NCBI GenBank assembly: GCA_022843805.1
Contig: JALHMY010000031.1
Coordinates: 1-64,000 of the forward strand
From: Fuerstiella sp.
Lineage (GTDB): Bacteria > Planctomycetota > Planctomycetia > Planctomycetales > Planctomycetaceae
Length of the DNA: 64,000 bases
Direction of reading: 5' to 3'
In this document: piece by piece, positions 1 through 64,000 of the stretch
Numbering within the stretch: position 1 is the first letter of the stretch
Layout of the letters: each line of letters begins with the position of its first letter
Notes under the pieces: model-generated
What the model was told of the DNA's origin: nothing
Seen by the model: only the letters and a program-made list of their open reading frames with translations
The model's database searches: none
Made by a program: the position numbers and the translations under genes

Positions 1-116
1 AACATCTCCCAGTCTCCGTCCAGGCTCAACGAAGACTCGCCTTTTCCCCTCAAATACCGTAAACAAATCTCACCTGATCAACATCGCAACGCAACCCCAA
101 CTTTGCCGCTGTCTAG

Positions 117-340
117 GGCAAAGCTCCCGCTGAGCCGAGGAAAGTTCAGATTGGAGGGCGAAGCTCCCGCTGAGCCGAGGAAAGTTCAGATTGGGAGGGC
201 GAAGCTCCCGCTGAGCCGAGGAATGCACGGCTCGGCAGGAGCCTTGCCCTCCCGATGAAGAGGAAAACACGGCTCGGCAGGAGCCTCGCCCTCCCGATGA
301 AGAGGAAAGCACGGCTCGGCAGGAGTCTCGCCCTCCCGGT
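117..340. repeat. Cluster of REP-like repeats, three direct and three inverted copies
   Basis: The core GAAGCTCCCGCTGAGCCGAGG, or close variants, occurs three times in forward orientation (about 119-141, 159-181, 200-222). Its reverse complement, CACGGCTCGGCAGGAGCC with CTCGCCCTCCC, occurs three more times (about 227-255, 268-296, 310-338). Units are about 40 bp apart, and the two halves form one large imperfect inverted repeat centred near 225. ORFs crossing this stretch are low-complexity translations of the repeat (RGSCRAV, GRARLLPSR) and are not genes. It resembles an interspersed palindromic repeat family; I see no full copy elsewhere in the window. Confidence 0.75.
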
Positions 341-437
341 GAATACAATTTTTTCGCTCGCATTACAGCACTGTTCGGCGACAACGATTTCTCTGCCTCG
401 GAGGCATTCCTGACCTCGCAGTTGCACGTAAAGCAGG

Positions 438-956
438 CAGATTCTACGGTGCGATGCAGCGGGTGTGTTTTTACACGCCGATCTTTCTCCAGAAGCGGGT
501 CCGATTTGCAAGCCGATCGTCAATGGGACAAAACAATTCGTCGGATCCGATGTGAAGCAGTCCCGCACGGTGATCGCAGGATCCCTCGACGCGAAGCCTC
601 AGACGCGTATCGGTATTCGCGTGACTCCGTCTGGTACTGGTATCAAAGTGCTCGCAAAAGCGGAGAACGCTCAGCCAGACGACCTGATCCTGGTGGCACT
701 GATTCAGGATTACGGTGTGCAACAGGTTTCACGAGGCGAAAACGCCGGCGCAAGACTCTCGCATTGCAACATCGTTCGAGAATTCCGCGTCGCCAAACTC
801 ACCGGTAGGGATCCGGAATTTGAACTCACCACACCCGAAAACGCCACGCTCGAACAACTTCGAGTCATCGCCTTTCTCCAAACCCGCGCCACCGCTGCGA
901 TTACGTCGGCAGTTGAGACAGGGCTGAAACGAAGTATCAACCACGGTCGCCAGTAG
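438..956 (+). pseudogene. Broken DUF1223-like (thioredoxin-like secreted) protein remnant
   Basis: The frame from 465 to 956 reads KPIVNGTKQFVGSD and then an Ile/Val-rich domain. This resembles the C-terminal half of DUF1223 proteins, which carry a YTPQ-x-VVNG-x-VGSD motif. Just upstream, in another frame, CSGC precedes a segment resembling the family's CSSCPPAD active-site region. The two pieces are out of frame and lie much closer together than in an intact family member of roughly 230 residues, so a frameshift plus an internal deletion is the simplest reading. The ATG at 465 is probably not a native start. Family assignment is by motif memory only; the alternative is a small unrelated secreted protein. 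Confidence 0.45.
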
Positions 957-1013
957 CGGACGAGACCGGGTCGCCGGTCCAGCGAAGGCAAAGGAACACC
1001 TCGATTTCCCGAA

Positions 1014-1301
1014 CTATGGTCCCAACCAACCCCGTTCCCCGGCGGATTGTGGAGGCCGCAACAATTGCCGCGAGAGTTCATTCAGGTTGATGTTCTCTTC
1101 GGTCACGGTCGCGCGCTCAGTCAGGAGGGATCTGCGGCTGTCATCCGAGCCACTTTCTGAGACAGATTCAGGATGCAGCTTGCTGTGCAACGATAAGTCC
1201 TGCTATTCGGCGATCAGCCGTTCGATGACGTCTAAGTGCTCCGGATCCGAGGTCCAGGAGATGAAATGCGGCGAAACGACATGCGATTTGGATGGCTTCA
1301 T
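1014..1301 (-). pseudogene. Short ORF interrupted by one in-frame amber codon
   Basis: On the minus strand a frame opens at an ATG (1301) and reads 32 codons (MKPSKSHVV ... IERLIAE). It meets a single TAG at 1203-1205, then continues open for 62 more codons to a stop at 1014-1016. Both halves have an ordinary hydrophilic composition. I do not recognise the product. No clear Shine-Dalgarno sequence precedes the ATG. The likely explanation is a small gene killed by one nonsense mutation; a 32-codon gene or a chance frame is also possible. Confidence 0.25.
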
Positions 1302-1499
1302 ACTCTGACTTTTAGAACAACACGCTCGTACCCAAAAATTCTGCTGACGACCCCAGTTTTTTGGAATGAATGCTGCGAACCTTTCAGGCTGGTCAGTGTC
1401 AGTTCATGACAGGAAATGCTGTCTCTCGAAAGGCTGCTGTTGAAGGAGTGAACCGAGACCACTTTTTCAGGGACTGATTGTCTCAAAAAGACATTGAAG
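1302..1499. other. Non-coding stretch in front of the RNA-repair operon
   Basis: No convincing ORF on either strand. It contains several small hairpins on the + strand, including TGTCT-CAAAA-AGACA near 1478-1492 and GAGAC ... GTCTC around it. It leads directly into the intrinsic terminator at 1500-1535. It could be the 5' leader or a small RNA associated with the downstream operon; no promoter was identified. Confidence 0.3.
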
Positions 1500-1535
1500 G
1501 CCCACACGGTTTGTGGAAACCGGGTGGGCTTTTTT
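1500..1535 (+). terminator. Intrinsic terminator just upstream of the kinase gene
   Basis: GCCCAC-A-CGGTTT pairs with AAACCG-G-GTGGGC around a GTGG loop, followed directly by TTTTTTG. The T-run ends about 18 nt before the GTG chosen as the kinase start. No + strand gene was recognised upstream, so this either ends a small RNA or acts as a transcription attenuator for the operon. Confidence 0.75.
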
Positions 1536-1552
1536 GTTTGGGAAAGAGAGTT

Positions 1553-1993
1553 GTGGAAGCTGTCATCTTCATTGGATTGCAGGCGTCGGGGAAATCGTCC
1601 TTCTTTAAGGAACGATTCTTCTCGACGCACGTTCGGATCAGCCTTGATCTGCTGAGGACACGCAACCGAGAATGGCGAATAATGACTGCCTGCCTTGAGA
1701 CGCAACAACCGTTCGTCATTGACAACACGAACCCAACTCGTCAAGAGCGGATCAGGTACATCGACGCTGCAATGTCGGCAAGGTATTCGATCGTGGGTTA
1801 TTACTTCCGATCGAAAGCCGCGGAGTGTCTTTCTCGGAACCAGCAGCGGGCTCAGCCTGTACCAGAGGCGGGTATCCTGTCTGCGGCCAGGAAGCTGGAA
1901 CGACCAACACTGGATGAAGGTTTTAATACTCTGAAATATGTCCGACTAACGGAATCCGGTTTCGTAGTCGAGGAGTGGAACAATGAAGTTTGA
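1553..1993 (+). CDS. P-loop kinase of the polynucleotide kinase/AAA_33 type
   Basis: Probable small nucleotide or polynucleotide kinase, 146 residues. It shows a Walker A loop near the start (GLQASGKSS, residues 8-16), a DLL segment, and the DNTNPTRQER motif typical of AAA_33/PNKP-like kinases that phosphorylate 5' ends. The GTG at 1553 is preferred because GGAAAGAGAG precedes it and because the upstream ATG (1478) would place the terminator hairpin inside the coding sequence. It overlaps the following Thg1 gene by 11 bp, implying translational coupling. In this context the likely role is 5'-OH end healing before ligation. The domain assignment is clear; the substrate is inferred from neighbours. 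Confidence 0.75.
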   Translation: MEAVIFIGLQASGKSSFFKERFFSTHVRISLDLLRTRNREWRIMTACLETQQPFVIDNTNPTRQERIRYIDAAMSARYSIVGYYFRSKAAECLSRNQQRAQPVPEAGILSAARKLERPTLDEGFNTLKYVRLTESGFVVEEWNNEV

Positions 1994-2798
1994 CGATCTT
2001 GACAGGAAAATGCGGGTTTTCGAGACGTCTGCTGATCTGTGTGTGCTTCCCGGTATTTTCATGGTCGCGCGTCTGGACGGCAGGAGCTTTACCCGGCTGA
2101 CTAAAGATGTCTGCCGGTTTGAGGCTCCTTTCGACCTGCGCTTTCGTGACATGATGGTCGTCACTGCTGAGTCGCTGATGACCTGCAGTTTTCGAGTGCT
2201 CTACGCCTACACCGAGAGCGACGAGATTTCGCTGCTCTTTGATCCCGAAGAACAACTCTTCGGCAGAAAGCTGCGGAAGTACAACTCGACATTGGCTGGG
2301 GAAGCCAGTGCCCAATTCTCGCTGAAACTGGGGAAACCAGCTTGCTTCGACTGCCGAATTTCTCAGTTGCCGACCACAGAACTTGTCGTCGATTATTTCC
2401 GCTGGAGGAACGAAGATGCTGCGCGGAATGCCTTGAGTGGATGGTGTTACTGGACGCTCCGCAAGGACGGCCAAACCGAACAGCAGGCCACGAAGCGGAT
2501 GTTGGGGCTTTCGGTGAGCCAAAAGAATGAGTTATTGTTTCAGTATGGAATCAACTTTAACGATCTTCCCGCCTGGCAGAAGCGAGGCGTTGGATTGTAC
2601 TGGGAAGAGTACGATAAACCTTCCGTGAACCCAGTTACGAGTAAAGAAGTCATGGCACGCCGTCGTCGGATTCGCACCGACTTCGACCTGCCCATGAAAA
2701 ATGAATACGGGCATTTTGTACGGTCCCTTATTTCCCGACCCCAAACACAACCCGACCCCAAACACAAGGAGTCTGATGATGGGTGCGTCACACGGTGA
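1983..2798 (+). CDS. Thg1-like 3'-5' nucleotidyltransferase (tRNA-His guanylyltransferase family)
   Basis: 271 residues, normal for the family. The metal-binding motifs of Thg1 are visible: ARLDGRSFT at residues 29-37 and [10 protein letters not shown] at 76-85, in a palm-type fold. The eukaryotic HINNLYN motif is absent ([14 protein letters not shown] in about that place), which fits bacterial Thg1-like proteins that repair 5'-truncated RNAs by templated 3'-5' addition rather than adding G-1 to tRNA-His. Starts inside the kinase gene and ends in an overlap with the ligase start (2776). The C-terminal 25 residues are polar and probably disordered. Assignment to Thg1/TLP is strong; the actual RNA substrate is unknown. 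Confidence 0.9.
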
Positions 2799-2985
2799 CT
2801 TCACCAAATATCCTCGAACTCCCCACCTGTTTGGTTCAATGGGTACTGAAGATGACAAGCATCTCGGCGAAGCAGAATCACAAAGATTTGTCGCCGACGA
2901 TTCGCTGATCGTTGAGGAGAAAATTGATGGAACGAATGTCGGCATCTGGATGAAACGCTGTTGTTTGCCAGCGAGCAACCGCTGA
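2776..2985 (+). pseudogene. N-terminal stump of an RNA ligase (Rnl2-like), truncated at the catalytic lysine motif
   Basis: Begins at ATG 2776 after an AAGGAG ribosome site and overlaps the end of the Thg1 gene. It reads [11 protein letters not shown], a [12 protein letters not shown] segment, then [13 protein letters not shown], where K-I-D-G is nucleotidyltransferase motif I that forms the lysyl-AMP. Homology stops there (about 2945). The remaining 40 nt in this frame ([12 protein letters not shown]) are the start of the phosphatase gene read out of frame. All later ligase motifs (III, IIIa, IV, V) are missing, so the protein cannot be active. The break is best explained by a deletion that removed the rest of the ligase and the beginning of the next gene. 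Confidence 0.85.
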
Positions 2986-3720
2986 GTCATGCGCCGGATC
3001 ATCTGGCAGGTCCCTGGTTTGTGTATCGAAGACCGTACTTACAGGAATTCCTGGCTGACGTTGCTGAGTATTTTGATCTGGCCGTCTGGTCATCCTCAGG
3101 TATCGATTACGCTCAGGCCATTTCGCAATGCATATTTCCCTCAAATTTGAATTTGAAATTTGTGTGGGGACGAGACCGATGTGTACAGCGATATGACAGC
3201 GAAATGCAGTCGATCTGTTACGTTAAGGACTTGAAAAAGGTCGAACGTCATGGCTTTGACTTAAGAACCCCTAGCAAAACCTGCGTGAGCCGCGACGTTT
3301 GTGGTTGCGTTTCAGGCAAGGAGTGAGGAAGAGACGGGACACCCCGTCGATGACGAATGACGAAGCCTGAGACGCAACCACAAACGTCCCGGAGGGTTGT
3401 GTCGAGAGCGGTCGATCTGCGGCGTCATCACTCCTCGACGACATTTGTCGCCTCGTCGCTCTTCCTTGCAGCTCAACCACTCTCGACACAACGCGGCCAC
3501 GGAGGTTTTGTTAGGGGTTCTTAATCGCATTCTGATAGTCGATGACACTCCTCAGAAATGCGAGCGGAACTACGGAAATGCTGTTTATGTCTCTGCATTC
3601 TTTGGTGATCGCAGTGATGCCGAATTGCCACGACTCGCAGGATACCTTCAGTCCCTTGCTTCACTAACCAATGTGAGAAGCGTCGAAAAACGCAACTGGA
3701 AGACATGCCGGAACAAATGA
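2944..3720 (+). pseudogene. FCP1/NIF-type HAD phosphatase, decapitated and split by an inserted element
   Basis: From 2946 the frame reads [11 protein letters not shown], then FVYRRPYLQEFL, AVWSSSG (HAD motif II serine) and VKDLKKV (motif III lysine), matching NLI-interacting-factor-like phosphatases. The upstream Asp of DxDxT is missing: the codon before LDET is CAT, at the deletion junction with the ligase. Coding similarity halts at 3260 (HGFDL). After the 264-bp element it resumes at about 3528 with RILIVDDTPQKCERNYGN (motif IV aspartates) and runs to a stop at 3718-3720. The two halves are not restored to frame by simply excising the element with one target copy. Expected role when intact: removing terminal phosphates during RNA repair. 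Confidence 0.85.
3261..3524. mobile_element. MITE-like element with terminal inverted repeats, inserted in the HAD phosphatase gene
   Basis: 264 bp bounded by TTAAGAACCCCT at the left and AGGGGTTCTTAA at the right; the inverted repeats extend about 22 bp with one mismatch. Inside are nested inverted pairs: ACGTTTGTGGTTGCGT (3295-3310) with its complement around 3372-3387, and TTGTGTCGAGAG (about 3398) with CTCTCGACACAA (about 3480). No transposase is encoded. Terminal TTAA makes the exact target duplication (TA, TTA or TTAA) impossible to define. It interrupts a recognisable protein family cleanly, so it is an insertion and not ancestral sequence. A half-length relative lies at 24116-24172. 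Confidence 0.85.
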
Positions 3721-3788
3721 CACCTCCACGACTCAGCCTGCCTGTGATTCGATTGCTGAGGTTCCTTCTGATCATGAAGTCTACTTCG

Positions 3789-4040
3789 TCAGCCGCCACT
3801 CGAAGCAGTTGCGGCGTTCAGCTCTTTACGCCAACGTTCTGCTTCTTCAGGTTTTTCCATTGCGACATACAGATCGATGATCGCCTGAATCGTGCCGATG
3901 TAAAGTTCAGGAGGAGTGGAGGAACGGCGTGTCCTGAGGCCCTCAAAAATTTCCAGCAGGATCGGTTCAGCCTCGGCAAACTTCCGCTGACCCGCCAGCG
4001 CGACGCCGATTCCTGGTTGGCAAAAGGGGTCAGGTCCAAT
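3789..4040 (-). pseudogene. C-terminal tetratricopeptide fragment, probably from a planctomycete protein kinase-TPR protein
   Basis: The minus-strand frame reads GIGVALAGQRKFAEAEPILLEIFEGL ... AIIDLYVAMEKPEEAERWRKELNAA and ends at 3789. This is the usual last TPR unit of large Ser/Thr kinase-TPR proteins (AEAEPLLL ... LYxAxGxPexAAxWRxKL). Nothing upstream in this frame continues the protein; residues before GIGVAL are unrelated. I treat it as a relic tail left by rearrangement. Confidence 0.6.
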
Positions 4041-4551
4041 AGTGTTCGGCACTGCGATTGCGGTTGATTGACGGCAGCGTGAGTTATGAGAGGGTCGGCA
4101 GCATTTGGCAAACCGCTGACAAGGATCCAGCCACATCGGGCAGAGGCGGCTTAAGGCACCGCGCAGCATTGAACGGCCCGGCGTGCAGAGCGCGCGGGTG
4201 TCTTACTCTTCAGCTGATCTTATTTTTGCGATGTGCCGTTCCAGTTCTTCGAGCGACGCCCATCCCGACATAGAGAGGCAGATCATTGGACCGGTCGATG
4301 TGCCCTCGCCACCCCTCGATCCCAATGGCGTGGACTTAAGCATCGTGCGGATTTCCATAGTCGTTTTTCGCTCCGCGAAAACACGCGAAAACGCTACCTT
4401 CGCGGAGCGAAAGGCGACAATAAGTCCACGCCATTGCCCCTCGATCCCCTCGCCCCCCCCACGCTCCGGAAACGCACTTTGTGGTGTAGGGCCGTTTGGT
4501 CGTGAGTGAGGCCCTGAGCATTGGAACTTTGAGCAGAATCTGAGGTCGGGT
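4041..4551. other. Degenerate intergenic region with repeat remnants
   Basis: No intact gene is seen. A minus-strand tail ending at 4203 (SMSGWASLEELERHIAKIRSAEE) looks protein-like but I cannot assign it. The stretch also includes the palindromic element at 4324-4435 and C-rich sequence at 4438-4460. It looks like a junkyard of rearranged pieces. Confidence 0.4.
4324..4435. repeat. Nested palindromic repeat element
   Basis: The outer arms are AATGGCGTGGACTTA (4324-4338) and TAAGTCCACGCCATT (4421-4435). The inner arms are TTTCGCTCCGCGAA (4366-4379) and TTCGCGGAGCGAAA (4399-4412). The inner right arm with its flank (AACGCTACCTTCGCGGAGCG) recurs at 60181-60205, so this is a dispersed family. 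Confidence 0.75.
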
Positions 4552-5061
4552 ATGTCCGTCTCCGATGAATTTATCGAGGACAAGGCCACGACAGCACACG
4601 ACGTTGTGCTGGGGGTCTGTAATGAAGCGAACGCTGCAGAATCAAAACGACAACGTCAGCAATGCGTGAATCGAGGCATCGCAGCGCTGTATCGCTGGTA
4701 CGTGGCCCGTTTTCAGCCAGCGCGCCAGTGGAATGCGGACACCGACTTCCGCTGGAAGGAGATTTGCCGCGATCTGCCTGAAGATATTCTTGCCATTGTG
4801 CAGGGATTCTACGCGGTGGAACAATTCATTCCTGACTATGCCGCGGAACTGACCGGACTTCTGAGGATGAATTGCGGCCGATCACGGCCCTGGGAATTAC
4901 CTTTCGATGATCCGCTTGAGATGCTGATCTACACGGTTCTGCAGGAACGCCCGACCCAGGTCAACTACGCCCGGCTGCTGGCCTTCTTCGAGATGCCTGC
5001 TGCGGCGATCGTGCCGGATTATGACCCTTTTATCGATGCACTTTATCAATGGAATGAATGA
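4552..5061 (+). CDS. Hypothetical protein (169 residues)
   Basis: Soluble-looking protein with no signal peptide or membrane segment. It is Trp/Tyr-rich in the middle (ALYRWYVARFQPARQW, residues 45-60) and mostly predicted helical. I do not recognise a family. The start is the ATG at 4552; the upstream ribosome site is weak (GAGGTCGGGT). Its last 8 bases overlap the start of the next ORF (ATGAATGA), so the two are probably translated together. Codon use and length support a real gene, but it lies next to a decayed region and could be a remnant. Confidence 0.55.
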   Translation: MSVSDEFIEDKATTAHDVVLGVCNEANAAESKRQRQQCVNRGIAALYRWYVARFQPARQWNADTDFRWKEICRDLPEDILAIVQGFYAVEQFIPDYAAELTGLLRMNCGRSRPWELPFDDPLEMLIYTVLQERPTQVNYARLLAFFEMPAAAIVPDYDPFIDALYQWNE

Positions 5062-5746
5062 CCTGGAGAACAACACTGTTGAACTCGTGGGGGTGGCTGG
5101 TTCTGGAAACAATCGGGCACCAATGCACTGGCAGGTGACCCAGGGAACGAATTTCGCAACGGTCTCAGGCCGCGTGCTTCCGTCACTCACCGCAGGAGCT
5201 TTTGTCACGCCCCGCGATGTGAACAATCACGGGGTGATTGTGGGAAGCGAATCCATCGGGAGCGATCCCGGTTCCACGCCACAGGTCTGGTCTTCCGGGC
5301 TTGCGGCGGCCGCGGTCAGGCTGCCGGTTCCGGATTTGTACGAGCCGAATTCGTCCGGTATTGCGGATGAGGATACCTCGGTCTGCTCGATCAGTGACGA
5401 TGGCATCATTGTCGGGTTGGTTCGTCAGTCAAATGTCACCGACCCTCTGACCTGGCTGATTTTCTGGAAAGTCGAGCTGGTCGAAGGCAGTGTGGTGATC
5501 AGCGATGTTTTCATCAACAACGCCAATGAGTTGCTGACATATCAGTGGGCCCACAGCAGCAGCGGAGGAGGCCTGGCCCGTCCCAAAGATGCGTTGTGCG
5601 TGATTGGCGGAGCCGCTACGGACCTTAGTTCCTTCACATCAACATGGGTTGTTGGCTCAGCGACGGATAACAATCACGACGGCTGGATCGCGGGACGCAT
5701 CAGGAATGTTAACAGCGTGGAGGTACCCACGGTGATAATCCGATGA
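5054..5746 (+). CDS. HAF-repeat-like protein of unknown function
   Basis: 230 residues from ATG 5054 (an in-frame ATG at 5021 would add 11 residues and a larger overlap). It contains spaced units of the form VNNHGVIVGSE, ISDDGIIVGLV and NNHDGWIAGRI, resembling HAF repeats (N-x-x-G-x-V-V-G) of extracellular beta-propeller-like proteins. There is no signal peptide at either candidate start, and the usual upstream repeats are absent, so this may be the 3' part of a once longer secreted protein. It is coupled to the gene ending at 5061. Confidence 0.5.
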   Translation: MNDLENNTVELVGVAGSGNNRAPMHWQVTQGTNFATVSGRVLPSLTAGAFVTPRDVNNHGVIVGSESIGSDPGSTPQVWSSGLAAAAVRLPVPDLYEPNSSGIADEDTSVCSISDDGIIVGLVRQSNVTDPLTWLIFWKVELVEGSVVISDVFINNANELLTYQWAHSSSGGGLARPKDALCVIGGAATDLSSFTSTWVVGSATDNNHDGWIAGRIRNVNSVEVPTVIIR

Positions 5747-5807
5747 ATCCAGTCAACCATATCCCGATCATGGTTCATCAGTTTGATCGCCATCATGCTG
5801 TTCCTGC

Positions 5808-6014
5808 TCATTCCCGGCGAGGTGGAGTAGTTGCGGACCCGCGGAGTGCGCTCCCAACCCCGATCGAACCCACCAGCGCCAGCAGCAGCGCGATGCCCTG
5901 CGGGTACTGCCGCTTGCTGGAGCCATCCGTGGGGATTTTGACGAGCGATCCGCCCACCATCAAACCGATCGCAAGCCCGACAAGTAGCCCGCCAAACAAC
6001 AGACGCCACTTCAT
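5808..6014 (-). CDS. Small two-helix membrane protein
   Basis: 68 residues. The ATG at 6014 is chosen because GGAGAT lies 6-7 nt upstream on the minus strand. Two hydrophobic stretches are clear: LLFGGLLVGLAIGLMVGGSL (about 4-23) and ALLLALVGSIGVGSAL (about 41-56), separated by a polar loop with PTDGSSKRQYPQ. The C-terminus is basic. No family is recognised. It is a plausible inner-membrane microprotein; the good ribosome site and clean topology argue against a shadow ORF. Confidence 0.6.
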   Translation of the reverse strand: MKWRLLFGGLLVGLAIGLMVGGSLVKIPTDGSSKRQYPQGIALLLALVGSIGVGSALRGSATTPPRRE

Positions 6015-6677
6015 ACGTATCTCCACAACTAGTTTTTACGATGCCTGGTTTCCAACGTCCCACGCATGATCCGGGTCGGGGCAAAAAGTGACGCCTCGAT
6101 CGTGCGTTGTACTCTTCCGCTTTGTGGATCGTGTGCAACGGGCTGGTGATGGCGATTGGCCATATGCGGAATCAATCACGAGGCCTCGGCGGTGGCTGGG
6201 GGTTTACCGGCGGCGGCTGGGGTTGTCAACCGGAAACCGGGACCGAGTAAAGATTCGGCCGCGACGACGATGCTGTCTGCGCTTTCGGCGCAGGACGACT
6301 CGTGATGATCAGGCTATGCTCCGGCAAATGAGTGGAAGTGTCAGTTTTACGTGATCGATCTTTCGGATGTGAATCCCATTCGCATGAATTAAACCGATTC
6401 GGCGGTGCTGTGGAAACACTCTCCGAATAATGCTGTCCGGTTTTCTGTTCACGTTAAACTGAGCACAGTCTAGACTGCCGTTGACCGAGCCCAATGTTGG
6501 GGATAGAAGGTGAGTGGGAATAATGGGAATAATTTGAATAATGTGGGGCGATGGAGGGGGGGGCTTCCCTTCGTTCGGTAATAAAGCAAGGTAAAAATCA
6601 TCAGAGACTGGCGCGACAGCGGCTGATGAAGAACTAAGTCAACAAGCCTGCGGCTTGCTGGTAAAGGAGATCCTGTT
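6015..6677. other. Intergenic region with no recognisable gene
   Basis: No ORF with protein-like composition was seen on either strand. AT-rich, AATAATG-repetitive sequence lies at 6515-6545, and there is a G-run at 6555-6563. A short hairpin, CAAGCC-TGC-GGCTTG (6643-6657), sits just before the ribosome site AAAGGAG (6663-6669) of the next gene and could influence its translation. Confidence 0.5.
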
Positions 6678-9233
6678 GTGAATCGACTGGTCCTTGCCTG
6701 TGTATCCTTCATACCACTCATTGCCTGCGCGAGCGAGCTGCCACCATCAGCGTCAATGCAGCTCAGGCAGGCGTGCTTTGGATGTCATGGCAATGGCACG
6801 ATGGAAGGCGGGCTGAATCTTGAAGTATTGTCGTTTGAACTGAGCGAACGAACCTTACGAGAACGCTGGGTACGGATCCACGATCGCATTGAGAAAGGGG
6901 AAATGCCACCGCAGGCTGACGACCTGCCAGATGACTCTCGAGCGGAACTCGTGAAGTCACTTAAGACGGCGATTCATGATTCCGATCTGGAGGATATCAG
7001 GAAACATGGTCGCGGGCCGATGAGGCGGCTGAATCGGGATGAATACGAGCAGAACCTGCGCGATGTGCTGTTGCTGCCGCAGCTGGATATTCGGGACATG
7101 CTCCCGGAAGACCGTGAAGGGCATCGCTTCAACAAGACGTCGGAAACGCTCGACATTTCCCGAGTGCAGCTGGCGGCGTATCTCGATGCCGCTGACACAG
7201 CGCTGCGGCATGCCCTGGCCAGCGGATCGAAGCCGCCTGTTACCAGGTTTCGAGCGATAGCGACGAACCTTTTCCCCGAACGGCACACCTTCGGCGAACG
7301 CGAGGCGATGTTCTTCGCAAGAGATAGCAAGGCCATCGTCGGCAATCAGCTCGACGAGCTGAAGGATGATCCGACGGTGGAGCTGGCGTTGTTTCGGTCG
7401 GCTCACTGGCCATACTACGGATATCCTCGCGGATTTATCGCCACATTGCCGGGCGAGTACCTCGTTCGCTTCTCGGCGCGAGCTGTCCTGCAGCTGAAAG
7501 ACTATCAGCTGACGCCGGCCGTTCAGCCTGTACCGATGACCTTCCGAGCCCGGAAGCCTTCGGGTCCTGACGTTTCGGGCGATGTTCGTGCGACGGGCGG
7601 CATTATTGACATTCAACCAGCGGTCGCGACTTATGATACCACGATATGGCTGCGCGAGGGTGAGACCTTCGAATACAGTCTGCTCGGCCTGCCTGTGCCA
7701 CTGGCCCGCAACGTGAATGGTGGCCCGCCGACATATCGCTATCCGCCGTTCCCTGCAGAGGGGCAGCCGGGAGTCGCTTTTCAGTGGCTCGAAGTCGAAG
7801 GACCGATTTGTTCCGAAGAATGGCCTCCGGCATCTCATCGCGTGTTGTTTGATGAGCAGAGTGGGGCGGGTTTCCGGAATGTCGACGAACTCAACGTGGA
7901 AAAAAGAAATCCGGAAACTCCTGAGGGTGATCGGGGCGAAGCCAGTCGAGCCGAAGCCAGTCGCCTGCTCCGCCGCTTCGTGAACCTCGCCTCTCGCCAA
8001 CCAGTGCCTGAAGGGACAGTCGAAGCGTTCGAGCGGCTTATCGATGCGAGGCTTGAGGCGCAGGATCCGTTTGCCGACGCTGTGCTCGCTGGTTACAAAG
8101 CCTTCCTGTGTTCGAGCCACTTCCTGTATCTTCGTGAACCCGCGGGAGCCGACGATGACTTCGCAGTTGCGGCGAGGTTATCTCACTTTCTCACGAACAC
8201 GCGGCCCGATGCTGCTTTGCTGGACCTGGCTCAAACCCGGCAGCTTCGCAATCCGGATGTTCTCCTGAGCGAGACTGACCGTTTGATTGCCAGCCCCGGA
8301 TTCGAGCGATTCGTCAGGAACTTCTCCGATTACTGGCTAAGCCTGCGTCACATCCGACGTGACGAGCCCGATATCCGTCTCTATCCCGAGTACCGATTTG
8401 ATGATTATCTTGTCGAGTCGATGGAGATGGAAACACGAGCCTTTGTTACCGCGATGATCCGCGAGAATCTTCCGTCGCGTTCGCTTGTCGATGCCGATTT
8501 TGTGTTCGTCAACGATCGACTGGCGCGACATTATGGTCTGGCGGACGCCACGCACGTCACCGGTTCCGCGATGCGAAGAATATCTCTTTCGGCGGACAGC
8601 CCGCTGGGCGGCTTATTGACTCAGGCGGCGATCCTGAAGGTTACGGCGAATGGCACTTCGACTTCGCCTGTCGTGCGTGGAGCTTGGATCATGGAGCGAC
8701 TCATTGGTGAGCCACCACCGCCGCCGCCCGCCAGCGTACCTGCTGTCGAACCCGATATCCGCGGTGCAAAAACGATCCGCGATTTGCTCGCCATGCATAC
8801 GAAGTCTGAGAGCTGCGCCGGATGCCATGCACGTTTTGATCCGGTCGGCCTCGCGCTGGAGAACTTCGACATCCTCGGTGGCTGGCGCACTCGGTATCGC
8901 GGTGTCGAGCAGGGCGAACCGGTGACAGGCATCGACCGAGCCGGACATGACTTTGCCTATACGATTGCCGAACCGGTCGACGCGACGGGGCAACTGCGTG
9001 ATGGACGTCGCTTTCAGGATATCAATGAACTGAAGATGATCCTTGCTGCCAATCCGCGGCAACTCGCCCGCAATCTTCTGCATCAGTTTACGCTCTATTC
9101 CACCGGCTCGCCCGTTCGATTCGCTGACCGCGATGAGATCGAAGCGATGCTCGATACGTGCGAGGAAGACGGTTTTCGGGTGCGGGATCTGATCCATGCC
9201 CTTGTGCAGAGCCGGGTGTTTCTGGGACAATAA
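6678..9233 (+). CDS. PSCyt DUF1587/DUF1595/DUF1592/DUF1588/DUF1585 protein
   Basis: 851 residues starting at GTG 6678 behind AAAGGAG. A signal peptide (LACVSFIPLIACAS) is followed by a class-I cytochrome-like heme motif CFGCH (about 34-38), then DUF1587 (RLNRDEYEQNLRDVL, about 115), DUF1595/1592 (about 430-630), DUF1588 with a second heme-like motif CAGCH (about 713) and FDPVGLALENFD, and DUF1585 at the end (RQLARNLLHQFTLYSTG). This is a hallmark secreted planctomycete family of unknown biochemistry, thought to be heme-linked. It is followed 67 bp later by its usual DUF1552 partner. The family call is secure; the reaction is unknown. Confidence 0.95.
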   Translation: MNRLVLACVSFIPLIACASELPPSASMQLRQACFGCHGNGTMEGGLNLEVLSFELSERTLRERWVRIHDRIEKGEMPPQADDLPDDSRAELVKSLKTAIHDSDLEDIRKHGRGPMRRLNRDEYEQNLRDVLLLPQLDIRDMLPEDREGHRFNKTSETLDISRVQLAAYLDAADTALRHALASGSKPPVTRFRAIATNLFPERHTFGEREAMFFARDSKAIVGNQLDELKDDPTVELALFRSAHWPYYGYPRGFIATLPGEYLVRFSARAVLQLKDYQLTPAVQPVPMTFRARKPSGPDVSGDVRATGGIIDIQPAVATYDTTIWLREGETFEYSLLGLPVPLARNVNGGPPTYRYPPFPAEGQPGVAFQWLEVEGPICSEEWPPASHRVLFDEQSGAGFRNVDELNVEKRNPETPEGDRGEASRAEASRLLRRFVNLASRQPVPEGTVEAFERLIDARLEAQDPFADAVLAGYKAFLCSSHFLYLREPAGADDDFAVAARLSHFLTNTRPDAALLDLAQTRQLRNPDVLLSETDRLIASPGFERFVRNFSDYWLSLRHIRRDEPDIRLYPEYRFDDYLVESMEMETRAFVTAMIRENLPSRSLVDADFVFVNDRLARHYGLADATHVTGSAMRRISLSADSPLGGLLTQAAILKVTANGTSTSPVVRGAWIMERLIGEPPPPPPASVPAVEPDIRGAKTIRDLLAMHTKSESCAGCHARFDPVGLALENFDILGGWRTRYRGVEQGEPVTGIDRAGHDFAYTIAEPVDATGQLRDGRRFQDINELKMILAANPRQLARNLLHQFTLYSTGSPVRFADRDEIEAMLDTCEEDGFRVRDLIHALVQSRVFLGQ

Positions 9234-9300
9234 GTAGCCCAACTGATTGTCTCTCACACCTAATTCGTAGTTTCCCGTTTGCATTGTTCTCAGGCCGACT

Positions 9301-10590
9301 ATGACGCACCACGCCACATCCCGTCGCCGCTTTCTCCGGAGTGCCGGCGTACTGCTCGCCTTGCCTCTGTTCGACAGTCTGATGCCAAAATCGGTGTTTG
9401 CGGCGGGAGTAACAAGACCGCGTCGAATGTTGCTTGTCTCCAACAACCTCGGAGTGCTGCCGAAGCCGTTCTTCCCGGAAGCCAGCGGGCGTGATTACGA
9501 GCTTTCGCCGTACCTCGCGCCGCTGGCTGCGTTCCGCAGCGATTTCACGGTCTTCAGCGGTCTGTCTCATCCCGGTGTGGCGGGAGGACACAGCACTGAG
9601 AACTGTTTTCTCACCGCAGCAAGAGGTCCGACCAAAAGTGGCTTTCGCAATCAGATTTCGCTCGATCAGTTGGCAGCTGAGAAGCTCGGCCCGGTCACGC
9701 GATTTCCAACGCTCAACCTCGGTGTGAACATCGACAAGGCGAACCGCAGTCTGGCCTGGACGCGAGATGGTGTGTTGCTTCCGGCGGAAGACAGTGCTCC
9801 GGCACTTTTTGAGAGAATGTTTGTGCAGGGCGACGCGGCAGCCGTTCAGAGACAACTGAAAAGGCTCGAAGAACAAGGCAGCATTCTCGACACTCTGCTC
9901 GATGACACGCAGCAGGTGCGAAAGCGACTCGGACGCGACGACAAAACGAGGCTCGATCAGTATCTGACATCCGTCCGAGAGATCGAACAGCGTCTTGAAA
10001 TGGCCCGCGAGTGGGAAGTGCGTCCAAAGCCGACAACAACTCATATGCCGCCGGACGACATCAGGGATCAAAAACTCTTCTTTGAGAAGTTTGATCTGAT
10101 GCTGTCGATGGCGGAACTGGCGCTGGAGTCCGATTCGACACGTATTGTAACGCTGATGGTTGATGCGTTTGCAACACCATCGTTCAGGCTGGGCGACACG
10201 GAGAACTCGACGACCGGCTATCACGACCTGAGCCATCATGGTCAGGCGCCCGACAAGGTAAGGCAGCTTGAAGAAGCCGACCACCGACAGATGGCGCTGC
10301 TGAAGAAACTCCTGCAGAATCTCGCTGACAAACAGGACGGCGATGAACGAATGCTCGATCGCACGATGATTCTCTTTGGAAGCAATATGGGCGACTCGAA
10401 CACGCACGACAACACAAACCTGCCGATCCTGATGGCCGGCGGCGGTTTCCGGCACGGACAGCATCTCGCCTTCAAACGTGACAACAACAAACCGCTCTGC
10501 AACCTTTTCGTTACCATGCTGCAACAGCTGGGACTTGAGACGGATGCTTTTGGTTCGAGCACAGGAACGCTTAACGAGATCAATTCATGA
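9301..10590 (+). CDS. DUF1552 protein with Tat signal
   Basis: 429 residues. The N-terminus RRRFLRSAGVLLALPLFDSL is a Tat-type signal (twin Arg, then hydrophobic core). The body matches DUF1552: PRRMLLVSNNLGVLP, GHSTENCFLTAA, DQLAAEKLG and the C-terminal NTNLPILMAGGGF. It lies directly downstream of the DUF1592-type cytochrome protein, the standard arrangement in planctomycetes, and the two presumably act together in the periplasm. It ends 46 bp from the convergent gene. The biochemical role is not established for the family. Confidence 0.95.
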   Translation: MTHHATSRRRFLRSAGVLLALPLFDSLMPKSVFAAGVTRPRRMLLVSNNLGVLPKPFFPEASGRDYELSPYLAPLAAFRSDFTVFSGLSHPGVAGGHSTENCFLTAARGPTKSGFRNQISLDQLAAEKLGPVTRFPTLNLGVNIDKANRSLAWTRDGVLLPAEDSAPALFERMFVQGDAAAVQRQLKRLEEQGSILDTLLDDTQQVRKRLGRDDKTRLDQYLTSVREIEQRLEMAREWEVRPKPTTTHMPPDDIRDQKLFFEKFDLMLSMAELALESDSTRIVTLMVDAFATPSFRLGDTENSTTGYHDLSHHGQAPDKVRQLEEADHRQMALLKKLLQNLADKQDGDERMLDRTMILFGSNMGDSNTHDNTNLPILMAGGGFRHGQHLAFKRDNNKPLCNLFVTMLQQLGLETDAFGSSTGTLNEINS

Positions 10591-10636
10591 AGTGTCTGAC
10601 CGGGACAGTTGGGTCGTTCGCCGGGAGCGGGACCTG

Positions 10637-13600
10637 TCAGGGACGCATTTGAACTTCATCCAGACCGAACAGAGCACGAGCCAGTGCCGTCCTGACTGCC
10701 TGTTCGACGACCTGTTCGTTTTGAACGGCGGGAATGCTGCTTGTGTCGATGGATGCTTTGTCGATCTGCATGAGTTGCAATGCGGACTGGAGGTCCTGCC
10801 GAAAGCGTTCTCGCTGATTTTTTGCGAACAATACAATTTCTTCTAATTCATCTTCATGTGGCGGGCGTGTCAGCATCCGACGAAATAAACGGGATGCGTG
10901 CCTTTTGTCGTCGGCGACCCCGACATCAGATGGCTGATCCGCCGACAATGGCTTTTGATTCTCCGGATTCGCGATCTGTTTTCCGACCTCTCGAGCGATA
11001 TCGAGAAACATGACATCATTCAATAGTGTCAGTGCCTGCAGCGGATTGTTGGAACGCGTGCGACGGGCCACGCAGGCTTCGCCGCTGGGGCCGTCGAATG
11101 CCGTAATCATTGCAAATGGTGCCGTGCGTTTAATCAGCGTATAGAGACTGCGACGATATTTGTCTTCGCCTTCACTGACTTTCCAGCCGGGACTGCCGAA
11201 TGCGACCTCAGTGATCCCGGCTGGCTGAAGCGGACGCACCGGAGGACCTCCAGCTTTTGGAGACAGCAGTCCGGATCCGTGGAGAATCGAATCTCTGATC
11301 ATCTCTGCATCCAGTCGAAACCGGGGGGCAAAGGCCAGGAGTATATTTTCCGGATCTTTGATATGTGCCTCGCTGCGAACCGCAGCGTTCTGGCGATAGA
11401 CCGCACTTGTGACGATTCGGCGATGCAGTCTTTTGACAGACCACAGATCCTCTTCCATGAAAGTTACGGCAAGCCAGTCCAGGAGTTCCTGATTTGATGG
11501 TGCACTGCCCTGGAGTCCAAAATCGTCAAGTGTTGATACAATACCTCGCCCGAAGAATGCGGCCCAGTGGCGATTGACAGTGACTCTTGCAGTTAACGGA
11601 TTCCGGCGGTCCACGAGCCAGCGGGCCAGATCGAGTCGATTACCAGCTGCTGATGGCGGCCACGCGGGGAAAAGGCTCAAAGTTGCTGGCTGCACCTGCT
11701 CTTTCGGTTGCAGATATTCGCCTCGATGATATCGCCAGGAAGGTCGAGCATTCTCTGGCGGTCGTTCTTTCATAACCAAAGTGGTCGTGGTCTGCGGCCT
11801 GCGTCGAAGGCTGAGAATTTCCGCCGCCTCTTTTTCGAAGTGCGGGACTGTCAGCAGGAACTGCTCAAATAGAAGTTGTTTCTCATTTTCAGGCAGTAAA
11901 GCCAGAGGACTTTTGAGCAATTGTTCGGCTTCTTCAGGCAATCTGCGAGCAATTGGTTCGTTGCCGGCTTTAAACGAATCGGTTGTGGCCGAAAATCGAA
12001 ATCTTCCAAGACTGCTCGCAAAATGTCGCCCAAAATTCATCTGAACGGACAACGGCTGTCCCGCAGGAATCGGGGATACTGGAACAAAGACGGCCGTATG
12101 CCGTTCTCCCTGTCCGTTGAAAACCGACCATCCCGTCTGAATATCACCGTCCAGAGTCAATTGCGCCGACACGGGGTTGTTGCCATACTGGTTCCTGGCG
12201 TAACTCTCTGTGGCTGATCTAAACGGTATGCTCTGATCTCCGGACCGTACATTCATTTCCGTCAGGTAGAAATCTCCGGGAGTACCTTCATACCATGTCA
12301 GGCCGGGGCCATGCCCCGGTAATCGCTCATCAGGTATCACTTCCAGCCGCAGTGCCGTAATTGCTCTGTCGGCAGGTGCAAATTCCAACCTGTATTCGTC
12401 CTGTTTTGTTGTATCGCCGGAAACAAATATTGAGTCATCAGCTTCGATGGTCAGGTGAGGCAGGTTTGATGATGCAGACACCGGATGCAGAGATTTCCAT
12501 GCAACGGTTCTCAGTTGCTGTTGCTGCAGCCACTGTTCGAAAGACCGGGTAACAAGCGTTTTTTGAAGTTCCCGAACGGATTCTGCCGACAAACGCATGG
12601 TCGGAGTGTTCACAATCTCCGGTTCACTCACTGGCCACTTTGACGGCAGCTGACGAAGTATCTCGTCGGCTCGCTGGCGACTGGCAGCCCACTGAGCTTC
12701 ATAATCTGCGCCTCGAAGTTCCATTGAGGGCTCGTCCGCGTTATTCATCAATGCCATAAACTGATAATATTCCCGATGGGAAACGGGATCGTATTTGTGA
12801 GTATGGCACTGTGCGCAGCCAAGAGTCAGACCGAGCCATGTTGTTCCGGTCGTGGCAACACGGTCGGTCATGGCGTAAAAGCGAAACTCAAGCGGATCAA
12901 TACCGCCTTCTTCGTTCAGCATCGTATTTCGATGAAATCCGGTCGCTATTTTCTGAGAATCTCCGGAATTCGGCAGCAGATCCCCCGCGATTTGTTCAAT
13001 GGTGAACCGATCGAAGGGCATGTCCGCGTTTAATGCACCGACAACCCAGTCTCGCCATGGCCAGATGGATCTGTCGCGATCCTTTTCATATCCATTTGTA
13101 TCCGCATAACGAGCGAGATCCATCCACCGCCGCGCCCAGCGTTCTCCGTATTCGAACCGGGAGAGAAGGTGGTCGACCAGTTCTCCGTATTTCTCTTCGC
13201 TGGCCACTGTCTGCAATGCTGAAGGATCCTTCAGTGTGATACCGGGCGATTTTATCCCCCAGATGCGTTCGATCCACGCATCCGCCTCATCGGGTGCTGG
13301 CGGGATTCCGATCAGGTCAAGGTAAAGTCGGCGGACTATCGTATAAGGGTCGGCAGGCGATGACAGGCTGAGCCCCTGTTGCTGTAATCGCTTCAGTACG
13401 AACATATCAATTTCGTTCAGCGAGGGGACTTCAGCTGCACCACGGTCTGGCTCAGGGGAGCCTGTTGATCGTAATGATCCGGGGAGGGCATTTTGTACAG
13501 AATGCAAAGGAGGCACATCTGGTCGAACGGGTGCCACGAACGCCCAATGTGGTTTCCACGTCGCTCCGGAATTCACCCAGTCGACAAGCAGCTGCCTTTG

Positions 13601-13975
13601 TTCCGTGGTGAGAGAGATTTTAGAATCTGCCGGCGGCATCTGCTGCTCCGGATCGTCCGTCAGGATGCGACGGATCAGTTCACTGCGTTCGGCGTTTCCT
13701 GGCACAACAATGTGAAGCCCGTTTCGTTCGCTGAACAGCGTGTCTTCCTGATCAAGTCTGAGATTCGCGGCGCGAGTTTCTTCGTCAGGTCCATGACATC
13801 GAAAACAGGAATTTGACAGCAGTGGACGGACATCCGTCAGAAAATCGGGGGCCGTTGGTCGCGTCGCTGTTGCGTCCTGAGCGTTCTGCGCACTTACCTG
13901 ATTTCTGCACATCACACTGAGGAACAGAGACACTAAAGAAAAGATTCGCCACAGAGTGCCAGGAGGGTTTCTCAT
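10637..13975 (-). CDS. PSCyt1-DUF1549-DUF1553 (PSD1) protein
   Basis: 1112 residues. A signal peptide (IFSLVSLFLSVMCRNQVSAQ) is followed by a cytochrome-C-like domain with CFRCHGPDEE (about 57-66) and MPPADSK; DUF1549 (YLDLIGIPPAPDEADAW; GERWARRWMDLARYADTNGY, about 195-300) with CAQCHTHKYDP; a carbohydrate-binding-like insert (about 500-680); and DUF1553 at the C-terminus (RLDLARWLVDRRNPLTARV; LDAEMIRDSIL; ARRTRSNNPLQALTLLND). Usually the next gene is a DUF1501 protein, but here the downstream neighbour is the convergent DUF1552 gene and the only DUF1501 gene is 15 kb away. Outer-envelope or periplasmic location; reaction unknown. Confidence 0.95.
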   Translation of the reverse strand: MRNPPGTLWRIFSLVSLFLSVMCRNQVSAQNAQDATATRPTAPDFLTDVRPLLSNSCFRCHGPDEETRAANLRLDQEDTLFSERNGLHIVVPGNAERSELIRRILTDDPEQQMPPADSKISLTTEQRQLLVDWVNSGATWKPHWAFVAPVRPDVPPLHSVQNALPGSLRSTGSPEPDRGAAEVPSLNEIDMFVLKRLQQQGLSLSSPADPYTIVRRLYLDLIGIPPAPDEADAWIERIWGIKSPGITLKDPSALQTVASEEKYGELVDHLLSRFEYGERWARRWMDLARYADTNGYEKDRDRSIWPWRDWVVGALNADMPFDRFTIEQIAGDLLPNSGDSQKIATGFHRNTMLNEEGGIDPLEFRFYAMTDRVATTGTTWLGLTLGCAQCHTHKYDPVSHREYYQFMALMNNADEPSMELRGADYEAQWAASRQRADEILRQLPSKWPVSEPEIVNTPTMRLSAESVRELQKTLVTRSFEQWLQQQQLRTVAWKSLHPVSASSNLPHLTIEADDSIFVSGDTTKQDEYRLEFAPADRAITALRLEVIPDERLPGHGPGLTWYEGTPGDFYLTEMNVRSGDQSIPFRSATESYARNQYGNNPVSAQLTLDGDIQTGWSVFNGQGERHTAVFVPVSPIPAGQPLSVQMNFGRHFASSLGRFRFSATTDSFKAGNEPIARRLPEEAEQLLKSPLALLPENEKQLLFEQFLLTVPHFEKEAAEILSLRRRPQTTTTLVMKERPPENARPSWRYHRGEYLQPKEQVQPATLSLFPAWPPSAAGNRLDLARWLVDRRNPLTARVTVNRHWAAFFGRGIVSTLDDFGLQGSAPSNQELLDWLAVTFMEEDLWSVKRLHRRIVTSAVYRQNAAVRSEAHIKDPENILLAFAPRFRLDAEMIRDSILHGSGLLSPKAGGPPVRPLQPAGITEVAFGSPGWKVSEGEDKYRRSLYTLIKRTAPFAMITAFDGPSGEACVARRTRSNNPLQALTLLNDVMFLDIAREVGKQIANPENQKPLSADQPSDVGVADDKRHASRLFRRMLTRPPHEDELEEIVLFAKNQRERFRQDLQSALQLMQIDKASIDTSSIPAVQNEQVVEQAVRTALARALFGLDEVQMRP

Positions 13976-14169
13976 ACATCACGCTTTTGGAGACGAACAG
14001 GGTCATATATCTTCCTGCACCCATGGTATCCGGCACTGGCCTTTCTCGCCACAGGCTGAACGCCGATGAAGTTCCACGAACTAAAAATCCATCAGCCGAA
14101 AACTGTCTCTGGTTCACTGTGTTTGAAGGGGATGTGCCCCAGAGGAAGATTGTGGCGTGCTCTGCCTGT

Positions 14170-17100
14170 CTACAGCAGTTCGATCGTCACTTCATGACTG
14201 CCGTGATCGTTGACCAGAGAGACGAAGTTATTCGGCTGCTGAATTCCGTCAACAGTCAGGCTCTGAATCGTTTTCCCATCGCCTCCGTTTTGAATCGTTA
14301 TGTGATAAACGGTTTCCCGAAATCGATAGTGAATGCGGTATGATGGCCAGTTCCGGGGTGGCGCTGGGGAAAATCGAAGTTTATCGGCATCCAGTTGCAG
14401 TCCGAGCAGGGATTCGGTGATCAGCCGATACATCCAGCCTGACGATCCGGTGTACCATGTCCATCCTCCTCGTCCCAGATGTGGTTCCACTGCGTACACA
14501 TCAGCTGCCACGACGTACGGTTCGACTCGATAGGTGCTGATTGCGCTGGCGGTAGCGCCATGATTGACGGGGTTAATCATATTGAACAGTTGCCAGGCCC
14601 GCTCAGTGTTGCCGACAGCGGCGAACGCCATCACGGTCCAGATTGCGCTGTGTGTGTACTGGCCGCCGTTTTCGCGAACACCGGGAACGTAACCCCGGAT
14701 GTAACCCGGATTGAGGGTCGAATGATCAAAGGGCGGATCAAGCAGTTGTATCAGTCCCGCGTCGGGACGAACAAGGCGACGGTCCACGCTGGCCATAGCC
14801 TGCAGAGATCGTTCCCGAGTTCCGGCGCCGGACAGAATTGACCAGCTTTGCGAGATCGAGTCGATCTGACATTCGCTGTTCCCGGATGATCCCAGGGGAG
14901 TTCCATCATCAAAGTATGCTCGCCGATACCATTCACCGTCCCATCCGTTATTTTCAATGTGCCCGCGCAGCCGCCCAGCTTCAAGAATGCATCGATCGGC
15001 AGTTGCAATATCATGCTGCTGACTGGCGAGGTTTGCAAACTGATTCAGTACGTCATATTGGAAGAACGCCAGCCAGACGCTTTCGCCCTGACCATGCTGT
15101 CCGACCAGATTCATACCATCATTCCAGTCACCGCAGCCCATCAGTGGCAGGCCATGAGCCCCAAAACGAAGTCCATTGTCAATGGCACGCAAAGCATGTT
15201 CGTAGACCGAACCGATGTCATCAGAAATCGTGGGCAGGTCATAGTTTGCCTCTTCGCTGGCATGAAGAGCGCGTGAGCTCAGAAAAGGAACGCGTTCCTG
15301 AAGGACGCCTGTATCGCCTGTCATTCGCACGTAACGACACAATGCCACGGGCAGCCACAGAAAGTCGTCGGAAAAATGAGTTCTGACACCTCGTCCTGCT
15401 GGTGGATGCCACCAGTGCTGAACATCTCCTTCACGAAACTGGCGTGAACATGCTCGAAGGAGATGTTCGCGAAGCAGAGCTGGCTCGGCATGTACCAGGG
15501 CCATCGCATCCTGCAGCTGATCTCGAAATCCGTAGCCTCCGCCTGACTGATAAAATCCCGTTCGAGCCCACATTCGACAGGCGAGAGTCTGGTAAATCAG
15601 CCAGCCGTTGGTCAGGAAATTGACTGCAGGGTCAGGAGTTTCGACGTGCACCGCACCCAGCGTCTGACTCCAGTAATGCCAGACACCTTCCAGTGCAGTT
15701 TGAGCATTTCCTTCACCTCGAAATCGCTGAACAATTTGTCGCGTGTTATCCTCGCCGATTCCGGCGCCCATAGTAAAGACGATGATCTTTTCCTGGCCAT
15801 CGCTGAGCGTCAGCTGCGTCTGGATTGCTGCACAGGGATCCAAACCTGCCCCCGTTCGATTCGACAGCCGTACACGGTGCATTGCAGCAGGATTTGATGG
15901 CGATCCGTTTCGCCCAAGGAACTCAGTACGATCTCCGGTTAACGTCCGGATCGGTTCACTGCAGTCAACAAAAGCGATTCTGTCTGCAAAATCAGGGCTG
16001 TAGAAATTGCGAGCAAATACAGCACCCGTAACAGGGTCTGTTTCGGTGCCGACATGCATCAGCGATTTGCCTCGTGTTTCACCCAGCACCCATTCCCAGT
16101 AGCCAGTGACCGACAGGGGGCGATTACGTCCGGAACGATTGATGACCCTGAGTCTTGCAAATTTTACCGCCGAGTCGATGGCGACGAAGATGCAAAGTTC
16201 GGTGGTAATGCCGTCTTCGGTGTAATCGAAAATGGTGTATCCGAAGCCATGCCGGGTGACATAGGTATTGGTGCCGCGGGCTGGCAGTGGGGAGGGCGAC
16301 CAAAACCTGCCGGATTCTTCATCGCGAAGATAAAAGGCTTCCCCGCTGCCATCGGATACCGGATCATTGTTCCAGGGTGTCAGTCGAAATTCATGGCTGT
16401 TTTCAACCCAGGTGTAGGCACTTCCTGACTCCGAGATCACCGTTCCAATCTGTGCGTTCGCTATTACATTTACCCAGGGAGCCGGAGTGGCGGAGTCGGG
16501 TTTCAGGATGGTAACGTATTCCCTGCCATCCCGACTAAATCCTCCGAGCCCATTGAAGAAGGTGAGATCCCGCGGGCTCGATTCCTCAGCGGCAATGACG
16601 TCGGTTCGCCGTTTTGTCGGACGAAACGACGGGATCGCTGATTCTATCCTCGCTCGTCGTTCTACCTGTTCAGCGAGTGTTCCGGCATCGTCCTGCAGGA
16701 CCACTCGTGCCACTGTCTGGAGCAGTGAACGGTCTTCTTCTGACATTTGCTCACCACGCCGAACGAAAACGCCGCCAGGACGATCCAGCAGGGCAGATGC
16801 CGGACTGGTGGCGAGAGAGTCCATAATGGCGTCCTGAAGCGACTGTCGATAAATCGAATCATCCTCGTTCCATACGACGAGATCCACATACAGCCCTTTC
16901 ATTCTCCAGTACGAGTGTGCCTGGAGAGCGTCACGCACCAGATCGATCCGGTCAGCATCCCGGATGCGTACCAGCACAATCGGGAAGTCACCGGAAATGC
17001 CATAACCCCACAGACCTGACTGGCCTCTTCGATTGCGAATCAGTACGCTCGTTCGTGTTCGTCGCAGCAGAGATGCATAAATGATGGAGCCAGCCAGCTT

Positions 17101-20100
17101 CCCGTACCCCTGTGCGTCTCTTTCTGAGACGTTCAGGTGCTGAAGCATGATCGGTCCTCGACTCCATGCCAGTTCAAAAACTCGATCGGCCAGACTGGGG
17201 TCCCGATACTTTTCCGCCATTCCCTGCACACCCGTGCGGGTTTCAGAAACGCCAGTGACGATGTCAGCTCGCACGGACTCACCAGGCTGCAGAACCAGTC
17301 GCTGCCGTATGCTGACAATCGGATCCAGAGTTGAGCCGACGGTGTTGGAGAGTGATGTTGATCGGTCAAATGCTGCAGGATTCGACAGACTGCGACCTCG
17401 CCCGATAAACTTCATGCGGTCCGTTTCGAAAGAGGGAACGTCGACCACATTTCCGCCAATGGTCATCATGTGAATCATCCACGGAGGGCGTTCCTCGACT
17501 GATCTGGCACGGCGAGTGCAGAACAGGGCGTTCTGTGGCTGGGCAATCTCGGACTGCACAAACAGATTGCTGAAAGCGGGATGGGATTCATCCTGAGCCT
17601 GGGTGGCCATGACGACCTCAGCATAGCTGGTGATCTCAATGGAACGAACGCGTTCAGATCGATTGGTCAGTGTAATTCGCCGGAGTTCAATATCGTCCTC
17701 GGACGAGACGCTGATTTCCGTGTGCAATTCGATATGTTCATCCTGCCTGCGGAATTCGGCCCGCGCCTGTGTGAAGATCGCTTCATATTGTCTTGAAGGT
17801 TTTCCGGTCGGGTGTAATGCTGTCGACCAGAATACACCGCTGTCGAGATCTCTCACATAACAAAAAGTACCCCAGCAGTCGCGAGTCGGGTCTTCGCGCC
17901 ACCGAGTCACAGCCAGATCCCGCCATCGACTGTAGCCTCCTCCTGCGCTCGTAATGGCAACGTGATACTGACCATTTGAAAGCAGATGGACTTCAGGTAC
18001 CGGACTGCCGGGGTCGACAAAGACCCGCATTGTGCCTGCTTCCTCGGCAGAAACGCTTCGAGTTGTACTGGCTTCGATCGCATGAGGATATACGGGTACG
18101 GTTGCGCGCGGGACTCGCTCATGCAACAGCAGATCAACAGCACGGAACGATGGATCAGCAGCAAAACGCTGCTGCATGGGCTTGCCGAGCAGCAAACTCG
18201 ACAATGACAGCAGACTCATTCCTGCATGATGAGCCATTACCTGACGCACGGTGATACTTGTCATACCAGGAGGCAGTCGCGAAGGGGTATAGTCGACTGC
18301 TTCAAAGAACCCGTATGCGCCGTCACGTCCATCCCGGGACAATCGTTCAAGATTTTTGCAGGCTGCCTCAGGTGCAACCATCAGCGCCAGCAGAGTTGCA
18401 TACGGTGCGATAACCAGATCTTCCGCAAGACCTCTCTTCAATCCCAGTCCTGGAACTCCGAAGGCCCGATACTGATAATTCAGACTTCGGTCCAGCAGAT
18501 TGTAGCCGGATTCTGAAATGCCCCAGGGAACTCCACGCTGACGGCCATAGTTTATCTGCCTTCGTACAACCGCCCGACATGTCTGATCAATCAAAGTTCC
18601 TTCATATGCCGGCATTACCAGCATTGGCATCAGGTATTCAAACATTGAGCCGCTCCAGCTGAGCAGTGCCGGAGAACCGCCGGCACTGGTCAGCAAACGA
18701 CCAAGTGCAAACCAATGGTCCTGACTGAAGTGGCCCTGGGCGATCAGTACAAAGCTGGCAAGTCTCGCTTCCGATGCCAGCAGATCATAACATCCGCTGT
18801 CGGTCCGATTCTCACTGACGTTGAAACCAATCGCAAACAGATCTCTTGAACGGTTGTGAAGAAAATCGAAGTCCATTTCGGCGAATTCAGCACACTGATC
18901 GCTCACCTGATCGAGACTCTGTATTCGAATGGAGGCAAGTCCCGATGACTTAATGCAGGCCTGCTGCAAATGCTGCAGCCAGTCGATCGAAGTCATGATG
19001 CTGCCGTCTGAGGCTTCCTTTGAAAGGCTCATTTCCTGCGCGATGCCCTCAATGAGAGGGCAGATGGACTGAGTCAGAGAAGCAACCTCACGGAGTGTGG
19101 GAACTTCATCCAGCGCCATCAGCAGCGATTCAAGTTCAGCCAGCCGTTTCTGCTGTTCAGGAATTTCGGACTCCCAGAAGGCTGCTGGTGGAGCCAAAAG
19201 TCTGGTCCAGGCGGCAAGCCGATGAAGCTCCTGCAGATGATCGGCGCAGGCACGCACAAATGCGCTCACCCACCAGTCCAGTTCCGGACTGTAGTCAGCT
19301 TGTTTTACCTCTGCAGTTGTATCGAAGGCTTCGATAAGTCCTGAGAGCAGCGTCTGGATTGCCTTCAACTGGTATGGACACCGTTCAAGTTCTTCGATGT
19401 ACCTTTCAAGAAGTCTGGTTGTATTGCCGCTGGCACGAACCACTGATCCGTTGTGTTCAGCCTGTCTGGAGCCCATTGCTTCATCGTACGAAACCCTCAG
19501 AGTGTCGGCGAGCCCTTCGCAGATGCGGCGGGAAACGATGCGATCATCGGCCAACCGCTTTAAACCGCTTCCCAGCACCAGCAATTGTCCGGCGAGATTT
19601 CCACTGTCTACGGTGGAAACATACTGCGGAGCCAGAGGAATCAGAGTCCGTGTGTCGTACCAGTTGAACCAGTGCCCTCGATAGCGTTCCATTTTCGCCA
19701 TCGTGCCGAGGGTTTTTCGAATTCGGTCCAGCATGCCGGAAGCAGAAAGATATCCAAAGTCATATGCCGTCAGATCCGCCAGCAGAGCAAGGCCGATATT
19801 TGTCGGACTGGTCCGCGTCGCAATCACTTCGGCGGGATTCATCTGGACATTGTCCGGAGGCAGCCAGTTCTCCTGCTCGGTAACAAACGTCTCGAAGTAT
19901 CGCCATGTTCGACGCGAGAGCTGCCGCAGAAAGAGATGCTGGACCGGCGTTAGTCGGACGGGAGGCGTTGCAATCGATCGACTTAGCCACCACGCCGCCA
20001 CTGGTGACACAAACCACAATGCCAGAAGTGGTCCGGCGACCATCAGAGTTTCCGGATGCGTCACTGCAAGAGAAAAAGACGTTGCCACGGAAACAAGTGG

Positions 20101-22983
20101 CGCGATACTCATCGCCCGAAAGAATCCGGCGAGGTCGGAGCTTGCGCTACGCTCGCTGTCGCTGGACGTTTTCCACTCCAGCATCTTTGATCTTGTCCAG
20201 TGTATCCTCACGAGCGTACGAACTACCGCATCCATACAAATGAATGACTCGAACGGAATAAACATTAGTGTGAACACGCTCTGTGCGAGAGGACGTCCCA
20301 TTGATGCGACCGACGAGCGGATGTGTGTCAGCAGAGGCAAGTCGGTTGGCTTGATTGCCAAATCCATGATCGCCGACAGGAGCGACGGCAAAGTGACTAC
20401 CGCCACGACAAAAACCGTTGCTGCCGAAGCAAATGACGATTCTGCGAAAAGCCATGACAGCAGCAGTACAGCCAGCATGGAGATGGGGACAAAGCTGCGA
20501 CGCAGATTGTCAAAGATTTTCCACCACGATAAAAGCGAAATCGGATTTCCGACGCGTCCCGCTGAAGAGTTGCCGACTCGGGGCATCAGCCAGGCAGCAA
20601 TCTGCCAGTCCCCCCGCATCCATCGATGGCGCCGACTCACATCCGCCGTGTAACTGGAAGGATGATCTTCATAAAGGACGACGTCCGTCAGCAGGCCGGA
20701 ACGTGCATAACAGCTTTCCAGCAAATCATGGCTGAGAATTCGGTTCTCCGGAAAATCTCCGCACTGCCGATCAAACATATCAATGTCGTAGATGCCTTTG
20801 CCGATAAACGATCCTTCAGCAAAAAGATCCTGATAGACATCCGAGACAACTCGGGTATATGGGTCAACTCCCGCATCGCCAGCCAGCAGCCGCACAAACC
20901 AGGAGCGATAAGCGCTAGGCAGGCTCACGCCGACTCTCGGCTGCAGAATGGTATAGCCATGGATGATTCGACGACCATCAGCATCCGGCACTGGTCGATT
21001 CAGCGGATGAGCCATCGCGGCCACCATCTCACGGGCCGCATCGCGAGGCAGCTGGGTGTCGGTATCCAGAGTGATCACGTAACGTGTCAGCTGCAATATG
21101 GAACAGTCACCGACAACCCGGGAAAATCGATCTGTCGCACCTCGCAGGGTAGCATTGAGATCGGCCAGCTTACCCCGTTTTCGCTCATAGCCCATCCAGA
21201 TATTTTCAGGAGCATTCCATCGACGGTTTCGATGGAGCAAGAAGAAGATATCGGTTCGTTCGTCCTGATATTTTTCGGAAAGCTGGCTGATTCCATCGCA
21301 CACCTGTTGAATGAGATCTGCGTCTTCCGGACGTGTTTCCTCAGAGGCGTCTTCAAGGTCAGTCAGCAGGGCAAAGTGCAGACAGGGGTCGCGATTCGCA
21401 AGAAAACGAATTTCCAGGGACTCAAGAAGGCGTTCAATGGATGCAGGGTTTGAGAGCATCGTGGGAACAGCGACAAGAGTACGCTGATCCTTCGGAATAC
21501 CGTTGCGAAAATCCAGCCGAGGCAGGGCCTGCGGGCTCATCAGTCCGGTGGTCAGCCAGTGCACGATTCCAATCGCAAGATGTCCGGCGGACATTACGAT
21601 GGGAATTGCCAGCAGCCACAGCAGAAATGTTCCTGGTTGCCGTCCCGAGCCGCTGCTGAACAGAACGGCAAGAATTGCGGACAACAGCAGTGCCACTGCG
21701 GTGATATAAATCAGCATCGGAAAGCGGCGTCGCAACTTCTCGACAACAACAGCAAACGTCAGCCGCATATGAACGAGTCGTTCGAGTGCTGGTCGACCCT
21801 GATCCACAAGAAAATAGCCCACATGATTTGTTCGATGATTCGGCTGAATTCTTGCTTCTGCCTGCGACAGCTGAATGGCGCGCTGAGCCACATCATATTC
21901 TGAACAGGGTGATCGCCGGGCGATCGCTTCCACTGCATGGCGATACCGATCGCGGGTGGCGAAGTCCATTTCTGAATATACGCCCGCCGGGTCGCGAGAC
22001 AATGTCTGTTCGACGAGACTTTGCTGTGCGACAAATTCTCGCCAGTCATTCATCGCCAGAAATCGGAGACTGGTGATGCTGTTTCCCACCGATACCTGAT
22101 CGGCCGCCTGGGCAAGCCCTTCTGCCAGAATCAGTTGCTCGGTCGTTTCTCCCTGAATCGCCAGTCTTTGCTCCAGCCAGCTGCTGGCAAACGAGAAGTT
22201 GGGATTCTGCCCCTGAAGATGGCGAGTCAGCTCTCCAAGAAACGCTCCGGATAATGTTGGATTGTCGCGAGCCATATCTGCAAGGACCAGCACAAGATCC
22301 GTTGGCTTTTGTTCGACCGTACGAATCATTTTCTCAGCCCAGTCACTGGCCTGATCCCGGTCGATGCGTCCCCGCAGAATCCTTGCCGCCACGCGACGAA
22401 GATTCTCGATCAGTGCCAGTCGCAGCATAAGCGGAAGCGCCCAAAGCTCACCAAGCTTCAGGGGTACCACGGACTGGTAGGCCGTCAGAAAGCTTGTTAA
22501 ACCTGTGCACTCCATTCGCCCGTCTGTATGAGCAATCAATTCGAGAGCAATGTCGTAAACTCTGGGAAAGCCAGCTCCCGGACTGTCGGCCAGTCGTGGC
22601 AGTTCGCCACTGTAGGATGGGGGAAGGAGTCGGCGAGTGGACCGGATTTGTTCCTCTATCAGATAGAAGTTGTCCAGCAGCCATTCAGCTGCCGGGGTAA
22701 TTCTTCTGTTACGTGCGGCGGCAGCGGCAATCAGGTCGTAAGTATCCAGCAGGACACGCTCATTCTCGCCAAGTCGCGGCAGCAGCCTGTCGTCGGTTCT
22801 GCCCGATGCCAGTCGATGAGCGACGGCAATGTGTCGTGCATGTCGCTCCAGCTGGTCAACATTCAGCAGTTCAGCCCGCAGGGGCGAATTCTCCGAAGGA
22901 CCGGACTGCCCTTCTATAACCGGTGAACTTTTTCGCCAGTGCAAAAGGTTTCCAATACGATCTCTGATCTCCGGCAACTGCAT
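14170..22983 (-). CDS. ndvB: Cyclic beta-1,2-glucan synthase-like protein (GT84 + GH94)
   Basis: 2937 residues, the expected size for NdvB/ChvB. Paired membrane helices (about 421-443 and 452-476) precede a GT84 glycosyltransferase domain with LDTDTQLPRD (639-648) and the RHRWMRGDWQ motif (785-794); further helices follow at about 832-890 and 960-1000. A glucoamylase-like region (about 1400-1600, SWSGSMFEYLMP) comes next. Two GH94-type N-domains follow (GRGRSLSNPAAF and GRNGSPSNPAAM), and a GH94 phosphorylase domain with GCGDWNDGMN near residue 2590 carries the likely general acid Asp. In rhizobia this enzyme initiates, elongates, cyclises and trims periplasmic beta-1,2-glucans. No exporter (NdvA-like) is seen nearby. 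Confidence 0.92.
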   Translation of the reverse strand: MQLPEIRDRIGNLLHWRKSSPVIEGQSGPSENSPLRAELLNVDQLERHARHIAVAHRLASGRTDDRLLPRLGENERVLLDTYDLIAAAAARNRRITPAAEWLLDNFYLIEEQIRSTRRLLPPSYSGELPRLADSPGAGFPRVYDIALELIAHTDGRMECTGLTSFLTAYQSVVPLKLGELWALPLMLRLALIENLRRVAARILRGRIDRDQASDWAEKMIRTVEQKPTDLVLVLADMARDNPTLSGAFLGELTRHLQGQNPNFSFASSWLEQRLAIQGETTEQLILAEGLAQAADQVSVGNSITSLRFLAMNDWREFVAQQSLVEQTLSRDPAGVYSEMDFATRDRYRHAVEAIARRSPCSEYDVAQRAIQLSQAEARIQPNHRTNHVGYFLVDQGRPALERLVHMRLTFAVVVEKLRRRFPMLIYITAVALLLSAILAVLFSSGSGRQPGTFLLWLLAIPIVMSAGHLAIGIVHWLTTGLMSPQALPRLDFRNGIPKDQRTLVAVPTMLSNPASIERLLESLEIRFLANRDPCLHFALLTDLEDASEETRPEDADLIQQVCDGISQLSEKYQDERTDIFFLLHRNRRWNAPENIWMGYERKRGKLADLNATLRGATDRFSRVVGDCSILQLTRYVITLDTDTQLPRDAAREMVAAMAHPLNRPVPDADGRRIIHGYTILQPRVGVSLPSAYRSWFVRLLAGDAGVDPYTRVVSDVYQDLFAEGSFIGKGIYDIDMFDRQCGDFPENRILSHDLLESCYARSGLLTDVVLYEDHPSSYTADVSRRHRWMRGDWQIAAWLMPRVGNSSAGRVGNPISLLSWWKIFDNLRRSFVPISMLAVLLLSWLFAESSFASAATVFVVAVVTLPSLLSAIMDLAIKPTDLPLLTHIRSSVASMGRPLAQSVFTLMFIPFESFICMDAVVRTLVRIHWTRSKMLEWKTSSDSERSASSDLAGFFRAMSIAPLVSVATSFSLAVTHPETLMVAGPLLALWFVSPVAAWWLSRSIATPPVRLTPVQHLFLRQLSRRTWRYFETFVTEQENWLPPDNVQMNPAEVIATRTSPTNIGLALLADLTAYDFGYLSASGMLDRIRKTLGTMAKMERYRGHWFNWYDTRTLIPLAPQYVSTVDSGNLAGQLLVLGSGLKRLADDRIVSRRICEGLADTLRVSYDEAMGSRQAEHNGSVVRASGNTTRLLERYIEELERCPYQLKAIQTLLSGLIEAFDTTAEVKQADYSPELDWWVSAFVRACADHLQELHRLAAWTRLLAPPAAFWESEIPEQQKRLAELESLLMALDEVPTLREVASLTQSICPLIEGIAQEMSLSKEASDGSIMTSIDWLQHLQQACIKSSGLASIRIQSLDQVSDQCAEFAEMDFDFLHNRSRDLFAIGFNVSENRTDSGCYDLLASEARLASFVLIAQGHFSQDHWFALGRLLTSAGGSPALLSWSGSMFEYLMPMLVMPAYEGTLIDQTCRAVVRRQINYGRQRGVPWGISESGYNLLDRSLNYQYRAFGVPGLGLKRGLAEDLVIAPYATLLALMVAPEAACKNLERLSRDGRDGAYGFFEAVDYTPSRLPPGMTSITVRQVMAHHAGMSLLSLSSLLLGKPMQQRFAADPSFRAVDLLLHERVPRATVPVYPHAIEASTTRSVSAEEAGTMRVFVDPGSPVPEVHLLSNGQYHVAITSAGGGYSRWRDLAVTRWREDPTRDCWGTFCYVRDLDSGVFWSTALHPTGKPSRQYEAIFTQARAEFRRQDEHIELHTEISVSSEDDIELRRITLTNRSERVRSIEITSYAEVVMATQAQDESHPAFSNLFVQSEIAQPQNALFCTRRARSVEERPPWMIHMMTIGGNVVDVPSFETDRMKFIGRGRSLSNPAAFDRSTSLSNTVGSTLDPIVSIRQRLVLQPGESVRADIVTGVSETRTGVQGMAEKYRDPSLADRVFELAWSRGPIMLQHLNVSERDAQGYGKLAGSIIYASLLRRTRTSVLIRNRRGQSGLWGYGISGDFPIVLVRIRDADRIDLVRDALQAHSYWRMKGLYVDLVVWNEDDSIYRQSLQDAIMDSLATSPASALLDRPGGVFVRRGEQMSEEDRSLLQTVARVVLQDDAGTLAEQVERRARIESAIPSFRPTKRRTDVIAAEESSPRDLTFFNGLGGFSRDGREYVTILKPDSATPAPWVNVIANAQIGTVISESGSAYTWVENSHEFRLTPWNNDPVSDGSGEAFYLRDEESGRFWSPSPLPARGTNTYVTRHGFGYTIFDYTEDGITTELCIFVAIDSAVKFARLRVINRSGRNRPLSVTGYWEWVLGETRGKSLMHVGTETDPVTGAVFARNFYSPDFADRIAFVDCSEPIRTLTGDRTEFLGRNGSPSNPAAMHRVRLSNRTGAGLDPCAAIQTQLTLSDGQEKIIVFTMGAGIGEDNTRQIVQRFRGEGNAQTALEGVWHYWSQTLGAVHVETPDPAVNFLTNGWLIYQTLACRMWARTGFYQSGGGYGFRDQLQDAMALVHAEPALLREHLLRACSRQFREGDVQHWWHPPAGRGVRTHFSDDFLWLPVALCRYVRMTGDTGVLQERVPFLSSRALHASEEANYDLPTISDDIGSVYEHALRAIDNGLRFGAHGLPLMGCGDWNDGMNLVGQHGQGESVWLAFFQYDVLNQFANLASQQHDIATADRCILEAGRLRGHIENNGWDGEWYRRAYFDDGTPLGSSGNSECQIDSISQSWSILSGAGTRERSLQAMASVDRRLVRPDAGLIQLLDPPFDHSTLNPGYIRGYVPGVRENGGQYTHSAIWTVMAFAAVGNTERAWQLFNMINPVNHGATASAISTYRVEPYVVAADVYAVEPHLGRGGWTWYTGSSGWMYRLITESLLGLQLDADKLRFSPAPPRNWPSYRIHYRFRETVYHITIQNGGDGKTIQSLTVDGIQQPNNFVSLVNDHGSHEVTIELL

Positions 22984-23197
22984 ACGCTCACTTAATTTGG
23001 GTGGGAAGGGGCCGACGATTCACACGTGATATTCGTGGAAACGCGTTTGAGAAAGACATCCGACAAAACCGGGTCTGGCTTCCGCATCCATTCGATCCGG
23101 ATGGAATTCAATCGGCGAGGGTGCCACAGGCGGGGTTTTGTACAGATGTCGAATTTCGTTGTCTTTTTGATAATCAGCCCTGGCTAAACGTGAAGCT

Positions 23198-24058
23198 TTA
23201 TTGAAAGCGGGGAGCCTCTGCCAGAGAAAAGACAATAACCTCTTCACCGGTGACGGTGCTGATGTCATGATGCATGCTGAGCACTTTCACTCCGGATGCT
23301 TCGTGTACGAGCGATTCCAGCATCGGTCGGGCCAGTTCCAGCAGTTGTTTTCGACTCTGCTTGATCAGGTCTCGACCTTTCTCAGGTGTCTGTGATCTGC
23401 CAAGCTGCCGCTCTGCAAGGGTCAGAACGCCCTGAAGCCGGATAATCAGCATGTCTTTGATCAGGTGAGACTGAATACTTTCCGAACGACAGCCCAGATA
23501 CTCATCCTGAAATCGAATGATGCCATCACAGATTGCCGCTTCGCTTTCGGGCTGAGTGAGAGTTTTTGTGCTTCTCTCGCTCCGAATTTTTCGTGCCTCG
23601 CCAATCGGCAGACGGAGAGCGGCTGACTGTGGATGAGCTGGCGGAGGAAATTTTATTGTCTGTGATGTCGCAGGAACAGTCGATCCAATATTTGATAACA
23701 CCATGCGAACTGCAGCAAGCGTTACAGGCTTAAAGAGGACAAGATCGCATCCGGCCTTCAGGGCCATTGCTTTATGGTCATCGCCTTTCTGGCCCGTAAT
23801 CGCGACAATTTTCGTTTTGGCCAGGTCCGGTAACTGGCGAAAACGGGACACCAGCGTGCAGCCATCCATGCCGGGCATCAGAAGGTCGACCAGCATCAGA
23901 TCAGGTCGGAATGCCGTTGCTACATCCAGCGCCTGAATTCCGCCGTACGTTACATGGACCTGATTCTCCAGCTCTTCGAGGAGCAGGCCCAGCGCATCCG
24001 CGCCATCGCGATTGTCATCAACAATAAGTACTCGCAGAGATGTCTGCGTTGCGGACAT
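23198..24058 (-). CDS. Response regulator with C-terminal MpsC/DUF2294 domain
   Basis: 286 residues from ATG 24058, chosen because AGGAG precedes it; upstream in-frame codons belong to the repeat at 24116-24172. The receiver domain covers 1-125: VLIVDDNRDG with acidic pocket, phospho-acceptor Asp58 in LMLVDLLMPG, and Lys in LFKP. A linker (about 126-170) leads to a DUF2294/MpsC domain (about 172-286; ICDGIIRFQDEYLG, IIRLQGVLTLAE, MHHDISTVTGEEVIVFSLAE). It lies directly downstream of the hybrid kinase and is probably its partner. The output domain is closely similar to the stand-alone protein at 27021-27410. DUF2294 function is poorly known; the S. aureus member MpsC belongs to an ion/bicarbonate transport locus. 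Confidence 0.88.
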   Translation of the reverse strand: MSATQTSLRVLIVDDNRDGADALGLLLEELENQVHVTYGGIQALDVATAFRPDLMLVDLLMPGMDGCTLVSRFRQLPDLAKTKIVAITGQKGDDHKAMALKAGCDLVLFKPVTLAAVRMVLSNIGSTVPATSQTIKFPPPAHPQSAALRLPIGEARKIRSERSTKTLTQPESEAAICDGIIRFQDEYLGCRSESIQSHLIKDMLIIRLQGVLTLAERQLGRSQTPEKGRDLIKQSRKQLLELARPMLESLVHEASGVKVLSMHHDISTVTGEEVIVFSLAEAPRFQ

Positions 24059-24115
24059 GAAATAATCTCCTGATTTGAGCAAGCTTGCTCTTTTCTTCCT
24101 GACATCCGGGCATTT

Positions 24116-24172
24116 GCCTGAAACGCAACCTCGAACGTCGCGGTTCACGCAGGTTTTGTGAGGGGTTCTAAA
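24116..24172. repeat. Half copy of the MITE-like element, providing the kinase stop codon
   Basis: Reverse-complemented, this stretch runs TTTAGAACCCCTCACAAAAC, then CTGCGTGAACCGCGACGTTC and GGTTGCGTTTCAGGC. It matches the left arm of the element at 3261-3317 at most positions. The TAG stop of the upstream hybrid kinase (24168-24170) is part of the repeat terminus. Only one arm is present, so this is a decayed or solo copy. Confidence 0.75.
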
Positions 24173-26468
24173 TCAAACGCTCGTCAACCGTTGCAAGGAT
24201 CTCAAGCAGATGGTCGAATCTCGCTGGTTTGACGATGTGATGGTTAAATCCGGCATCCTTTGAAGCCTGTCGATCTGAATCCTGGCCGTAACCTGTCAGA
24301 GCAATCAGCACAATGTCTTTTCCCTGGGGCTGTTTTCGCATCTGCTTTGCCGCTTCGTACCCGTTTAATCCCGGTAAGCCGATATCAAGCAGTACTGCGT
24401 GCGGCCTAAATTCGGCAGCCGCTTGTACGGCTGTTAAACCGTTGTGAGCGGTCCGAACGTCATGACCGCTGGACTTAAGCAGCATCGAAAACCCAAGGAC
24501 CGTATCCGCATTGTCATCAACCACAAGCACCCGCAGTGATCGCGCCGACTGATTCCCTGTGTCTGCGATCGGCGGCGCTGGCAGAGACCCCTCCGGCCGC
24601 AATGGCAGACGAACAATAAATTCACTCCCTTTACCCGGCTGGCTTTGAGCTTCGACGGTTCCTCCATGGAGTTCCGTCAAACGCTGCACAAGTGCGAGGC
24701 CAATTCCCAGGCCGCCCTGTGACCTGTCGAGAGAACGTTCTGCCTGAGTAAACAACTCGAAGACGTGAGGAAGAAGGGCTGTCGAAATGCCTACACCCGT
24801 ATCACGAACACGAATCACACATTCTTCGCGGTCTCTCTGGACGCTGAGCCAGATGCAGCCGCGTTCTTCTGTGTACTTTGCTGCGTTCGTCAGCAGATTC
24901 GTAATGACCTGCTCAAGGCGTGCCGGATCGCCATACAGCCAGATCGGCTGCATCGGCAGAGACAGCGACAGCTCATGTCGCCGCTGCTCCATCAGAGGGC
25001 GAACCGTCTCCACAGCTCCCTCTGCGATTCCACAGATTGAAACCCACTCCTGCCGCAGCTGAACCCGTCCCGAAGTAATGCGGGAAACTTCCAGCAGATC
25101 ATCCACCAGATGTTCAAGCTTTCCCAGCTGACGCTCAATAATATTGCGGGACTGCTGCTGTATGCGGGATTCGGTTCCCTGCTGCAGGCTCAGTAACTGC
25201 ACTGCATTGGCAATTGGAGCCAGCGGGCTGCGAAGCTCATGACTCAGCATGGCAAGGAATTCATCCTTCCGCTGATGCAGATCTGACAGTTCCGCTGCCT
25301 GCGCATGAAGCAGTTTTTCAAGCCGACTGCGTTCGGTGATATCCCGAACATTGAACTGGATCACCTGATGAATGCCTTCGCGATATGCATTGGCGACGAT
25401 TTCGACTTCCACAAGTCGACCATCGCTGGCTTCCAGCGGAAGATGCTCATAACGCAGATAGCCATCATCCTGCAGACTTCGCACAGCCGCTTCACTGGCT
25501 GATCGATCGCTGAACAAGCCGATTTCCCAAAGCTGCCTGCCCTGAAATTCCGTATGGGAATAGCCCAGAAGTCCGGTCATGAACGGGTTGGAGTCAACAA
25601 TCATTCCCGTTTCGAAATCCACAATCAGAATTCCGTCTTTTGCGGCTTCAAAAAGCCGACGATACCGAACTTCCGAAACGTGTAAGGCGGTTTCCGCTTC
25701 CTTCATGTCATGAATGTCAGTGTTTGAACCGACCCACATGACAACTTCGCCTGCCTGATTCCGCATCGGCAGCGCCCGACTAAAGTGCCAGCGGTAGGCT
25801 CCGTCGTGCCTGCGAAAACGGCTTTCGAATTCGAACGCATCACCCGTGATTATGGACTGCTTCCAGACTCGAACATGCTCGTCAACATCGTCGGAGTGTA
25901 TGAACTGAGTCCATCCCCATCCCCGAAGTTTCTTAAATGGAAGTCCCGAGAATTCACTGCACTGCGGATTAAAATAGTCAACATCACCGTTCGGTGTGGT
26001 CGTGGCGATCTTCTGAGGCATGGAGTCAAGGATAAATCGCAGTTGTTCATCACTTTGACGAAGTCGCACATCCGCATTCGTTCGATGAGCGACGCTGCGT
26101 ATGGCGATCGGAATCAGGACTCCCTGGCTGGTTTCCAGAAGATTCATACTGACTTCCAGCGACACTTCGCTCCCGTCTTTTCGCAGTCCGCAAAGTTCCA
26201 CATGCCCGCGAATATCCTGAGTGGCAGACGCTATAAGGCTGTCTCCCGGTGATCGCCGACTTCCACGAAGTGACAGGGGCATCAGTATTTCGACGTGTTG
26301 CCCTACCAGGGCACTGGCTTCCGCGTAGCCAAACAACTGAACTGTTTTTCCGTTGACATAAACAATGGTGCCGAACTGATCCACGATCACGATCGCGTCG
26401 GGAGCGGACTCCATAAGGGTCTTGAATCGAATATCTGGTTCCGCCAGGGGTCCCGCAGTGCTCAGCAT
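24168..26468 (-). CDS. Hybrid sensor histidine kinase (PAS-PAS-PAS-HisKA-HATPase-REC)
   Basis: 766 residues, no membrane segment, so a cytoplasmic sensor. PAS domains cover about 14-125, 140-258 and 265-382. The HisKA domain holds the phospho-acceptor His410 in LAMLSHELRSP. A HATPase_c domain follows with N-box NLLTNAAKYTEE, VRDTGVGIS (G1) and GGLGIGLALV (G2). A C-terminal receiver (about 645-755) has VLVVDDNADT, Asp in LLDIGLPG and Lys in IVKPA. Next in the same direction is the REC-MpsC regulator, suggesting a phosphorelay. The stop codon sits in a repeat terminus, so the extreme C-terminus may have been altered. A terminator hairpin lies 50 nt upstream of the start. Confidence 0.95.
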   Translation of the reverse strand: MLSTAGPLAEPDIRFKTLMESAPDAIVIVDQFGTIVYVNGKTVQLFGYAEASALVGQHVEILMPLSLRGSRRSPGDSLIASATQDIRGHVELCGLRKDGSEVSLEVSMNLLETSQGVLIPIAIRSVAHRTNADVRLRQSDEQLRFILDSMPQKIATTTPNGDVDYFNPQCSEFSGLPFKKLRGWGWTQFIHSDDVDEHVRVWKQSIITGDAFEFESRFRRHDGAYRWHFSRALPMRNQAGEVVMWVGSNTDIHDMKEAETALHVSEVRYRRLFEAAKDGILIVDFETGMIVDSNPFMTGLLGYSHTEFQGRQLWEIGLFSDRSASEAAVRSLQDDGYLRYEHLPLEASDGRLVEVEIVANAYREGIHQVIQFNVRDITERSRLEKLLHAQAAELSDLHQRKDEFLAMLSHELRSPLAPIANAVQLLSLQQGTESRIQQQSRNIIERQLGKLEHLVDDLLEVSRITSGRVQLRQEWVSICGIAEGAVETVRPLMEQRRHELSLSLPMQPIWLYGDPARLEQVITNLLTNAAKYTEERGCIWLSVQRDREECVIRVRDTGVGISTALLPHVFELFTQAERSLDRSQGGLGIGLALVQRLTELHGGTVEAQSQPGKGSEFIVRLPLRPEGSLPAPPIADTGNQSARSLRVLVVDDNADTVLGFSMLLKSSGHDVRTAHNGLTAVQAAAEFRPHAVLLDIGLPGLNGYEAAKQMRKQPQGKDIVLIALTGYGQDSDRQASKDAGFNHHIVKPARFDHLLEILATVDERLI

Positions 26469-26517
26469 ATCAGCCCTCTTTCGTTTTCAGGCGAGGCGGT
26501 TCCGGCGGAAAGGCAAC

Positions 26518-26571
26518 AAAAAAGCCGACGTTTGCAGAATCTTTCATGAAAGATTCTGCAAACGTCGGCTT
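26518..26571 (-). terminator. Terminator-like 50-bp perfect palindrome ahead of the hybrid kinase
   Basis: The arms AAGCCGACGTTTGCAGAATC with TTTCA (26522-26546) and the exact complement (26547-26571) form a perfect palindrome with no spacer. Read on the minus strand it is followed at once by TTTTTT, which makes a minus-strand intrinsic terminator. The + strand side lacks a T-run. No minus-strand gene lies upstream, and the kinase start is about 50 nt downstream, so an attenuated leader or a terminated small RNA is likely. Confidence 0.8.
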
Positions 26572-27020
26572 ACTCTCTAATCCGCCCGCCAGACTTTCCT
26601 GGTGTGCGATTTATTTAGTCATCCGAATCCTCTGAGCATGTCGTTTTGCTTTAACTATTCGACACGTCGATCGCAATCATAACAAATAATTATTTAGCAG
26701 CAATGCCATTAAGAAAAGATCAGCAGTTAATGGATGATGTAACGCGGCGCGCGGGCACTTCTTCTGCAGTGCGATCCGGAAAAGCATTTGATTTCATCGG
26801 GCCGGCCTGCCGCAAAACGAAGTTTTGTCCGGAGGTTCAGATACAGTGTCTCAGAAGGCGATACGCTTCGGCAGGCAACCTGTTTCGTTTTGTCGAGCCG
26901 CTGTTCTTCTGAGCGTTTTCCGTTAGCATGCTCATAGAAAAAATCGGGCGATCGTAATGCGAAGTGACATTCGAAGGCCGCAGGTCATGTGCAGGCGTTC
27001 GATCTGAGTGGAGAGTGCAC
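26572..27020. other. Intergenic region between divergent signalling genes
   Basis: No protein-like ORF was seen on either strand. AT-rich stretches (ATAACAAATAATTATTTAGC, 26679-26698) are candidate promoter DNA for one or both flanking transcription units. GTGGAGAG at 27008-27015 is the probable ribosome site of the + strand gene. If the hairpin at 26518-26571 ends a leader or small RNA, that RNA must start in here. Confidence 0.4.
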
Positions 27021-27410
27021 ATGATGACTCAGGGCGAAATGGAAGCGGCTGTTTGCGAAGGAATTTCAAAGTTTGAACAGGAGTATATGGGGCGTGGACC
27101 GAAGGAGGTACGCTGCTTTCTTGTTGGTGATATGCTGCTGGTCCGACTGCAGGGTGTGCTGACATCGGCTGAGCAGCATCTGGTAAAGACCCTGGCTCCT
27201 GAAAAGGGACGAGATCTCCTGAAGGACGTTCGAACTCAGTTGATTGAGATTGCCCGGCCAACTCTCGAAATCCTGATCGAAAAGATTACGGGCACCAAAA
27301 TCATCAGCCTGCATCATGATATCAGTACGCTTACTGGCGAGGAGGTTGTCATCTTCACGCTGGCGGAGACACCAGTATTTCGGACTCCTGCCGTCAGCAG
27401 AAGTCGTTGA
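27021..27410 (+). CDS. Stand-alone MpsC/DUF2294 protein
   Basis: 129 residues from ATG 27021 (GTGGAGAG just upstream). The whole length is a DUF2294-type domain: AVCEGISKFEQEYMGRGP, VGDMLLVRLQGVLTSAEQ, TLAPEKGRDLLKDVR and LHHDISTLTGEEVVIFTLAE. It matches the C-terminal domain of the response regulator at 23198-24058 almost motif for motif (for example PEKGRDL and HHDIS-TGEEV), so the two are paralogues. Soluble, no signal peptide. Divergent from the kinase/regulator pair, suggesting a shared function. The exact role is unknown. Confidence 0.85.
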   Translation: MMTQGEMEAAVCEGISKFEQEYMGRGPKEVRCFLVGDMLLVRLQGVLTSAEQHLVKTLAPEKGRDLLKDVRTQLIEIARPTLEILIEKITGTKIISLHHDISTLTGEEVVIFTLAETPVFRTPAVSRSR

Positions 27411-27469
27411 CCTGAACGACTTCGCTGCGAATACTGTCCGACAGACTCTTCGCACTACAGGATAGATTA

Positions 27470-28288
27470 ATGCTGATTCATGTTGGTTATGAGGTCGCGT
27501 TTCTGTTTGAGAAACCGACCCCTATGCTCGCTTTGGGGTTTATTCACCCTTGTATTTCTTCGGGAATTCGCAACGCGGAGCATCTGACTGTCGAACCACC
27601 GGCTGCGATCAGCGAATATATCGACGGTTACGGCAATCGCTGTGCGAGAATGGTGGTTCCGGCAGGAAATGTGGTCATTCGCAACGACTCGACTTTTGAA
27701 CATTCCGGATTACCGGATATTCAGGCGCCCGGGGTTCACCAGCACGCTGTGGAGGAACTGCCCAGCGAGACACTCGTGTTTCTGCTGGCCAGTCGCTACT
27801 GCGAAGTTGACAGTGATCTGAAAGACATCGCATGGAATCTATTTGGCAGCCTGCCGGCAGGATGGTCGCTGGTCCAGGCGGTTTGCGATTATGTGCATCA
27901 ACACATTCACTTTGACTACCAGCAGGCGAGAGCGAACCGGACAGCTCGGGATGTTTATCGTGAGCGGGTCGGTGTCTGTCGCGACTTTATGCATCTTGCA
28001 ATTACCTTTTGCCGCAGCCTCAATATTCCGGCACGATACTGTACCGGTTACCTGGGCGACATTGGAGTTCCTCCGGCAGCCAGTCCCATGGACTTTAGTG
28101 CCTGGTTTGAGGTTTATCTGGGAGGCCAGTGGTATGCATTCGATGCGAGGAATAATCAGCCTCGGATTGGTCGAATTCTGATGGCTCGCGGGCGTGACGC
28201 CGCCGACGTCGCCCTGACGACCACTTTTGGTCGGAATCAGCTGCAGTATTTCCGCGTATGGTCGTTTCCATCGGACTCGACGGGCTAA
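27470..28288 (+). CDS. Transglutaminase-like protein
   Basis: 272 residues. An N-terminal domain (1-125) precedes a transglutaminase-like (papain-fold) core: VYRERVGVCRDFMHL with the nucleophilic Cys at about 171, ARYCTGYLGDIG, then MDFSAWFEVYLGGQWYAFDA with the catalytic-site Asp. At the position where many relatives have HAW this protein has SAW. Proteins of this type act as proteases or amidases on peptides; the substrate is unknown. It follows the MpsC gene by 59 bp on the same strand. No signal peptide. Confidence 0.88.
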   Translation: MLIHVGYEVAFLFEKPTPMLALGFIHPCISSGIRNAEHLTVEPPAAISEYIDGYGNRCARMVVPAGNVVIRNDSTFEHSGLPDIQAPGVHQHAVEELPSETLVFLLASRYCEVDSDLKDIAWNLFGSLPAGWSLVQAVCDYVHQHIHFDYQQARANRTARDVYRERVGVCRDFMHLAITFCRSLNIPARYCTGYLGDIGVPPAASPMDFSAWFEVYLGGQWYAFDARNNQPRIGRILMARGRDAADVALTTTFGRNQLQYFRVWSFPSDSTG

Positions 28289-28604
28289 CCCGACAGTCGC
28301 ATCGATCGCAGCAAACCGAACAGTCAGTCGCTGCTTTCGCCGGGTCGATCGAAGCAAAGTAAAAGCAGCTTGCACTCCTTTGTCAATCGCAAAGACAGGA
28401 ACCACGAATGGACACGAAGGAACACGAATCATCGCAGGCGGAAAGAATGGTCAGGACAGGGATCTTCGATTCGTGTCAATTGGTGTTCATTCGTGGTTAA
28501 AAACTCCCGCGACGGCTGGATTTTCAGTGATTGATTCCTGTGTCGCTGAACCGGATAAGCATGCCGCTGCCCGGATGTACGGTCAGCGATTCGCCGTCCT
28601 GTCC
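28289..28604. other. Intergenic region between convergent genes, mostly repeat
   Basis: Apart from the inverted repeat at 28400-28498, nothing recognisable. No protein-like ORF. The hairpin could terminate both flanking genes. Confidence 0.45.
28400..28498. repeat. Imperfect inverted repeat (CCACGAATGxACACGAA type)
   Basis: The left arm AACCACGAATGGACACGAAG plus AACACGAATC (28400-28430) pairs imperfectly with GATTCGTGTCAATTGGTGTT plus CATTCGTGGTT (28468-28498). The arms consist of short ACACGAAT units and enclose about 37 bp. It is an interspersed-repeat type I associate with planctomycete intergenic DNA. No second copy was noticed here. Confidence 0.7.
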
Positions 28605-29909
28605 TTATGCCAGCAGTTCGCCGATTGAATCTTTGGCGGGATCGGCAATGGGAAACGGACGTCCGCCCACATCAAATTCGCCGAGCGAATTGACGCCGAC
28701 CGCCTGAAGGATGGTGTGGAAGACATGGCCGTGGTCGACAGAACGGTCGACAACCTCGGTGCCATTCTCATTGGTTTTCCCGATGACGGCTCCCGGCTGG
28801 ATTCCCGTTCCGCCCAAAACAACGCTCCATGCTGTGCCCCAGTGATCGCGCCCGTATGTTGCGTTGATTTTTGGAGTTCGACCGAACTCACTCATCACGC
28901 AGATCAGTGTTTCGGCCAGTAATCCTCTGTCAGCAAGATCAGAGATCAGCGTCGCGAAAGGCTGGTCGAATTCACCAAGCTGTTCAATATGAAAATCAAA
29001 GTTTTCATGGTGTGAATCGTAGTCAGCGTGATTCACCTGAACATAAGGCACGCCATATTCGAGCAGCCGTCGCGCCAGTAAACAATGCTTTCCGAACTGG
29101 CTTGTACCATACCGCTGCAAGTCCGATTCTGACTCACGGCTGACTTCAAACACATGACGCTGAGCCAGCAGTTCGCGGGCCTGAGTAAAAGAGAAATTGA
29201 AGGCCTCAGTGTCGGCTGTTCGTCGTCGGCGAGCGAACCGGCTGTTGGCACTTTCCCGAAAGGCATTACGCCGAACATCAGCCTCCGCAGTCAGCGGTGC
29301 CGGCAGGGCCTCCAGCTGAGGGGGCTTTGCGTCATAGATTGCCATGCTGGCAAAACGGGGACCGAGGTAAGCGGCTTTGTGGAATTCTGATTCCACGTTT
29401 CTCCCGCCGGGCGAACTGCGGATCAAAATATGGCTGGGCAAAGTAAACGTATCGGGCATCAGAGACTTTGCCGTGACTGCCCCGAGATGAGGATAGTCAG
29501 TTCCCGGAGTTTCTTTTCGCCCGGTAGTCATTTCCACGACACCGCGACCATGATCGCTGTTGTGAGTGTCCAGACTGCGAACAATCGACAGTCGATGCAT
29601 TTGCATGGCGGTATACGGCAGCAGCTCGCAAATATGAATACCGGGAACGGACGTCGGAATCGCTCTGAAAGGCCCTCCGGTGTCGGTACCTGGTTTGGGG
29701 TCCCATGTTTCCAGCTGACTCACGCCACCATGCAGAAAAACATTGAGCACTCGCTTATGACCAGTCTTCAGCTGATTCGCCACGGCCGTCGAACCGGTCA
29801 GCAGATCCCCCAGCCCAAGAGCCAGCCCGGCTGTGCCGAGCGTTCCTGTCAGCAGTTTTCGGCGACTAATGGTGTGCTCTTCCGTCCTGCACCTTTGGTA
29901 TCGCGTCAT
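28605..29909 (-). CDS. DUF1501 protein with Tat signal
   Basis: 434 residues. The N-terminal SRRKLLTGTLGTAGLALGLG is a Tat-like signal. The body fits DUF1501, a sulfatase-like fold: VLNVFLHGGVSQLETWDPKPG, GIHICELLP, RSLDTHNSDHGRG, YVQVNHADYDSHHENF and MSEFGRTPKIN with GRDHWG. It is normally coupled to a PSCyt1/DUF1549/DUF1553 gene, but here it stands alone downstream of polA. Presumed periplasmic; function unknown. Confidence 0.95.
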   Translation of the reverse strand: MTRYQRCRTEEHTISRRKLLTGTLGTAGLALGLGDLLTGSTAVANQLKTGHKRVLNVFLHGGVSQLETWDPKPGTDTGGPFRAIPTSVPGIHICELLPYTAMQMHRLSIVRSLDTHNSDHGRGVVEMTTGRKETPGTDYPHLGAVTAKSLMPDTFTLPSHILIRSSPGGRNVESEFHKAAYLGPRFASMAIYDAKPPQLEALPAPLTAEADVRRNAFRESANSRFARRRRTADTEAFNFSFTQARELLAQRHVFEVSRESESDLQRYGTSQFGKHCLLARRLLEYGVPYVQVNHADYDSHHENFDFHIEQLGEFDQPFATLISDLADRGLLAETLICVMSEFGRTPKINATYGRDHWGTAWSVVLGGTGIQPGAVIGKTNENGTEVVDRSVDHGHVFHTILQAVGVNSLGEFDVGGRPFPIADPAKDSIGELLA

Positions 29910-30065
29910 TGCGGCTGCCCCGTATTCTTATGGGTGTTGAACCGGTCTGTCCGTCGGTTTTCCCGGCGGTTTTCGTTCAGTATCGTTACACGTTAAACAA
30001 CCAGTCAGTCGAAAGCAACATCACTGCCATACGCTTCATTCCGTCTGCCACCGTTGCTGAACTGG

Positions 30066-32855
30066 TCATCGCACCACATCATCCTGCTCCAGCCAGTTCC
30101 TGCCGCTGGTAACATCCACGATCAGTGGGACATCCAGCTGCATGGCATTTTGCATGCCGGGGATAATGATATCAATCAACTGATCCCGGTCGTCCTGGTG
30201 AACTTCAAACACCAGTTCGTCATGAATCTGCAGCAGAAGGTTGCTGCGGAGAGACGACTTGCCGAGGATTTCGCTGACTTCAATCATTGCCTTTTTAATC
30301 AGATCAGCGGCTGAACCCTGAATGACCGTATTAATTGCAGTACGCTCCGATGTGTTGCGCTGGATGCCCGTTGTGGTTCGGATCCCGGAAATCGCCCTTC
30401 GGCGATTCATGATCGTCCGAGTGTGACCGGTTCGAACCGTGTCTTCGAGGACTTTCTGACAGAAGCGAGCGACTCCTGAATAACGCGAGAAATAGCTTTC
30501 GATAAAGTGGGCTGCTTCCGACTTGTCGATATTCAGTGCAGCGGCGAGCCCGAACGGACTTTGCCCGTAAATGACTCCAAAGTTCACCGCTTTTGCGACG
30601 CGACGCTGTTCCGACGTGACCTGTTCAACCGGCACCTGAAACACGTCCGCTGCGACCGCCGCATGAATGTCCAGCCCCTGTCGAAATGCTTCTGTCAGAG
30701 CCTGATCTCTGCTGAAATGGGCCAGCACTCTCAATTCAATCTGAGAATAGTCTGCGCAAACGAGTACCCAATCCGGTGCTCCGGCCAGAAATGCTTTCCT
30801 GATTTGCCGACCTTCTTCCGTGCGGACAGGAATGTTTTGCAGATTTGGATCGCTTGAACTCAAACGGCCAGTCGCCGCCACAGTCTGATGAAATGTGGCA
30901 TGAATGCGCCCGGTAGCTGGGTGCACGAGCATAGGCAGGGTGTCAAGGTAGGTGCCCCGCAGTTTGGTCAGCTGCCGACGTTCAATGATTTTCGCTGGCA
31001 ACGGATGGATCAGTGCCAGTTGTTCAAGAACTTCCTGATCAGTGCTTGATCCGGTCCGTGTTTTCTTCAGCACGGGTAACTTAAGCTGCTGAAACAGCAC
31101 ATTGGACAGCTGTTTCGGTGAATCGATATTGAATTCCATTCCTGCCGCCGCGAAGACTTCCGTGGTCAGCTGTTCGATTCGAATGGCTGCCTTCTGACTC
31201 TGTGCCACCAGTTCCGGAACATCGACAGCAATCCCGGTATGCTCCAGAGTCGCAAGAACATGAATCAGAGGGCGTTCGAGAGATTCGTAGAGGTTTTCCA
31301 GCTGATCGGAAGCGAGTGCTGACTTCAGGCCGGACGTCACATTGCGAAGAGTTGTCATTCGCTTAATTGCCAGTTCCGAACCTGCTGCTGCGGAGGAAAG
31401 GGCGCTCCTGTCAGCAGGATCTTCGTCGAACATTGTCTGCTGCCGCTGTCGTTTAGGTTCGGGGGCTGTTCCGGCGAGCAGGTTCTGTTCGGCATGACGA
31501 TCGGCAACTTCCGACAGTTCATGTGATCGGGCACCAGCATCGAGAAGGTAATCGGCGATTGAAATATCAAAGAGCCGGGCTTTAAGTGACAGCTTCGCGT
31601 TGTGAATCGCATGCAGCAGTGGTTTCGAATCGCCCGTGATCAGTTCTCCCGGCCAGTCCGATAACCATTCAAGAAACAGAATCGGCAAGTCCCCGGAATG
31701 GTCGGTTGTCGATCCACCTGGCAGATACCAGGTTGAACCGTCGTCTGAACTGATGAATGCCGATGTGAGTTTTCGGTCGCGAACTGCTTTTCCCGAGATA
31801 ACGGGATCCAGAAACAATCGTGACTGCCGATTCCAGATCTCTGTGGCGGCCGTGAAGGTGGCCAGCTCCTGCAGCGAGATCAGGGCGGCGTGCGAAGCGG
31901 CCAAGGCAGAAGTGCCAGGCGTTCCGAACCCGGAGGCTGACTGGCCGGGTGCAGCAGCGGAACCGGGATTCGTCTCCGCGAGGCTCGTCCCTCCATCGGC
32001 AGATTCCGGTCGCATCAGACTGGCGTAGCGGCGAAACCCCAGACGTGTGAAGAGGTCGAACAGAGCCACTTTGTCCGGATCACAGACACGAGCATCTTCC
32101 AGATCCAGTTCCAAAGGCAAATCGTTTCGAAGTCGTACCAGTTCGCGGCTCATTCTGGCCTGGTCTGCAAATTCCGCAAGATTCCGCTGAACCATCTTTC
32201 CTGGGGCCTGGGATGAGTTCTCCAGAATCGCATCCAGACTTCCAAATTTTTCAATAAGGGCGCGTGCCGTCTTTGGGCCGATTTTGGGCACGCCCGGAAC
32301 ATTGTCCACAGCGTCTCCCACCAGGGACTGATAGTCGACAACCTGATCAGGGCGCACACCCCAGTCTGCCATGAGGCCTGCTTCATCAAGGAATTCGTTC
32401 CGACGACAATTGAAAAGCCGGACCTTCGGGCCAAGCAACTGGCGAATATCCTTATCGCTTGAGACAATGACGACATCCATGCCGGCAGCAGTGGCACGCG
32501 CGGCTACCGTCGCAATTACATCATCCGCTTCCCACGCCTGATGCTCGATGGCCGGTATTCGAAAACCGCCGAGCAATTCTTTCAAAAGAGGTATCTGCGG
32601 AACCAGATCTTCCGGCATTTCTGACCGGTTGGCCTTGTAGGCATCAAAAAGTTCATTTCGCCAGCCGGGGCCAGGTGAATCGAAAGCGCACAAAAGGTGA
32701 GTCGGCTTACGATCAAGAATGGCAAGAATGTCCCGAGTAAAGCCGAAAACGGCATTTGTCGGCTGCCCCTGAGTTCCGGTCATGGCCGGAATTGCGTGAA
32801 ATACCTGAAACATGAGCGAAAATGTGTCAATAATGTAGATGCAGTCGTTACTCAT
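30066..32855 (-). CDS. polA: DNA polymerase I
   Basis: 929 residues from ATG 32855 (MSNDCIYIIDTF); an in-frame ATG at 32927 would add 24 residues unlike the family. A 5'-3' nuclease domain (about 1-290: WEADDVIAT, SSDKDIRQL, VGDAVDNVPGVPKIGPKTA) and a polymerase domain with motif A CADYSQIELRVLAH, motif B RRVAKAVNFGVIYG and motif C LLLQIHDELVFEV are clear. The middle exonuclease-like domain (about 320-500) lacks the DxE of ExoI and the Asp after NLKY seen in E. coli, so proofreading is probably lost, as in Taq-type enzymes. Role: Okazaki fragment processing and repair. Confidence 0.97.
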   Translation of the reverse strand: MSNDCIYIIDTFSLMFQVFHAIPAMTGTQGQPTNAVFGFTRDILAILDRKPTHLLCAFDSPGPGWRNELFDAYKANRSEMPEDLVPQIPLLKELLGGFRIPAIEHQAWEADDVIATVAARATAAGMDVVIVSSDKDIRQLLGPKVRLFNCRRNEFLDEAGLMADWGVRPDQVVDYQSLVGDAVDNVPGVPKIGPKTARALIEKFGSLDAILENSSQAPGKMVQRNLAEFADQARMSRELVRLRNDLPLELDLEDARVCDPDKVALFDLFTRLGFRRYASLMRPESADGGTSLAETNPGSAAAPGQSASGFGTPGTSALAASHAALISLQELATFTAATEIWNRQSRLFLDPVISGKAVRDRKLTSAFISSDDGSTWYLPGGSTTDHSGDLPILFLEWLSDWPGELITGDSKPLLHAIHNAKLSLKARLFDISIADYLLDAGARSHELSEVADRHAEQNLLAGTAPEPKRQRQQTMFDEDPADRSALSSAAAGSELAIKRMTTLRNVTSGLKSALASDQLENLYESLERPLIHVLATLEHTGIAVDVPELVAQSQKAAIRIEQLTTEVFAAAGMEFNIDSPKQLSNVLFQQLKLPVLKKTRTGSSTDQEVLEQLALIHPLPAKIIERRQLTKLRGTYLDTLPMLVHPATGRIHATFHQTVAATGRLSSSDPNLQNIPVRTEEGRQIRKAFLAGAPDWVLVCADYSQIELRVLAHFSRDQALTEAFRQGLDIHAAVAADVFQVPVEQVTSEQRRVAKAVNFGVIYGQSPFGLAAALNIDKSEAAHFIESYFSRYSGVARFCQKVLEDTVRTGHTRTIMNRRRAISGIRTTTGIQRNTSERTAINTVIQGSAADLIKKAMIEVSEILGKSSLRSNLLLQIHDELVFEVHQDDRDQLIDIIIPGMQNAMQLDVPLIVDVTSGRNWLEQDDVVR

Positions 32856-33048
32856 GAGGTTCAAATGTCGATGTTCTGAGATCTGTGGGCAGTGAGGATC
32901 GCGAAACAATTTCCCGACAGCGTCCACAAAATCTGCCTGGCCTGCAAATACTGCTGAACAGGAATTTGCAATTCCGCCGGGGTTTGGTACATTTTCACTA
33001 TCGAATTATTTCTCAATGTGCCGTTGTGCACCCAGAAGGAGGCTGTTT

Positions 33049-33255
33049 GTGGTTAAGTTGCGTTTGCGTGACAACGAAAGTGTGAATGAAGCGGTACGTC
33101 GATTCCGCAAGCTGGTTGAGCATGCGGGAGTCAAGAAAGAAATGCGCAAGCGCGAGTTCTACGAAAAGCCCAGTGATATGCGTCGTCGAGATCGTCGACG
33201 TGCCGAAATGCGTGCACGTCGTGCCAACCAGGAACCAACACTGGAACTGACATAG
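33049..33255 (+). CDS. rpsU: 30S ribosomal protein S21
   Basis: 68 residues starting at GTG 33049 after a strong AGAAGGAGG site (33034-33042). The sequence [20 protein letters not shown], then [14 protein letters not shown], and a basic C-terminus ([14 protein letters not shown]) matches bS21. It is divergent from polA with a 193-bp gap and is followed by its own terminator at 33306-33342. bS21 helps initiation by the small subunit. Confidence 0.95.
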
Positions 33256-33305
33256 GCCGCATTGATTCCGGTCAGAAGTACCAGGATGTGAGTTCAGCAA
33301 TTGCC

Positions 33306-33342
33306 AGAGCGAATCCCGACAGGGTAATTCGCTCTTTTTTTT
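33306..33342 (+). terminator. Terminator of rpsU
   Basis: AGAGCGAAT (33306-33314) pairs with ATTCGCTCT (33327-33335) around a 12-nt loop, followed by TTTTTTT. It lies about 50 nt after the rpsU stop. Confidence 0.85.
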
Positions 33343-33390
33343 GTATTCAGTCCGGCTGGCAGACCAGTCGCGGGCGAGCAGAACGTTCAC

Positions 33391-33425
33391 AAAAAAAGGG
33401 CCGTTGCGATTTCTCGCAACGGCCC
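33391..33425 (-). terminator. Terminator of the giant secreted protein gene
   Basis: On the minus strand GGGCCGTTGCG and CGCAACGGCCC (33398-33408 / 33415-33425, 6-nt loop) are followed by seven T (33391-33397). It lies 28 nt after the stop codon of the 3,203-residue ORF. Confidence 0.9.
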
Positions 33426-33452
33426 TGTAATTCCCTGGTCAACCCATTCAGG

Positions 33453-36400
33453 TTATTCTCGTTCTTTTCGTCGACGTACCGGTCGTCCTGTAGCCATTGC
33501 CAGCAAACCTGTCAGGAAGCTTGTTGCTCCGGCTTCGGCAACACTGGTTTTTGCCTGAGTGCTGGAAGAAGCCAGTTCAGGCATCGCGGCTGCAGCAGGC
33601 ACTGACGACTGGGATTCTGGTACTTCACTGAGTTCACCGTCGGCCCACATCTGCATCACCGTATCAATCTCGACTGCTGACGACTCGTCAGCGTTCCCCT
33701 GGATCTCAACGGTGTTTGCACCTGCGGGAGCTTCCAGCATTCGCTCAGGATTCATTTGAACGACAGTGCCAGCCGGATGAGCAGCAATGCTGATCACATC
33801 GTCTGCATACTCGTACTGAGCGTTAAATGTCGCGACAACCGGAATCAGCTGAACCTCTCCGTCAGAATCAAACGGCAGGAGAGGCTGACTATCGTCCGTT
33901 GACGTAACCCGGAAGTCCACAGGCTGACTCCAGGCACCTGCAACACCATTGGAACTAATTCCGCGTACCCACCATCGATAGGTTTGTCCGGGGGTGAGCG
34001 ACGTCGTTGTCGTGTAAGAAACAACGGAGTTGACCACCGTTCCTGGAATGTTGCTGACATTGATTACTGTCGGCTGCCCACTGGCTGTCAGCTGGGTAAC
34101 GATGAGCTGATAGGTCGTGGCATTTGCCGCCGGTGTCCATGTGAACGTCGGACGATTGTTACCCGTTGAAATTCGCGGGCTGACAGCCGTCGGAGCACCG
34201 CTGACTCCGGCGTTCATCGTGAAGTTCAGAGGAGCACTCCAGTTGGATCGATTGCCGGCTGCGTCGGTCCCTCGTACCCATGCTCTGAAGTTGCCGTTCT
34301 CCAGAGGCAGATCCGGCGTATACTGAGTTCCTGTAATTCCCGAAACGTTGATGACCTGAGTCGTCCCGGTAGTCAGGTTATCGACCCACAGCTGGTAAGA
34401 CACATACTGAGCAACTCCGGTCCACTGGAAGGTCGGTCTGTTCGTCCCGGTTACAATACCAACCGGTGCAGTCATGGCGGGTACCGGAACCGTAAAGTTC
34501 GTTGCGGCACTCCATCCTGACTTCGGACCTTCAACCGAATTCGATCGCACCCACCAGCGGTACTGCCCTGGATTCAGGATTCCCGGACTTGTCCAGGAAA
34601 TCGTTGAGGCACCATTTACATGTGGGATGTTCTGAACACGAATCACCTGGCTCTTGCCACCAGTCACATCATCAACCCACAGATCGTATGATGCAACTCC
34701 TTCGACAGCCTGCCAGCTAAATGTGGGAGTCGTATCCGTTGTGATACCAACTGGGGTGATGGTAATTGGTCCAACTCGGAAGTCCATCTGGAACGTTCGC
34801 ACGTCACTCCAGAGTCCGGATTCACCATCCAGAGCAAGTCCACGTACCCATACGCGATAGGTGCCGTTGGGCAATGCTGTTGCCGGAGTGAAGGAAGTTG
34901 TCGTCAGAGCAGTCTGATGGATAATCCGATTTGTTCCGCCTACCTGATCCACCCAAAGTTCGTAGCGAGGTGCACCCACGCTGCTCCAGGTGATTGTTGG
35001 GGTCGAATCAAGAGTCGCGGCTCCAGGAGTCAGCACAGTCGGTTTGACGATGCTAAACGTCTTGCCAACACTCCAGTCTCCCACATTTCCATCGGCATCG
35101 TACGCACGTACCCACCATGTAAACGTCCCCGGGCCAAGAGATGAAGATGGCTCGAAGGAAGCATTTGACACAAACTCATTGCGAACAACCTGACGGGAAA
35201 TGCTCGGCAGAGTCTGGTCGACCCAAATGTCATACCTTGACGTACCAGGAATGCTGTCCCATGTAAACCGGGGAGTTGTGTCGAACACGTTGCCGACAGG
35301 TGCCGTCTGATTAATTCTTCGAACTTCGAAGACGTATGGAACGCTGGGCGTCTGACCGCTTGAATTTTTCGCGATGACAGTCACGCGATACTGCCCGACC
35401 GGAAGATTGGTCGGCGGAGTGAAGCTGTTGGCTGTCAGGCCAGTGCGAGTGATGTAGTTATTGATGGCCGGTGCACCAGCAAAAGCCAGCTTATCGATAA
35501 CCAGATCGTAATTCTTGATTCCACTTTCCCAGCTGATGGTTGGCGTCAGGTCGGTGGTTACAGAGAACGGTCGGTTAACGACAGGGGCATTCGGTACTCC
35601 GACGATTACAGTCAGTGTATCGGTGTCCGTCACTCCGGTGTCATCGGTCACCTGCAGAACAACGGTCTTCGTCCCGTTCGTATTAAATGAACCTGTAACA
35701 CTGACCCCGGTGGATTCAAACGAACCATTGTTGTCCAGGTCCCATCTCCATGACACAATTCGGCGAACCGAAGGATTTGTATGGGTTGACCGGGAACCGT
35801 CAAAGGTAATTGTCTGCCCGATGCCTGCATAGTCCGGAGTGGCGACGCCAATGGCCACTGGCTGACTAACGAACATCTCGATCGCACCGATGTCAATCGT
35901 CACGGTGCCATCAAGGTCCGCTTCAATCAGACGCGGGTTACCGATCTGGTCAAACGATGCCAGCAGTGATGCTGCCGGGAACAGAGCATTGTTGCCGTTA
36001 TCCACGGCAATGCTTCCGGCCTGAAGCGGATGCTGCCATGTCCCGTTACCAGCCGACGAAGACAACGCGCCGATGCCGGTCGCCAGAGGAGTGTCGGTAC
36101 GACCAAACAGGTCGGAAGTCACCAGGCCTGCTGAAGCAGGAGTTGCAAAGCTGCTGTCCAGGATGCTTACCAGATTGAAACCATTTGAGACAACTGTTCC
36201 CAGAATGTCCTGGTTCTTTGACCCTAGTGCGACAGAAGAAGGATCTGTGGTGTTCTGAGCAACAATGGTATTTCCCAGCGATGCTGAACCGGTTGATTCC
36301 GTTCCAATGCCACCAGCACGTGAACCCGCCGAGTTGTTCGCGACAGTCACATTCGTCATGCGGGACACTGCGGTTCCTTCGTTGAAGATACCGCCGCCAC

Positions 36401-39400
36401 GAGAGACCGCTGTGTTTGTCGAAATCGTCGTATTCACAAAGTCGGCTGTTCCTCGGTTGTGTACAGCACCACCGCGTGAACCTGCAGCATTCAGTGAAAT
36501 CGAGCTGTTCAGAGAGTTAATTGTTCCGAGATTATAGATCCCTCCACCCTGGCTGAACGCTTCATTGCCAGCGATGTTGACGCCCCTCAGAATCACGCTG
36601 CCTTCATTAAAGATCGCACCACCATCAAATGCCTGACCATTTCGAATCGTTAGATTCTCCAGTGTCAGAACCGCACCTGGGAAGACATGGAAAACCCGGT
36701 CCAGATCGGCTGCGTCGATAATGCTGTCACGAGCACTCACACCCCGAATTGTGATATTTCCCCTGATGTCCAGGTCCCCGGTTGCTGCTGCATCTTCGAA
36801 CCGACCGGCAAGGCTGAGCGTATATGTGCCAGCGGCCAGCTGAATCACATGAGCCCCCGGGGAGGAATTTCCTTCCATCACACCGGCTCGCAGAGAAAAG
36901 CTGCCGGAGAGGTCCAGTGCCTGTCCATCTCCTACAACCGTGTCACGACTGTCTGTGAATACATTGACGGAATTCGTTACTGACCAGGACTCTGTAACGT
37001 TCGCCTGCAACGCCACGTTGTCAGTATCACGTATGCCTGACCCTGCCGCAGTCAGTGTCAATACATAAGAGCCGGCTTCGCCAGTAAAGTTTCCAAGGTT
37101 GAGTGTGTACTGCATCGGGCTGATCTGAGTCACGGAAGCCCCCGCAACAGCAGTCAGCGGTATCGTGACACCCCCGCGTCTCAGTGAGAAATCGGCAAGG
37201 TCAACCCCTGTCACATCTTCATTGAAATTGACCGTGACCGTGGAAACCGCCGTGCTGCGAGGATCAGGAGAAACCGCAACGAACGATGCCGTTGGTCCGC
37301 CGGGAAGCGAGCCGCTGGCTGTGCCGCCATCACCACCGGAATTTCCAGCTCCTGACTGACTGTCGCCGCCAGAGCTGTCTGCTGCGAAACCAGACGCATC
37401 CGCTGTCTGGGAGTTGCCCGATGCACCATTTCCAGCACCGAGTGCTGGAGCGTCAATCGTCAGACTGTAGTTTCGAGCTGTGCCGTAGCGGAATGGTTTA
37501 CCTACCGCTCCGTCGTCACCCCAGTTCTCAAATTCGTCGCTGAAGATTTCAATGATGTACGTTTTTCCGGACACAACGTTCACATTCATCGTACGGCTGC
37601 CACCAACAGGGACAACCGAGTAGTTTGGCGTGCCGTCAGGGCGAATCAGCAAGGCCTGCTCTTCACTGCCGGAATTGTGATTCACTTCGTAGACCATAAA
37701 GGTCAGGAAGTCACCCAGGAGGTCAGTTGCACCCAGGTTCACGGCAAGCGGGCCGCTGCCGCCAGCTGTGAAGGAGTAGTAGTCGCGGTCAGCCTTCAGA
37801 TCGATGTTCAAATTGCTGCCCGTGGCAAGACTGTTCACATTGAACCCGCCTCCGGAGACCGTACCGAGGTTATAAGCTCCGACGAAGCTGTCATTGTCTT
37901 CGAGAGAGTCAGGAGCAATCGGTGCTTCGCCAGGCCGCACATTGAAAACGTCGCCGCGATCAAGAGAAAACGAGGTGTTTCCATTGAAACTTGGCGTGTC
38001 AACCCCCGTGTCCCACTGGTACGGCATCTCTCCCTCGCCTTCAAAGCCGAGGTTGATGACGTCGAAGAAGTCGCTGTAGCCAAGGGTTGAATTTGTCTGT
38101 CCGAATGTGTTTGAATTGACGAAGTCCGATTCGATACGCCATGAGGACGTTCCGAGTCCGTCGTAAGACCATGTCACAACAAACACTGCCGGATCTGTGT
38201 TGTGGATGAAGTCGTGTGACCAGTTCGCCGGGTCAGTCGTAATATCGTTAAAGAACTGGAAGCCCGTGGTCCGGGTACCATTTCTTTTTCGTGTTTCCCA
38301 GCCCCGATCAAAATGTCCGGTTGGGTTAGGTACGTTTGCAATCGAAACCTGTCGCGACTTGAACACGCCTTCCCAGTTGTCATAGAACGCAAAGCCGTTG
38401 ATGACATCCAGTGAATTGCCGGTGTTATTTCGGAACACCAGGTCAAGGCGTGCCAATGGGTCACGGTAACCATAGATCCAGCGGAATCGCGGATCGCCCA
38501 CGTCGAACACGTCGCCCATCTGCCACATGATCTGCGACACGAAGTTATCAAAGTAAACGTCAGCCCCGAAGTTACCGTCAAATCGGTTATCTACAACTTC
38601 TGCATCAATACCCGACAGACCAAGTTCGTAGGCCGGATCCGCAGCCCTGTTGAATCCACCTTCTGCTGTACCAACCCGAATGACAAGCCCGCCCAGTGTC
38701 CCGGTCTGCTGTGTATATCGATGCGTATGGTCCGGGTGGGGAGAAATGCTGGTGTCATTCGCACTGTTGCTTTCATTGATTGGCACAGTGGAAGTCACTG
38801 AAGACGTCCCGTTGGACTGGATCAGGTTATTCTGAACTCGCAGTTCGATGTTTGGATTGATCGCCGTCTGGCCATTTCGGAACACTTCCAGATAGATGTC
38901 GAGCGGGTCGTTCGGCCCGTTCTGTCGCTGGAAGTGCGAGGCGGTGTTCATTACATAAACACCCTCATATCCATTGGAAAGAATCTGATTGCCGATCAGC
39001 GATACATACACGTCATGCTGAACGCGGTTCAGAACATCAATCCCTCGTTTGCCGTTATTGACAATTCGGGAATTCCTAATCGTCAGGCCGGAGTTATAAT
39101 CGTAGGCGACGTCCTGTCCGCCCCCGGTTCTTGGAGGGATGGCTGATATGCTGTCGCCGAGGAATTCGACGCCGTCACCACCATTGCTGCTGATGACAGC
39201 ATCAGCGATGGTGATAAATGTGTCGGTAACAACTTCTTCGCCATGCTGCAGGTTTCCATCTTCACCGTCAGCGACGTTTCCATTCAAAATGCCGTTGATG
39301 AAGCCAATCTGAGTGAGTGCTTCGTCTTTTGTGAAGTGACCAATATCGATTCCATCTCCCTGATTGTTGCGGAAGAAGTTTCGATTGGACTGAATATGAC

Positions 39401-42400
39401 GACGTCTGTCGAGCAGTTCAAGGTGTGCACCAGAGGACTGAACGATCTTCAGCCCGTCTTCGCCGTTGCCGTCAAAGTAATTTGCGTTTCCAATGCTTCC
39501 ATCGCCCAGCTTTGCCGATGTGCCCTGGCCAAGCATCAAACCGCTCTGCACGTTCTGGACGAACTGGGTATTCATGGCGATCAGGTCAATATCCGAACCG
39601 CCAACCCGGCGGCGGAATGGATCGTTCTTATCGTCAATGGAAACGATTCGTACCCCGTCTTCGCCGTTGAAATTGAATTCTGAATTACGCCAGTCAAACG
39701 CCCCGAAAGCCGTTCCGTGACTGCGGAAGCCCGTCAGGGTATTGCTGTTAAACGTGGTGTTTGTGAATGTTGTTGTCAGCTTCAGAGCATCCAGGAACTT
39801 AAATGCGTCGACGCTGAAGCCGTCACCAATGTTGCTGTCAATGTGGGAATTATCCGCAGTGATAATTACATCGACCTGCAGAAATGCGAATATTCCGATA
39901 CCGCCAGCTCTGTTTGCCGAACCCGGCACGCCATCGTTCGGATGATAACCCTGACCGGCAGGGTTATGACCGTTTCTCAGCACTGAGTTGCGGTCGAACT
40001 GAACTGACAGACGGGCGGCTGCCTGAACATCGATACGCAGCCCGTACTGACCGTTATCTGTGATTACGTTTTCATTGATCTGAAAGTCCAGGCGGTCTTT
40101 TACCGTGTTGTGGGCCAGCAGCGAGAAACCATCACCACCATTGTTGGTGGCTCGGTTCTTTTCAAAGATCACCTGATTCAGGTCAGCATCTTCGGTACGC
40201 TCAAAATGGAAACCATCCAGATCGTTGTTCAAAAACGTATTGTTGGTGACCTGCAGATCCTGAATGCGGCTGCGTTCACGCAGGGCAAAGAACAGTCCAT
40301 GGCCGTCGTTGCCAAGGTTGTCCACTCCGATTGTGTTTCCGTCGATGACAGAACGTGACAGCAGGGAGACGGCGTCAGCCGCCACATCCTGATTGTCCAT
40401 CCGAATCACAATTCCATCACCCTGGAACATTGTCGCCGCATTACCGTCGTCCCGGGTGGATGAAATCGTATTCTGTCGAATTTCGAATGAGCCTGTGCCG
40501 TAGTCAAGTGCTTCGATAACAATACCGGCCTGAGTATTCTGAGACAGCACGTTTCCATCGCCGGCCGCCGACGTACCAATATTGACGTCGAATCCAAGAT
40601 CCTGCAGACCAGGCAATGCCAGATTGTCAGCCGGATCCAAAGGCAGATCGGTCCCAAGCCCAAAGCTGTGGGACGCGATGTGGATGCCCTTCTGCGTATT
40701 TGAAGAGATATTGTTGGCAACAATATCCGCATTGAACTGAGTACCGGTCTTCAGGTCGACATAGATCCCGGTCATCGTATTTCCGGTGATCGTGTTTTGC
40801 CCGATTCTCTGAGGAATTCTGTCGCCGGTGAAAGTGGTGTCCCTGAGAGATACCCACTGACCGCCGCCTCCATAGACACCGTTTCCGGCAGATCCGTCAA
40901 GCCGGAATGAATCGGCATTCAGTACGGTTACCCTGAACGTTCCATTGGCAGCCGTATTTCCCAGAACCCCCGTGACTCGAATTTCTTCTCCGGTCTGCAG
41001 ACCGTGCCCCGGAGATGTAACCACGATGCCAGCGACATTAGTCGCATTGGTGACGACATTTCCTGTCCAGCTTCCAAAACCAGTTGTCGTATCGTACGCC
41101 CCGTTGCCAGTGCTTCCATCGAGGGTGAAGCGATCAGCGTCGATCACCGTCACCTTCTGAACACCATTTGCATTCGTATTTCCCTGAACATTGCTGATTC
41201 GGACTCGCTGCCCTGTGACCAGACCATGTCCCGGCGAAGTGATTTCGATTGGTCCGGCGTTTGTGGCGGCTCGAATCGTGCCTCGGGGAACCGTAGACTG
41301 CATGTCAATCTGAACGAGGCCCCGAGCACTGCCGTCCGGCTGAATATTGGGAACATACCATGCACCACCACCACTGTAATTGACGTTGGCGCCCGTTCCG
41401 TCAACCCCCAGAAGACGAAACCGGTTAGGGTCAATTCGTTCGATCGTTCGCAGCCCATTGGCAGGATGAGCGATCGAAAGGTCCAGATTGACCATACCCT
41501 GAATCATGATCTGTTCGCCGGTCTGCAACCCATGGTTTGCAGATGTGATCACGACCGGATTGCCGTCAAACACCTGTTGCACCAGTCCGGATCTTGACGA
41601 CACAGGCAAAATCGAAATCCCGTGGCCGCCGTTATTGGCAACATTGTTGCCAATAATCGCACCAAAGAAATTGCTGTCTGTCATATCCAGCCGGATACCG
41701 TCCCGTCCCGACGACGAAAACTGATTTCCGGTGACTACCGCACTGACATCACTGAATCCCTGAGCGTCGATCAGAAGACCGAACCCCGGAGCCCCCACAA
41801 CTCGGTTGTTGGTGATCGTCGCGTTGGTCACCGGAGAATTTGTCAGATTCAAATTGATGCCGCTGTTGGCCCCTGCTGCACCTGGTCCAACAATAAACTG
41901 CGACGCTGCTATCGATGCCGGATCGCCGGCCATTTGCCCTGCTACTGATTTGTTGCCTGAAAAATTGATGTTAACGTCGGCACCAATCAAATCATCGCCA
42001 AAGATTGACGCGGGTACGCCGCCGGCAATGTCAATGTCGACCAGAAAGCGAAGAGTCTCGCCTGGAGCAAAGTCAGTGAATGTTGCCGTCAGTACCTGCT
42101 TGTTGGCACTCAGAGTTGCACCGGTGAATCCGGTCAGTACTCCCGTGTTGCCGATCGGTGTAAACGGCTTGCCGGTCACGGGATCGATATCAAATTCCAG
42201 TCCCAGTCCGGATACGTCAAACACGAAAGTCTGAAGGCGCTCGCCCTGTGTCGCATTATTCGTCAAAACAAACGGCTGAACGAATGTGTCTCCGTCCGCT
42301 CTGAAAAGGACATTGGCACCTTCGGCAGCACCAATCACATTGTTGGTAATTGCAAGTCCGTCGATCGCATTGTTCGTGGCATTGATCTGAATTGAGTCGC

Positions 42401-43064
42401 GATTCAGAGTTGTAATCTGTGTGTTATTCAGAATGCGGAAGTTATCTGCTGCAGCGCCGTTGACGTTCAGCACAATACCTTCAAATCCCGCTCCCGCATT
42501 GATTCGATTCTCCGTGATCAGACCATTGTCGATCAGAGAACCATTGACCGCATCCAGCCGGATCCCGGGAATCACCGAATCATCGATTGTGACCGCGTCA
42601 GCGTCCGTATTGGAGAGTGTCAGATCAATACCCCGACCATTGGTTGGCGAGGTAATGCTGACGTCTTCAATGGCAATCGTGTGCAATCCGGAGATGTTTG
42701 TCAGGTCGATATCAAATCCGGTGACCGTATAGTTGCTGACAAAGATCGATTCAATCGCCAGGCTGTTCAGCGTCATCCCCGAGAGATTTACGGTGATGGC
42801 ATTGCCGGAGCTGGCCGCGATGTTAATCCCTTCAATGACCAGCGAATCTTTGCCGACCATGTGAGAATTGTTGATGCTGATGCCGCCAGAACCGGTCGTA
42901 AACAGTGACTGGTTGTCAGCATTCACCACGAGGGCCGTTAACAGTGCCCGATTTTCGAGCTCCTCGGTCCGCACCCGACGAGATCCGGTTGCTGCCAGCC
43001 TTCTGGTTGTGGCTGTCGATAGGAAATGTCGTTTTGCGGCGGAGAGCCAGGTGTTCAGAAGCAT
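33453..43064 (-). CDS. Giant secreted beta-helix / PPC / PKD / Fn3-like protein with LEPR-XLL-type N-terminus
   Basis: 3203 residues from ATG 43064 (MLLNTWLSAAK); upstream in-frame codons look non-coding. The N-terminal VRTEELENRALLTA is the LEPR-XLL type signal element of exported planctomycete proteins. Domains in order: parallel beta-helix repeats (about 60-1450), interrupted by three HGLxTGxxV ... ANG ... FxLDGS units (about 530-760); a pre-peptidase C-terminal-like domain (LEDNDSFVGAYNLGTV ... DRDYYSF); a bacterial Ig-like domain (SPDPRSTAVSTVTVNFNEDV); PMP-like repeats (GGAIFNEG, GGGIYNLG, GGAVHNRG); a PKD-like unit (FDGSRSTH ... WRWDLDNNG); and about six Fn3-like units (TPTISW, TPRFTW, RPTFQW). 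It ends in a short hydrophobic run plus basic tail (LTGLLAMATGRPVRRRKERE), like a cell-envelope sorting tail. Likely cell-surface structural or adhesive role. Confidence 0.9.
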   Translation of the reverse strand: MLLNTWLSAAKRHFLSTATTRRLAATGSRRVRTEELENRALLTALVVNADNQSLFTTGSGGISINNSHMVGKDSLVIEGINIAASSGNAITVNLSGMTLNSLAIESIFVSNYTVTGFDIDLTNISGLHTIAIEDVSITSPTNGRGIDLTLSNTDADAVTIDDSVIPGIRLDAVNGSLIDNGLITENRINAGAGFEGIVLNVNGAAADNFRILNNTQITTLNRDSIQINATNNAIDGLAITNNVIGAAEGANVLFRADGDTFVQPFVLTNNATQGERLQTFVFDVSGLGLEFDIDPVTGKPFTPIGNTGVLTGFTGATLSANKQVLTATFTDFAPGETLRFLVDIDIAGGVPASIFGDDLIGADVNINFSGNKSVAGQMAGDPASIAASQFIVGPGAAGANSGINLNLTNSPVTNATITNNRVVGAPGFGLLIDAQGFSDVSAVVTGNQFSSSGRDGIRLDMTDSNFFGAIIGNNVANNGGHGISILPVSSRSGLVQQVFDGNPVVITSANHGLQTGEQIMIQGMVNLDLSIAHPANGLRTIERIDPNRFRLLGVDGTGANVNYSGGGAWYVPNIQPDGSARGLVQIDMQSTVPRGTIRAATNAGPIEITSPGHGLVTGQRVRISNVQGNTNANGVQKVTVIDADRFTLDGSTGNGAYDTTTGFGSWTGNVVTNATNVAGIVVTSPGHGLQTGEEIRVTGVLGNTAANGTFRVTVLNADSFRLDGSAGNGVYGGGGQWVSLRDTTFTGDRIPQRIGQNTITGNTMTGIYVDLKTGTQFNADIVANNISSNTQKGIHIASHSFGLGTDLPLDPADNLALPGLQDLGFDVNIGTSAAGDGNVLSQNTQAGIVIEALDYGTGSFEIRQNTISSTRDDGNAATMFQGDGIVIRMDNQDVAADAVSLLSRSVIDGNTIGVDNLGNDGHGLFFALRERSRIQDLQVTNNTFLNNDLDGFHFERTEDADLNQVIFEKNRATNNGGDGFSLLAHNTVKDRLDFQINENVITDNGQYGLRIDVQAAARLSVQFDRNSVLRNGHNPAGQGYHPNDGVPGSANRAGGIGIFAFLQVDVIITADNSHIDSNIGDGFSVDAFKFLDALKLTTTFTNTTFNSNTLTGFRSHGTAFGAFDWRNSEFNFNGEDGVRIVSIDDKNDPFRRRVGGSDIDLIAMNTQFVQNVQSGLMLGQGTSAKLGDGSIGNANYFDGNGEDGLKIVQSSGAHLELLDRRRHIQSNRNFFRNNQGDGIDIGHFTKDEALTQIGFINGILNGNVADGEDGNLQHGEEVVTDTFITIADAVISSNGGDGVEFLGDSISAIPPRTGGGQDVAYDYNSGLTIRNSRIVNNGKRGIDVLNRVQHDVYVSLIGNQILSNGYEGVYVMNTASHFQRQNGPNDPLDIYLEVFRNGQTAINPNIELRVQNNLIQSNGTSSVTSTVPINESNSANDTSISPHPDHTHRYTQQTGTLGGLVIRVGTAEGGFNRAADPAYELGLSGIDAEVVDNRFDGNFGADVYFDNFVSQIMWQMGDVFDVGDPRFRWIYGYRDPLARLDLVFRNNTGNSLDVINGFAFYDNWEGVFKSRQVSIANVPNPTGHFDRGWETRKRNGTRTTGFQFFNDITTDPANWSHDFIHNTDPAVFVVTWSYDGLGTSSWRIESDFVNSNTFGQTNSTLGYSDFFDVINLGFEGEGEMPYQWDTGVDTPSFNGNTSFSLDRGDVFNVRPGEAPIAPDSLEDNDSFVGAYNLGTVSGGGFNVNSLATGSNLNIDLKADRDYYSFTAGGSGPLAVNLGATDLLGDFLTFMVYEVNHNSGSEEQALLIRPDGTPNYSVVPVGGSRTMNVNVVSGKTYIIEIFSDEFENWGDDGAVGKPFRYGTARNYSLTIDAPALGAGNGASGNSQTADASGFAADSSGGDSQSGAGNSGGDGGTASGSLPGGPTASFVAVSPDPRSTAVSTVTVNFNEDVTGVDLADFSLRRGGVTIPLTAVAGASVTQISPMQYTLNLGNFTGEAGSYVLTLTAAGSGIRDTDNVALQANVTESWSVTNSVNVFTDSRDTVVGDGQALDLSGSFSLRAGVMEGNSSPGAHVIQLAAGTYTLSLAGRFEDAAATGDLDIRGNITIRGVSARDSIIDAADLDRVFHVFPGAVLTLENLTIRNGQAFDGGAIFNEGSVILRGVNIAGNEAFSQGGGIYNLGTINSLNSSISLNAAGSRGGAVHNRGTADFVNTTISTNTAVSRGGGIFNEGTAVSRMTNVTVANNSAGSRAGGIGTESTGSASLGNTIVAQNTTDPSSVALGSKNQDILGTVVSNGFNLVSILDSSFATPASAGLVTSDLFGRTDTPLATGIGALSSSAGNGTWQHPLQAGSIAVDNGNNALFPAASLLASFDQIGNPRLIEADLDGTVTIDIGAIEMFVSQPVAIGVATPDYAGIGQTITFDGSRSTHTNPSVRRIVSWRWDLDNNGSFESTGVSVTGSFNTNGTKTVVLQVTDDTGVTDTDTLTVIVGVPNAPVVNRPFSVTTDLTPTISWESGIKNYDLVIDKLAFAGAPAINNYITRTGLTANSFTPPTNLPVGQYRVTVIAKNSSGQTPSVPYVFEVRRINQTAPVGNVFDTTPRFTWDSIPGTSRYDIWVDQTLPSISRQVVRNEFVSNASFEPSSSLGPGTFTWWVRAYDADGNVGDWSVGKTFSIVKPTVLTPGAATLDSTPTITWSSVGAPRYELWVDQVGGTNRIIHQTALTTTSFTPATALPNGTYRVWVRGLALDGESGLWSDVRTFQMDFRVGPITITPVGITTDTTPTFSWQAVEGVASYDLWVDDVTGGKSQVIRVQNIPHVNGASTISWTSPGILNPGQYRWWVRSNSVEGPKSGWSAATNFTVPVPAMTAPVGIVTGTNRPTFQWTGVAQYVSYQLWVDNLTTGTTQVINVSGITGTQYTPDLPLENGNFRAWVRGTDAAGNRSNWSAPLNFTMNAGVSGAPTAVSPRISTGNNRPTFTWTPAANATTYQLIVTQLTASGQPTVINVSNIPGTVVNSVVSYTTTTSLTPGQTYRWWVRGISSNGVAGAWSQPVDFRVTSTDDSQPLLPFDSDGEVQLIPVVATFNAQYEYADDVISIAAHPAGTVVQMNPERMLEAPAGANTVEIQGNADESSAVEIDTVMQMWADGELSEVPESQSSVPAAAAMPELASSSTQAKTSVAEAGATSFLTGLLAMATGRPVRRRKERE

Positions 43065-43527
43065 TGTCTGTATCCACGTCCAAACGGAACTAAAGATGAA
43101 CCAGCACTCACAGTAAGGTTCAGGGCATAACACATCGGCGTATCGCAGGCGAGTATGGTGACGCCTGCGAAGGGAGGGTTCAAGAATGATCTGACCCCGA
43201 CAACCAATCATTGTCAGGTTCAGCGACTTCTGCCGGAGCGCAACGTCCCCTGCAGAAAGCGTTTTCCCCCACATCAATCACTCGGACAAAGTAATTCGCT
43301 GTGTTGAGCAAATCAGATCTGCCAAAAATAAATGTGCGACAATCCTGAGATCAGACGGTTGAAGCAGCGTTAACCAACAAATTGTGCTGGCGCTGGTGCA
43401 AATTTGGCGTTTTTTCTCCGACCGCCTGATTGTCAGCATCGTTATTCCGGGAAAAATTGTGATAACCGGCAACTTTACTGTTCAATTCAACTCATTCCAG
43501 CCTTCGCAGCTTTGCCGATCTGACAGT
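43065..43527. other. 5' region of the giant secreted protein gene
   Basis: No convincing ORF. It contains a hairpin, TCGCAGGCG / CGCCTGCGA (43143-43151 / 43162-43170), about 80 nt upstream of the ATG at 43064, which may lie in the mRNA leader. No clear sigma-70 box was identified. Confidence 0.4.
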
Positions 43528-44469
43528 TCAGTTCGAGGAGGGGGAGGTAGTCTGACCGAACACCAGCGTCAGTTCCTGGTCTTCTCGCAGGCGTTTGGAG
43601 CGAATTCGAATCGTATCCTGAGTCAGACGATTGGCCCCCGGTACCTTGATCGCCAGCTGAACCTTGTGATCGACAACCTCCACGCTCTCGGTTGGACGAA
43701 CCGCCTTGAGTCCGCTGGGAGAACTAACCGCCGCTGCAAAGGGCGATTTTGGCTCATAAGGAATTTTCTGGCGGTAATTGTCGGTTCCCTTAACTTCTCC
43801 TGAAAGGTCCGATAACCGATATCGAGACACATCATCCGGAAGTCGAATTTGAATGATAATCAGGTAATTCTGCCCGGAGGCCGGGTTTTTGGGCTCAGTC
43901 CACGCGGTAAAACTGCCCCTGGTCACCGCAAGTCCGGCTTCAGGCATCCTGAACACCAGACCATTGCCATTTCCGCCTTCTTTTTCTGACGGATTGGATG
44001 CTGTAAACGTTCGCAATGCCTCCGCGGCAACCATATCAATCTGGCCGTCCGGAGAGGTTCTCAGGTGATTTGCCAGCTGCTCGACGCTGGATTCGGATTC
44101 CGATTCCCCGGTACTCAGTTCGGTGACTATTTCCAGCCTGGCTGCGTCGTCCACCACCTGTTCGTCCGCCAGAGCTGCCGCAAGTGGCTCCGTTCTCTCC
44201 GGCTCCGGATCAGAAAAACTGACACCAAAATGATAAACAAACAGCAGCACACCGCCGTAGGCAATCGCATGCAGGGCGGCAGATGCATAGTAGCCGAGCG
44301 CTGCGATGCTGCTCAGCGATCTGCGAACCCGGACCATGATAACACTGGCCTGCTGCGTTGATTTTCCCTTGCCGGGATCCTTCGGTGATAAATCGCCAGC
44401 TCCAGGCGCGAGCAGATGCTCCCCCTGCGGCAATGTGGTCAGCTGATTCGATTCCGGAATAGACGACAT
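43528..44469 (-). CDS. Single-pass membrane protein of unknown function
   Basis: 313 residues. A polar N-terminus with a basic patch (VIMVRVRRS) precedes one membrane segment, about residues 57-82 (IAALGYYASAALHAIAYGGVLLFVY). An acidic, low-complexity stretch follows (about 88-150, TGESESESSVEQ), then a C-terminal beta-rich domain (YLIIIQIRLPDDVSRYRLSDL, VQLAIKVPGANRL, LTLVFG). The layout suggests an inner-membrane anchor with a periplasmic domain. No family is recognised. It lies about 460 bp upstream of the giant gene in the same direction; a functional link is possible but unproven. Confidence 0.7.
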   Translation of the reverse strand: MSSIPESNQLTTLPQGEHLLAPGAGDLSPKDPGKGKSTQQASVIMVRVRRSLSSIAALGYYASAALHAIAYGGVLLFVYHFGVSFSDPEPERTEPLAAALADEQVVDDAARLEIVTELSTGESESESSVEQLANHLRTSPDGQIDMVAAEALRTFTASNPSEKEGGNGNGLVFRMPEAGLAVTRGSFTAWTEPKNPASGQNYLIIIQIRLPDDVSRYRLSDLSGEVKGTDNYRQKIPYEPKSPFAAAVSSPSGLKAVRPTESVEVVDHKVQLAIKVPGANRLTQDTIRIRSKRLREDQELTLVFGQTTSPSSN

Positions 44470-44795
44470 ATGGTGTGGACGATCGTTAAGCCCTCAGACG
44501 AACCCTATATTCCTGACGAGTGCCATCCGGCAGCATTCATTGCTGCTGTGTATTATCGATTTCCGACGACCAGTGTCGACTGTGTTGTTTGGATGTTTTT
44601 GCAGAACTCGATTTTGTCCAACTCTGTCGGGGAGAGTTTCGGCGGATTAGCCAGACACAGAAAAATCCGAAGTCAACCACTTCTCAAGTGACGTTCGGGT
44701 GTTTAAAACGTGTAGTGAACGCTGTGTAAAATCGTTCGGGGCTGGTCAGGACCTTTAAGGGGCGGCCGAGCCGGAAACAAAAGGAACATCAGGAA
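44470..44795. other. Divergent intergenic region
   Basis: No gene-like ORF. It separates the minus-strand membrane protein from the GroES-like gene and should hold promoters for both. AAAGGA at about 44780 is the likely ribosome site of the GroES-like gene. No operator or CIRCE-type inverted repeat was seen. Confidence 0.4.
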
Positions 44796-45164
44796 GTGAC
44801 CGACTACGTTGAACCGCTCGGCATGCGAGTACTGATTCGTAAAGACGAAGCACGTCAGCAGACTCGTGGAGGGATTGTTTTGCCGGACAACTCAGAGATC
44901 CCAACGATTACTGGTCGTGTGGTGGAAATCAGTGTTCAGATTGAGCGGGACGAAGATTTTCCTATTAGAAAATATGACCGGGTGCTGTTTCATCCAAAAA
45001 ACGCGATCCCGGTGGATTTCGAGTCTGACAACCTTCTGTACGTGGTACCAGCATCGGACGTTGTCGCTGTCTTTCGTCGATTGCCGAACGAAATTCCCCG
45101 ACTTGAATCTTCGTCAGAACGGGAACAGTTTGACAGCGGCAGTTCAGATGCTGACCTGAAGTGA
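44796..45164 (+). CDS. GroES-like (chaperonin-10 family) protein
   Basis: 122 residues, GTG start at 44796. Residues 5-95 follow the Cpn10 fold: VEPLGMRVLIRKDEA, TRGGIVLPDN (mobile-loop region), GRVVEIS, KYDRVLFHPKNAIPVDFES and LLYVVPASDVVAVF. A polar, acidic tail of about 27 residues extends beyond the normal end. No groL is adjacent, so this is an orphan paralogue and may not be the main co-chaperonin. The mobile loop lacks the usual GGIVL-x-x-x-AxEK form, so GroEL binding is uncertain. Confidence 0.8.
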   Translation: MTDYVEPLGMRVLIRKDEARQQTRGGIVLPDNSEIPTITGRVVEISVQIERDEDFPIRKYDRVLFHPKNAIPVDFESDNLLYVVPASDVVAVFRRLPNEIPRLESSSEREQFDSGSSDADLK

Positions 45165-45272
45165 TGTTTTCATAACGGCAATTTACGGGGGTTAACACCC
45201 GGACCGAAAGCTTAACTTCGCCAGCCTCGCCGAGATCTTTTGTACCACCATCCGCTTGAGTATAGGCGGCTC

Positions 45273-45587
45273 ATGATTCGTCGATTTTTGAAGAATTACA
45301 TCCCACGACATCGCAATCGCTTCAATCAGATTTTGCATCTGATTGGAGTTCCACTGACATTTGTGGGGACCCCCTGGTGCATGATCTCCGGTACGGCGTG
45401 GTACTGGGCTGCCGCCTGTTTCTTCATTGGCTATGGATTGCAATTTGCCGGTCATGCCGTTGAGGGAAACGATGCCGGTGAGGCTGTCTTTGTGAAGAAG
45501 ATGCTCGGAATGCCGTATACCGAGTATGGGCCTCATTCCAATTCGTCAAGTGCTTCGGATTGCTCCGTCGATACGACTCAGGGATGA
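45273..45587 (+). CDS. Mpo1/DUF962-like membrane protein
   Basis: 104 residues from ATG 45273 (MIRRFLKNYIPRHRNRFNQ); the in-frame ATG at 45240 adds 11 residues without family resemblance. The pattern NxxLHLIGVPLTFVG followed by WYWAAACFFIGYGLQFAGHAVEGNDAGE matches DUF962 proteins, whose conserved His residues bind iron in yeast Mpo1, a 2-hydroxy fatty acid dioxygenase. Two hydrophobic segments (about 22-40 and 45-62). The family is clear by motif; the bacterial substrate is unknown. Confidence 0.75.
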   Translation: MIRRFLKNYIPRHRNRFNQILHLIGVPLTFVGTPWCMISGTAWYWAAACFFIGYGLQFAGHAVEGNDAGEAVFVKKMLGMPYTEYGPHSNSSSASDCSVDTTQG

Positions 45588-45773
45588 ATCAGGACCACTT
45601 CAGGTCCTCGGTCAGTGCTGCCGTCTGAATTTGAGCAGCATTGGTCCGTCAGAGTCCCCGGCACATGGATGTGTCGGTAGATGCTTCTCCATCGGTTGCA
45701 ATGACTCTTCAGCACACGAGTGCCGTGAAGAGTGTATTCAGCGATGTTGTATCTGATCAGACAGGGAAGTCAG

Positions 45774-47852
45774 ATGATCAAAGACATTGGGTCCGACAGG
45801 TTTATCAGGTCCCTTCGCGAGATCTTTCGCAGGACGGTTTCGGCGGCCCTCTGTTCAGGGGTGCTTCTGAGTGGCTGTTCGACGACCGAGAAAGCCAAAG
45901 TTGCAGATCTGCAGTATTTGTGTGAAGGCAGCGGTCGGTCTTCGTACCGTGGACACAATACGGCGATGGAACACCCCTGTCTGGACAACGTCACGGCAGA
46001 GGCTGTTCAGGTCAGCGATGAACCCAGAACCCTACAGCGCCGTGTGGACGATGAAGTTCGGGAAATCACTCTTCAGGAATGCATCCGTATCGCCGGCAGA
46101 AATAATGAGGTGATCGAACAGGAAGCGTTCGGCGGCGTCGGTGCACAGCTGGTTCTTTCGAGTCCGGAAGGATCCAACACGATTTATGATGCAGCAATTC
46201 AGGAAACCGGAGTTCTGTTCGGACGACGAGGTCTCAACGCAGCCCTTGCAGAGTTCGACACAAACTTCTCTACGGGCCTGACCTGGGGACGCGGTATCAA
46301 TCGCCTGAATGTGATCGACACGCCAATCGCCACTGCAGAAACTGCCAATTTTACCTCCGGACTGAATAAGTCGTTTGCGACGGGTGCGTCAGTTTCAGTG
46401 TTTAACGACTGGTCCTATGCAGGTACAAACCTTAATAACACGTTGTTCCCCTCGGCTTATCGTGGTTCAGTGGGTGCAGAAGTCAGACAGCCACTGCTTG
46501 CGGGCAGCGGAGTCGACTTTACTCGCATTGCTGGTCCCGTCAATCCTTCGTTCGGATCCATTGCAGGGGTTAGCCAGGGCGTGGTAATTGCCCGAATCAA
46601 CCAGGATATTACTCTGGCTGACTTTGAACTGGCGATTCGCAATGGGATACGGACGATTGAGAATGCCTACTGGGATCTTTACGGTGCGTACCGGGTATAC
46701 GACACGGCTGTTGTGGCATATGAAAGTGCCTTTCAAACGTGGCGCGAAGCACAAACACGATTTGAAGTGGGTACTCTGAAGCCCGCCGATGAATTGCAGG
46801 CACGTGATCGTCTTTATGAAACCCGAGCCCAGGTAGAGCTTTCGCTTTCCAACCTGTTCCGAGCAGAAGCCTACCTGCGGGTTGTTCTTGGAATGCCCAT
46901 GAACGACGGCACCGTGATGCGGCCCATTGACGAACCTGTCATGGCCGAGTTTAAGCCGGACTGGAAATCCTGTATTATTGACGGGCTTACGAATCGCACC
47001 GAACTGCGACGACAAAAATGGCAGATCAAGAGTCTGCAGCTGCAGCTGATCGCAGCCCGCAGTCTGGTGCGTCCTCGTCTGGATGCCGTGGGTTCTTACG
47101 GCATGAATGCGTTCGGAGACCAGCTGGGAAGTCAAAGTGTCTTCGGTGCGAACGCCGCTCCTGTCAACAGTGCGTTCGGATCGTTAACTCATGATGGTCT
47201 GGAGTCCTGGACGATGGGCTTCCAGATGAGCATGCCGATTGGCTTTCGACAGGCGCGAAGTCAGGTTCGCAATTACGAACTGCAGCTGGCCCGGGCCAAC
47301 GCTATTCTGGCGTCCCAGGAGAAGCGTGTTGCTCATGATATCGCGGTTTCCATGCAGGAGATGTCAGCAGCATGGACAGCCGCTCAAACCAATAGTCATC
47401 GAATGAAGGCGGCTGCTGAACGCGTCGAGCTGCTTGAAGCAGAACGTGAAGTCGGAACGACCACGCTGGACCTTGTACTTCGGGCTCAGGCGAGCGTTGC
47501 GACTGCTGAGGCGTCCTATTATCAGCAGGTCGTCCAGTACATGAAATCGATTACAAACCTGAACCTGGCCACCGGCCGGCTGCTTGAAGTACATGGTGTC
47601 TATCTGGCAGAGGGAATGTGGACGCCTGCGGCGTACGAAGACGCTGCGATGCGGGCATCCGAACGTCGCAATGGAATTGATAACCCGAATCTGAGCACCC
47701 AGCCGCTGGAATTTGTTTCTCCCGGTCCTCCAGGCACAGTTGAACTGAGAACTCCCTTCCGGCAGACGGTTCCCGAGGCACCTGAAATTCCCGACGCACC
47801 TGCAACGTCTGACTCAGAAGAAACGGAAGCCGTCGAGCCGAATGTTCAGTAA
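45774..47852 (+). CDS. TolC-family outer membrane efflux lipoprotein
   Basis: 692 residues from ATG 45774, behind AGGGAAG; earlier in-frame starts (45732, 45744) lack a better site. The N-terminus has a lipoprotein signal (AALCSGVLLSGCSTTEK) with lipid-anchored Cys at about 35. Two OEP repeats follow with long helical segments (GIRTIENAYWDLYGAYRVYDTAVV; RVELLEAEREVGTTTLDLVLRAQASVATAEASYYQ). The last about 50 residues are Pro/Glu-rich. Typical role: outer-membrane channel of a tripartite exporter; no RND or MFP partners are adjacent, so the pump it serves is unknown. Confidence 0.9.
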   Translation: MIKDIGSDRFIRSLREIFRRTVSAALCSGVLLSGCSTTEKAKVADLQYLCEGSGRSSYRGHNTAMEHPCLDNVTAEAVQVSDEPRTLQRRVDDEVREITLQECIRIAGRNNEVIEQEAFGGVGAQLVLSSPEGSNTIYDAAIQETGVLFGRRGLNAALAEFDTNFSTGLTWGRGINRLNVIDTPIATAETANFTSGLNKSFATGASVSVFNDWSYAGTNLNNTLFPSAYRGSVGAEVRQPLLAGSGVDFTRIAGPVNPSFGSIAGVSQGVVIARINQDITLADFELAIRNGIRTIENAYWDLYGAYRVYDTAVVAYESAFQTWREAQTRFEVGTLKPADELQARDRLYETRAQVELSLSNLFRAEAYLRVVLGMPMNDGTVMRPIDEPVMAEFKPDWKSCIIDGLTNRTELRRQKWQIKSLQLQLIAARSLVRPRLDAVGSYGMNAFGDQLGSQSVFGANAAPVNSAFGSLTHDGLESWTMGFQMSMPIGFRQARSQVRNYELQLARANAILASQEKRVAHDIAVSMQEMSAAWTAAQTNSHRMKAAAERVELLEAEREVGTTTLDLVLRAQASVATAEASYYQQVVQYMKSITNLNLATGRLLEVHGVYLAEGMWTPAAYEDAAMRASERRNGIDNPNLSTQPLEFVSPGPPGTVELRTPFRQTVPEAPEIPDAPATSDSEETEAVEPNVQ

Positions 47853-48104
47853 CGTACTTCGAAATTCCATTCGCCTGATGGATGTCCGCCGTGCCATTCG
47901 GCATGCTGGTGCCGGATCCCACGGCAGATTCATGGTTCATCATGTGAGCCTGCCGACTGCTTGACGATCGATGCGCGTATCATCAAACTCTACTCGCCGA
48001 TAAGTTCACCGCCTGATCAACAATCCGGTCACTTATCTGGTCCGAGTACACGATGGTGAGTGCGGGAATGAGACAGGTATTTTTAGATTGAAGAGGAAAG
48101 TTCA

Positions 48105-48299
48105 ATGAGTGGACCGATTGTTCGAACCGGAACGAATCCAAAGTTCTGGAAGAACTGGGACAATGTGTTCGGTGATAAGTCAGCTGCAAAGGGCGGCGAC
48201 TCAAAGGCAGCAGCCAAAGAGGCAAAGCCTGCCAAAGCCGCTTCTAAAAAAGCAGCTCCCAAAAAAGCGGCAAAGAAGGCTGGCAAAAAGAAGTCATAG
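48105..48299 (+). CDS. Small basic protein with histone H1-like Ala/Lys tail
   Basis: 64 residues, ATG 48105 preceded by AAGAGGAAAG. An N-terminal block (MSGPIVRTGTNPKFWKNWDNVFG, 1-23) leads to a Lys/Ala tail with AKPAKAASKKAAPKKAAKKA, like the C-terminus of histone H1 and of bacterial H1 homologues. It is likely a nucleic-acid-binding protein, either nucleoid- or ribosome-associated; no domain beyond this is recognised. A terminator follows at 48350-48388. Strong ribosome site and terminator support a real, independently expressed gene. Confidence 0.8.
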   Translation: MSGPIVRTGTNPKFWKNWDNVFGDKSAAKGGDSKAAAKEAKPAKAASKKAAPKKAAKKAGKKKS

Positions 48300-48349
48300 T
48301 GTGCGAACACTCCTGCAGCGAAGCAGGTAACAGGATTCGCTTCGAATGA

Positions 48350-48388
48350 AACAGGCCCGGCATTTCAACAATGCGGGGCCTGTTCTCT
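48350..48388 (+). terminator. Probable terminator after the basic protein gene
   Basis: AACAGGCCCGGCATT (48350-48364) pairs with AATGCGGGGCCTGTT (48370-48384) with one mismatch and a 5-nt loop; only a weak pyrimidine run (CTCTT) follows. It lies between convergent genes and could serve both directions. Confidence 0.6.
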
Positions 48389-48447
48389 TATGCAGATGTG
48401 GCATTCTGCCAGCCAGCAGATAAATGGCTGACGTCAGGCCAATACCG

Positions 48448-51117
48448 TTATTTTGCCAGCTGGCGAAGGACTGTGTGAAGAATTCCGCCGTTGCGATAAT
48501 AGACCACTTCAACAGGCGTATCGATACGGCAGGTGGTTACAAAGTGAATTTCGTCGCCATTGGCTTTGCGGGCAGTGACTTCCACTGCCTGTCGAGGTTC
48601 AAGCGAGTCATCCAGACGAATGTCAAAGATCTCAGTGCCATCCAGATCCAGACTTTCACGACTTTCACCTGTTCGGAACTGCAGCGGAAGCACTCCCATG
48701 CCAACCAGATTGCTGCGATGAATTCGCTCGAAACTGGCCGCAATGACTGCTCGGATGCCCAGCAGGTAGGTTCCCTTTGCGGCCCAGTCCCTTGATGAGC
48801 CTGTCCCGTACTCGGTTCCGGCCAGAACAACGAGCGGAGTTCCGGCTTCGCGATACTTCATCGCGGCATCGTAAATCGACATTTTCTCGCCGGACGGAAA
48901 ATGAAGGGCCACGCTTCCTTCGGTTCCCGGAGCGATGAGGTTTCTGAGGCGAATATTGGCAAACGTTCCGCGCGTCATCACGCGGTCATTACCGCGACGT
49001 GCTCCATACTGATTGAAATCTTCCGGTTTGACGCCTCGTTCCTGCAGATAACGGCCGGCAGGTGAATCTTTCTTGATTGAACCGGCCGGACTGATGTGGT
49101 CGGTCGTTGTGGAATCGCCGACCGACACAAGGCAGCGAGCCCCCTGGATGGCAGAAATCGGGGCAGGTAACAGCGGCATATCCACAAAGAACGGAGGTTC
49201 CTGCACATAGGTGCTGTCTTCATCCCACTGATAAAGGTCACCATCCGAACTTTTGATCTTTTGCCATTCTTCCGGTCCGTTCGAAGCCTGACCGTATTGT
49301 TCAATAAACATCTCCGGCGACATTGATGAACTGACCGTATCTGCAATTTCCTTCTGTGATGGCCAGATGTCCCGCAGATAAACGTCCACACCGCTGGAAT
49401 CCTTACCCAGTGGCTGTGTGGCCAGATCAATATCGACTGTTCCGGCAATTGCATATGCCACAACCAGTGGCGGACTTGCCAGGTAATTGGCCTTCACAAG
49501 AGGATTAACCCGGCCTTCGAAGTTGCGATTTCCTGACAGAACAGCGGCCGCCACCAGATCGCCGGATGTCACAGCCGCGGCAACTGCATCCGGCAGCGGA
49601 CCACTGTTGCCGATACAAGTCGTGCAGCCATATCCAACCGTCTGAAAACCGAGTGCATCAAGCGATTTGTCAAGGCCCGCTTTTTGCAGGTATTCAGTGA
49701 CCACGCGACTGCCAGGCGCCAGACTGGTTTTAACCCATGGCTTCTGATGCAGACCTCTGGCCACAGCGTTTCTCGCCAGCAGCCCCGCGCCGATCATGAC
49801 ACTCGGGTTACTGGTATTCGTACAGCTGGTAATCGCGGCAATCACTACGGCGCCGTCTGAAATCGCCGACGCGGATGTGCCTCCATCAACTTTCACCGGA
49901 ACCGAAGCCTGTGCTTTGCCAAACGCTCCGCTGAGCGACTTCTTCCATTCCGAGTACATGTCTTTCAGAAGAATGCGGTCCTGAGGACGTTTCGGGCCAG
50001 CCATTGATGGTACAACCGCCGCCAGGTCCAGTTCCAGTGCACTGGAGAACCTCGGCTCTTTCGAACTGGCAGTTCGGAACAGCCCCTGTTCCTTACAGTA
50101 TCGCTCAACAAGGTCAATCAGCGACTTTGGCCGCCCCGTACGTTCCATGTACCGCAGAGTTTCCGCATCAACCGGAAAGAAGCCCATCGTCGCTCCATAT
50201 TCCGGAGCCATGTTGGCCAAAGTAGCCCGGTCCGCAAGGCTTAGAGCATCAAGCCCGGGGCCGTAAAACTCCACAAACTTTCCAACCACTTTGTGGGCAC
50301 GCAGCATCTGAGTAACAGTCAGTACAAGGTCGGTGGCTGTTGATCCTTCAGGCAGTTCACCGGTCAGCCGAAATCCGACAACTTCCGGCGTCAGCATGTA
50401 AATTGGCTGACCCAGCATCACCGCTTCTGCTTCGATCCCGCCAACTCCCCATCCGACGACGCCCAGCCCATTAATCATGGTTGTGTGGCTGTCAGTTCCG
50501 ACGAGACTATCCGGGTAGGCCACACCATTGGATGTCATGACAACCGTGGCGAGATACTCAAGGTTGACCTGATGGACAATTCCGGTCGCAGGTGGAATCA
50601 CTCGGAAATTATTGAACGCCTTCTGGCCCCAGCGCAGGAACTGATAACGTTCCATATTGCGTTCAAATTCAATCTCCACATTCTTCTGCAATGCAAACCG
50701 ACTGGCAAATTCATCCACCTGAACACTGTGGTCAATGACGAGATCACAGGGAACCAGCGGATTAATCTTTTTCGGATCGCCCCCCATGCGCACCATTGCA
50801 CTTCTGAGTGCGGCCAGATCCACAACGGCCGGTACTCCTGTGAAGTCCTGGAGAACAACTCGACCGGGCTTGAACGGAACTTCCACCTCCGCTGGTTTTG
50901 CCGCATTCCAGTTTGCCAGATTGGTGACGTCTTCCGCACTAACCACAAATCCGTCCACATTTCGCAGGCAGGCCTCCAGCAGCACTCGAATCGAATAGGG
51001 CAACGTTTCAATGTCGCCTATTCCTTCGTCGACCAGTTTGCGAAGTCGATAATACTTCACAGTACCGGCGGCAGTGGACAGGGAAGCTTCAGCACCAAAC
51101 GGATTAGAACTGGTCAT
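48448..51117 (-). CDS. acnA: Aconitate hydratase A
   Basis: 889 residues, usual length for AcnA/IRP-type aconitase. It catalyses citrate-isocitrate interconversion in the TCA cycle with a 4Fe-4S cluster. Visible landmarks: [34 protein letters not shown], the cluster cysteines in [11 protein letters not shown] and [11 protein letters not shown], and the C-terminal swivel domain ([16 protein letters not shown]). Start at ATG 51117. Monocistronic by context: it follows the membrane protein gene on the same strand by 299 bp. Confidence 0.98.
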
Positions 51118-51416
51118 GTGAGAACTCGTGTCCTGAATTCATGTGTCGGCAACGAAACGGAGCGTGGATCGTGAATTGTAGAAAAGTCAGACAAAGTCGC
51201 AATTCTGCACCAGGTGGTCACTGCTGCGGATTCACTGAGAATCGAAAATACGGCTTACAGGCAAAAAATGCAGCCACGAGTGAGAAACTAAAAATTGCTC
51301 AGCGCCTCATCAGCGCAAAGATACATTCAGGCCTTCTGTAAAGACTGCTGTCGGGCGAGCTGCAAGCCGTAAACCGGATGCAACGTCGACAACTGCACAG
51401 GCTACCGCTGCACAGG

Positions 51417-53285
51417 CTACTGATACAATGTCAGACGTGACATTGCCACGGCTGAAGGTGCTCCCGCAGGAGTTGGCTGCGAAACCGGAATCTGATAGCG
51501 ATCCGGCACATCGGGAGGAGTGAACCGATCGAGTCTCGGTCGGAAGACGACCAGCAGCAGCAGGGGAAGGTACCAAAGCACATAAGCTCCAATGTCATCC
51601 GGATACCATAGCTGAGCTGTGACGACGAGTGCTGTGGAATTTGCCAGCAGATTCTCAAGATTTCGAGGTCGCGGCAGGACTGTCATGGCCGTCAGCATCA
51701 CAAAGAACACCGCGGCCAGGGGAATTCGCACAAATAACTGACCAAAAGGAGTTTCCGGCGCACTGCCGGTTTCATCCAGCAGCCGGTAGACCGTCCAGTT
51801 CATCGTGGTTACCAGTTTGTTCATGAACGAGTCAGCATTGCTGGAGGTCAGCAGCAGGCAGACCACCAGAATGGCGGCAACTCCCACAAGCGACAGGCCA
51901 AAACGAACTGATCCTCGCCGTCCGTAAAATGCTGCCCATACAGGGAGTAAAAATACGGCGAAGAACAGAGTGCCACAGGCGAGCCCAAGCAGTACACCAG
52001 CGACGACCGGTTTGCGATAACTGGCGATCGCCCAGGTCAGACAGGCACCCGGCAACACATGACTCAACTGATGAACGTTTCTCGCGGTACACGGCAAAAG
52101 CAGATACAAACAAGCCATCGACAAGCCGAGCTGCATGCTGCTGAAGTGATGCTTGCCGATATACAACAGACCGAAAACCACCACGGTATGCGAAATCACC
52201 ACCAGAACCTGAGCCACCCACGCCTCAGCACTATTGTCCGGTTCTGCCTTCGCCTCCTCATCTGGTGGTAACTGACCGGAAAGCTGAGCGACGCCAGCCG
52301 CACCGGCAGCAATCAGCGTGGCCGTCGGCGCCGGAGGCTGCTCACCAGGCGTTTCGATCTGAGACTGGACATCCAGTCGCTGGAGTAGCGCCCTTCCCTG
52401 TTCAACGGCAGCCAGTGCACTGTTGGGAGGTGGTGCAATAAAGATGCCCACTGTCAGCAGAGCGAATGCGGGAATACACAAAAAGGTTAAACCCGCCTGA
52501 TTCAGATTTTGCTCAAGCCGTGGCCGACGGGTGAGCGATTCGTCGAAGATCAGCCTGAGTATCAGGAGAAACGACAGTACAAGCGAGATTCCGGAACTCC
52601 AAAGGTAGACAGGATGAAACTGTGGTCCGCTGGCCGAAACTTCCTGCTCTGCGCTCGCGTTTGCCTGATCAGCCGACAGCTCTCCGGCTGCCTGACCTGA
52701 ACTGGGTTCATTCGCACTGTCCGTGGAACTGGTTTCTGACGTCGCGACCGCATTTCCAGCCACCGTGCCGGTACTTTCGTCTGTGCCGGTATTCACGTCT
52801 GTTGCGATGTTGTGACCATCTGCCCCAGGAGCACTGCCAGATGAATTAGTCGTATTCGAATGGTCACTCCCGCCATTTTCTGTTTGTGCGCCTGCCACGT
52901 GTTCAGACTGGGGTTTCTCAGCGATCGATTCCGAGTAGACAGTTGATGGCGACGATAAAACGGCGTGGGTTGACTTGCCATTGAGTGTATTGGAGGCGTC
53001 CGAGTCGGCAGGGCCGGACTGCGATTGCACTGCACCATCAATCTGAATTCCCTCGAGTCTGGTGCCGTTCGACTTTGCGACGGAATCAGCCGAACCCGGA
53101 GGCGCAATGTTCTTCCACGCGCTGGCGATCACCAGTGACGTTGAAAGTGCCAGAATGAAAAGCACGTCCAGATTTCTAACCGTAAACAGGCGGGAAAATC
53201 TGAAGAAGACGGCCAAAACCAGCACAGCGATGTACACCAGCCACGTAGGATTGGATACATCCACGAACAGAAATTGTTTTTCCAT
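51417..53285 (-). CDS. Multi-pass membrane protein with a long Ser/Asn/Thr-rich loop
   Basis: 622 residues from ATG 53285 (MEKQFLFVDVSNPTWL). Two membrane segments come first (WLVYIAVLVLAVFFRF; VLFILALSTSLVIASAW). A hydrophilic loop of about 150 residues (about 75-225) rich in Ser, Thr, Asn and Gly follows, then roughly nine further membrane helices (SGISLVLSFLLILRLIF; LTFLCIPAFALLTVGIFIA; VVVFGLLYIG, and so on) and a polar C-terminus. I believe this is a conserved planctomycete integral membrane family, but I cannot name a function. Convergent to nothing; divergent from ald. Confidence 0.75.
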   Translation of the reverse strand: MEKQFLFVDVSNPTWLVYIAVLVLAVFFRFSRLFTVRNLDVLFILALSTSLVIASAWKNIAPPGSADSVAKSNGTRLEGIQIDGAVQSQSGPADSDASNTLNGKSTHAVLSSPSTVYSESIAEKPQSEHVAGAQTENGGSDHSNTTNSSGSAPGADGHNIATDVNTGTDESTGTVAGNAVATSETSSTDSANEPSSGQAAGELSADQANASAEQEVSASGPQFHPVYLWSSGISLVLSFLLILRLIFDESLTRRPRLEQNLNQAGLTFLCIPAFALLTVGIFIAPPPNSALAAVEQGRALLQRLDVQSQIETPGEQPPAPTATLIAAGAAGVAQLSGQLPPDEEAKAEPDNSAEAWVAQVLVVISHTVVVFGLLYIGKHHFSSMQLGLSMACLYLLLPCTARNVHQLSHVLPGACLTWAIASYRKPVVAGVLLGLACGTLFFAVFLLPVWAAFYGRRGSVRFGLSLVGVAAILVVCLLLTSSNADSFMNKLVTTMNWTVYRLLDETGSAPETPFGQLFVRIPLAAVFFVMLTAMTVLPRPRNLENLLANSTALVVTAQLWYPDDIGAYVLWYLPLLLLVVFRPRLDRFTPPDVPDRYQIPVSQPTPAGAPSAVAMSRLTLYQ

Positions 53286-53768
53286 TGTAGATCGAAATTG
53301 CGAACGACAAACAAATGGAACTCTCCGGGACAACCCCTTGCCCGAAGCACCTGTCCATCTCGCTATTCACTTAGAACGCAACTTCCCGCTGCGTTAACCC
53401 AAAACTTCTTGTCCCCAACAGTATTTGATGGGCCGGAGCGAAAATTAGCAACCATCTAAAAGGCGAAGATCATTCTTTAAAGAATTTTTGGCAAACGGCC
53501 TCATCAAACTCTTGACAGTTTGCCAAATCGATATCTCTGGCCCACTGGCAGCTCCGAAGCGTTTCTCAGCGACCATGCTGTTTGGATAGAATAAGGCAGG
53601 CCATTGGGGATTTTGTTTCCCATTGACGATTCGTCACGGAAAGCGACAGTGGACAAAACAGGACCGTCACCGGAACCGAGCAGGATTCCGGACAGACTGA
53701 CCGTCGGCAGATTTTTGCTTTTTTCTGATCGAATACATTCAACACAAGAATTCACGAAAGCGATCGCC
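53286..53768. promoter_or_regulatory. Divergent control region with two palindromes upstream of ald
   Basis: This gap contains a 14-bp perfect palindrome ATTCTTTAAAGAAT (53472-53485). Immediately after it is a spaced inverted repeat TTTGGCAAAC (53487-53496) / GTTTGCCAAA (53518-53527) with perfect 10-bp arms, 31 bp centre to centre. A TTGACA hexamer (53512-53517) abuts the second arm. This looks like a regulator binding region controlling ald; the regulator is not identified. No other gene-like content was seen. Confidence 0.5.
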
Positions 53769-54887
53769 ATGATTGTGGGTGTGCCTCGGGAGATTAAAAG
53801 GGATGAATATCGTGTTGCGATGCTTCCTTCCGGAGTGGAAGATCTGACTCAGGCCGGGCACGAGGTACTGATTGAAGCAGGTGCCGGCCTTGGCAGCGGT
53901 ATTTCTGATCAGGAGTACGCGGCTGCCGGAGCAACAATCACTGCTGCTCATGCTGATATATTTCAGAATGCGGAGCTGATTGTTAAGGTCAAGGAACCGC
54001 TTGAGAGCGAATGGCCGTTGCTTCGAGCTGGAACAACTCTGTTCACGTATTTCCATTTTGCTGCCGACCAGAAGCTGACGCTGAATGTTCTCGAATCGAA
54101 AATCAACGCCGTTGCCTATGAGACACTTGAAGGGAAGGCTCGTGACTTACCTCTGCTGACCCCGATGAGTGAAGTGGCGGGGCGCATGAGCATTCAGCAG
54201 GGGGCGAGATTTCTGGAACGACCACAGGAGGGGCGAGGCATTTTGCTGGGAGGAGTTCCTGGTGTTGAACCAGCTCATATCGCAATTTTTGGCGGAGGTG
54301 TCGTCGGAAAAAATGCGGCCCGTATTGCCGCTGGCTTCCAGGCCGATGTTGTGATTCTTGATATCAGCATTGATCGGCTGAGGTATCTTGAAGACATCAT
54401 GCCGCCGAACGTCAATACTCTGTTCAGCGATCGTCACAATATTCGCGAACAGCTGAAAAAGGCGGATCTGGTTATTGGGGGCGTACTGATTCCCGGAGCC
54501 AAAGCGCCCCATCTGGTGACCAGCCAGGACCTGAAGCTGATGAAACCCGGCGCCGTTGTGATTGATGTGTGTATTGACCAGGGTGGTTGCTTCGAGACAT
54601 CGCGACCCACCACGCATTCAGAACCCACCTATATTGTTGACGGAATCGTGCATTACTGTGTCACTAATATGCCTGGGGCCGTGGGGCGAACGAGCACCTA
54701 TGCGCTTTGCAACGTTACGTTTCCGTACATCCGAAGAATCGCCGATATGGGATTGTTTGCAGCCAGTCAGCAGGATCCAGGGCTGGCAAAGGCCGTCAAT
54801 ATGGTCAGCGGACGCCTGACGAATCGTGCGGTTGCTGATACTTTTGGTATAGAATATCGGGAATTTTCAGGAAGCTCCATGGCATAG
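53769..54887 (+). CDS. ald: Alanine dehydrogenase
   Basis: 372 residues from ATG 53769, matching the standard Ald N-terminus (MIVGVPREIKRDEYRVAMLP); an open frame from 53604 is non-homologous. It oxidises L-alanine to pyruvate and ammonium with NAD+. Landmarks: VKVKEP (substrate Lys), FTYFHFAAD (catalytic His), nucleotide-binding GGGVVGKNAARIAAG, DVCIDQGGCFETSRPTTHSEP (catalytic Asp) and VTNMPGAVGRTSTYAL. The gene for a second amino-acid-catabolic dehydrogenase follows 70 bp later, so the pair probably forms an operon for amino acid degradation, with the palindromes upstream as control sites. Confidence 0.97.
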   Translation: MIVGVPREIKRDEYRVAMLPSGVEDLTQAGHEVLIEAGAGLGSGISDQEYAAAGATITAAHADIFQNAELIVKVKEPLESEWPLLRAGTTLFTYFHFAADQKLTLNVLESKINAVAYETLEGKARDLPLLTPMSEVAGRMSIQQGARFLERPQEGRGILLGGVPGVEPAHIAIFGGGVVGKNAARIAAGFQADVVILDISIDRLRYLEDIMPPNVNTLFSDRHNIREQLKKADLVIGGVLIPGAKAPHLVTSQDLKLMKPGAVVIDVCIDQGGCFETSRPTTHSEPTYIVDGIVHYCVTNMPGAVGRTSTYALCNVTFPYIRRIADMGLFAASQQDPGLAKAVNMVSGRLTNRAVADTFGIEYREFSGSSMA

Positions 54888-54957
54888 TGCATTCAGGGGC
54901 ATCTAAAACGGATTTATATCGACTCAGCAGAATCACACGTTCAGAGGGAGTTTTGCG

Positions 54958-56508
54958 ATGTCAGTGCTTGACGATTTGCTGGAGCGACTTGGTGTCGGGA
55001 GCTGCTCGGACGCACTGCTTGTCGATTCTTCCCGACAACGGTGCCACGGCGAGACCTTTGTGATTCGATCGCCTGTAGATGGGCAGTTGCTGGCCGAAAT
55101 TCCGTCGGCATCGTCAGACGATTTGAATGCAGCAATCCTGTCAGCACAGGAGGCGTTCCTTGAATGGAGACAGGTGCCCGCTCCGGCACGGGGCGAACTG
55201 GTGAGACGTTTTGGCGAAGTTCTCAGACGACACAAGTCAGATCTTGCATATCTCGTGACGCTCGAATCCGGTAAGATTCTCCAGGAGGCGCTCGGTGAAG
55301 TTCAGGAGATGATTGATATCTGCGATTTTGCTACCGGCCTCAGTCGGCAATTGTATGGCCTGACAATTGCCACCGAACGGGTTCGACATCGCATGATGGA
55401 ACAATGGCATCCGCTCGGTCCGGTTGGCGTGATTACGGCGTTCAATTTTCCGGTTGCCGTCTGGGCATGGAACGCGACGATTGCGCTCGTCTGCGGAAAC
55501 CCGGTGATCTGGAAACCTTCCGAGAAGACTCCTCTTTGTGCCATGGCCTGTCATTCGCTTCTGATGATGGCGGCCGACGAAATGACGGCAGTGGCTGGAG
55601 CTGTGGAGGTTCCAAACGGACTCTCATCGGTGGTCATTGGTGGTCGGGGCATCGGAAAAGCCATGGCGGCTGACCGTCGAATTCCTTTGATTTCTGCGAC
55701 GGGAAGCGTGGCGATGGGGCGGGCGGTCGCCCAGATTGTTTCCATGCGTCTCGGTCGGTCTTTACTGGAACTTGGAGGCAATAATGCGTGTATTGTTACT
55801 CCATCCGCCGATCTGGAACTGGCACTCCGGGGAATTGTCTTTTCTGCAGCGGGTACCTGCGGGCAACGCTGTACATCTCTGCGTCGTCTGATCGTTCACG
55901 AATCTGTTGCCGAAAAGCTGACGTCGCGGCTGAAGACCGCCTATGCGTCTTTGCCAATTGGCAACCCTTTGGAAGAGCGAACACTGGTGGGGCCGCTGAT
56001 TGACCGGGCCGCTCTGGACCGGATGCGAACTGCTCTCGACGAAGCTCGCCATGAAGGTGGAACGGTTTTTGGAGGAGACGTTCTGGAGGTCGGTGTGCCC
56101 GCAGGTGGCTGTTATGTTTGTCCGGCCATTGTTGAAATGCCGCAGCATTCAGAAATCATGTTTCAGGAGACTTTTGCGCCAATTCTGTATGTGCTGAAAT
56201 ACAAACAGCTGACGGAGGCGATTGACCTGCAAAACTGTGTGTCGCAGGGACTGGCATCCTCGATTTTTACGAACGATTTGCAGGAAGCCGAGTATTTTCT
56301 GAGCGCCTGTGGCAGTGACTGTGGAATCGCCAATGTCAATATCGGGCCGAGTGGAGCGGAAATTGGCGGGGCATTTGGTGGCGAAAAAGACACCGGCGGC
56401 GGTCGTGAATCCGGGTCCGACAGCTGGAAAGCCTATATGCGACGCGTCACAAACACGATCAACTACGGTTCGGACCTGCCGCTGGCCCAGGGGATCCGAT
56501 TCGGATGA
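54958..56508 (+). CDS. ALDH7-type aldehyde dehydrogenase (piperideine-6-carboxylate / aminoadipate semialdehyde dehydrogenase)
   Basis: 516 residues with GAGGG as ribosome site. ALDH superfamily motifs: NFPVAVWAWN, WKPSEKTPL, the Glu in LELGGNNA and the nucleophilic Cys in AAGTCGQRCTSLRR (about residue 300). The IANVNIGPSGAEIGGAFGGEKDTGGGRESGSDSWK block near the C-terminus is typical of ALDH7A1/AmaB-like enzymes, which oxidise 2-aminoadipate 6-semialdehyde in lysine breakdown. Position behind ald fits amino-acid catabolism. The family call is strong; the exact substrate is inferred. Confidence 0.88.
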   Translation: MSVLDDLLERLGVGSCSDALLVDSSRQRCHGETFVIRSPVDGQLLAEIPSASSDDLNAAILSAQEAFLEWRQVPAPARGELVRRFGEVLRRHKSDLAYLVTLESGKILQEALGEVQEMIDICDFATGLSRQLYGLTIATERVRHRMMEQWHPLGPVGVITAFNFPVAVWAWNATIALVCGNPVIWKPSEKTPLCAMACHSLLMMAADEMTAVAGAVEVPNGLSSVVIGGRGIGKAMAADRRIPLISATGSVAMGRAVAQIVSMRLGRSLLELGGNNACIVTPSADLELALRGIVFSAAGTCGQRCTSLRRLIVHESVAEKLTSRLKTAYASLPIGNPLEERTLVGPLIDRAALDRMRTALDEARHEGGTVFGGDVLEVGVPAGGCYVCPAIVEMPQHSEIMFQETFAPILYVLKYKQLTEAIDLQNCVSQGLASSIFTNDLQEAEYFLSACGSDCGIANVNIGPSGAEIGGAFGGEKDTGGGRESGSDSWKAYMRRVTNTINYGSDLPLAQGIRFG

Positions 56509-56563
56509 TCTACCGACGTTGTGCCATTACGCAAAACTCCCGCTTTAGCTATACTCAACTGCT

Positions 56564-56585
56564 CATGCAGCAGCGTGGCTGCATG
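56564..56585. other. Hairpin between the aldehyde dehydrogenase and gyrase A genes
   Basis: CATGCAGC-AGCGTG-GCTGCATG, perfect 8-bp stem. A TTATTTTTTG run begins about 14 nt further on, so it is not a classical terminator, but it may reduce read-through into the next gene. Confidence 0.4.
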
Positions 56586-56656
56586 CTGACTGCATTCCTT
56601 ATTTTTTGATGGCTGCCTGACGATGGCAGCTGACTGCGTGGCAAAGGACGCCTGTT

Positions 56657-59050
56657 GTGGCTCGACGACGATCTTCCGGTAAGAATGATTCCGGGCTTTT
56701 TGGTGAGGACCCATCTGCTCTCAACCCAAACGTTCAGTTTATTCCCATCAGTGAAGAAACTCGGCGTCGCTATTTGAATTACGCGGTTTCGGTAATCACT
56801 TCCCGAGCCCTGCCTGACATCCGAGACGGACTCAAGCCGGTACAAAGACGAATTCTGTACGTGATGTACGATCGACTGCGTCTGACGGCGGACAGTAAGA
56901 CAAGGAAATGTGCAAAGATTTGCGGGGATACCACTGGCTCGTTTCACCCGCACGGTGACATGTCTGTCTATGATGCACTTGTTCGAATGGCTCAGGATTT
57001 CAGTCTGAGATATCCTCTGGTGATTGGCCAGGGAAATTTTGGTTCCATTATGGGCCTTCGAGCTGCGGCGTCACGCTATACAGAGGCGAAACTGTCGAAG
57101 CTGGCGGAGAACCTGATGAGTGAACTGCGTTATCAGACGGTCGAAATGCGACCGACTTATGACGCGGCTGATCAGGAGCCTGTTGTGATGCCCTCCAGAT
57201 ATCCGGCCCTGCTGGTCAACGGCACATCCGGAATCGCCGTTGGGATGGCAACGAACATGCCGCCTCATAACCTCAGCGAAGTGACAAAGGCATGCGTGCA
57301 CCTGATCGAGAATCCGGATGCGACCGTTGCCCAGCTGATGAGATATATCAAGGGCCCCGACTTTCCTCTCGGTGGCCGCATTGTTACGGATCGCAACGCA
57401 TTGCGGGAGGCATATGAAACGGGTCGGGGAGCGATGCGGGTTCGAGGCGAATGGCGATTTGATCAGGAGGGCAAGAAGGAAATTCCCAACCGGATCATCA
57501 TCTACTCGATCCCTTATGGCGTTTCCACCGGTCCGCTGATGACGGAAATCGGCGATCTGGTTGAAGCTCGAAAGCTGCCGCAGCTGGTATCCGTCAATGA
57601 CGACACCAACGAAGAGAACGGTTTGCGCATCGCGATTGAGCTCAAATCAAAGGATGATGCAGAAGCCGTGATGGCATATTTGTTCCGCCACACGTCGCTC
57701 GAACAAAACTTCAGCTATAACGCCACATGTCTGATTCCGGACGAACGCGGTTCGCTGATTCCCCGCGTTCTGAATCTGAAGGAGCAGCTGCAGTATTTCC
57801 TGGATTTTCGTTACGAAACGGTGAGACGCCGGCTGGAGTTTCAGCTGGAACAGCTTCGTCGCCGTATCCATATTCTGGAAGGCTTTGAGATCATCTTCGA
57901 TGGGCTCGATCGAGCTCTGAAGATTATCCGAGCCAGTAGCGGGAAGAAGGATGCGGCCGCAAAGCTGATGGCCGAATTTACTCTCGATGAGCTTCAGACT
58001 GATGCTATTCTGGAATTGCAGCTTTACCGAATTTCTCGCCTTGAGATCGACAAGATCCGTGAAGAGCTGGCCGAAAAACGGGCTGAGGCTGCCGGGATTG
58101 AACAGATTCTGAAGTCAAAAACCAAAATGTGGAAGCTGATCACTTCCGAACTGGAAGCCGTTGCGAAGGAGTTTGGCGATGCTCGCAGAAGTGAACTCGG
58201 TTCCTCGGAGGAAATCGTCGAATTCGATCCTCAGGCGTACATTGTAAAAGAGAATACCAACGTTGTTGTGACAAAGGACGGCTGGATCAAACGAGTGGGG
58301 CAGCTGGCCAATGTATCTCGCACACGAGTACGCGAAGGAGACTCTGTGCTGACCGTTGTGCCGGGCAGTACTCTGGACAGCGTCGTATTCTTTTGTTCCG
58401 ATGGAGTTGCCTATACGCTGCCGATTGATCAGCTTCCGGTTTCATCCGGTTATGGAGAACCTTTGGCAAAGCGTGCCAAAATGGCGGACGGAGTTTCTGT
58501 TGTGTCGGCATTCACGACGGATACCCGGTTCGTCACCTCGCTGGAGGATTTCGGAGACGGCGTGGGCGTACTTCTGCTGGTGGCAACTCACATGGGAAAC
58601 GTGATGCGTCTGCCGTTCGAAATGTTCCGTACGCCCTCGACTCGGGCAGGACGGAAGTACTGTCGACTCAATAAAGCAGATCATGTGAGTTATGTGGCTC
58701 TGGTGAGCGAAGCGGAAACAATGTTCATGGCGTCCCGAAAGGCGAGGCTGCTGCATTTTCGCATCGACGAAATCCCTGTTCTGAACAGTGCCGGAAAAGG
58801 CGTACGAGGCATCAAACTGGAGGTCGGAGACGAGCTTCTGGGTGTCGTCCAGCTGGCCCGGCCAAGCGATACACTTCGCGTCAGAAACGAGAACGACAAA
58901 GTGCTGAGTTTCGGGCAGACCAAATATCAGGTGACATCCCGAGGCGGTCGCGGTGTAAAGACCAGTATGAGAACCGAGTTCGTGGAACTCATTCAGCCAG
59001 AAATCGAACTGACGGACTGGAGTGAAATGGGAGGCGTGGCGGAAACGTAG
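56657..59050 (+). CDS. Type IIA topoisomerase subunit A (gyrase/topo IV), divergent
   Basis: 797 residues, GTG start at 56657 behind AAAGGA. Breakage-reunion domain: [39 protein letters not shown], and the DNA-linking Tyr141 in [11 protein letters not shown]; then a coiled-coil region (about 380-500) and a six-bladed beta-pinwheel C-terminal half (about 515-780). The usual GSIDGD segment is GSIMGL here. The position equivalent to E. coli GyrA Ser83 is Met (HPHGDM), while the Asp87 equivalent is kept (VYD). The canonical GyrA box is not obvious, though SRGGRGVKT occurs near the end. No B subunit is adjacent. Could be ParC-like; gyrase versus topo IV cannot be decided here. Confidence 0.93.
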
Positions 59051-59052
59051 AT

Positions 59053-59124
59053 GATTGGTCTGATCAGTCTGATCAGTCAGATCAGTCAGATCAGTCAGAT
59101 CAGTCAGATCGGTCAGATCGGTCA
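59053..59124. repeat. 9-bp tandem repeat filling the convergent gap
   Basis: Eight consecutive 9-bp units of GATCAGTCA, with slight variation (first GATTGGTCT, then GATCAGTCT, last two GATCGGTCA), run from just after the topoisomerase stop to the stop codon of the convergent nuclease gene; the last unit's TCA is the complement of that TGA. Each unit has a GATC. A length of 3 codons per unit means unit gain or loss would not shift frame. Confidence 0.9.
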
Positions 59125-60033
59125 CTTCTGTTTCTCGGCTTCCATACGGCGCCAATCCCAGGGAGATACCGGGTCAGACCCTGCCCAAAGGCCAAGCTTT
59201 GATTCCCTCGCCTGTTTTTCACTGTTGGCCAGTTTGGAATTATCGGGGGCAAAACGAACAAAATGCCATGCGAGACCTTTCGCGACCAGATGGTCGTTTA
59301 AATGCACTTCAGGTTCGTCTTTATCTGACGTGTCGCTCCGAAAGAAGACATCTCCGATAACTTGTCCAATTCGGTCTTCTCCCTGAGTGACCACTCGCAC
59401 TGTCTTTTCCGCGACGATCAGAGAAAGCGCTTCGCGGGACTGTGAGCCGAATGGCTGGTTCATTTCAGGAGCATCAATACCATTCAGTCGGATTCGGAAT
59501 TTTTTTCCATTGGCTGCAAGCAGTTCGATCGCATCGCCGTCAGGAACATTCAGCACCCTGCCAGAAAGCTCGGCACCCTTTGGAAGTTCTTTACGGTATT
59601 CAGCAAGATAATGAGTCGAGTCGGGGGCCGATTTGAACTCGGTTGGAAATGCCTTTCCGGTGACATCATAACAGACCCGTAACAGGTCGGGTTTTGTCAG
59701 TTCAAAGATGGCCAGAAGAGTCTTCCCCATATTCGGGCCAACAGTTCCGGTAATCGTCATACGGTGCGGTTTCGTGGAAAAATCCAGAACGCACGTCCCC
59801 TTATCCGGCTGGCCATTCACAGTGACCGAATACTGATCTCCGGAGAGTTTCAGCACGACACTGTCACGAAACTCTTTAGGCAGCTCTTTCCCGCCCAGAA
59901 CCGCGGAGACTGGATGCCAAATGCCATCGGTTCCGTCCGTGGGCTGATCTCCCAGCAGCCTCTGACTGCCAAAAAGGAGACTGCCAAAAAGGATGGCCAA
60001 AACTGCAACCGGCACCGCTGAAAAACGACTCAT
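59122..60033 (-). CDS. Secreted TIGR03067-like domain fused to a staphylococcal-nuclease-like domain
   Basis: 303 residues from ATG 60033 (MSRFSAVPVAVLAILFGSLLF); the ATG at 60060 is possible. After the signal peptide comes a TIGR03067-type domain (about 30-150: GIWHPVSAVLGGKELP ... YSVTVNGQPDKGTCVLDFSTKPHRMTI ... LLRVCYD), a lipocalin-like planctomycete domain. Then an SNase domain follows (about 165-290: GRVLNVPDGDAIELL, FRIRLNGIDAPEMNQPFG, VYR-type segment replaced by DRIGQVIGDVF, LVAKGLAWHF). The catalytic Asp/Arg/Glu pattern (DGD, RLNGIDAPE) is mostly present. Likely a secreted nuclease; the role of the fused domain is unknown. Confidence 0.85.
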   Translation of the reverse strand: MSRFSAVPVAVLAILFGSLLFGSQRLLGDQPTDGTDGIWHPVSAVLGGKELPKEFRDSVVLKLSGDQYSVTVNGQPDKGTCVLDFSTKPHRMTITGTVGPNMGKTLLAIFELTKPDLLRVCYDVTGKAFPTEFKSAPDSTHYLAEYRKELPKGAELSGRVLNVPDGDAIELLAANGKKFRIRLNGIDAPEMNQPFGSQSREALSLIVAEKTVRVVTQGEDRIGQVIGDVFFRSDTSDKDEPEVHLNDHLVAKGLAWHFVRFAPDNSKLANSEKQARESKLGLWAGSDPVSPWDWRRMEAEKQK

Positions 60034-60154
60034 GACGTGCTTCCTTCTATACCTGGTCATGACATAACGCTCAGAGATGATAGACGCTGCATCGAGCGTC
60101 CGCCACCAACCACGTAGCAGCGTCCCCCGAGACGCTGGAATCGGCGTCAGATAA

Positions 60155-60210
60155 TAAGTGTCGCCTTTTGCTCCGCAAGAGAACGCTCTTTCGCGGAGCG
60201 AAAGGCTACT
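60155..60210. repeat. Second copy of the CGCGGAGCGAAAG palindromic repeat
   Basis: TCGCCTTTTGCTCCGCAAGA pairs with TCTTTCGCGGAGCGAAAGGC around a short loop. The right arm AACGCTCTTTCGCGGAGCGA and the left flank (AATAAGTGTCGCC) match the element at 4324-4435 in sequence and order, so both belong to one dispersed family. Confidence 0.8.
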
Positions 60211-60245
60211 ATGGCGGAAACTTATTGTTTTTCCAGCTGGCTGAT

Positions 60246-62108
60246 CTATTCCTTGCCGGTATGGCAGAGTTCGCAGTTGGCTGTCATCGACTGTGGATTC
60301 ATGCGATGGTGGTCAGCCTGATACGGAGTGAGTTCACTATGACATTGCCGACAGTCTCGCCCCTGCTCTTCCGTGGTTCTGTGAACCTTTTGAAAATGCC
60401 AGTATCCTTCACGATCTTCTGCGAGCAGTTCCTGCATGTTATGACAATCCCTGCAGCCTGATTGATTCAGGGGTTTTGCAGTTGGTTTCAGTGTAAGCTC
60501 CTTTAACAGTGATTTTGCAGCAACTCTGCCTGTAACGATACAGGGGCCCAGAAATGTGCCTTCCAGAGCGGCTTTGCCGTTGATGCCCGCCAGGCCCGTC
60601 AGTTCTCCCACTGCGTATAGTCCCGGAATCGTTTTTTTCTGAGCATCAAGAACGCGACATTCCAGATCGATGGCCACACCTCCCATGCTTTTTCTTGTCA
60701 GGGGAAAGGTCTGCATGGCATAAAATGGAGGGACACTGATTTTTGGTGAAGTATTGTTGGAGAACTCGGACTTTCCCGGACCAAATCTTCCGAAGTCGGT
60801 GTCTTCGCCTTTTTCTACCATTTCGTTGTAACGAGAAATCGTCGCCTGCAAATTCGCAGCTGGCAGCCCGGCTTTGGCAGCCAGTTCCTCCAGAGAGTCA
60901 GCTCGAGCGACAAGTTCGGGATTTTGCAGAATCAAAGCATCCACCTTTTTGAAGTCTGCCCAGTCTGAACCGGAGACAATGAAAAAAGGCTTTGAAGCTT
61001 CATCGAAGATGCACCAGCAGGTGGCATCCTGTTGTTTCAGCAACACCGGCATGACTTCTTTTGCCCACCCGTGAAAGTTGGCAAACCGTCGTCCTTCAGA
61101 ATTCACGAGAATTCCGTAAAGGTTCGTCGCATTTAATCCTCGATCCGTCCCGGGATATCGAGGATCCGGAAGCCCGGTAAAATAATTCCATTGATAGTCC
61201 ATGCGGGATAGTTCGCCGCCGACGGTTTGGGCGAGTTTGTGTCCGAGTCCGATTGAGTGTCTTCCCGATCCGGCCAGAATACGATCGGGAAAGCGAAACT
61301 CGGCTGGCCAGAATTCGCGCACCATCTCCAGATTACTCTGAAAACCACCTGTCGCCAGAATCACCGCACGACTTCGAAGTTCTCGTACCTGCCCACTTCG
61401 AACGTCGCGGACGACAACGCCTGAGACTCGCCCGTCCTGCTGCAAGAGCCGTTCAACCTGACTGTTCCATTCGAACGAGACGTTCTCCAGTTCGAGGCAC
61501 GCGCGATAAATCGGCGTCACCAGTCCGATTCCGCGACCCTCCGGCTGATGTTCCCGGGATACACTGTTTCCGGACGACGAGACAACTCCCGAAAAACGAA
61601 CACCCAGTTCAGTCAGCCAGTCGTAAATGTCGCGACGGGAGTTGTCGACATAATATCGAACCCAGTCGGTTGCAGGATCGTCACCCCAGCGATGAAAATC
61701 CTGAAATGCCAGTTCAGGAGAATCCCGGATGCCCGCGAGTTCCTGAACGGGTGATGCCACGATGCTGACACTTCCCTGGGACATCACGGCATGTCCGCCG
61801 AATACGGAACTCATGTCAGCCACAGTGACTCGGGCACCGGCTCGACCGAGCTCCAGTGCCGCTGAGAGTCCGGAAATTCCAGCCCCTACGATAATGACGT
61901 CGTCCAGTCGTCTCTGTACTTCAACATCACTGTCATTCGAACCACCGTTACCGACATCTGACACTGTATTTCTCTGGTCACTCGATCCTTTGGAATTCCC
62001 GGATTCCCCAATTGTGCGGGTGCTTTTCCCCGGCGATGACCAGCCCAGCATTGCGGCAACCAGCAGCAGCGAGACCGTTGCGAGAACCGAGTTTTTCAGT
62101 AAGACCAT
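60246..62108 (-). CDS. FAD-dependent flavocytochrome c-like reductase with C-terminal tri-heme segment
   Basis: 620 residues. The N-terminus is a signal peptide or anchor (VLATVSLLLVAAMLGW), then a polar linker (about 25-68). The fumarate-reductase/succinate-dehydrogenase flavoprotein domain starts with the Rossmann motif VIIVGAGISGLSAALELGRAGA and ends with ALEGTFLGPCIVTGRVAAKSL. The C-terminal 70 residues carry three CxxCH heme sites (CRDCH, CRQCH, CELCH). In Shewanella-type flavocytochrome c the heme domain is N-terminal with four hemes; here it is C-terminal with three. Probably a periplasmic, electron-accepting reductase of an unsaturated acid; the substrate is unknown. Starts 6 bp after the queF stop on the same strand. 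Confidence 0.9.
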   Translation of the reverse strand: MVLLKNSVLATVSLLLVAAMLGWSSPGKSTRTIGESGNSKGSSDQRNTVSDVGNGGSNDSDVEVQRRLDDVIIVGAGISGLSAALELGRAGARVTVADMSSVFGGHAVMSQGSVSIVASPVQELAGIRDSPELAFQDFHRWGDDPATDWVRYYVDNSRRDIYDWLTELGVRFSGVVSSSGNSVSREHQPEGRGIGLVTPIYRACLELENVSFEWNSQVERLLQQDGRVSGVVVRDVRSGQVRELRSRAVILATGGFQSNLEMVREFWPAEFRFPDRILAGSGRHSIGLGHKLAQTVGGELSRMDYQWNYFTGLPDPRYPGTDRGLNATNLYGILVNSEGRRFANFHGWAKEVMPVLLKQQDATCWCIFDEASKPFFIVSGSDWADFKKVDALILQNPELVARADSLEELAAKAGLPAANLQATISRYNEMVEKGEDTDFGRFGPGKSEFSNNTSPKISVPPFYAMQTFPLTRKSMGGVAIDLECRVLDAQKKTIPGLYAVGELTGLAGINGKAALEGTFLGPCIVTGRVAAKSLLKELTLKPTAKPLNQSGCRDCHNMQELLAEDREGYWHFQKVHRTTEEQGRDCRQCHSELTPYQADHHRMNPQSMTANCELCHTGKE

Positions 62109-62114
62109 AAAAAT

Positions 62115-62495
62115 TTATGCCTGTGGTCGTTTGCCATGTTCCACAATGACCGTTGTCCGAATTCCTCCGCGAGGAGTAAACGCGGCATCAATGCGCATCC
62201 ATCTTGGGCGGGTCACTGCGACCAGATCGTCCAGAATCAGGTTGGTTACCCGTTCATAAAATGCTCCGTGGTTACGATACTGCTGCAGATAAAGCTTTAG
62301 TGACTTCAGTTCAAAACACTGACGGTCAGCGATATAAGTGATGGTCAGCGTGCCAAAATCCGGCTGTCCGGTTTTTGGACAAAGTGACGTAAACTCAGGG
62401 CAAACAGTCTCAATCACATAATTACGATCGGGAAACGGATTGTCGAACGTTTCCAGAGTGTCACGGGACGGGTCAGACAAAGAAATCGACATCAA
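62115..62495 (-). CDS. queF: NADPH-dependent 7-cyano-7-deazaguanine (preQ0) reductase
   Basis: 126 residues, single-domain type I QueF. It reduces preQ0 to preQ1 in queuosine biosynthesis. The thioimide-forming Cys39 in [13 protein letters not shown] and Glu62 in [10 protein letters not shown] are present, as is NHGAFYERV. Alternative start one codon later (62492). Immediately upstream of the flavocytochrome gene on the same strand, although no functional link is obvious; no other que genes are seen. Confidence 0.95.
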
Positions 62496-62594
62496 AAATC
62501 TCTTTCAGTTTGAAAGTTGAACATCCGCGCAGAAGAAAACGGCGGACAATTTCACAATTTACCGCAGAACACCGCGAAAACGAGCGGTTCTACG

Positions 62595-64000
62595 ATGATT
62601 CCACGATTTGACAAGCTGACAGATTCAGAAAAACTGGCCAACACAGCTCTGCTCGCGGATCTGGGATTTGAGACTCCGGATTCGGCCGTACAGATGCTGA
62701 TGCGAATTCGTCGCTTCTGGCTGAGCGTTCAGGAGACACAAACAGGAACCATATCGCCCGATAATTCAGGAAGGTCGGTCATTTCGGAACAGCCGATGAA
62801 CGTCCTGCCGGTTCCTTCCGGACCGGTCTGGTATGACATGCTGCTAAGGGTGCTGAGAGAGGCGCCGTTGCGCGACATCGTTCTGGGAGTTGTCGAACAG
62901 TTCATTCGAAACGCATCGGAGCAATTTAATCCGTATGAGATGTTTGAGCAGACACCCAGAGCGCTGGACGTACTGGCAAGAGTTGCGTGTGGGAGTCCTT
63001 TTCTCACTCAAACGCTGCTCGCTGATCCTGCATGCCTGACATCCCTGACCACAGGCGGTCGAACGGCGGAAATGAAATCTCGAGATCAATTCGTTAGTGA
63101 AGCGGAAGCAGCGATTTCTGTCGGCGCGACGAGGCGACAAAATCTTACAGAACTTCGCCGATTCCAGCGTCGTGAAATGCTGCGAATTGGTATGTGTGAT
63201 GCATTCGGGCTGCTGGACCTGCGTTTTGTTACTCTTCAGTTGTCACTTCTTGCGGATGCAATGGTTCAGGTCTGTCTGAACCTCGCCGCCAGGGAATGCG
63301 GTGAAAATCCGGATAGTCTGGCCGTGGTGGGGCTCGGCAAACACGGCGGGGAAGAGTTGAATTACAGTTCGGACATCGACCTTATTCTCATTGCTCGAAG
63401 CGACTCTTCGGGAATTCAACGGCTTGCCCGACTAACGATTGATGGGCTTTCTGACAATTTGCCGCCTGGTTTTCTTTACCGCGTTGACCTCAGACTGCGT
63501 CCGTGGGGAGATGCGGGGCCGCTTGTGACCACGTCCGAATCGTATTCCCATTACCTGCGATCGGATGCGGCATTGTGGGAAAAGCAGGCGCTGCTAAAAG
63601 CTCGAACAGTTGCCGGCAATGCCATAATCGGGCGGAATTTTCTGGAAACGATTCGACCTCTGCTGCTCCTGGAGACTCCCGAATACGTGCGCACCAGCAT
63701 TCAGCTGATGAAGGAACGAATCGAATCACGCCTGCGACAGCGAGGAAAACTGAATTCCGAAGTGAAGCTTGGGATCGGCTCAATTCGTGATGTTGAGTTT
63801 CTGGTTCAGTGTCTTCAGCTGACTCATGGTCGCGAAGAGCCTCGCATTCTGAGTTTTAATACGCTCGATTCGCTGGTCAGGCTGGCGGAATTTGGGCTGC
63901 TGAGTGCCGCCTGGTATCGACAACTTCGGGAAGGCTACGTATTTCTGAGAACTCTGGAACATTCGCTGCAATTATTGCATAACCAGCAAACACACGAAGT
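62595..64000 (+). CDS. glnE: Bifunctional glutamine synthetase adenylyltransferase/deadenylase, 5' part
   Basis: Open from ATG 62595 to the window edge (468 codons seen of an expected roughly 950). The N-terminal nucleotidyltransferase motif VGLGKHGGEELNYSSDIDLI (about residues 246-265, with G-G-E-L and S-D-I-D-L) is diagnostic; RVDLRLRPWGDAGPLV, LWEKQALLKARTVAG and GSIRDVEFLVQ follow, all typical of GlnE. This half removes AMP from glutamine synthetase; the adenylylating half lies beyond the window. The start is weakly defined, with no strong ribosome site. Divergent from queF with a 99-bp gap. Confidence 0.95.
   Translation, partial: MIPRFDKLTDSEKLANTALLADLGFETPDSAVQMLMRIRRFWLSVQETQTGTISPDNSGRSVISEQPMNVLPVPSGPVWYDMLLRVLREAPLRDIVLGVVEQFIRNASEQFNPYEMFEQTPRALDVLARVACGSPFLTQTLLADPACLTSLTTGGRTAEMKSRDQFVSEAEAAISVGATRRQNLTELRRFQRREMLRIGMCDAFGLLDLRFVTLQLSLLADAMVQVCLNLAARECGENPDSLAVVGLGKHGGEELNYSSDIDLILIARSDSSGIQRLARLTIDGLSDNLPPGFLYRVDLRLRPWGDAGPLVTTSESYSHYLRSDAALWEKQALLKARTVAGNAIIGRNFLETIRPLLLLETPEYVRTSIQLMKERIESRLRQRGKLNSEVKLGIGSIRDVEFLVQCLQLTHGREEPRILSFNTLDSLVRLAEFGLLSAAWYRQLREGYVFLRTLEHSLQLLHNQQTHE

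Follow-up and report, generated by a model that had tools for sequence, protein, structure and literature searches.

A response regulator with MpsC as its output domain is paired with hybrid histidine kinases in Planctomycetaceae and shows a candidate link to KaiBC timers

Organization of the locus

The window analysed here is a 64,000-nucleotide stretch of Fuerstiella sp. DNA, in which the genes for a response regulator whose output domain is MpsC (REC-MpsC), for a hybrid histidine kinase and for a free-standing MpsC protein are neighbours (Table 1). According to a Pfam analysis the regulator combines a Response_reg domain (E 1.1e-20, 74 bits against a cut-off of 30.2) with MpsC (DUF2294) at residues 200-310 in the numbering of the 316-residue ORF (E 3.8e-29, 101 bits), and the free protein matches the same profile with an E-value of 1.4e-37 and 129 bits. 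The matches cover positions 3-110 (fused copy) and 1-110 (free copy) of the 111 profile positions, and the two domains share 54% identity over 120 residues without a gap. The initial annotation had proposed that DUF2294 serves here both as the output domain of a regulator and as a free-standing protein, and that both copies carry the motifs PEKGRDL, HHDIS and TGEEV. Both proteins score well above the Pfam cut-off of 23, the C-terminus of the regulator and the 129-residue protein are placed in one family (PF10057), and the alignment confirms the three motifs.

Table 1. Features of the locus, with positions in the window
Feature	Position	Strand	Basis or remark
GH94 / cyclic-glucan-synthase-like protein, 2937 aa	14170..22983	-	Pfam
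REC-MpsC response regulator	23198..24058	-	286 aa from the most likely start, ATG 24058; Pfam, Shine-Dalgarno
Long ORF of REC-MpsC	23198-24148	-	Up to GTG 24148; 316-aa numbering
MpsC (DUF2294, PF10057) output domain of REC-MpsC	23219..23551	-	Pfam; genome search 104 bits
Receiver domain of REC-MpsC	23708..24031	-	Pfam coordinates
Acceptor Asp codon of REC-MpsC	~23885-23887	-	D88 of the long ORF, D58 from ATG 24058
Soluble hybrid histidine kinase, 766 aa	24168..26468	-	Pfam, hydropathy, kinase tree
Perfect palindrome, 50 bp	26522..26571		Terminator-like on the minus strand; between kinase and free mpsC
Stand-alone MpsC protein, 129 aa, type A, HHDIS motif	27021..27410	+	Start 27021; Pfam, AF2

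The start of REC-MpsC is most likely the ATG and not the upstream GTG, because an AGGAG lies just upstream of it and the first 30 residues of the long ORF have AF2 block means of only 47-49. The resulting length of 286 residues agrees with the residue numbers used in the initial annotation. The kinase contains PAS domains (three stretches), HisKA with the H-box SHELRSP, HATPase_c and a C-terminal REC domain. Its highest 19-residue hydropathy is 1.1, and therefore it should be soluble, with no membrane span expected. The next same-strand gene after REC-MpsC, 214 bp away, encodes the GH94-like protein, which has GH94_b-supersand, Glyco_hydro_94 and Glycoamylase domains (Pfam).

Conservation of REC-MpsC and its pairing with hybrid kinases

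MpsC profile matches with long open frames, together with loci from further searches, gave 28 distinct fusion ORFs including that of the window; just 11 of them are flanked by 6 kb of sequence on either side. Genes were called with our own greedy ORF procedure, which dropped the REC-MpsC ORF of L074 (outside the 28) and also a SulP ORF of L218. Across 14 aligned fusions the receiver signature (D44/D45, D88, T118 and K140 in the 316-residue numbering) is complete and invariant and the MpsC motifs are retained, the window's protein being 58-76% identical to the other 13. REC-MpsC is conserved in this family of planctomycetes. Two fusions are decayed, L184 (receiver Thr replaced, GRDL motif gone) and L193 (acidic pair changed), and in L107 an in-frame stop divides the ORF in two. 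The full-length model of the window's fusion (pLDDT 85, pTM 0.50) leaves the mutual arrangement of the two domains unfixed.

A hybrid kinase precedes the fusion in 23 of the 24 ORFs with enough upstream sequence, too little being available for L056, L059, L062 and L077. At 22 of the 28 fusions the preceding same-strand gene encodes a kinase with a receiver and either overlaps the fusion or ends within 270 bp of it; at L068 one ORF of 92 residues lies between the two, and the decayed L193 has no kinase in the 2.4 kb upstream. The domain architecture and the kinase pairing of REC-MpsC are well supported.

In the kinase tree, all 21 fusion-adjacent kinases included fall in one clade (support 100/99, 33 of 46 rows), and the window kinase sits among these REC-MpsC-linked kinases; several rows outside the clade are long-branched and flagged as unsure, and the downstream kinase of L056 was left out. 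The clade also contains a kinase from a Kai cluster on another contig of the same genome (C17), which is sister (100/100) to the L057 kinase that directly precedes a REC-MpsC, as well as the Kai-cluster kinases of G361, G391 (two), G392 and G424. The Kai-locus kinases of G216 and G410 are background rows outside it. A phosphorelay controlling an MpsC-type protein, as put forward in the initial annotation, is the natural reading of a conserved fusion that is tied to hybrid kinases.

Properties and distribution of the MpsC domain

The free MpsC protein is modelled with a pLDDT of 93, and the free and fused copies have the same predicted order of secondary structure, alpha-beta-beta-alpha-alpha-beta-beta. 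Both domains are acidic (pI 5.8-5.9). A role as an HPt domain that completes the hybrid phosphorelay does not fit the predicted alpha/beta arrangement, which is no four-helix bundle. DNA binding is disfavoured but not disproved, as the modelled strand-helix order does not correspond to a helix-turn-helix and the domain is acidic. A Foldseek comparison of the model with the PDB returned nothing at an E-value of 0.001 or better (355 rows, E up to 10), and the best VIA-align Z-scores (7.1 for an FtsK motor domain, about 6 for collagenases and TRAPP subunits) lie in the chance range of that tool, so that these comparisons neither assign MpsC to a fold family nor speak against one. Sequence searches of solved structures with the free MpsC and alignment A2 as queries gave nothing below E 0.08, and NCBIfam assigns the free protein to no family. 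Among open-licence PMC papers we found no mention of DUF2294 beyond one fungal secretome study, and no report on mpsC together with a response regulator and bicarbonate.

In a tree of 146 of 182 MpsC domains (80% filter), including 19 of the 28 fusions, the fused domains form one clade (99/92) nested in type A. Types A and B follow our own rule of motif plus best match, and type A takes in insert-bearing copies, the stop-split L107 and L112, a contig-edge piece that is probably part of a fusion. The present genome has a third MpsC gene on another contig, its MpsC genes being on C31 and C102. The proposed block of free and fused MpsC is real in the window, but it is not a general feature, because only this one of the 28 fusions (11 of which have 6 kb on both sides) was seen to have a free MpsC gene at a distance of up to 6 kb. 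At L116, a free MpsC gene and the gene for a kinase of the REC-MpsC-linked kinase clade are transcribed divergently, with no fusion in the 1 kb beyond the kinase. In a count made by eye, a further MpsC match of more than 110 bits exists in 19 of 24 genomes with the fusion; the genome search found no MpsC beyond the fusion in G424 and in G299, which is 64% complete.

Free MpsC genes near bicarbonate-type transporters

Some free MpsC genes of planctomycetes and Bacillota adjoin bicarbonate-type transporters of unrelated families, namely DabAB/MpsAB, SbtA and SulP. It has been stated in print that mpsC and mpsAB are adjacent in staphylococci only, and the free MpsC genes beside DabAB/MpsAB outside staphylococci contradict this. 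Just 12 of 107 loci with a free MpsC have DabA, DabB or SbtA within 6 kb. At least nine places, read by eye with DabA among the matches listed, have DabA or SbtA no more than about 3.5 kb away, against an expectation of 0.25 for some 107 free places and a mean genome of 7 Mb. These nine fall in six genera, G437 and G438 having SbtA fragments only. As a control, 23 loci (L158-L180) were selected solely for a receiver, and of these L162 alone carries DabA/DabB, at a distance of about 5 kb. At L085 a type-B gene and a SulP gene lie on opposite strands, 481 bp apart, and the MpsC gene of Acetoanaerobium (L198) adjoins MFS and Na+/H+ antiporter genes, with no DabA, DabB or SbtA.

Several results, among them the small share of 12 in 107 loci and the S. 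aureus findings given below, argue against the proposed role of the fusion in carbon uptake. None of the 28 fusions has DabA, DabB, SbtA or SulP within 6 kb, in a search limited by contig ends, and the free-MpsC clade richest in transporter neighbours differs from the clade ancestral to the fusions. As to co-occurrence with MpsAB, which the initial annotation suggested checking, the genome has two DabA/MpsB genes, but these lie on contigs C54 and C105, away from the MpsC genes; an MpsAB operon containing MpsC in the window is therefore out. Both window domains belong by HMM to the family of staphylococcal MpsC, which is encoded downstream of MpsAB; in S. aureus, however, MpsC is a stand-alone protein, whereas one copy here is the output domain of a receiver and neither copy is near MpsA or MpsB. 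An S. aureus mpsC deletion had no growth phenotype (PMC6689103), and mpsC was dispensable in complementation (PMC6689103; PMC8552792).

Association of REC-MpsC with KaiBC clusters

A KaiC-KaiB-kinase cluster lies upstream of 8 of the 28 fusions. KaiC or KaiB is found within 6 kb of seven fusions and, in addition, at L060/L104, where two kinases lie between. Among 170 genomes, 25 have KaiB, 26 the fusion and 14 both (Fisher p 1.7e-7); among 58 genera the corresponding numbers are 14, 14 and 7 (p 0.027). Without G332 and G399 there are 24 fusion genomes, and p is 3.9e-8 for genomes and 0.009 for genera.

The present genome encodes KaiC (583 residues), two KaiB (109 and 108) and a hybrid kinase (677) on contig C17. 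Its KaiC matches R. sphaeroides KaiC (PDB-code: 8DBA) best, with 660 bits compared to at most 389 for chains of other KaiC, and much of the C-terminal extension is aligned. Its ISSLID aligns to LSSLMD of 8DBA, whose serines we take as S413/S414 of PMC10076222 with a numbering offset of two residues. Both phospho-serines are aligned, and this KaiC has the two phospho-acceptor residues in CII expected of a KaiC that would be able to autophosphorylate.

Several findings weigh against a relay from Kai proteins to REC-MpsC. The C17 kinase is followed on its strand by genes for MCRA and ABC1 proteins and not by REC-MpsC. The kinases are hybrid, yet Pfam matched no HPt domain in the regulator, the kinase or the free MpsC protein of the window, which makes the route of phosphotransfer uncertain. 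Twelve of the 26 fusion genomes, several of them drafts, have no KaiB over the cut-off, and 11 KaiB genomes have no detected fusion. G410 has a fusion and a Kai kinase outside the clade, while G361 has a Kai kinase inside it and no detected fusion. The greedy calls also masked one KaiB of L054, at 4404-4745, by an ORF in the wrong frame.

Proposed role and alternatives

We consider it fairly probable that REC-MpsC belongs to a KaiBC-associated phosphorelay with MpsC as its output domain, possibly acting on inorganic-carbon uptake. REC-MpsC would be the dedicated response regulator of one family of hybrid histidine kinases in two settings, in one behind a KaiBC timer (KaiC-KaiB-KaiB-kinase) and in the other, that of the window, behind a PAS-type kinase and beside a cyclic-glucan-synthase-like gene. 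From gene adjacency and the kinase tree we infer that the window kinase and the C17 kinase are both wired to this one regulator, which would collect two inputs here. Signalling by the kinase would lead to phosphorylation of the receiver Asp, and this may alter either the binding by the attached MpsC domain or the oligomeric state. The MpsC domain would most likely make protein-protein contacts rather than bind DNA, and it may target the partner of the free MpsC proteins. Inorganic-carbon transporters of unrelated families adjoin some free MpsC genes, and for this reason we regard a transporter or its control as the foremost candidate for this partner. The phosphotransfer, the partner and the effect on carbon uptake are the parts of this scheme that we infer. 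The initial annotation contained neither the connection to Kai nor that between free MpsC and several bicarbonate-type transporters.

Could a primitive KaiBC hourglass timer act through a hybrid kinase and REC-MpsC directly on inorganic-carbon uptake, or on the free-MpsC partner? This would be a non-transcriptional clock output outside cyanobacteria, with MpsC as a general regulator of unrelated bicarbonate transporters, and in this extended form we regard it as unlikely. Should MpsC indeed regulate transporters, a common regulator would serve some of the DabAB/MpsAB, SbtA and SulP systems. MpsC gains two contexts, phosphorylation signalling and bicarbonate-type transporters of three unrelated families in two phyla, and REC-MpsC is a testable candidate, in one planctomycete group, for the output of KaiBC timers outside cyanobacteria.

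The initial annotation read the fusion as a mimic that, depending on its phosphorylation, competes with free MpsC or joins it. The identity and motifs shared by the two copies, the nesting of the fused domain within type A, the second MpsC match in most fusion genomes and the divergent pair at L116 all fit such a role; the single locus with a free mpsC near the fusion and the two genomes with no other detected MpsC do not, and we hold this reading to be possible but doubtful. REC-MpsC could also regulate the adjacent gene locally, by transcription or contact; inorganic carbon would then play no part, and Kai would be only one of several inputs. GH94 (6 of 28), phosphoketolase XFP (4 of 28) and a P-type ATPase (1 of 28) are found within 6 kb of fusions, mostly as the next gene on the same strand, and at L112, which is outside the 28 and whose MpsC piece has 73% identity with the fused domain of the window, the ATPase gene likewise follows. 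However, the neighbour varies between relatives while the regulator is constant, 17 of the 28 have none of the three within 6 kb (some contigs end early), the acidic domain with its predicted strand-helix order does not resemble a helix-turn-helix, and co-transcription alone could explain the neighbours. Local regulation seems rather improbable to us. The downstream genes are too variable to form one regulon, an idea that we reject. Most improbable of all is that the fusion is a degenerate or idle, functionless by-product of gene fusion: decayed and split copies do occur (L184, L193, L107), but the receiver signature and MpsC motifs are intact in the 14 aligned fusions, and the kinase adjacency is conserved.

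Relation to known systems

SbtB and other PII-like proteins are accessory proteins of bicarbonate transporters. SbtB and free MpsC are both small soluble proteins encoded beside such transporters, which is an analogy only; the predicted strand-helix order of MpsC differs from that of the PII fold. The output of the cyanobacterial KaiABC clock through SasA and RpaA likewise comprises Kai proteins, a histidine kinase and a response regulator. RpaA is a regulator of the DNA-binding type, whereas Pfam finds no DNA-binding domain in REC-MpsC. SasA carries a KaiB-like domain (PMC5520375); in contrast, Pfam gives no KaiB match at E 0.001 for the kinase of the window or that of C17, and both have PAS domains instead. 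As in non-cyanobacterial KaiC-KaiB-kinase clusters such as the KaiBC of Rhodobacter sphaeroides, the C17 kinase gene directly follows kaiC/kaiB. The available text of PMC3164672 lists kinases, single receivers and GGDEF/EAL proteins near kaiC and describes no regulator with an MpsC output; unlike those clusters, the relatives found here have such a regulator after the kinase.

Architecture of the REC-MpsC locus

The initial annotation had placed a response regulator with an MpsC (DUF2294, PF10057) output domain (REC-MpsC, or the fusion), a free MpsC paralogue and a hybrid kinase in one block, and this arrangement is confirmed, with both MpsC domains, fused and free, far over the Pfam cut-off of 23 bits (101 and 129 bits, respectively). 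The two domains are 54% identical, and a third MpsC of the same genome, also stand-alone, is encoded on contig C102 (C, L and G numbers denote contigs of this genome, fetched loci and searched genomes). Judged by the AGGAG ahead of it, the ATG at 24058 is the best placed start of REC-MpsC. The palindrome ahead of the kinase gene is terminator-like on the minus strand, with six T, and could stop transcripts heading into that gene. Elsewhere in the genome the 18-base half-site is nowhere matched exactly, and it has two near-matches, with one and two mismatches, against one for the control.

Features of the REC-MpsC block in the window
Feature	Position	Strand	Context
GH94, cyclic-glucan-synthase-like protein, 2937 aa	14170-22983	minus	next after REC-MpsC
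REC-MpsC response regulator (receiver and MpsC/DUF2294 domain)	23198-24058	minus	between kinase and GH94 genes
Hybrid histidine kinase, 766 aa	24168-26468	minus	followed by REC-MpsC gene
Perfect palindrome, 50 bp	26522-26571		about 54 bp ahead of kinase start
Stand-alone MpsC protein, 129 aa	27021-27410	plus	divergent from hybrid kinase gene

AlphaFold2 predicts a confident fold for the free MpsC (pLDDT 93), in the order helix, two strands, short helix, long helix and two strands, and the model of the fused domain has the same elements. Sequence and structure searches of solved structures found no relative of MpsC.

Conservation and phylogeny of the fusion

MpsC was found in 61 of 170 genomes in the family-wide search and in 19 of 294 in an even sample across the phylum. 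The long-frame cases, others that were fetched and the named loci gave 28 distinct fusion ORFs. REC-MpsC is a conserved protein: all receiver signature residues are kept in each of the 14 aligned fusions, and in the MpsC tree 19 fusions form one clade (99/92), nested within free MpsC of type A (types A and B are our classes by motif and best match, A carrying the HHDIS motif). In L107, the sole row of this clade not typed as a fusion, an in-frame stop divides the fusion gene into two separate ORFs. L074, from another planctomycete family, also encodes a REC-MpsC protein (receiver 36.9 bits, MpsC 113.7 bits), which was left out of the tree. Because its MpsC domain is closer to the window's free copy (3e-44) than to the fused one (2e-33), and it gave no match to the receiver of the window's fusion, it may represent a separate fusion event.

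Two REC-MpsC genes are decaying, with altered receiver and MpsC motifs; that of L184 (11279-12118) still sits between a kinase and a phosphoketolase gene, and that of L193 (7594-8652) still precedes a GH94 gene.

Pairing with a hybrid kinase

A same-strand gene for a histidine kinase with a receiver lies directly upstream in 22 of the 28 fusions, and in a 23rd (L068) with one 92-aa ORF intervening; for this count the upstream sequence is missing in L056, L059, L062 and L077, and no such gene was seen upstream of the decayed L193 copy. The kinase-core tree has 46 rows, 12 being background kinases that the same loci encode, and it places every one of the 21 fusion-adjacent kinases within one 33-row clade (100/99). 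This clade includes six background rows, five of which are at fusion loci (two in L103, L106, L107 and the second kinase of L058), while the sixth, L116, adjoins a free MpsC gene.

At L116 (1080-4018) the free MpsC gene is divergent from the hybrid kinase, with no fusion seen in the 1 kb of sequence beyond the kinase, and no other row of the MpsC tree is nearer to the window's free MpsC than its product. This may reflect an older kinase-MpsC pairing.

Linkage to the KaiBC timer

The order KaiC, one or two KaiB, hybrid kinase and REC-MpsC is found in L054, L057, L061, L063, L065 and L073, and also in L184. On the contig shared by L060 and L104 the genes run KaiC, KaiB, KaiB, kinase, second kinase, REC-MpsC and GH94, which ties the Kai arrangement to that of the window. 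The window's own genome holds a KaiC-KaiB-KaiB-kinase cluster on contig C17, where REC-MpsC is absent behind the kinase. The C17 kinase, which has 62% core identity to the window kinase, is sister (100/100) to the L057 kinase that directly precedes REC-MpsC. Among Kai-linked kinases of seven genomes without a detected fusion, six fall outside the kinase clade (four long-branched) and one, of G361, inside; the Kai kinase of G410, whose fusion lies elsewhere in the genome, is also outside.

Across 170 genomes, KaiB exceeded the cut-off in 25 and REC-MpsC was present in 26 (including a truncated copy in G332 and a decayed copy in G399), with both in 14 (Fisher p 1.7e-7). The genus-level figure is fairer because of relatedness among the genomes: of 58 genera, 14 have KaiB, 14 REC-MpsC and seven both (p 0.027, or 0.009 when G332 and G399 are excluded). 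The higher p value leaves the weight of the case unchanged, since it rests on the kinase tree and on gene order.

The genome's own KaiC aligns to 8DBA, the KaiC of Rhodobacter sphaeroides (PMC10076222), with 660 bits, while the other listed KaiC chains, 8FWI and 8DB3 aside, reach at most 389. The alignment extends to the C-terminal tail, with ISSLID opposite LSSLMD, and the aligned serines are taken as counterparts of S413/S414, named for the R. sphaeroides KaiC in passages of PMC10076222 that describe its KaiBC system as hourglass-like. Histidine kinases behind kaiC or kaiB are reported for many non-cyanobacteria in PMC3164672, and the Kai-kinase pairing is therefore already known; an MpsC-output regulator behind such a pair was not found in the open-licence PMC papers searched.

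Free MpsC genes, transporters and a proposed mechanism

Unrelated transporter families of bicarbonate type, a family label only, as PF05982 and PF00916 members may carry other substrates, lie near several free MpsC genes: DabA and/or DabB in planctomycetes (L141, with a partial DabA at the contig end, L144, L146, L201, L214 and L223) and on a Staphylococcus plasmid (L199), SbtA in planctomycetes (L123, L204, L205, L225 and L241) and on an Anoxybacillus plasmid (L197), and SulP in L219, L220, L235 and, by coordinates, L218. At least one MpsC gene shares the transporter's strand in all these loci, and L141, L144 and L146 have additional MpsC genes on the opposite strand. DabA, DabB or SbtA is within 6 kb in 12 of 107 free-MpsC loci; in the control, 1 of 23 loci chosen by a receiver alone has DabA/DabB, about 5 kb off. 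In the family-wide lists at least nine free MpsC places, spanning six genera, have DabA or SbtA no farther than about 3.5 kb away against 0.25 expected, an approximate figure. For S. aureus, PMC6689103 found no growth phenotype on deletion of mpsC.

We propose that the window kinase and the C17 Kai kinase both act on REC-MpsC, that phosphorylation of the receiver would alter binding by the MpsC domain, and that the partner bound could belong to inorganic-carbon uptake. This last step is weakened because no transporter of these types was found within 6 kb of any fusion, as far as the contigs extend, and because in the tree the free MpsC with transporter neighbours mostly sit in a different clade from the fusions. 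It is possible, as the initial annotation suggested, that the fused domain competes with the free paralogue for a common partner; gene order, however, gives this no support, as a free mpsC gene was seen near the fusion only in the window. REC-MpsC as a timer-controlled regulator would be a candidate output of KaiBC outside cyanobacteria and would thereby give MpsC a testable role, and for these reasons we regard the finding as clearly above the ordinary.

Other contexts of MpsC

For 50 of the 103 type-A genes and 46 of the 52 type-B genes, a further MpsC gene is no more than 6 kb away. Many planctomycete loci carry a divergent pair in which one gene is type A and the other, strongly diverged, type B (for example L132 9189-10375 and L117 5034-6240). 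Type B, by definition without HHDIS, forms one clade (100/100), and proteins with two tandem MpsC domains (L082 3208-4065, L083 9473-10306, L084 9465-10325) were typed B. As to signalling contexts, MpsC occurs beside a REC-SpoIIE gene (12 of the 103 type-A genes have SpoIIE no farther than 6 kb away) or, in L114, L126 and L140, beside a receiver gene. The MpsC clusters with a REC-SpoIIE phosphatase gene (L144 8197-11907, L146 4265-8210, L150, L155 and L157) hold types A and B and an insert-bearing form; in L144 and L146 DabA follows the A copy on the other strand. A 595-kb "uncultured phage" record encodes an MpsC homologue (LR756511.1 93792-94150, L200; 58% identity in two pieces), as does a 5.9-kb S. 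aureus phage record.
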